From positions 1 through 20,615 of IMG/VR virus record IMGVR_UViG_3300028388_001501: a stretch of 20,615 bases of DNA. One strand, 5' to 3'. This document shows positions 1-20,615 of this stretch, one piece after another. Position 1 is the stretch's first letter. Each line of letters begins with the position of its first letter. Position numbers and translations under genes: made by a program. This stretch comes from a virus. The notes under the pieces are model-generated. The model was given only the letters and a program-made list of their open reading frames with translations. It made no database searches and was not told where the DNA came from.

Positions 1-1
1 C

Positions 2-1223
2 GACATGAATCGACGCGGGGTGGCGATCGACCGGGCCGCAGCCTCCACGATGAAAGAGACCGGTGAGCGGGAGAAGGACCGCCTGTCCCGAGAGATCGAA
101 CGGGAGTTCGGGTTCACGCTCGGACAGGTTTCCCAGATCGCATCCTACTTGGATCTCGACAGCGTGGCCAAGGCACCGCTGCGTGACCTTCTGAAAGACC
201 CCTCGTTACCCGACGATCAGCGCCGGGTGGGAGAGGCGCGTCAGACCTTCGCCAAGACGTCCCTGAACAAGCTGCCCGCGTTCCTCGGCCGGTCAGAGAC
301 GGACGGACGGGCTCGAGGCAATCTGATCTACGGCGGAGCGGAACGGACCGTCCGGTGGAGCGGTGCCGGCATACAGATGCAGAACTTGACCCGAGGACTG
401 GGCCAGGCGCAGGACATCGCGTTCGCGGCGCTGCAAGCGGGCTTGTTCGAATACCTCTACGAAGATGAGATCATCGACACCCTGTCTGGGATGCTCCGCG
501 GTCTGATCCGCGAAGCACGCGGCCTGCTGATCGGAGACTACGCGCAGATCGAGGCGCGCATGTTGGCGTGGCTGGCGGGGGACGAGGATCACCTTGACGA
601 GTTTCGGCAAGGATTAGACCCTTACCGCATTATGGCCGCAGCTATTTACCGTGTTCCAGTAGAAAATGTTACGCAATATCAACGTTTTATGGGAAAGCAG
701 GCGCGACTCGGAAGTGGTTACGGCCTCGGACACAACGGGTTCCGCACCATGCTCGACCAGACCTATGACGTGCAGATCCCGGTCAGCGAAGCGAAAACCG
801 TCACCGAGGCGTATCGCAAGAACGCGCCGAAGATCGAAGCTGACCGAGATGCACATCATCCTGCCGAGCCTCCGCCGCCTGCGCTATTACCAGGTGAAGC
901 TGGAGATGAAAGAGAACGGATTTACCAGCTGGACGTGTTTCGGCAAGCTGAAAAACAGCCCCAATTACGGCCGCGTGTCTATCTACGGCGGCGCGTTGAC
1001 CGGCCACATCACGCAGTCCACCGCCCGGGATGTCATGGCGCACGCCATCATCTCCCTGTGGCGCGATGGGGCTCCGCTCATCCTGACGGTCCACGACGAG
1101 ATCGTCAGTCTGAAAGACCGCACGCTGGAGCAGTTCTCCCGCGCAATGGAAACACCACCCGCATGGCTGACCGATTTCCCTTTGAAGGTCGATGCGTTTG
1201 AAACCGAGAGGTATCGTAAGTGA
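2..1223 (+). CDS. polA: DNA polymerase I (family A), C-terminal polymerase domain, 5'-partial and frame-broken
   Basis: Phage replicative polymerase. The frame is open at the left edge, so the N-terminal part (any 3'-5' exonuclease domain) lies outside the window. Visible motifs: motif A near 535-560 (GDYAQIEARM), motif B near 691-730 (KQARLGSGYG) and motif C near 1093-1107 (VHDEIV), the last in a different frame. The first frame (codons from 2) is convincing until about 835 (YRKNAPKI); homology resumes from about 843 in the +1 frame (LPSLRRLRYY, then YGGALTGHITQSTARD) and ends at TGA 1221-1223. Family members normally have some 35-40 residues between these two points, so both a frame change and a loss of sequence are inferred. 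The stop overlaps the next start (GTGA), so the 3' end is intact. The family call is firm; whether the gene is functional is unknown. Confidence 0.85.
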
Positions 1224-1468
1224 GTGAAGCAGGACACAACAGCATCGTCCGCGAGAAGCTGGAATCCATCATCGAAGGGATGGAAGAGCAGAATCGAGTG
1301 AAGCAGGATGCGTCGGAGCACCAGAAGGCGATCATGGCCGAGGCCAAGGCGCTGGGCTATGACACCAAGACCATTCGCGCGCTGATCCAGTTGCGCAAGA
1401 AAGACCCCGACGATGTCGCGGAGCAGGAAGCGATCATGCAGCTCTACAAAGACGCGTTGGGGATGTGA
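1220..1468 (+). CDS. GapR-like DNA-binding protein (DUF2312)
   Basis: An 82-residue protein starting at GTG 1220, overlapping the polymerase stop by four bases. The first half is a charged, heptad-like helix (about residues 8-48). The second half carries the family signature: AEAKALGYDTKTIRALIQLR, then KKDPDD, then a C-terminal EQEAIMQLYKDALGM. Length and sequence fit DUF2312, the family of GapR, an alphaproteobacterial nucleoid protein that binds overtwisted AT-rich DNA and supports replication. The place directly behind the polymerase suggests a role at the phage replication fork or in competing with host GapR; that is inference. The family is one of the better pointers to an alphaproteobacterial host. 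Confidence 0.88.
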   Translation: MSEAGHNSIVREKLESIIEGMEEQNRVKQDASEHQKAIMAEAKALGYDTKTIRALIQLRKKDPDDVAEQEAIMQLYKDALGM

Positions 1469-1914
1469 TGGATTGCCCTCTGAAAGAGCCGCGTATCTGG
1501 GACTGGGCGCTTGGCATGGCGCAGCATGTCGCCAAACTGTCCAAGGATCCGTCGACCAAGGTCGGCGCGGTGATATTTGATAGCCGCCGGCGCATCATCA
1601 GCGCCGGTTACAACGGCCTGCCGCGGGGCGTCGAAGATCAGCCTCGCCGACTGCACAACCGGGATCTGAAACTGAAGATGACGCTCCACGCGGAAAAGAA
1701 CGCGGTCAGCTTCGCCACTGGGAATCTCGAGGGGTCGACCATCATGGTGACGCACCCGTGCTGCACGCAATGCGCCGCCCTGCTGATCCAGAACGGCGTG
1801 GCGCATGTCTGCTGGCCTGCGCCGACGAACGAGTTTCGCGATCGATGGGGCCCGGACCTGATAATTGCCGAAGAAATGCTCAACGAAGCTGGGGTACAGA
1901 TCCATGAGAGGTGA
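1468..1914 (+). CDS. dCMP deaminase
   Basis: Zinc-dependent deoxycytidylate deaminase of the cytidine/dCMP deaminase superfamily, converting dCMP to dUMP for dTMP synthesis. Zinc site: His74-Ala-Glu76 (HAEKNAV), where Glu76 is the proton shuttle, and Cys99-Thr-Gln-Cys102 (HPCCTQC). An early segment DPSTKVGAVIFD is also typical. The length, 148 residues, is normal for phage enzymes. I chose ATG 1468, which overlaps the previous stop as TGATG and has GGGG five bases upstream; GTG 1465 would add one residue. It sits with a dNTP pyrophosphohydrolase, forming a small pool-adjusting pair next to the polymerase. No gene visible here explains an altered base, although deaminases and dNTPases are also found in base-substituting phages. 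Confidence 0.9.
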   Translation: MDCPLKEPRIWDWALGMAQHVAKLSKDPSTKVGAVIFDSRRRIISAGYNGLPRGVEDQPRRLHNRDLKLKMTLHAEKNAVSFATGNLEGSTIMVTHPCCTQCAALLIQNGVAHVCWPAPTNEFRDRWGPDLIIAEEMLNEAGVQIHER

Positions 1915-2230
1915 CAGCTGGACAGGTGACGGCGGGCGCAAGGATGACGCGGACAAATTGCGCTACGACCTCGTTCCTCCCGAGGCGACAGATGCTTTGG
2001 CGTGGATCCTTACTTTCGGCGCGGCCAAGTACGGCGATCGTAATTGGGAGCAAGGAATGCATTGGGGTCGTCCGTTTGCCGCCCTGATGCGCCACATGTG
2101 GGCCTGGTGGCGCGGTGAGAGCCACGATCCTGAGACAGGCAAGTCGCACCTCTGGCACGCCATCGCTTGCCTTGCGTTCCTGATCGCATTCGAAGAGCGC
2201 GGTGCCGGGACTGACGATAGGCCGAAATGA
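1904..2230 (+). CDS. MazG-like dATP/dGTP pyrophosphohydrolase-type protein (DUF5664 family)
   Basis: A 108-residue protein of the family annotated as dATP/dGTP diphosphohydrolase N-terminal domain (DUF5664). Conserved blocks: KDDADKLRYDLVPPEA near residues 13-28, LTFGAAKYGDRNWEQG near 36-51, RPFAALMRHMWAWWRGE near 55-71, and SHLWHAIACLAFLIAFEE near 80-97. Acidic and histidine residues in these helices would bind Mg2+ and the triphosphate in MazG-like folds. I chose ATG 1904 (overlap of 11 bases with the deaminase) because conservation begins just after it; an upstream start would only add deaminase shadow. The nucleotide it hydrolyses cannot be read from the sequence. Its stop overlaps the next start (ATGA), so it is translationally coupled to the VRR-NUC gene. 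Confidence 0.82.
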   Translation: MRGDSWTGDGGRKDDADKLRYDLVPPEATDALAWILTFGAAKYGDRNWEQGMHWGRPFAALMRHMWAWWRGESHDPETGKSHLWHAIACLAFLIAFEERGAGTDDRPK

Positions 2231-2520
2231 CGCTCGAGTCGCGCATCGAAGCCCGGGCCGTCGTCGAACTGGCGAAGATCGGCGCGCTGGCGATCAAGGT
2301 CGGCACATCCGGCTGGCCAGACCGGTGCGTCGTCTACGCCCCGGGCCGATGCGTGTGGATGGAGTTCAAAAAGCCGGGCGGCGCGATTCGGAAGCAGCAG
2401 AAGATCCGGAAAAAGGAACTGAACAAGATCGGTCACGAGGTTTTCTATCCCACCTCGTGGCGCGAGGCGGTCGGGATTGTCGCGGCGGCGCGGAGGCGAA
2501 TTGATGCTCGGTCTCGCTGA
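2227..2520 (+). CDS. VRR-NUC domain nuclease
   Basis: A 97-residue stand-alone VRR-NUC protein (PD-(D/E)xK superfamily). Visible catalytic pattern: Glu8 in the first helix, Gly-Trp-Pro-Asp32, and Glu46-Phe-Lys48 (WMEFKKPGG), followed by a basic helix with Gln residues (RKQQKIRKKEL). Such small phage nucleases are found beside SNF2-like helicases, as here, and are thought to process branched replication or recombination DNA. ATG 2227 overlaps the previous stop (ATGA), and its own end overlaps the helicase start by 17 bases. The family is clear; the precise DNA substrate is not. Confidence 0.88.
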   Translation: MTLESRIEARAVVELAKIGALAIKVGTSGWPDRCVVYAPGRCVWMEFKKPGGAIRKQQKIRKKELNKIGHEVFYPTSWREAVGIVAAARRRIDARSR

Positions 2521-4668
2521 CCTTTCCCCGATCCAGACCGATGCGATCGACGCGATCCAGCAGAGAGAACGCCTGGCGGTGTGGTCGAAACCCGGATCGG
2601 GAAAGACTGTCATCGCGCTGACCGCGGTGGAACAAATGTTCCTGTCTCGCACGTTGATCGTCGGAACGAAGCGCATCGTGGAGCTCGTGTGGCGCCAGGA
2701 GGCTGCGAAGTGGGCTCATCTGGCACACTGCACCATGGATCTGCTCACCGGCTCTCCTGCGCGCCGTGAACGCGTCCTGCGTGAGTCCACGGCCCGGTAC
2801 CTGCTCATCAACTACGAGCTCATTCCGTGGCTGCTGGACACACTGGGGCGCGACCTGTCGATGTTCGACGCGATCATCTTCGACGAGCTCTCCAAGATGA
2901 AATCGCCCAGCGCGAAGCGGTTCAAGAAAATGCGCCGGCCGATCACCGAAGTGCCGGTTCGGATCGGCCTGACAGGGACACCTCGTGGGAACTCTCTCAT
3001 GGGCCTGTGGTCGCAGACCTACTGCACCCACGGGCCTGTTCTCGGTGAGACATTCACGCACTTCAAGACGCGGTATTTCTTCCCGGTCGACCAGCGCCGC
3101 GTGATCTGGATTCCCTACGCAAACACCGAAGCCGATCTGCGGGAGAGGATGAAGCCTTACGCCTATGCCACGCCGCCAGAAGCTGCGTCTCCAGAGGCCA
3201 AGATCAACCTGATCCCTGTCGACCTACCGAAGCCTGTTCGGACGCTCTACGAGACGCTCCAGACGGAACTGGAGGTGGAACACAAGGGGATCGAAATCAC
3301 CGCGATCGAACCGGCGCAGATGCGCAACAAGCTGATCCAGATCGCCAGCGGAGCCATTTACCACGGGCTGGAGAAAGAGTGGGTCGATCTTCACCCCGCC
3401 AAGACAGATGCCTTGGGTGACCTTACCGACGATCTTCAGGGGGAGCAGCTTCTGGTGTTCTTTCGCTATCGACACGAGTTCGAGCGCATCCAGAAACGCA
3501 TCCCGGGTGTGGTCGGTATCGACAAGGTCGACGCATGGCTCGACGGGAAGCACCAGGTGCTGTGTGTTCATCCGGCGTGTCTTGCTTCTGATACTTTAGT
3601 CTTGACTGAAAAATCAGGGTGGAAGGCAAAAGAAACGTGATCGATATTGACGGAGTTAGAATGACTCCTGACCATAGGATTTTGGTTGGCGAGAAATGGA
3701 AAGAAGCAAGATTTGTTCAAGATCATAAAGAACTTAGAAGAGCGCTACTACCGGCGCCCAAAAGCCCGTCCTCAAAAGCAAGTTCAGGCAGAGTGCCTGA
3801 CGTGCGGTCATGTAGATATTCATTTACTTCAGAATGTAGTTCGCTCGAATCGATTGGAACGTCAATATTGCAAAGAATGCTATCCAGATTCTCTTCACGG
3901 AATGTCCAAAAGTCGGATATACCGAATTTGGAGACATATGGTAGCAAGAACTACAGATTCTCGATATTCTGGATACAAAAATTATGGAGCAAGAGGCATC
4001 CAGTGTTGCAACAGATGGATGTCTTTTTCCAATTTTTATTCGGATATGGGCGGTTCTTACCAAGAAGGTTTAACTCTGGAGAGGATAGACAACAATGGTC
4101 CTTACTCCCCGGAGAACTGCCGGTGGGCCTCCAATCTAGAGCAGCAAAAGAACAAGAGGAACAATCGCTGGGTGAAAACGGGAAACGGATGTATTCACTT
4201 AGCCGAGTTTTGCCGGAAAAACGAAGTGAGCCGAGGAGCCATAACCCCTTATCTGGAAGAAACCAACGACGATGGAGACGCAGCCCTAGCTTTGTACCGG
4301 ACGTCAACGTACCCACAGGGGAGGAAGTCGAGGTCTACGATCTCGTAAACTGCGGTCCTCGAAACAGGTTCATGGTAAAGACCTCCAGCGGGAACGCTCT
4401 TATAGTTCACAACTCAGCTGCGCATGGCTTGAACCTCCATGTCGGAGGCGCCTCGCAGGCATGTTGGTTCTCGCTTCCGGAGAGCCAGGAGTTGTGGGAG
4501 CAGGGGAACCGTCGGCTCGCCCGAAAAGGCCAGAAAAAACAGGCTATCTCTCACGTCTTGTTTGCAGTAAACACAAAAGAGCAGCAGGTGGCAGACGCAT
4601 TGAAGTCGCATGGCCAACTGCAAGACCTGTTGATGGAGACGGTTCATGCCCAAGACCAACACTCTTGA
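2504..4668 (+). CDS. SNF2/DEAD-type phage helicase interrupted by an intein and a frame change
   Basis: Superfamily 2 ATPase. N-extein (2504-3577, 358 residues): Q-like motif [14 protein letters not shown], Walker A KPGSGKT with Lys34, motif Ia LIVGTKR, motif [10 protein letters not shown] near 2878-2901, motif III LTGTP near 2968. C-extein (4414-4665, 84 residues): motif V continuing from HPA into SAAHGLNL, then motif [13 protein letters not shown]. Joined, the exteins give about 442 residues, a normal length for the phage family. Start ATG 2504 has GGAGG seven bases upstream; TTG 2477 is a poorer choice. The two exteins are in different frames: reading on from the N-extein ends at TGA 3638-3640, 20 residues into the intein. 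Without splicing of both parts (or correction of the sequence) the enzyme would lack motif VI and be inactive. Confidence 0.85.
3578..4413 (+). other. Intein in helicase motif V, N-terminal part shortened and frame-shifted
   Basis: Self-splicing protein element. Block A begins with Cys1 at 3578 ([15 protein letters not shown]), directly after HPA. Block B is [13 protein letters not shown] at 3652-3690, with the TxxH motif (Thr 3664, His 3673). Blocks F and [14 protein letters not shown] to ALIVHN at about 4333-4413, end in His-Asn and are followed by Ser+1. The catalytic set (Cys1, block B His, final His-Asn, Ser+1) is therefore present. Block A is in the N-extein frame; blocks B to G are in the -1 frame relative to it, switching between about 3619 and 3637. 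Only about 30 residues separate Cys1 from the TxxH motif, where 60 or more is usual, so some 25-30 residues appear lost. The region is much more AT-rich than its neighbours. It resembles known phage inteins, but functional status is uncertain. Confidence 0.85.
3686..4348 (+). CDS. Homing endonuclease-like protein nested in the intein in another frame
   Basis: A 220-residue ORF starting at TTG 3686 (AGGA six bases upstream, a weak ribosome site). Residues 37-65 hold two Cys pairs (Cys37/Cys40 and Cys62/Cys65), a probable zinc ribbon. Residues 77-160 match a common phage nuclease type annotated HNH endonuclease: [21 protein letters not shown], then [17 protein letters not shown] and a basic EQQKNKRNN. 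Residues 168-190 ([20 protein letters not shown]) look like a helix-turn-helix for site recognition. It overlaps block B at its start and blocks F/G at its end, in the +1 frame relative to the intein. A free-standing endonuclease would cut intein-less helicase genes and so spread the intein. The family name is by motif memory; the catalytic residues are not proven. Confidence 0.75.
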
Positions 4669-4801
4669 AGTCGCTGTGGCGGCGCGCATCCCCAAGGAAA
4701 TCGCAGACCGACTTCCTCCGGCAGGCGTTCATGGCCTCCGGGCCAAGTGGATTCGCCAAGCCATCCTGGAAAAGATGCAGCGGGAGAGTAAGGAAACGTG
4801 A
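4646..4801 (+). CDS. Small 51-residue protein, possible ribbon-helix-helix type
   Basis: ATG 4646 to TGA 4799-4801. The start lies inside the helicase end (overlap of 23 bases) and the stop overlaps the next start as GTGA, the same coupling seen throughout this operon, which supports it as a real gene. The product starts [20 protein letters not shown], a short beta-strand followed by a helix, and ends with a basic second helix (LRAKWIRQAILEKMQRES). This beta-helix-helix layout fits small CopG/Arc-type DNA-binding proteins, but the similarity is weak. No function is assigned. Confidence 0.6.
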   Translation: MPKTNTLEVAVAARIPKEIADRLPPAGVHGLRAKWIRQAILEKMQRESKET

Positions 4802-5127
4802 CTGTCTATTTCGCCCAAGAGCCGAGTCCCAGCAAACGTCAGCCAGACCTGTCAACGGCCCGTCGCTTCGGAGAGATCAAGTTCATCTTCGACTACCGAT
4901 TTCCGGTGTCACAGAATCCTGAAGCGGCGCACCAGAAAGCGTCCGAGATTCTGAACGATTTCGACCCCGAGTATGACTTCCTCGCAGACTGTGGCGGGGA
5001 CAAGATGGCTCTGGGCGTTCTGGTTCACGTCCTTCGGGACTGGGACTGTATCCCGTTCCTGCGGTGGAACCGGCACAACGGAGGTCTCTACGAGCCGACC
5101 TACATAGGGGTGTTGACTGCGAGGTAA
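4798..5127 (+). CDS. Hypothetical phage protein, 109 residues
   Basis: Starts at GTG 4798 within the previous stop (GTGA), preceded by an AAGGAA-like ribosome site (4790-4796). The protein is soluble and acidic in the middle, with conserved-looking stretches FGEIKFIFDYRFPVS, ADCGGDKMALGVL and RDWDCIPFLRWNRH, ending YIGVLTAR. No membrane segment or catalytic motif was recognised. The similar codon use and tight coupling make it a genuine gene of the early operon. Its last bases contain the -35 box of a candidate promoter for the genes downstream. I do not recognise the family. Confidence 0.75.
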   Translation: MTVYFAQEPSPSKRQPDLSTARRFGEIKFIFDYRFPVSQNPEAAHQKASEILNDFDPEYDFLADCGGDKMALGVLVHVLRDWDCIPFLRWNRHNGGLYEPTYIGVLTAR

Positions 5128-5141
5128 TCTGTCCTTATGTT
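5113..5141 (+). promoter_or_regulatory. Candidate sigma70-type promoter
   Basis: TTGACT at 5113-5118 (five of six bases of the -35 consensus), 17 bases of spacing, then TATGTT at 5136-5141 (four of six of the -10 consensus). Transcription would begin near 5148, just ahead of the AAGAGGA ribosome site at 5154-5160 and ATG 5168. This is the largest gap in the plus-strand operon (40 bases), the place where a separate promoter is expected. It is a motif match only. Confidence 0.45.
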
Positions 5142-5167
5142 TACAGATAACGAAAGAGGATTACACA

Positions 5168-5581
5168 ATGCAGATTCACAGTGCAGCCGATGCGAAGGCA
5201 TTCATTCTTGGCGGGAACGCCGTGTTCACTCTCGTCTCTCTGGTCACCGGGAACCGCAAGACGTTCCGCGTCCGCAAAAGCGATAGTGACGTTCACTTCG
5301 TCGAGATCCTGACCGGACCAGACAACACGTCCGACTATACATACATCGGATACTTCCGAAACGATCTTCAGATGCAGCCCGGACGCAAGGGTGCTCCTGC
5401 ACACCCGGCGTATGCTGCGCTGGACTGGATGCTCATGAACCTGCGCATCGGCCGCATGCCGGTCACCGCGGAGTTCTGGCATGAAGGACGCTGCGCGCGG
5501 TGCGCGCGTCCCCTCACTAACCCCGAGAGCATCATCACGGGGTTTGGACCTGAATGCGCAAAGAAAAAGGAACACGCATAA
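5168..5581 (+). CDS. DUF6011 domain protein
   Basis: A 137-residue protein with a strong ribosome site (AAGAGGA, seven bases before ATG). The C-terminal 25-30 residues carry the DUF6011 signature: a CARCARPLTNPES stretch with a Cys-x2-Cys pair, then a GFGPECA segment with a further Cys, probably a small zinc-binding knuckle. The N-terminal 90 residues are a beta-rich domain (FTLVSLVTGNRKTFRVR, YTYIGYF) of unknown role; related phage proteins have the same two-part build. Inferred to be a small nucleic-acid-binding accessory protein; no reaction can be assigned. It is the first gene behind the candidate promoter at 5113-5141. Confidence 0.78.
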   Translation: MQIHSAADAKAFILGGNAVFTLVSLVTGNRKTFRVRKSDSDVHFVEILTGPDNTSDYTYIGYFRNDLQMQPGRKGAPAHPAYAALDWMLMNLRIGRMPVTAEFWHEGRCARCARPLTNPESIITGFGPECAKKKEHA

Positions 5582-5724
5582 TGGAAATTATCCTTCTGGC
5601 ATCAATTCTGTTCGGAATCATTGGTGTCGCCATCGACGGTGTCCGGGGCGGGCTTCTCGGCCTTATTCTTGGGCCAATCGGCCTCATCCTGACGGCCATT
5701 CTCAAAAACTCTGACAAGAGGTAA
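5581..5724 (+). CDS. Small membrane protein, 47 residues
   Basis: ATG 5581 overlaps the previous stop (TAATG); the ORF ends at TAA 5722-5724, three bases before the next ATG. Nearly the whole product is hydrophobic: a first helix at residues 2-18 (EIILLASILFGIIGVAI), a short charged turn (DGVRGG), and a second helix at 25-41 with the LGPIG motif common in small bacterial membrane proteins, then a basic tail KNSDKR. Two transmembrane segments are predicted by eye. It could be a holin-like or superinfection-related protein, but it is encoded with early genes and away from the lysis cassette, so no function is claimed. Confidence 0.65.
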   Translation: MEIILLASILFGIIGVAIDGVRGGLLGLILGPIGLILTAILKNSDKR

Positions 5725-5727
5725 GCT

Positions 5728-5946
5728 ATGGCAGAAAAAGTATCAGGGTTCGTAGTTAGCGTAGTTGACGATGGACCCGCTTTCGCAATTCGATCTGACA
5801 CAGACGAATCAGTTTTCATTGACCGGAACTGTGTCGATGAGATGGACATTGAAGAAATGGATGAAGTCGAAATGATTCTCATCCGGAACACGGCACAGCC
5901 GGATAAGACTCCGTGGTATGCGAAGCGTCTCCGGGTGATCGACTAG
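5728..5946 (+). CDS. CSD/OB-fold-like small protein
   Basis: A 72-residue acidic protein (ATG 5728, AAGAGG seven to twelve bases upstream). The pattern VSGFVVSVVDDGPAFAI, then ESVFIDRNCVDE, then DEVEMILIRNT, then a C-terminal WYAKRLRVID suggests a five-strand beta barrel like the small cold-shock-domain-like proteins of many phages, which often end in a Trp-x-Ala-x-Arg strand. A role in binding single-stranded nucleic acid is possible but not shown; the acidic surface argues for caution. Its TAG stop shares the CTAG at 5943-5946 with the stop of the convergent o-spanin gene. Confidence 0.6.
   Translation: MAEKVSGFVVSVVDDGPAFAIRSDTDESVFIDRNCVDEMDIEEMDEVEMILIRNTAQPDKTPWYAKRLRVID
5943..5946. 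other. CTAG palindrome giving stop codons on both strands
   Basis: The plus-strand gene stops with TAG at 5944-5946 and the minus-strand o-spanin gene stops with TAG at 5945-5943; both come from the same CTAG. The early and late modules therefore meet with no spacer, and no hairpin with a U-tract is visible on either side. Confidence 0.9.
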
Positions 5947-6197
5947 CCACCAGACCCATCTGCGGCGGGATCCACGCATTCCGCGTCGAAACTCAGATTG
6001 ATTTCGAACTCCCGCCGCAGGTTCGCAGGAAATTTCTCTGCCCGAAGGTCGATCTCCGGTTGAGTGTAGCGAAACCGCTCTGTCACAATGTCGCAGAACA
6101 GCGGACCTTCAATCGCTGGAGGGATCTTCTCCCGTTGACCCGAGCAGCCAGTCGTCAGGAACGTCGAAATTAAGCAGATCGTCAGGAATGGTCGCAT
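5943..6197 (-). CDS. o-spanin (Rz1-like outer-membrane lipoprotein)
   Basis: An 84-residue protein with a signal peptide and lipobox: MRPFLTICLISTFLTTGC, with Cys18 as the lipidated residue followed by Ser-Gly-Gln. The start ATG 6197 has GGAG seven bases upstream and lies inside the i-spanin gene in another frame (overlap 6109-6197), the classic Rz/Rz1 arrangement. The mature part is short, with four further Cys/Pro-rich stretches and a flexible Gly-Ser end. It is expected to sit in the outer membrane and pair with the i-spanin to fuse the two membranes in the last step of lysis. The assignment rests on lipobox, size and gene position rather than sequence similarity. Confidence 0.82.
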   Translation of the reverse strand: MRPFLTICLISTFLTTGCSGQREKIPPAIEGPLFCDIVTERFRYTQPEIDLRAEKFPANLRREFEINLSFDAECVDPAADGSGG

Positions 6198-6387
6198 TTC
6201 GCTTCTCCGCCTGAAGGATGTATGCCAGTCGATCTGAGCAGTTTCTCAGAGCCCCTTGCGCCGCAGCAGCGGCTACGGCGCGCTTCTCTACTTGATCTCG
6301 AGCTTCGCTTAGTTGGTAGCTTTGGACTCCTATGACCGACGCTGCGGCGACTGCACCTGCCGCCATGGCATACTCAATAGGCCCCAT
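6109..6387 (-). CDS. i-spanin (Rz-like inner-membrane protein)
   Basis: A 92-residue protein with an N-terminal hydrophobic helix (residues 5-22, EYAMAAGAVAAASVIGVQ) followed by an Ala/Glu/Arg-rich predicted coiled coil (about 27-62: LSEARDQVEKRAVAAAAAQG and onward), the expected build of an inner-membrane spanin. ATG 6387 has GGGGA about eight bases upstream and overlaps the endolysin end by 14 bases. The o-spanin gene begins inside it. The acidic C-terminus would face the periplasm and meet the lipoprotein partner. Two Cys residues could be involved in dimer formation, which is inference. Confidence 0.8.
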   Translation of the reverse strand: MGPIEYAMAAGAVAAASVIGVQSYQLSEARDQVEKRAVAAAAAQGALRNCSDRLAYILQAEKRNATIPDDLLNFDVPDDWLLGSTGEDPSSD

Positions 6388-7186
6388 CGGATTGTCCCCG
6401 CAGAAAATATACGACCGCAGCAGCGCCTGCCATGACGATCACCGCAGCCACTGCAATCTGGATCGACAGAGGTGCCTCAGAGACCGCTGTGATGACCGTG
6501 GACACGCCACCAAGTATCGACGCACCGGCGGCTGCGAGAGGCCCCTTTTGATCGCTCGCACGCGCGGTGATACGCTCCGGGCCTTCGGCTTTCCCCATGG
6601 GGTCCTTGATCGGAACACCTGCCAGGTAATCTCCCGGGTCTACCTCGACCGGGGGGCGCACTTTGTCCGCCAGCGCGACCGACCGCTTGCGCACATCTTC
6701 CACGCGGCGGGTCCACCCACGGCCGAACGTCGACCAATGACGAAGCCGCTTGAGCCACGCCAAGCGATCGGTGCAGATTGCGCTGCAAACATGACCCACA
6801 TTTGTGGGACTGAGACGATCTATCTCGCCCATCGTGATTTCGCCGATGATACCGTCATCCGATACGCCAAGTTCGCGCTGCATGAACTGGATGGCTCGAC
6901 GTGGGCCGCTGTTCACCGCGAAGTCGAACACGCAATAGTCGAGACCTGCTGGGAGCTCATCCCCACGCACCGCGCTCCAGTATTGCCGACGGTAGATGTC
7001 CGTGACTTCATCGCTGGTGATCTCAAGGACACTCTGCGTGGGCTTCTGTTTTCGTTTCCGGTACCCATCATAGACCCGCTGTGTGACGCCGCGGTTGGTC
7101 GCGCCGCCCGGATCATCCGGGTGGTTGACGTATCCACCCTCATGCTCCAGCACCCACCGGAGACTGTTGTGAAAGTTCTCGATCAT
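6374..7186 (-). CDS. Endolysin, glycoside hydrolase 108 type, with C-terminal membrane helix
   Basis: A 270-residue lysozyme-like enzyme. Residues 1-170 match the GH108 catalytic domain: EHEGGYVNHPDDPGGATNRG near 14-33, with the Glu of EGGY as the likely catalytic acid, then RRQYWSAVRGDELP and DYCVFDFAVNSGPRRA, and the peptidoglycan-binding-like LGVSDDGIIG. It cleaves the glycan strands of the cell wall. The linker at about 175-235 is followed by a clear hydrophobic helix near 242-262 (IQIAVAAVIVMAGAAAVVYF) and a short polar tail, so the protein should be held in the inner membrane by its C-terminus. ATG 7186 overlaps the upstream stop (ATGA). No N-terminal signal was found. Confidence 0.9.
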   Translation of the reverse strand: MIENFHNSLRWVLEHEGGYVNHPDDPGGATNRGVTQRVYDGYRKRKQKPTQSVLEITSDEVTDIYRRQYWSAVRGDELPAGLDYCVFDFAVNSGPRRAIQFMQRELGVSDDGIIGEITMGEIDRLSPTNVGHVCSAICTDRLAWLKRLRHWSTFGRGWTRRVEDVRKRSVALADKVRPPVEVDPGDYLAGVPIKDPMGKAEGPERITARASDQKGPLAAAGASILGGVSTVITAVSEAPLSIQIAVAAVIVMAGAAAVVYFLRGQSDGAY

Positions 7187-7743
7187 CGCTCTTCCCTTTC
7201 GGTCACGGTGAACGTCTGTGATGGCAGGGCGCGCATCGGTCCATAGACGCCACAGTCTATCGGAACTAACTCTGCGACATAAACGTATTCCCCCAGAGGG
7301 ATATCCTCTGGAATCGGCACCCGAACCTGGAACAGGATGTATTGGGTTGTCACTGGCGCACGCTGCGCAAGAAACGGTTCCGCTGAAATACTGAAATTCT
7401 GTTTTATGTCATAAAACAGCGGTCTGACTTCCGTTTGACATGAAGCGTGCCGTTTGAGGAAGTAGAGAATTGCCAAGGTTCCACCCTGCTTGACTGTATC
7501 CTGCACGGAAATCGACTGTTTGAATGAAACGATCTCGGGAGACAGACCTTCTGTGAGGCGTGTCTGAATCGTAACGACCTGCTGCTGAATACGAGCCACA
7601 TCTTCGGGCAGATTAGCGAAAGGTTCCCAGTAGGGCCGAGTGAGCGCAATACTCGCAGCCAGCAGCGCCCCGGCGACGGATCCCAGCACAGCAATATCCC
7701 GTGCGGCAGCGGTCAGGTGATGGCGAAAACTGTTATCAGCCAT
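7183..7743 (-). CDS. Membrane-anchored protein of unknown function in the lysis region
   Basis: A 186-residue protein. Residues 12-35 form one hydrophobic helix (RDIAVLGSVAGALLAASIAL), then a predicted coiled-coil stretch near 43-68 (DVARIQQQVVTIQTRL), then a beta-rich domain with two Cys. The single N-terminal anchor with an outside domain does not match the usual two- or three-helix holins. Its place between the tail fibre and endolysin genes, with its stop overlapping the endolysin start, makes a lysis role (holin or lysis control) possible. It could instead be a cell-surface or superinfection-exclusion protein. I do not recognise the family. Confidence 0.7.
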   Translation of the reverse strand: MADNSFRHHLTAAARDIAVLGSVAGALLAASIALTRPYWEPFANLPEDVARIQQQVVTIQTRLTEGLSPEIVSFKQSISVQDTVKQGGTLAILYFLKRHASCQTEVRPLFYDIKQNFSISAEPFLAQRAPVTTQYILFQVRVPIPEDIPLGEYVYVAELVPIDCGVYGPMRALPSQTFTVTEREER

Positions 7744-7749
7744 TTTTCA

Positions 7750-8436
7750 TCATGCCCACGCATTTACAAGCAGTCTCCATCTTGAATTGGTGATTCGAAA
7801 CCTCGTTCCAGTCGATTTGTTCGGCAGTTCGCAAAGTCCAGAATTGGAGCCGAACCGGATGTCGATATTCGTTGCGCCGATCACGCATGAAATCCCCTTG
7901 TCAAACTCCGCGCTAAGAGAAAACAGCACTTCATCGTTGATAGAATATCCGCCTTCCGCGACAGCGCATCGCAACCGGAGCTGCACCAAAGAGGGTGCAG
8001 AACTGAGTCCGTGGGTCAGAGACAGAGAGCCTGCGGACGTGATCGTTTGTGCCGAACTCGAGTAGCTTTCCTGAAACGGCAGAGCATCCACATACGCCTT
8101 GACGCTTTGCTGTGACGGGACAGCCGTGGCGCTGTCGGACGCCATGTCGTCCTCGTCCAGAAAGGCGTCGACCTGATTGCCACCGATGAAGAAACTCATC
8201 GTGTTGGCCGATGCGTCCATCTGCATGAACGAGATCGACGCGGAACCGTCGAACGCCTTGTATTCCAGATCTGCAGAGGAACTGTCGGCCCAGAGCATCC
8301 CGGTCTGAATGTAGCTGGGCTGAGACCCCCCGGAGTGCATGGTGTTAAGAGCGTCCCTGAAGCTGTTCAGATCGGATGCAAGAGCAGTGCCCGACTTCGT
8401 GGCCGGGTTGATCGTACCAAAATCAGACTGACTCAT
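7750..8436 (-). CDS. Tail fibre / minor tail protein
   Basis: A 228-residue protein just downstream of the tail tip gene (ATGA overlap). It is rich in Ser, Ala and Asn. It carries the sequence DDMASDSATAVPSQQSVKAY near residues 94-113, a stretch widely seen in phage tail fibre and receptor-binding proteins before the distal domain. The C-terminal 110 residues look beta-sandwich-like and likely contact the cell surface. It is expected to sit at the tail tip and help in host recognition. The receptor cannot be inferred. Confidence 0.75.
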   Translation of the reverse strand: MSQSDFGTINPATKSGTALASDLNSFRDALNTMHSGGSQPSYIQTGMLWADSSSADLEYKAFDGSASISFMQMDASANTMSFFIGGNQVDAFLDEDDMASDSATAVPSQQSVKAYVDALPFQESYSSSAQTITSAGSLSLTHGLSSAPSLVQLRLRCAVAEGGYSINDEVLFSLSAEFDKGISCVIGATNIDIRFGSNSGLCELPNKSTGTRFRITNSRWRLLVNAWA

Positions 8437-11400
8437 GTTCCTCTCTCCCGGCCATATCCCACGGCCTGATAGTCGAATGTGCGATCCACGGCAGTTCCGC
8501 TGCTGTTGCGGAATGTAACATCAAAACCGGTGCGCGTCTTGTTCGTCACGGAGAAATAGTCCCCTGTTGCGAGATCTTGAGGCGTGACTGTCACCGACAC
8601 CAACTGCTCGAACGCCGGAGAAAACGTGACCGAGTAGGTTGACGCCCCGCTTGAGATGTCGCTCCCTCGGCGAATCTCGTCATCCATTTCGATGGCCACT
8701 TCCAGTCCGGTGATGCTGGGAGACTGGTTCTCGACGCGCGTCTCCAGCACCAGACGGAACTTGATCCAGCGCGCTGTATACTCCCCGACAACGAACCGCC
8801 GATAGTCGGTATAGGTCGGGCCAGACGCCACGTCGTCAAGGCTGTAGGCGGCTTCGAGGTACACCAGAAGGTCATCCCCGGTTGCCGTTCCAGCCATCGT
8901 AGCGACCGACGCGAGGGTCGCCCAGTTTTCGATCGTCGAGGTGTCAGAGAATGCGCCCAGAGCGATGTTCGCCTTCACTTGAAAGGACTGCACCGATCCG
9001 AGGTCAGTCTCTCCAAATTCATAGAACCCGATCGGGTCAGTGGTCGAATCAGTCAGTCGCAGCTCTGTCCCGACCACGGATACGTCCGTCTTGGTTCCGG
9101 AGAATGTCGGATCTTCGGTGATCGTGGAGATCACGTTCGGTGCAATGGGATCCTCGAGTGAAGCGTTTATGACTGTGGGCGATTCGGACTTGTTCCCCAG
9201 CACGTCGATCGCTTTGATCGCGTAGCTTCCGCTGCGCGAGGGCACGGTGAAGCTGCGCGTCTGGCGCGATATCTCGTCCGACAGAGTCGTCATCGCCGCC
9301 CAATCTGTCACCCCTTGATCGGGGTGATAGCGAATCTCATACGCCACCACATCGACCGGAATGCTCGGATAGGTCCACTCGACGTAGCTGCTCTTGCCGA
9401 TCGTGTTGTGGTTGAGCGTGTCGATCGCTGGAGGATCCGCGGTAGCACCAAGAACCTGCACGTTCAGCCGAACGGATGCGTCCGAAATCTCTCCTTCCGG
9501 ACCAAGAGCATATACCTCGACGTCATATGCTTCCCCGGTTTCCACATCGCGCAAATCGATCGACTCGGTCGAAGCGTTCAGAATGGCGGTGTAGCGAAAC
9601 GGATCAGACGATCCTGCTAGGCGATAGCGCGCCTGGTAGCTGACCGTTGTGATCGAAAACCCGGACCGAGTGACGTTTGGCTCTCCTGCCCGGACGTAGA
9701 TCACGATACCGGGCTCCAGAGCCCCCTGCGTCGTTCGAATGAGAGCGGACTCGTCTGTCCGAATACTCTCGATAATAGGAGGAGGTGGGCCGGTAAAGGA
9801 TCGGGACACCGGAGGGGAGATGACACTGGTGTATGGCGGGATCGTGTTCGATGCGCCATAGATGTCCGCGTTGTAGACCAGAGCGTCGATGCGGGCCCCG
9901 AGATCCTCCAGTGGCTCGATTCCCCGGATGATGATGTCGATGCTCTCTTGCTGTGCCTGCCCAAACGAAAACAGATCGCCGGCGGACAGTCCGGTAACAG
10001 AATCCAGAGTGACAGTTGTGGACGTTCCGACCGACAGCGTGACGTTGCGAAGAACGATGTCGCCGTCTCCCTGGCGGATACGCATCTGGTAAGTGTTCCC
10101 AGACTCCATGATGACCAGTTCGTCGAGCGTCACCGTGCTGGCCCCAGAATCGACACTCAGAATGCGTCCACTGGTCTGGCCGATCAGCGCCACGTCATGC
10201 GTCAGGCGGCACAGATCTCCTCGAGTGGCCACCAGATGCTCAATGTCCGTCTCGAAACTGAATGCTTCGGGACGCAACCTGTTGGTGGCGAGGAAATGCC
10301 GTCCAAGGCGGTAAACGTGATCCGGATCGACGATACCCGGAAGGTCGATCGCCTGAAACTCCGTGGCGTTTCCAGCGTTGAAGCCATCGTCATAGACGAT
10401 CCGCTCGTCCTCGTTGTAATCCACGTCCTTGTTATTGAACCGGATGCGAACAGCTTCGGGAACCTCGGAGAACACGACGGATCCCGAGAAATTCCGCGTG
10501 TTGCGTGGAGTGAAATGCTGAACGATCGTAGTCCGCGGCTCGTCGATGATGACAGACCACAGATCGTCCACGAAGCTGGGCGATGCGAACCCGGCCGCGG
10601 CGATCTCCTGCAACAGATCGCGCACCGGCGTGCGGGACGTGATCGGGCGGCTGTAGGTGTAGCCGTTCGTTTCACACAGGTCATACCATTCGCCCAGCTT
10701 GTCGTCGTCGATCTGGGCCGAAGTGCGCGCCTTGGCGTTCGGCGCTCCTGTCAGGACGTATCGGTAAATCGCAGCGGGATTCTGCGTGGCGTTTTCGCCG
10801 CTCCACCCAGATCCTGACCATGTCGGAATCAGCAGCTTTACCCGCCCGCGCAGCTGGTCAACGATCCCGTTCAGTTGGTCAGTGGCCTGAATGCGAAACG
10901 CCGACTTGGCCACACCGGTCAGGTTGATCGGATCTTCGTCCTGAAATGATCGCAGCGCGGTCAGAAGGGCCTGGTCGGACACACGCTCGTTCGTGCTTTC
11001 CGCCGCGGTCCGTCGGATACGCACATCGTATTGCGCACGGGTCAGGTTGATGATGCGGTAGCTGATCCGAACAGCGCGTGTCGAACTCCGCGTCACGTTC
11101 CCACCCACCAACGAGCTGGAAGATGCGTCGTTGAACTCGTTTTCGGGATCTGCATCGACTGCGGTGTCGGTAATCGTCGTCCACGATCCGGATCCCGCAA
11201 CGGAATACTCGATGTCGAACGCTACAGACTCCGATATAGGGATACCATCCTTCTGGCGTGACCGGAAAAGACCTTGCGGAAACGAGATGGTTAGGCCGAT
11301 CTCGTCCGTTTCGATCGAGGTGGTTCGCGTCTGGTAACTGTCTGTCAGAACAACGGACAGATCCTCCTGATCTGCCACGGCAGGGTAGAGCGTCAGACTG

Positions 11401-12107
11401 TCCGCAGTGCCAGTGAAGTCGTCCTCCTGTTCAACTCCAGTGAACTGCGCGATAGGCGTGTTGCCGATGCGGATGTCCTCGACCTCAACCGGGCCGTAAC
11501 CCCAGATCACGACAAACCGCAAATACTGCTTGTTTCCGACCACCTCGGTGTAAGGCGCAGCGCCGTAAGGCGGGACAAACACATGCTCTCCGAGAACCAC
11601 AGGGACCGCCTGAAACGGCCGCAGCCGGTTCCGTGACCCCCGGATAGAGAACACCTCGGGCTCTTCCTGTCGGCGGGCGCGCTCCGTGACAGGTGGTGCG
11701 AACAACGAGTTGCCGATGAACCCGATCGCGGCCGACACGACCGCGCCACCGGCTGCCGCCAGCCACGAAGAGACGCCGAGCGAAGCGAGCCAGGACTTTG
11801 TGGCCGATCCCGCAATAGCCGAGACCAGCGCCACAGCGCCTTCGACCCCTGGAACAATCCTGATCGTGACATGTGAACCGGCCCGGGGACGTGTTCGTGT
11901 CCACCACTCCGACGGAATGTCGACGCCGTTGATGAGCACCGTCGCTTGTGTCGGGTGGATGTCAGGAGGCAAAAGGTCCGCGACCGTGCATCCCTGCTGA
12001 ACATTCACGACATCGTCGGCACGCTCCTGAAACGGGTTCAGGCGCAGCGTGAGACGGAAGTATCCCTGCGGCAGAACTTCAGGCGCGACAATGACGTCAT
12101 TCGACAT
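8433..12107 (-). CDS. J-like tail tip / central fibre protein with Fn3 domains
   Basis: A 1224-residue protein, the largest in the window. The N-terminus (about 15-85) is a small ubiquitin-like domain. A Gly/Ala-rich hydrophobic stretch at about 88-138 is typical of J-like tail proteins and may insert into the membrane during DNA entry. The hub region at about 145-760 includes EEPEVFSIRGSRNRLRPFQA and YGPVEVEDIRIGNTPI. Two fibronectin-type III-like domains lie at about 768-880 and 880-981, followed by a beta-rich C-terminal domain. It forms the tip of the tail, closes the tube and recognises the host. The start at ATG 12107 overlaps the NlpC/P60 gene by 11 bases. Lambda J is the named relative by build and gene order. 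Confidence 0.9.
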   Translation of the reverse strand: MSNDVIVAPEVLPQGYFRLTLRLNPFQERADDVVNVQQGCTVADLLPPDIHPTQATVLINGVDIPSEWWTRTRPRAGSHVTIRIVPGVEGAVALVSAIAGSATKSWLASLGVSSWLAAAGGAVVSAAIGFIGNSLFAPPVTERARRQEEPEVFSIRGSRNRLRPFQAVPVVLGEHVFVPPYGAAPYTEVVGNKQYLRFVVIWGYGPVEVEDIRIGNTPIAQFTGVEQEDDFTGTADSLTLYPAVADQEDLSVVLTDSYQTRTTSIETDEIGLTISFPQGLFRSRQKDGIPISESVAFDIEYSVAGSGSWTTITDTAVDADPENEFNDASSSSLVGGNVTRSSTRAVRISYRIINLTRAQYDVRIRRTAAESTNERVSDQALLTALRSFQDEDPINLTGVAKSAFRIQATDQLNGIVDQLRGRVKLLIPTWSGSGWSGENATQNPAAIYRYVLTGAPNAKARTSAQIDDDKLGEWYDLCETNGYTYSRPITSRTPVRDLLQEIAAAGFASPSFVDDLWSVIIDEPRTTIVQHFTPRNTRNFSGSVVFSEVPEAVRIRFNNKDVDYNEDERIVYDDGFNAGNATEFQAIDLPGIVDPDHVYRLGRHFLATNRLRPEAFSFETDIEHLVATRGDLCRLTHDVALIGQTSGRILSVDSGASTVTLDELVIMESGNTYQMRIRQGDGDIVLRNVTLSVGTSTTVTLDSVTGLSAGDLFSFGQAQQESIDIIIRGIEPLEDLGARIDALVYNADIYGASNTIPPYTSVISPPVSRSFTGPPPPIIESIRTDESALIRTTQGALEPGIVIYVRAGEPNVTRSGFSITTVSYQARYRLAGSSDPFRYTAILNASTESIDLRDVETGEAYDVEVYALGPEGEISDASVRLNVQVLGATADPPAIDTLNHNTIGKSSYVEWTYPSIPVDVVAYEIRYHPDQGVTDWAAMTTLSDEISRQTRSFTVPSRSGSYAIKAIDVLGNKSESPTVINASLEDPIAPNVISTITEDPTFSGTKTDVSVVGTELRLTDSTTDPIGFYEFGETDLGSVQSFQVKANIALGAFSDTSTIENWATLASVATMAGTATGDDLLVYLEAAYSLDDVASGPTYTDYRRFVVGEYTARWIKFRLVLETRVENQSPSITGLEVAIEMDDEIRRGSDISSGASTYSVTFSPAFEQLVSVTVTPQDLATGDYFSVTNKTRTGFDVTFRNSSGTAVDRTFDYQAVGYGRERGT

Positions 12108-12498
12108 ACCGATACCCCATAATCGGGCGCCATGCGTCCCGCTTCCTGCGCACGTCTATGACGCACGACCCGGTGGTCTTTTCGGTGTGTAACACTTTTC
12201 CGCCCCCGAGGCACAGCCCGACGTGGAGAGGCGTCCTGCGGCCTCCATGAACGCCCCACATGTGCAAAACATCTCCTGCGGTCCACTGGTCCCCGAGAAG
12301 CGGCACAAACGCTCCATGAGAGGCATACTGACGCACGTCGTCCCCTGTCGCCACCCGCCGGCGGGCTCCAAGGAGCGGATCGATCTCCACCCCCCGAGTT
12401 TCACGCAAGACTAGGCGCACCAGCCCCCAGCACGAGGCTCCATCCACGCTGTCACCATCCCATGCAAAAGGAATGCCGATGTAGCGCGACATATCCAT
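12097..12498 (-). CDS. NlpC/P60 family cysteine peptidase, tail assembly
   Basis: A 133-residue single-domain protein. The catalytic triad is readable: Cys23 in GASCWGLVRLVL, His92 in PLHVGLCLGGGK and His104 in VLHTEK. The first strand YIGIPFAWDGDS is also typical. It probably cuts peptide cross-links in peptidoglycan during tail penetration or matures the tail tip, as for the lambda K-type protein found just upstream of J. ATG 12498 overlaps the DUF1833 gene stop (TGATG). There is no signal peptide, consistent with a structural or assembly role in the cytoplasm and virion. Confidence 0.88.
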   Translation of the reverse strand: MDMSRYIGIPFAWDGDSVDGASCWGLVRLVLRETRGVEIDPLLGARRRVATGDDVRQYASHGAFVPLLGDQWTAGDVLHMWGVHGGRRTPLHVGLCLGGGKVLHTEKTTGSCVIDVRRKRDAWRPIMGYRYVE

Positions 12499-12983
12499 CA
12501 GAACACGCCTGGGAACGTGGACGGCGCGAAGCTGTCCTTGGGAAACCCCTCTGAAATGAAGGTTTCAATCACCAGATCGAACGTCAGGACATCGACGTTG
12601 TACTGCACGTTGACCAGTTCAAACTGAGACCATGTGGCCACGGATGTCACGGTCCCGGACGAATCACTTTCGACCACCTCAAGGGTCGCCGTCGCCCGGG
12701 TTCGATTTCCGGCAATAGCACGCATCTCGTCCACCAGGGTCCGCTCTGCGTTTTGCACGGCCACGCGCATCCGTGGCTGAAGCTCTTCCGTGTCGGGCGG
12801 TAGAGATATGGCAAAAGGAAACGCGGTGTAGGTGTTGCTGTCGAAGGTCAGATCGGTGATGTCGTTCACCAGCCGTACGGTGTCCCAGTCTGGATGCTCG
12901 ATCGTGAGTAGGGACAAAAACGCACTGCCGGTGGTTTGCGCATTGACGGCTTCAACGACGGATACAGGGAGCGTGCGGGCCAT
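12498..12983 (-). CDS. DUF1833 minor tail protein
   Basis: A 161-residue protein. I chose ATG 12983 (MARTLPVSVVEAVNAQTTG) because it overlaps the preceding stop as TGATG; GTG 13004 would add seven residues and has no ribosome site. The body matches DUF1833: FLSLLTIEHPDWDTVRLVND, a Tyr-x-Ala-Phe-Pro-Phe turn (YTAFPFAISLP), and a C-terminal half of beta strands ending in GFPKDSFAPSTFPG. Such proteins occur between the tape measure and J in siphoviruses and are thought to form the distal tail ring. Role inferred from family and position. Confidence 0.8.
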   Translation of the reverse strand: MARTLPVSVVEAVNAQTTGSAFLSLLTIEHPDWDTVRLVNDITDLTFDSNTYTAFPFAISLPPDTEELQPRMRVAVQNAERTLVDEMRAIAGNRTRATATLEVVESDSSGTVTSVATWSQFELVNVQYNVDVLTFDLVIETFISEGFPKDSFAPSTFPGVF

Positions 12984-13336
12984 CAGGATGGGAGCCTTTC
13001 CCACGAGAGCGTGACACGGGAGAACCCGGCGTCCAGATAGGAGAAGCTGGGAGGCTCAACGAACCGGAAACTGGCGGTGGTCGATCCGTCCTCCGGATCC
13101 GTAAACTCGATCGTTTCAGACCCTTCACTGATCGTGTTTTGGTAGAACGTCTCGAACGTGGCCCGCTGTGCCTGCGTGAACAGCATGGTTCCCTGTATGA
13201 AGCGCACCGTAGCCGAGAACCGGCGGCGCATCTTGACCGGCCCGGTAGACGTGGGCGTGCGGATGAATCCGGCCTGCCGATTGTCGGTCGTGCCTTGCTC
13301 GAACTGTTGGGGAAGGGATGCGGGCCATGTCGCCAT
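12983..13336 (-). CDS. Minor tail protein (distal tail type)
   Basis: A 117-residue protein four bases after the tape measure stop. It starts MATWPASLPQQF, continues with RMRRRF-like and TQAQRATFETFYQNTI segments and ends with SYLDAGFSRVTLSWERLPS. This WPxxLP start, FxxFY helix and beta-rich C-terminal end are common in small proteins encoded directly behind the tape measure (lambda M-like position). It likely forms part of the tail tip complex. No catalytic motif is present. Confidence 0.75.
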   Translation of the reverse strand: MATWPASLPQQFEQGTTDNRQAGFIRTPTSTGPVKMRRRFSATVRFIQGTMLFTQAQRATFETFYQNTISEGSETIEFTDPEDGSTTASFRFVEPPSFSYLDAGFSRVTLSWERLPS

Positions 13337-13340
13337 CAGG

Positions 13341-15938
13341 TCAGCCTCTCAGTGTGGATGGTTGCCGCAGCTGGAACGTCCGACGGATGGACTTGTAGGT
13401 CGCGCCCCCTTCGGCAATGTCACGCGCCACGGCGCCCAAGATAACCCGAATCTGACCGTTTCCGCCTGACTGAACATCGACATTGGCGTTCGCTCCGGTG
13501 TTGTTCTCGACCACGAGGTTGACCACCGAACCGCCGCCACCGGTCGATTGCACGCCCAGCTTGCCGTTCGCCCCCCGGGACAAAGGAAGGATGGCTTCCG
13601 GGCCAGCCTCGCCCATGATACCGAGTCGGCCACCGTTGCCAAACATGAATGGTGTGGTTCGGTTCACCACGCCTCCGTTGGCGAAAGCCATCACGCCGCT
13701 TCGGTCGAAGGCGTTCCCGTTCGCGCTGAACAGGCCATCGATGAATCCGCTGATCGCGCCTCCGGCTGCCTCCGAGAGCGGGTCTGCAATGCTTTCCCGG
13801 TATATCTGATTCGCGATGGACTTCAGCAACGTGTTGAAAGCATCTCCGAGGTTGTCGACGTTGTCGAACACGGACATGAAGAAACTGCTAAACGCACCCT
13901 CCAGTTCTTCGACGCGATTCCGTCGCTGCTCTTCGATCTCCGCCAGTTTATTGACGCGCTGCTCCTCTTTCAGCAGCGCCTTTACCCGATCCTCGCTGAC
14001 CGTGCCTTGCAGACTGGCGATCTGTTGCTGAACTTCGTAGCTGCGCTCGACCCTCTCCCGGTCCTCGTCCGAAAGTTTTATGAGGCGCTCCCGCTGCTCG
14101 ACCTCGCGCTCAAGCTGCGCGACATACTCCGACGCGGTTCGCCCTTGACGGGACGAGCCGCCACCACCGCCCGATGTGTTGAACACCGAGAATATATCCC
14201 GGTTTTCGGCCTGCGCGGTAAGCCGGCGGCGCTCTGCTGATGTTGCAGCTGCAACAGCCGCTGCAATCTCTCTTTGCCCAGCACCTGCACGGCGAAGATC
14301 TTCCGCTACGCGCGCACCGGCTGCTGCTGATCGAGAGGCGATCCGTGCGTCGGATTCACTTCCCCCAGCTGCGATCACTCTCCGCGCAACGGCATTTTCG
14401 GATTCCAAGACCGCAACAGACGAAACTGAATCCCGGATGCCCTGCGCAATACGCATGACGTTCTCTGCGGCCCGCTGCGAGGCTTGAGATACGCGGTCCA
14501 TACCGACTGCAAGATCGTCCGTTGCATCTCCGGCCAGCTCGGCCTCTCGACGCAAACGCTCCAGTTCTTCAGCCTGTCGAACCAAAAACGCGATCTTTTC
14601 TTCTTCGATATCCGCTTCCCGAAGCCGGGTCTCTAGCGCGCGGACTCTTTGTTCCGATTCGACCTTTGCCACCTCTGCAGAGTCCGCACCGAAGCGAACG
14701 ATCGCTCTTTGCAACTCAAGCTGCTGCTTCAGCGATACAGCCTCTTCGGCAAAGGTTTGCTCACGCTGAACTCGAGCGCGATCTTCGATCCGGGCAATCA
14801 GAGCCTTGGCATCTGCAACGTCCCTAAGCGCTTCCTCCAAGGCCCGCTGGGACTTCGCCTCTTCCAAGCCACCCCCTTGCGAAACAGGCTGGCCGTTTAT
14901 CATAACAGTAGGACCGGACGCGCGCGCCTCGCGCGCTGCTCTTTCCGCACTTCTGAGCTGCTCTCGAGCTCGAATTAGAGCATCTTGCCCCAAGGCTTCA
15001 TCTTCCGTGAAGCCCATCCGAATGTTGCGTTGAGTCTTTTCGAAGTCCTGGAGACTCTTGCGAAGGCTTTCAATCCGGTCCTCGAATGTCTCTACGCTAT
15101 CTGCTGCATCATCGGCCCCTTTGGCCATCTCAAAAAACACGCTCGCCCCGACCGTCAGCAGCGGGATGGCGACTGCCAGCGCAGAACTGAGGGCAATAGC
15201 GCGGCCAGCGGTCATTCCGAGACTGTCGGCCATGAGCGGGAGAATGCCGACAAGCTGCGAGCCCTGCTGGCTGAGGGCCACAAACGGATTGGCGCCACCC
15301 TGCACCTGCACGGCGAAGTCGCTGACCTGATACCCAACCTGCTGAATGCCGAGGTTGAAATTGTTCATCGACCGGCGGGCACCGCGGCCTCCAAGAGCGA
15401 CCTTGTCGAACTCCTGCTTCAGTCGAGCCACCTGATCGGCATATAAATCCGCGCTGATGACGCCCGCTCGTTTCGCCTGGATCAGATCACGCAAAGACTC
15501 CTTGAATTGAGTCGAAGCTCGGTAGGTCGGATCCAGGCGCATCCGCAAGTCATTGAGGCGCTGTGCATACTGCTGTTGTGCTCGGGCGGCGGCTTCGACC
15601 TGATTCTTTTCGACCAGCATCGCCTTGGCCTGGTTCGTGGCGATCCGCGTCTGCTCTTTGCCGTTGCGGTTGTAGGTCTGCACCATGCCATTCAGCACGG
15701 CATACTCGCGCGCAAGCTGGGTCTGCGCGGCGCGCATCGCCTTGGCCGAGATCACGTTCTTCTGCTGAAGAGTTTCCGCTTCTTTCCAGCGTCGATTGAT
15801 CGACTCGATCTTCCGGGCCGAGTCCAGAACACTGGTGGACAGTTTTCCAGACTCTTGCTTGAAGCGGGTCAGCGCCTGCGTGGCTTCGCGCTCTCCATCG
15901 ACTTTAAGCTGGACATTGACTTCGTTAAGAGTTGCCAC
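13341..15938 (-). CDS. Tail tape measure protein
   Basis: An 865-residue protein that sets tail length and is ejected ahead of the DNA. I chose GTG 15938 (VATLNEVNVQLKVDGE), which has GGGAG seven bases upstream; an upstream ATG at 15977 would overlap the chaperone by 53 bases and adds unlike residues. The N-terminal 200 residues are long helices rich in Ala, Gln and Glu. A hydrophobic segment lies near 230-272 (ILPLMADSLGMTAGRAIALS and onward), followed by coiled-coil stretches to about 690. The C-terminus has the standard FANGGVV and MGEAGPEAILPLSRG motifs near 750-790. At roughly 1.5 angstroms per residue this predicts a tail near 130 nm, a rule-of-thumb estimate. Confidence 0.92.
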   Translation of the reverse strand: MATLNEVNVQLKVDGEREATQALTRFKQESGKLSTSVLDSARKIESINRRWKEAETLQQKNVISAKAMRAAQTQLAREYAVLNGMVQTYNRNGKEQTRIATNQAKAMLVEKNQVEAAARAQQQYAQRLNDLRMRLDPTYRASTQFKESLRDLIQAKRAGVISADLYADQVARLKQEFDKVALGGRGARRSMNNFNLGIQQVGYQVSDFAVQVQGGANPFVALSQQGSQLVGILPLMADSLGMTAGRAIALSSALAVAIPLLTVGASVFFEMAKGADDAADSVETFEDRIESLRKSLQDFEKTQRNIRMGFTEDEALGQDALIRAREQLRSAERAAREARASGPTVMINGQPVSQGGGLEEAKSQRALEEALRDVADAKALIARIEDRARVQREQTFAEEAVSLKQQLELQRAIVRFGADSAEVAKVESEQRVRALETRLREADIEEEKIAFLVRQAEELERLRREAELAGDATDDLAVGMDRVSQASQRAAENVMRIAQGIRDSVSSVAVLESENAVARRVIAAGGSESDARIASRSAAAGARVAEDLRRAGAGQREIAAAVAAATSAERRRLTAQAENRDIFSVFNTSGGGGGSSRQGRTASEYVAQLEREVEQRERLIKLSDEDRERVERSYEVQQQIASLQGTVSEDRVKALLKEEQRVNKLAEIEEQRRNRVEELEGAFSSFFMSVFDNVDNLGDAFNTLLKSIANQIYRESIADPLSEAAGGAISGFIDGLFSANGNAFDRSGVMAFANGGVVNRTTPFMFGNGGRLGIMGEAGPEAILPLSRGANGKLGVQSTGGGGSVVNLVVENNTGANANVDVQSGGNGQIRVILGAVARDIAEGGATYKSIRRTFQLRQPSTLRG

Positions 15939-16679
15939 GGCGTGCTCCCGAAATCGCGCTGATCCATTCGTGGTCAAGCTCCATCAGGATGTCGACCTCT
16001 TCGGATGAAACCTTCTTCCCGCGCAGATTACACCATGACTGTAGGTCCGTCCATGTGAACGGCTCCGGGCCGTTCATGCCGTATGAACGCCCGCGGTGTA
16101 GGTCCATGAACATTTCCCAGAGATAGGCTCCTGCATCCGGAAACGGGGGCAGGATCAACTCCGGGGCAACCTTTCCGATCGACCGGGCCCGCTGCTGGAG
16201 ATGCTCTTTGACGCTGACACCGTTCGAGTCCCGAGCGTTCAGGCGAAAATGCCGCCGAGCATACTCGATCAGGTCGCGTCGGATCGGTCCAAAAAATTGG
16301 CAGCGTTCTCCATGTGGCCACGAACTTGCCGATAGACCCACGGATACGTCTTGTAGATCTCCCGAGCCTTGTCGCGGCTGAACTCGACAGGACCTTCATC
16401 GGTGGTCAGGTTCCACTCTTTGGTGCAGGCGCAGACCATCTCGAAAGTCTCATCCTCCATATCCTGATAGGACATGTGGGTTTCGCCGGTTGTCCGCGCC
16501 TTTTCGATCCGCAGGCGTGTCCTCTCGTGAAACGCTGATTGGTAAACGTCGGAGTATTCTCCGTAGATCGTAACGGTCATTTCCGACTGATCTTCGTTGG
16601 TCAGAACCGCGCCGGTAGCAGGATGGATCAGGGTCAGGGTAGATTCGGCCTTGGCGCGGCCGACGCTGTCGAGACTCAT
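15925..16679 (-). CDS. Tail assembly chaperone G-T fusion made by -1 frameshift
   Basis: Long product of the G/T pair. It reads from ATG 16679 in the G frame for 130 codons to the TTG at 16292-16290, slips back one base and continues GPIRRDLIEYARRHFRLN in the T frame to the stop at 15927-15925, about 251 residues in all. The T part (about 121 residues) contains the typical LPPFPDAGAYLWEMFMDLHR, FTWTDLQSWCNLRG and a C-terminal acidic helix ending ELDHEWI. In lambda the G-T product binds the tape measure through T and recruits tail tube subunits. Frame arithmetic and the slippery site agree exactly, so the fusion is well supported, although not experimentally shown. Confidence 0.85.
16269..16679 (-). 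CDS. Tail assembly chaperone G (short form)
   Basis: A 136-residue protein made when ribosomes do not slip. Start ATG 16679 has GGAG seven to twelve bases upstream; an 84-base in-frame extension upstream is rejected because it covers the intergenic hairpin region and looks unlike protein. The sequence MSLDSVGRAKAESTLTLIHP, then AVLTNEDQSEMTVTIYGEYS, fits the usual chaperone N-terminus, which mimics a tail-tube-like beta fold. It is placed between the tail tube and tape measure genes, the standard location. Excess of G over G-T is expected to control tail assembly. Confidence 0.88.
   Translation of the reverse strand: MSLDSVGRAKAESTLTLIHPATGAVLTNEDQSEMTVTIYGEYSDVYQSAFHERTRLRIEKARTTGETHMSYQDMEDETFEMVCACTKEWNLTTDEGPVEFSRDKAREIYKTYPWVYRQVRGHMENAANFLDRSDAT
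16290..16296 (-). promoter_or_regulatory. -1 ribosomal frameshift slippery site TTTTTTG
   Basis: Read on the minus strand in the G frame as AAT TTT TTG, so the heptamer is T-TTT-TTG, of the X-XXY-YYZ type. Slipping one base back puts the ribosome exactly into the T frame (next codon GGA at 16290-16288). Four bases downstream a weak hairpin, CGATC paired with GATCG (16286-16282 and 16270-16266, loop of 11), may stimulate the slip. Confidence 0.82.
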
Positions 16680-16691
16680 TCTCTTTCTCCA

Positions 16692-16746
16692 GTCGGGGGT
16701 GTCGGGGTGGTGGAAGCGGCAGGCCCCCGACGAGCCCACCGCTTCC
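16692..16746 (-). promoter_or_regulatory. Interleaved inverted repeats, possible H-type RNA pseudoknot in the 5' region of gene G
   Basis: In transcript order: arm A GGAAGCGG (16746-16739), 7 bases, arm B GTCGGGGG (16731-16724), 4 bases, A' CCGCTTCC (16719-16712), 12 bases, B' CCCCCGAC (16699-16692). Both 8-bp stems are perfect and cross each other, giving pseudoknot topology with loops of 7, 4 and 12. Arm B can also pair with CCCCGAC at 16707-16701. The ribosome site GGAG of gene G begins two bases after B'. There is no U-tract, so a plain terminator is unlikely. A role in translation control or mRNA processing between the tail tube and chaperone is inference. Confidence 0.6.
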
Positions 16747-16776
16747 GTTCCCAATGCGGACAAGGTCGCAGTGGGA

Positions 16777-17519
16777 TCAGACGCTCCGTGTGATTTTCAT
16801 CATCGTCGCTTCACTGCTGTCGTAAAGGGCGATGAACGGCAGCGTGACAAGGCGGGACTGTGGATTGGCCACCGGGACCGAGGCACCGTTATATTTCACA
16901 CGAGGGAACAAGAATGTGTAGGCGTTGGACCCCGTAGGATCGTCGACGGACACCTGGATGGAGCTTTCCGTTTCATCAAGAAACTTGTCGATGATCGTTT
17001 CGTTCTCGTAGTAGATGGACAGTTCACCTTCCAGAACCGCTCGGCCGAACTCCAGCTGAGGAGTCAGGTCGGATCCGACGACAAATGTGGGATCAAACCC
17101 GTTGGTAAGTGTGAAACTGATCGAGTTGACAGACTCGATCAGGTCACCCGATCCGACGCCACCCTCATAGATGGCACCGTTATAGCTGTCGAACGGCGCA
17201 TTGCCTGACGCCGCAGTGATCGTGCCGCCGGCGGATGTCTGGTTCTGCGTGGCATTGCGCCCGACCATACCAAATGTCGTCGTAACCATCTGGTTCGGCG
17301 CGATCGAGATGCCCATCGTGTTCACGGTCATACCGGTGTAGAGGCGGTACTGCGTGATATCCTCTGCCGCATCTTCGATCGTCAGATACTGAGGCGCTTC
17401 CCCAAGTCAAGCGAATGGGTTCGAAACGGCAGGTTGATGAAGTTCGCGGATGCCTGCGTCGTGAAGTCGCTCTGCACCCCGTAGCTGAGGGAACTGCGCG
17501 AGCCTTGTGAGAATGTCAT
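16777..17519 (-). CDS. Major tail tube protein, frame-broken
   Basis: Building block of the tail tube. The true start is ATG 17519, with GAGGTGA five bases upstream: MTFSQGSRSSLSYGVQSDFT, then LPFRTHSLDLG. That frame ends at TGA 17384-17382 after 45 codons. The rest continues in another frame from about 17403: EAPQYLTIEDAAEDITQYRL, YTGMTVNTMGISIAPNQMVT, TFGMVGRN, and on to the stop at 16777. The second part matches tube proteins of about 300 residues (Phage_tube_2-like) from memory; the region between SLDL and QYLTIED should hold about 60 more residues. So both a frame change and missing sequence are inferred. An ATG at 17331 could start a shorter product but would lack the whole N-terminal part. 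A virion cannot lack this protein, so a sequence error is a serious possibility. Confidence 0.78.
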
Positions 17520-17577
17520 GGGTCACCTCATGCGGTGGGATTTGCGGGAAGATACACCGTATCGGCTTGCAAAACAA

Positions 17578-17985
17578 TCACGGGCCATAGGTATACCAGT
17601 TCACGTCGACCGGGAGGCACCAGTAGGGCTCCTGCTCGAACGGGGATGCCAGTTCGGTGAAGTCGATAGACACAGTCTGATTCGCGCCTTCTATGTCGGT
17701 CGATCCGTCGAATGCAGTCGTCAGCGTTTCAGCATACCCGAGAGCATCTCCTGTGCCAGACCGCTTCGGGACGCAAACGATGATGCGGTAGATGCCCTCG
17801 TATCGCATCTGCGGATTGGGGCCGCGCACAGATGGGCGGCGCGAAGTGAAGAACATTCGAGTCGATAGGTAGGCCGTAGGTGAGGATGCTTCGCTCGGCA
17901 CATTCTCGAAGAAGATGGTGGGCAGGCCCGACTGCGCGGCGAGTTCGGAGTCCAGTGCCTCTCTGATATCGTCGTAGATCGCCAT
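17578..17985 (-). CDS. Tail terminator / tail completion protein (DUF4128-like)
   Basis: A 135-residue protein with the pattern of DUF4128: IREALDSELAAQSGLP at the start, PTAYLSTRMFFTSRRPS, then MRYEGIYRIIVCVPKRSGTG and DALGYAETLTTAFDGS, ending in YWCLPVDVNWYTYGP. Proteins of this family cap the growing tail tube and join it to the head. ATG 17985 overlaps the upstream stop (TAATG). The 58 bases between this gene and the tail tube hold only the tube ribosome site and no clear hairpin. Confidence 0.82.
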   Translation of the reverse strand: MAIYDDIREALDSELAAQSGLPTIFFENVPSEASSPTAYLSTRMFFTSRRPSVRGPNPQMRYEGIYRIIVCVPKRSGTGDALGYAETLTTAFDGSTDIEGANQTVSIDFTELASPFEQEPYWCLPVDVNWYTYGP

Positions 17986-18440
17986 TACCGTCCTCTGCGT
18001 GCCTGCTGCTGAACAGCCTTCTGAACAGCTTGTGCAGCCTTCTTACGAGCCTGAGCATATACGCCATACTCCCCTTCGATGATACGGGCATAAAGCATCG
18101 GATTGCGGAACACGAAATTGTTGGACGAAAGGTCGATAGCCGCGATGTCCGCGAGCATGTTCTCGTAGCCCTGCTGTTGCTTGGCAGACACGTCTACCGT
18201 GTCACCCTTGGATCTGCGCGGCAGGTTGTCGGGGCGCATCTTGTTCGGCGTAAAAGATCCACTCCGCAGACGCACCTGATGGTTCGTCACATACTCCCCA
18301 CTGTCCACAGGGCTGTTCAGCGCGATGTCTGCCGCCATCTGCTCCATGACCGATCGTTTGATTTCGGCCATCTGCTCCGGGAGTTCCCGGATCACCTGAT
18401 CCAGACCGCTGGTCTTGGTGATGACGCGCATCTGAACCAT
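17985..18440 (-). CDS. HK97 gp10-like head-tail/neck protein
   Basis: A 151-residue protein. The first helix (SGLDQVIRELPEQMAEIKRS), the NSPVDSGEYVTNHQVRLRSG turn near residues 43-62, and the block FVFRNPMLYARIIEGEYGVY near 110-130 fit the HK97 gp10 group of small neck or tail-completion proteins, which nearly always contain a P-V-D-[ST]-G motif. The tail is a basic Ala/Gln-rich helix (ARKKAAQAVQKAVQQQARRG). ATG 18440 has GGGG about nine bases upstream; ATG 18431 has no ribosome site. Position between head closure and tail terminator agrees. Confidence 0.8.
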   Translation of the reverse strand: MVQMRVITKTSGLDQVIRELPEQMAEIKRSVMEQMAADIALNSPVDSGEYVTNHQVRLRSGSFTPNKMRPDNLPRRSKGDTVDVSAKQQQGYENMLADIAAIDLSSNNFVFRNPMLYARIIEGEYGVYAQARKKAAQAVQKAVQQQARRGR

Positions 18441-18443
18441 GAA

Positions 18444-18809
18444 TCAGCCCCGTGTTCGGCAGACGTAATGGGTGATGGTCGACCCAGAACGAACCTGCTT
18501 CACATCAAGAATGGTCAGTGTCGAATCGACCGTGTCATTGATCTGCGGCGCACGTTTCAGACCCTTGGCCTGTAAGAGTAGCTTTCGATCACCGGTCTTG
18601 ATCGAACTTTCGTCGATGTCCTCGACTCGATAGCGAGAGAAAAACCCGACCCCGGTCCACGTCAAGGAACTCTCAGGATTCTCCATTCTGCCCGTTGTCG
18701 GATTATACGCTGCCCCGTTGGTATCGTCGGGACGAGAAAGTGTCACTTTTGCGCCGTGCAGAGCGAAAAGCTGTGCTGCGCTCTGCTGCATAAGTGCGCC
18801 GATCGACAT
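18444..18809 (-). CDS. Head closure / head-tail stopper-like protein
   Basis: A 121-residue protein starting at ATG 18809, one base after the preceding stop. Sequence landmarks: MSIGALMQQSAAQLFALHGA, a beta-rich core with TLSRPDDTNGAAYNPTTGRM and WTGVGFFSRYRVEDIDESSI, TGDRKLLLQAKGL, and a C-terminal VKQVRSGSTITHYVCRTRG. This small beta-barrel pattern, with a Lys-Leu-Leu-Leu strand and late Cys-Arg end, is common for proteins between the connector and gp10 in siphoviruses. Function inferred mostly from position. Confidence 0.7.
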   Translation of the reverse strand: MSIGALMQQSAAQLFALHGAKVTLSRPDDTNGAAYNPTTGRMENPESSLTWTGVGFFSRYRVEDIDESSIKTGDRKLLLQAKGLKRAPQINDTVDSTLTILDVKQVRSGSTITHYVCRTRG

Positions 18810-18810
18810 G

Positions 18811-19449
18811 TCAGATCGCCTCCGAAAGCGGGCGTGTCGGTAGGGCCGTGATCGACGACCCGTTTTCTCCGACAAAGTTGGTCACCCGCACGCCGGCCTG
18901 CTCAAGTTGAGGCGCAGCAATGTCAAAGTCTCGAGCCCAGCGGCGAATCTGATGGTCGCTCCTCTGGCGATACCAGTGATACTCCTCGTGCCAGTGCGGC
19001 TGCTCGGGCGTGAACCTGAAGTCAAACCCAAGCAGGCGAATATCGGTGGCCCCCGAAAGAAACGCCACGTTCAAAGCCGCAAACCCTGAATTTAGGCCGT
19101 AAATCATGTGTGGCGCCTGGGATAACCCTCGGCCCCGCTTGAATTGCAAATGGACGATCTCGTCGGGAAATGTTGTCGCAAGCGGCATGTCAACGGGCAA
19201 CGCGGCATATACCATACGTCCCTCACGGACCGCGGCGACCAGATCTTCTATCCTGTGCCGGTAGTAGTTCCGGTCCAGGGTAACAATCATGTCGGCTTTG
19301 GAGAGTCTTCCAGCGTCGTTCGCTCCGATCTTCGTGATCTCAGGGTCGAGCGTGTCGAAGTCAAAATCGACCAGAGAAGGCCCGCCTCCGATGACGTATA
19401 CCGGCTGGCCTTCCAGTGACCGGGCAACCTGTCCATATTCACGGTCCAT
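18811..19449 (-). CDS. DUF115/MptE-like Rossmann-fold protein
   Basis: A 212-residue protein. A glycine-rich loop near residues 17-27 (VYVIGGGPSLVDFDF) starts a Rossmann-like fold, followed by IGANDAGRLSKADMIVTLDR and GLNSGFAALNVAFLSGATDI-RLLGFDF, the most conserved region, and a C-terminal QLEQAGVRVTNFVGENGSSI. Proteins with this GGGPSL, Ala-Asn-Asp and GFDF pattern fall near DUF115 and 6-hydroxymethylpterin pyrophosphokinase MptE-like proteins. In phages and bacteria they sit with glycan-modification genes. Substrate unknown. It is inserted between two connector genes with TGATG and one-base junctions, so it is co-expressed with virion proteins. Confidence 0.65.
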   Translation of the reverse strand: MDREYGQVARSLEGQPVYVIGGGPSLVDFDFDTLDPEITKIGANDAGRLSKADMIVTLDRNYYRHRIEDLVAAVREGRMVYAALPVDMPLATTFPDEIVHLQFKRGRGLSQAPHMIYGLNSGFAALNVAFLSGATDIRLLGFDFRFTPEQPHWHEEYHWYRQRSDHQIRRWARDFDIAAPQLEQAGVRVTNFVGENGSSITALPTRPLSEAI

Positions 19450-19925
19450 CAGCGAATCCTGTCATCATCATCGGTGCCGTCAAACCCCGCTGGGTTGCGG
19501 AATTGCCGGTGCCGAAAAGCGGGATCGACGCGATCCGTGTCCTCATATACGTCACGCATCGCTTCTCTGGATATGCCACCTGCAGACGGCTTTCCGAGCC
19601 CTATGGTGCCATACTTCTGGCTGGAGCGGCGCATCTGCACGGACAAGGCTCGGTAGGATTCTGTGACCGCTTGGTAGTCCACCGATATGCCGCCGTTGTC
19701 GATGCTGGTGTCCCCGAAGCGTGCATACTTCGCGGCCAGTGCATCGCAGGCCATCGCAGCGGCGAGGTAGATGTCGTTGGACGTCTGAGCGAGGTAAAGG
19801 GCGATCTCTTCGTTCTGAAGCTGCTGCGCGTGTTCGTCGGTGTCCTGGATAAGAGATCGAACGGCGTTCAGGCGCCCCTCTGACGTGTCCGTCCCAAGGT
19901 TCGTCGTTTCGAAAGACCACGCCAT
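19449..19925 (-). CDS. Head-tail adaptor (connector) protein
   Basis: A 158-residue protein. I chose ATG 19925 (MAWSFETTNLGTDTSEGRLN), which has AGGG seven bases upstream and lies four bases after the sulfotransferase stop; earlier codons run through that gene. The body is alpha-helical: LNAVRSLIQDTDEHAQQLQN, then EEIALYLAQTSNDIYLAAAM and CDALAAKYARFGDTSID, the usual helical core of gp6-like adaptors with two buried helices, ending in an acidic Arg/Asp tail. It likely docks under the portal ring. Portal and capsid genes would then be upstream, outside the window. Confidence 0.8.
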   Translation of the reverse strand: MAWSFETTNLGTDTSEGRLNAVRSLIQDTDEHAQQLQNEEIALYLAQTSNDIYLAAAMACDALAAKYARFGDTSIDNGGISVDYQAVTESYRALSVQMRRSSQKYGTIGLGKPSAGGISREAMRDVYEDTDRVDPAFRHRQFRNPAGFDGTDDDDRIR

Positions 19926-19929
19926 CACG

Positions 19930-20535
19930 TCACCCTGTCCATTTGGCCGGATCGAACACGCGATCCACAGCTGTGTCACTCCATTGTAGCCCAGCCGCCT
20001 CCACAGCGCCAGAGATGCCAGATTGGTCCTCCCTGAGACGCGATACGTCCACGCTGAATACCTGATCAGGGAGAGCCCGCTTCAGCTCCCTGCACCGGTC
20101 GTGGTAAGTCTCAGCCCACCGACGCCACTCAGCCTCCGTGTTGTAGGCTTTCATGAACCGGGTCCGCAGGCACGACCGGGCAATCTTGCCCGGATCTCTC
20201 CAGACGATAAGCCAGACAGCATCTGGAAAAGCGTCGACCAATACCGGCCAGAAGTGAACAGATTTAACATCCTTCACGCAGTCGGCATCGAGGATAAGCG
20301 GCTCGATCTCTTTGCGGACCTGATCCGGGTCCATGTCCCGGATCGGTTCTTGGGGGACCGGGTTCTGTCCGAATGGGTCAAAACCGCGTTCTTTCAGTCG
20401 GGGATAAACCCATTGCCGCTTAAACGGCATATGCTCCGCCAGACCGTTCGCGACACCCAGGCGGGCCCCACACGCCTCGATTATCCGAGTAGTCAGGGTC
20501 GTCCCCGACCGGGCGGCTCCGACCACGAAAATCAA
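19930..20535 (-). CDS. Sulfotransferase family protein
   Basis: A 201-residue protein. The PAPS 5'-phosphosulfate loop is clear at residues 5-13 (VGAARSGTTLTTRIIE). The 3'-phosphate-binding segment AVWLIVWRDPGKIARSCLRT lies at about 105-125, with an Arg-Asp-Pro and a conserved Ser. It would move a sulfo group from PAPS to an acceptor, probably a glycan. TTG 20535 is chosen as start: it overlaps the upstream gene stop as TTGA, has GGGTGA just before it, and puts the loop at the N-terminus as in the family; the frame is open further upstream but offers no other start. The acceptor is unknown. Such genes in phages may change host surface sugars or virion proteins. Confidence 0.8.
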   Translation of the reverse strand: MIFVVGAARSGTTLTTRIIEACGARLGVANGLAEHMPFKRQWVYPRLKERGFDPFGQNPVPQEPIRDMDPDQVRKEIEPLILDADCVKDVKSVHFWPVLVDAFPDAVWLIVWRDPGKIARSCLRTRFMKAYNTEAEWRRWAETYHDRCRELKRALPDQVFSVDVSRLREDQSGISGAVEAAGLQWSDTAVDRVFDPAKWTG

Positions 20536-20615
20536 TGTGTCACCCAGAACCGCGCGTCTCGGCCAGCGTTCAGTATCTGGACGTGCGGCCAGTGTTTGTG
20601 CAAGGCCTCTGCCCA
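20532..20615 (-). CDS. C-terminal end of an upstream gene (partial)
   Basis: The minus-strand frame beginning at the window edge reads WAEALHKHWPHVQILNAGRD, then ARFWVTH, and stops with TGA at 20534-20532, overlapping the sulfotransferase start (TTGA). The overlap matches the style of all other junctions, so it is likely a real gene end. The 'P-x-V-x-I-L-N' close resembles the last strand of DUF115-like proteins, suggesting another glycan-related gene, but 27 residues are too few to be sure. Confidence 0.45.
   Translation of the reverse strand, partial: WAEALHKHWPHVQILNAGRDARFWVTH

What the first reader, a model, noticed from the sequence alone, without database searches (positions are those of the whole stretch)
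3619..4413. Homing endonuclease written in a different frame inside an intein whose own frame stays open
Intein blocks B, F and G share one frame (codons from 3619). The endonuclease-like ORF (3686-4348) lies fully inside, in the +1 frame. Free-standing or in-frame endonucleases are the known arrangements; an out-of-frame nested gene with the intein frame uninterrupted across about 200 codons is unusual. The open frame is not trivial: in this frame a stop arises whenever an endonuclease codon ending in T precedes Lys, Asn, Asp, Glu or AGN. By hand I count about 60 such positions between 3700 and 4290, and none has T, although roughly a quarter of all its codons end in T. This suggests selection to keep both frames readable, so the intein could be translated with an overprinted spacer while the endonuclease is made separately from TTG 3686. 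Overlapping endonuclease genes are known in introns; I know of no clear intein case.
Basis: partly seen in the sequence, partly recalled or inferred. Interest (0 to 1): 0.85.

Follow-up and report, generated by a model that had tools for sequence, protein, structure and literature searches.

The report
Endonuclease gene nested out-of-frame inside intein
In a large family of phage inteins (self-splicing protein inserts), the mobility enzyme that spreads the insert is written in a shifted reading frame on the same DNA, and the intein's own frame is kept free of stop codons across it; the copy in this window belongs to that family, but its splicing part is damaged.

Summary
The overlap is real. 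Window 3686-4348 encodes an HNH endonuclease in the +1 frame of an intein frame that stays open to the C-extein. Synonymous shuffling gives 14.9±2.6 stops in the intein frame (minimum 4 in 20,001 shuffles); observed 0. Relatives show this is the rule: of 109 distinct open inteins, 94 (88 clusters at 85% nt) carry HNH in +1, 6 in +2, none in frame. In 68 tested +1 members there are 0 stops where 463 are expected; 39 free-standing HNH homologues show 502 against 530. Only openness seems selected: the overprinted peptide is ~50% identical in pairs whose HNH is ~76%, and it is predicted disordered between confident splicing blocks. A Shine-Dalgarno-like stretch plus ATG/GTG/TTG just after block B points to internal initiation of the endonuclease.

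This copy lacks about 79 nt between blocks A and B, so the helicase stops at 3640 and the intein probably cannot splice. Named phages have the arrangement (APSE-1 P45/P46, Sodalis SO-1 gp38/gp39). I found no paper describing it for inteins; ShiLan (2025) is the non-intein analogue, and two likely sources could not be read.

The parts
2477..3577 (+). N-extein: SF2 (ResIII/SNF2-like) phage helicase, frame 2, ending in ...LCVHPA at motif V
   Evidence: Pfam ResIII 9.6e-10, PHROG 62 DNA helicase 2.7e-72; intein-free relatives L001-L007 align across the junction without a gap
3578..3640 (+). Intein block [21 protein letters not shown], in the N-extein frame; ends at TGA 3638-3640
   Evidence: 80% identical to L010 over the first 15 residues
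3620..3630 (+). Approximate breakpoint of the missing ~79 nt between blocks A and B (net frame change)
   Evidence: DNA alignment with 12 relatives at the same insertion site; exact breakpoint not determined
3631..3699 (+). Intein block B region, [23 protein letters not shown], frame 1
3700..4320 (+). Overprinted spacer: intein frame (frame 1) kept open across the HNH gene
   Evidence: 0 stops against 14.9 expected over 3686-4345
3686..4348 (+). HNH homing-endonuclease ORF in frame 2 (+1 relative to the intein): N-terminal Cys-rich part, HNH core, C-terminal helical part; stop 4346-4348
   Evidence: PHROG 3377 4.8e-41 and PHROG 374 1.6e-37; AF2 mean pLDDT 87.8
3713..3715 (+). TTG at the position of the ATG/GTG start in relatives at this site; the SD that most of them carry (GAGG/GGAGG) is degraded here to GAAAGAAG
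   Evidence: inference for the window copy
4327..4413 (+). Intein blocks F and [30 protein letters not shown], frame 1
   Evidence: profile match 55 bits
4414..4668 (+). C-extein of the helicase, [12 protein letters not shown]..., frame 1
   Evidence: 45-55% identical to L001-L007; PHROG 62 5.2e-16

Best explanation
This is a member of a phage intein family in which the HNH homing endonuclease is a separate gene nested between splicing blocks B and F in the +1 frame of the intein. In intact members the ribosome reads the host gene straight through: extein, Hint N-half, a disordered overprinted spacer, Hint C-half, extein. The precursor then splices. A second ribosome start, at an ATG/GTG/TTG just after block B behind a Shine-Dalgarno-like stretch embedded in intein codons, makes the endonuclease on its own. 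The endonuclease presumably cuts intein-free alleles and so spreads the element. Selection removes stop codons from the intein frame but hardly constrains the spacer peptide. The window copy keeps the nested pair but lost about 79 nt between blocks A and B, so its helicase ends at 3640 and splicing is probably lost. Shown: anatomy, frame rule, stop avoidance, start signals, fold predictions. Inferred: splicing, internal initiation, cutting and homing.
For: Frame rule: 94 distinct inteins with HNH in +1, 6 in +2, 0 in frame, 6 mini-inteins without HNH, 3 longer ones without a recognisable HNH. Stop avoidance: 0 against 463 expected in 68 members, control 502 against 530 in 39 free-standing HNH homologues; T at codon position 3 before AA/AG/GA is 0.75% in nested genes (26 of the 30 cases match the stop count of one mis-registered locus, L130) against 22.9% elsewhere, while free-standing genes give 26.7% and 25.5%. 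Window: 0 against 14.9 (sd 2.6). Openness only: HNH 4-fold divergence 0.49, HNH aa identity 0.76, overprinted intein-frame aa identity 0.50, intein N+C identity 0.81. Fold: L088 intein frame pLDDT mostly above 90 in residues 1-90 and 280-307, mostly below 50 between; Foldseek matches mini-inteins such as Mtu RecA and Ssp DnaB. Start signals: 90 of 96 have a usable start in the HNH frame; SD energy <= -4 kcal/mol in 68, against 10 and 8 in the two other frames of the same stretch, p about 1e-12. HNH and splicing domains co-vary (Mantel r 0.71, 0 of 2000 permutations). Window damage.
Against: No splicing, translation or cutting was tested. Some members lack a good SD or have only CTG at the expected start. 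Relatives were found through conserved intein blocks, so very divergent or in-frame forms could be missed. The start-signal comparison lets the number of candidate codons differ between frames. The window deletion may be an assembly error, because polA in the same contig also changes frame near 850.
Confidence: 0.88

Rival explanations
1. The endonuclease was originally in frame and two indels (real or sequencing errors) moved it.
For: The window and L010 both carry frame lesions, and metagenome contigs can hold errors.
Against: 94 distinct open members have exactly the same +1 relation and none is in frame, including sequenced phage isolates APSE-1, Caulobacter RW and Shewanella SFCi1.
Confidence: 0.01
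2. The open second frame is a chance product of composition or HNH codon usage.
For: G+C-rich HNH genes have fewer expected stops (2-3 in some members).
Against: 0 against 463 expected in 68 members; 502 against 530 in free-standing homologues; 0 of 20,001 shuffles for the window, whose HNH core is 46% G+C.
Confidence: 0.005
3. In the window the two overlapping ORFs (2477-3640 and 3619-4668) form a split intein with a very short N-part (20 aa) that trans-splices, like atypically split inteins.
For: Block A ends in its own ORF and the second ORF has a GTG start at 3619 overlapping the stop.
Against: About 26 residues of the Hint core (RITDVNLNDRVFDGVEFVHHDGCQFS in L010) are in neither ORF; all 12 relatives at the site encode this segment in one frame with block A.
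Confidence: 0.05
4. The helicase is made from the window through a -1 ribosomal frameshift near GCAAAAGAAACG before the stop at 3638.
For: An A-run lies just before the stop, and a -1 shift there leads into the block-B frame.
Against: The product would still lack about 26 Hint residues; no relative uses a frameshift here.
Confidence: 0.04
5. The insert is a group I intron carrying an HNH ORF, as the depositors of Sodalis phage SO-1 wrote for a similar insert.
For: HNH ORFs are common in phage group I introns; SO-1 gp38/gp39 is annotated so.
Against: No Rfam intron match in the window, L088-L091, L125 or L010; all splicing blocks of an intein are present and the frame is open through the insert.
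Confidence: 0.02

Closest known systems
Canonical large inteins with an in-frame homing endonuclease (LAGLIDADG, or HNH as in Synechocystis GyrB; from general knowledge)
   Same: Hint splicing blocks A, B, F, G; endonuclease located between B and F; host genes are replication genes
   Different: Here the endonuclease is not fused to the intein but encoded in another frame; the in-frame product between B and F is a disordered spacer
ShiLan domain (PMC11855218, Genes 2025)
   Same: Out-of-frame HNH endonuclease inside an insert that is open in the host gene's frame
   Different: ShiLan has no splicing motifs and is held not to be an intein; host is a methylase; found in mycobacteriophages
APSE-1 P45/P46 and Sodalis phage SO-1 gp38/gp39 (GenBank annotations)
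   Same: DNA polymerase with splicing blocks and a nested HNH ORF annotated as a separate gene
   Different: In SO-1 the HNH is in the other alternate frame and the insert was annotated as a group I intron; neither record was presented as an out-of-frame intein endonuclease
Split inteins with a free-standing endonuclease between the halves ('fractured genes', recalled, not checked here)
   Same: Endonuclease encoded apart from the splicing domain
   Different: Here the intein is contiguous in one frame and overlaps the endonuclease gene
Gosselin et al. 2025 preprint 'Actinobacteriophage Inteins: ... Non-Canonical Architecture' (cited in PMC11855218) and Gorbalenya 1998 'Non-canonical inteins'
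   Same: Titles suggest unusual intein architectures; either may describe this arrangement
   Different: Neither text was available, so no comparison could be made

Membership tests
Intein (Hint protein-splicing element), for the family | Blocks A and B, F and G, with Cys1, block-B T-x-x-H, C-terminal HN and Cys/Ser +1 | tested here: met
   C1, H58, H306, N307 invariant in 36 members; +1 residue is C or S in most
Intein (Hint protein-splicing element), for the family | One reading frame through N-extein, intein and C-extein | tested here: met
   109 distinct open elements
Intein (Hint protein-splicing element), for the window copy | One reading frame with complete Hint core | tested here: not met
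   Block A in another frame and ~79 nt missing between A and B
Intein (Hint protein-splicing element) | Excises itself and joins the exteins | not testable with these tools
   needs expression
HNH homing endonuclease | Sequence match to the HNH endonuclease family | tested here: met
   PHROG 3377 4.8e-41; weak link to an HNH homing endonuclease structure, 1u3e (E 0.38); no Pfam HNH model and no PDB fold match
HNH homing endonuclease | Sporadic presence against intein-free alleles of the same gene | tested here: met
   Intein-free helicases L001-L007 with an intact HPA|S junction, and intein-bearing L010, L085, L120-L132, L151, L180 at the same site
HNH homing endonuclease | Cuts the empty insertion site | not testable with these tools
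   needs an in vitro cleavage assay
Group I intron | Conserved intron RNA structure | tested here: not met
   No Rfam intron match
ShiLan-type insertion | Out-of-frame HNH in a host-frame-open insert without splicing motifs | tested here: not met
   Splicing motifs are present
Split intein | Two ORFs together encoding a complete Hint domain | tested here: not met
   ~26 Hint residues absent from both window ORFs

The most novel reading that the evidence does not exclude
A widespread phage intein family, at several distinct sites in DNA polymerase I, helicase and terminase-like genes, never fuses its homing endonuclease: it is always overprinted in another frame, and selection acts on the intein frame only to exclude stop codons. 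The endonuclease is started internally, so its dose is uncoupled from splicing. The architecture arose more than once, because both alternative frames occur.
Probability: 0.7. Interest if true: 0.8.

Novelty: new variant of a known kind. Interest (0 to 1): 0.72.

Why it matters
It changes how mobile inteins are recognised. Annotators have ruled out an intein because the endonuclease was out of frame (Felix O1 paper, PMC3185647) or called such an insert an intron (Sodalis SO-1). It supplies about 100 natural cases of a conserved overlapping gene pair in which one partner seems constrained only to stay open, a clean system for overprinting and for how an endonuclease invades a mini-intein. It also makes a prediction that can be tested directly: one DNA stretch should yield both a splicing precursor and a separate nuclease.

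Tried and rejected
Pfam Intein_splicing search of the window's record: no hit. DNA-level search of phage records with the window region: no match. Group I intron: no Rfam intron hit. Foldseek of the HNH model: no significant match. Literature: Gorbalenya 1998 and the Gosselin preprint are not held. Indels, chance openness, split intein and frameshift were considered and rejected or rated low. Extra selection on the spacer peptide was looked for through 4-fold sites and not seen.

Full report
What is in the window. The sequence is a 20.6-kb phage contig (PHROG hits to polymerase, dCMP deaminase, helicase, endolysin and tail genes). An SF2 helicase (2477-3577) is interrupted at motif V after HPA. 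Intein-free relatives L001-L007 align across this junction without a gap. The insert begins with block [17 protein letters not shown], in the helicase frame, which stops at 3640. Block B, blocks F/G and the C-extein lie in another frame, open from 3619 to 4668. Inside that, in the +1 frame of block B, is an HNH endonuclease ORF (3686-4348; PHROG 3377, E 4.8e-41; AF2 pLDDT 87.8).

Is the open frame more than chance? In the window 64 endonuclease codons stand before AA, AG or GA, 46 of them could end in T without changing the protein, and none does, although 54 of 220 codons end in T. Synonymous shuffles give 14.9 (sd 2.6) stops, never fewer than 4 in 20,001.

Relatives. Profiles of the intein blocks and of the HNH retrieved about 100 further elements from viral contigs, bacterial genomes and phage isolates. 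Profile searches of all three forward frames give 109 distinct inteins with N and C blocks in one open frame: 94 with HNH in the +1 frame (88 clusters at 85% identity), 6 with HNH in the +2 frame, 6 mini-inteins without HNH, 3 longer ones without a recognisable HNH, and none with HNH in frame. Hosts are DNA polymerase I at several sites, SF2 helicases at several sites and terminase-like genes (gene names beyond polA and the helicases judged by eye from extein sequence). Isolates include APSE-1 (P45/P46, both annotated), Caulobacter phage RW, Shewanella phage SFCi1, Gardnerella and Streptococcus phages, and, in the other frame, Sodalis SO-1, Salmonella SE2 and Pseudomonas MR14.

Selection. Across 68 +1 members the intein frame has 0 stops against 463 expected from synonymous shuffling; the third frame has 631 against 598. 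Thirty-nine free-standing HNH homologues have 502 against 530 in the same frame, none open. T in the third position is avoided only where it would make a stop. In 17 pairs of +1 members the HNH protein is 76% identical with 4-fold divergence 0.49, as free as the intein's own non-overlapping 4-fold sites (0.43), while the overprinted intein-frame peptide is only 50% identical. The constraint on the second frame therefore looks like 'no stop' rather than a particular peptide. AlphaFold agrees: splicing blocks mostly above 90, spacer mostly below 50; the model matches mini-inteins in the PDB.

How the endonuclease is made. In 90 of 96 members the HNH frame has an ATG/GTG/TTG near the end of block B that is open into the HNH. 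Anti-SD pairing of -4 kcal/mol or better precedes it in 68, against 10 and 8 for start codons in the other two frames of the same stretch. At the helicase site the commonest pattern is GGAGG or GAGG, about six bases, then ATG/GTG, inside the intein codons W-x-E-A-x-N-V. Internal initiation is the best explanation, but it is an inference.

The window copy is damaged. Compared with 12 relatives at the same site, about 79 nt between blocks A and B are absent, removing ~26 Hint residues and changing frame. Its endonuclease start corresponds to TTG 3713 with a weak SD. L010 has a different lesion that shifts both frames together near 1630. polA in the window also changes frame near 850, so decay or assembly error are both possible.

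What is known. The ShiLan domain (PMC11855218) is an out-of-frame HNH in an open, non-splicing methylase insert. In the held papers I found no description of the arrangement for inteins. Two works with telling titles could not be read, so priority is open. I file it as a new variant of mobile inteins; the window itself is a damaged member.

Noticed in passing
window 5-1223: DNA polymerase I changes frame near 850 and seems to lack the usual segment between 'YRKNAP' and 'LPS(G)R'; a second frame lesion in the contig.
   Followed up: partly
L085 675-3716: Helicase with two inteins: one that by eye looks like a canonical large intein in the Walker A region, and a VYDL-type one at motif V whose HNH is internally deleted.
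   Followed up: no
L090 (Sodalis phage SO-1 gp38/gp39): Annotated as a type I self-splicing intron, but has intein blocks and an open frame with HNH in the +2 frame; probably a misannotation.
   Followed up: partly
L089 (APSE-1 P46): P46 is annotated to start about 220 nt downstream of the conserved SD/GTG start near block B, so the gene model may be too short.
   Followed up: partly
L010 1557-2129: Related helicase intein in which one indel near 1630 shifts the intein and HNH frames together.
   Followed up: partly
window 18811-19449: Match to a PHROG described as alpha-2,3-sialyltransferase (5.9e-20), unusual among tail and connector genes.
   Followed up: no
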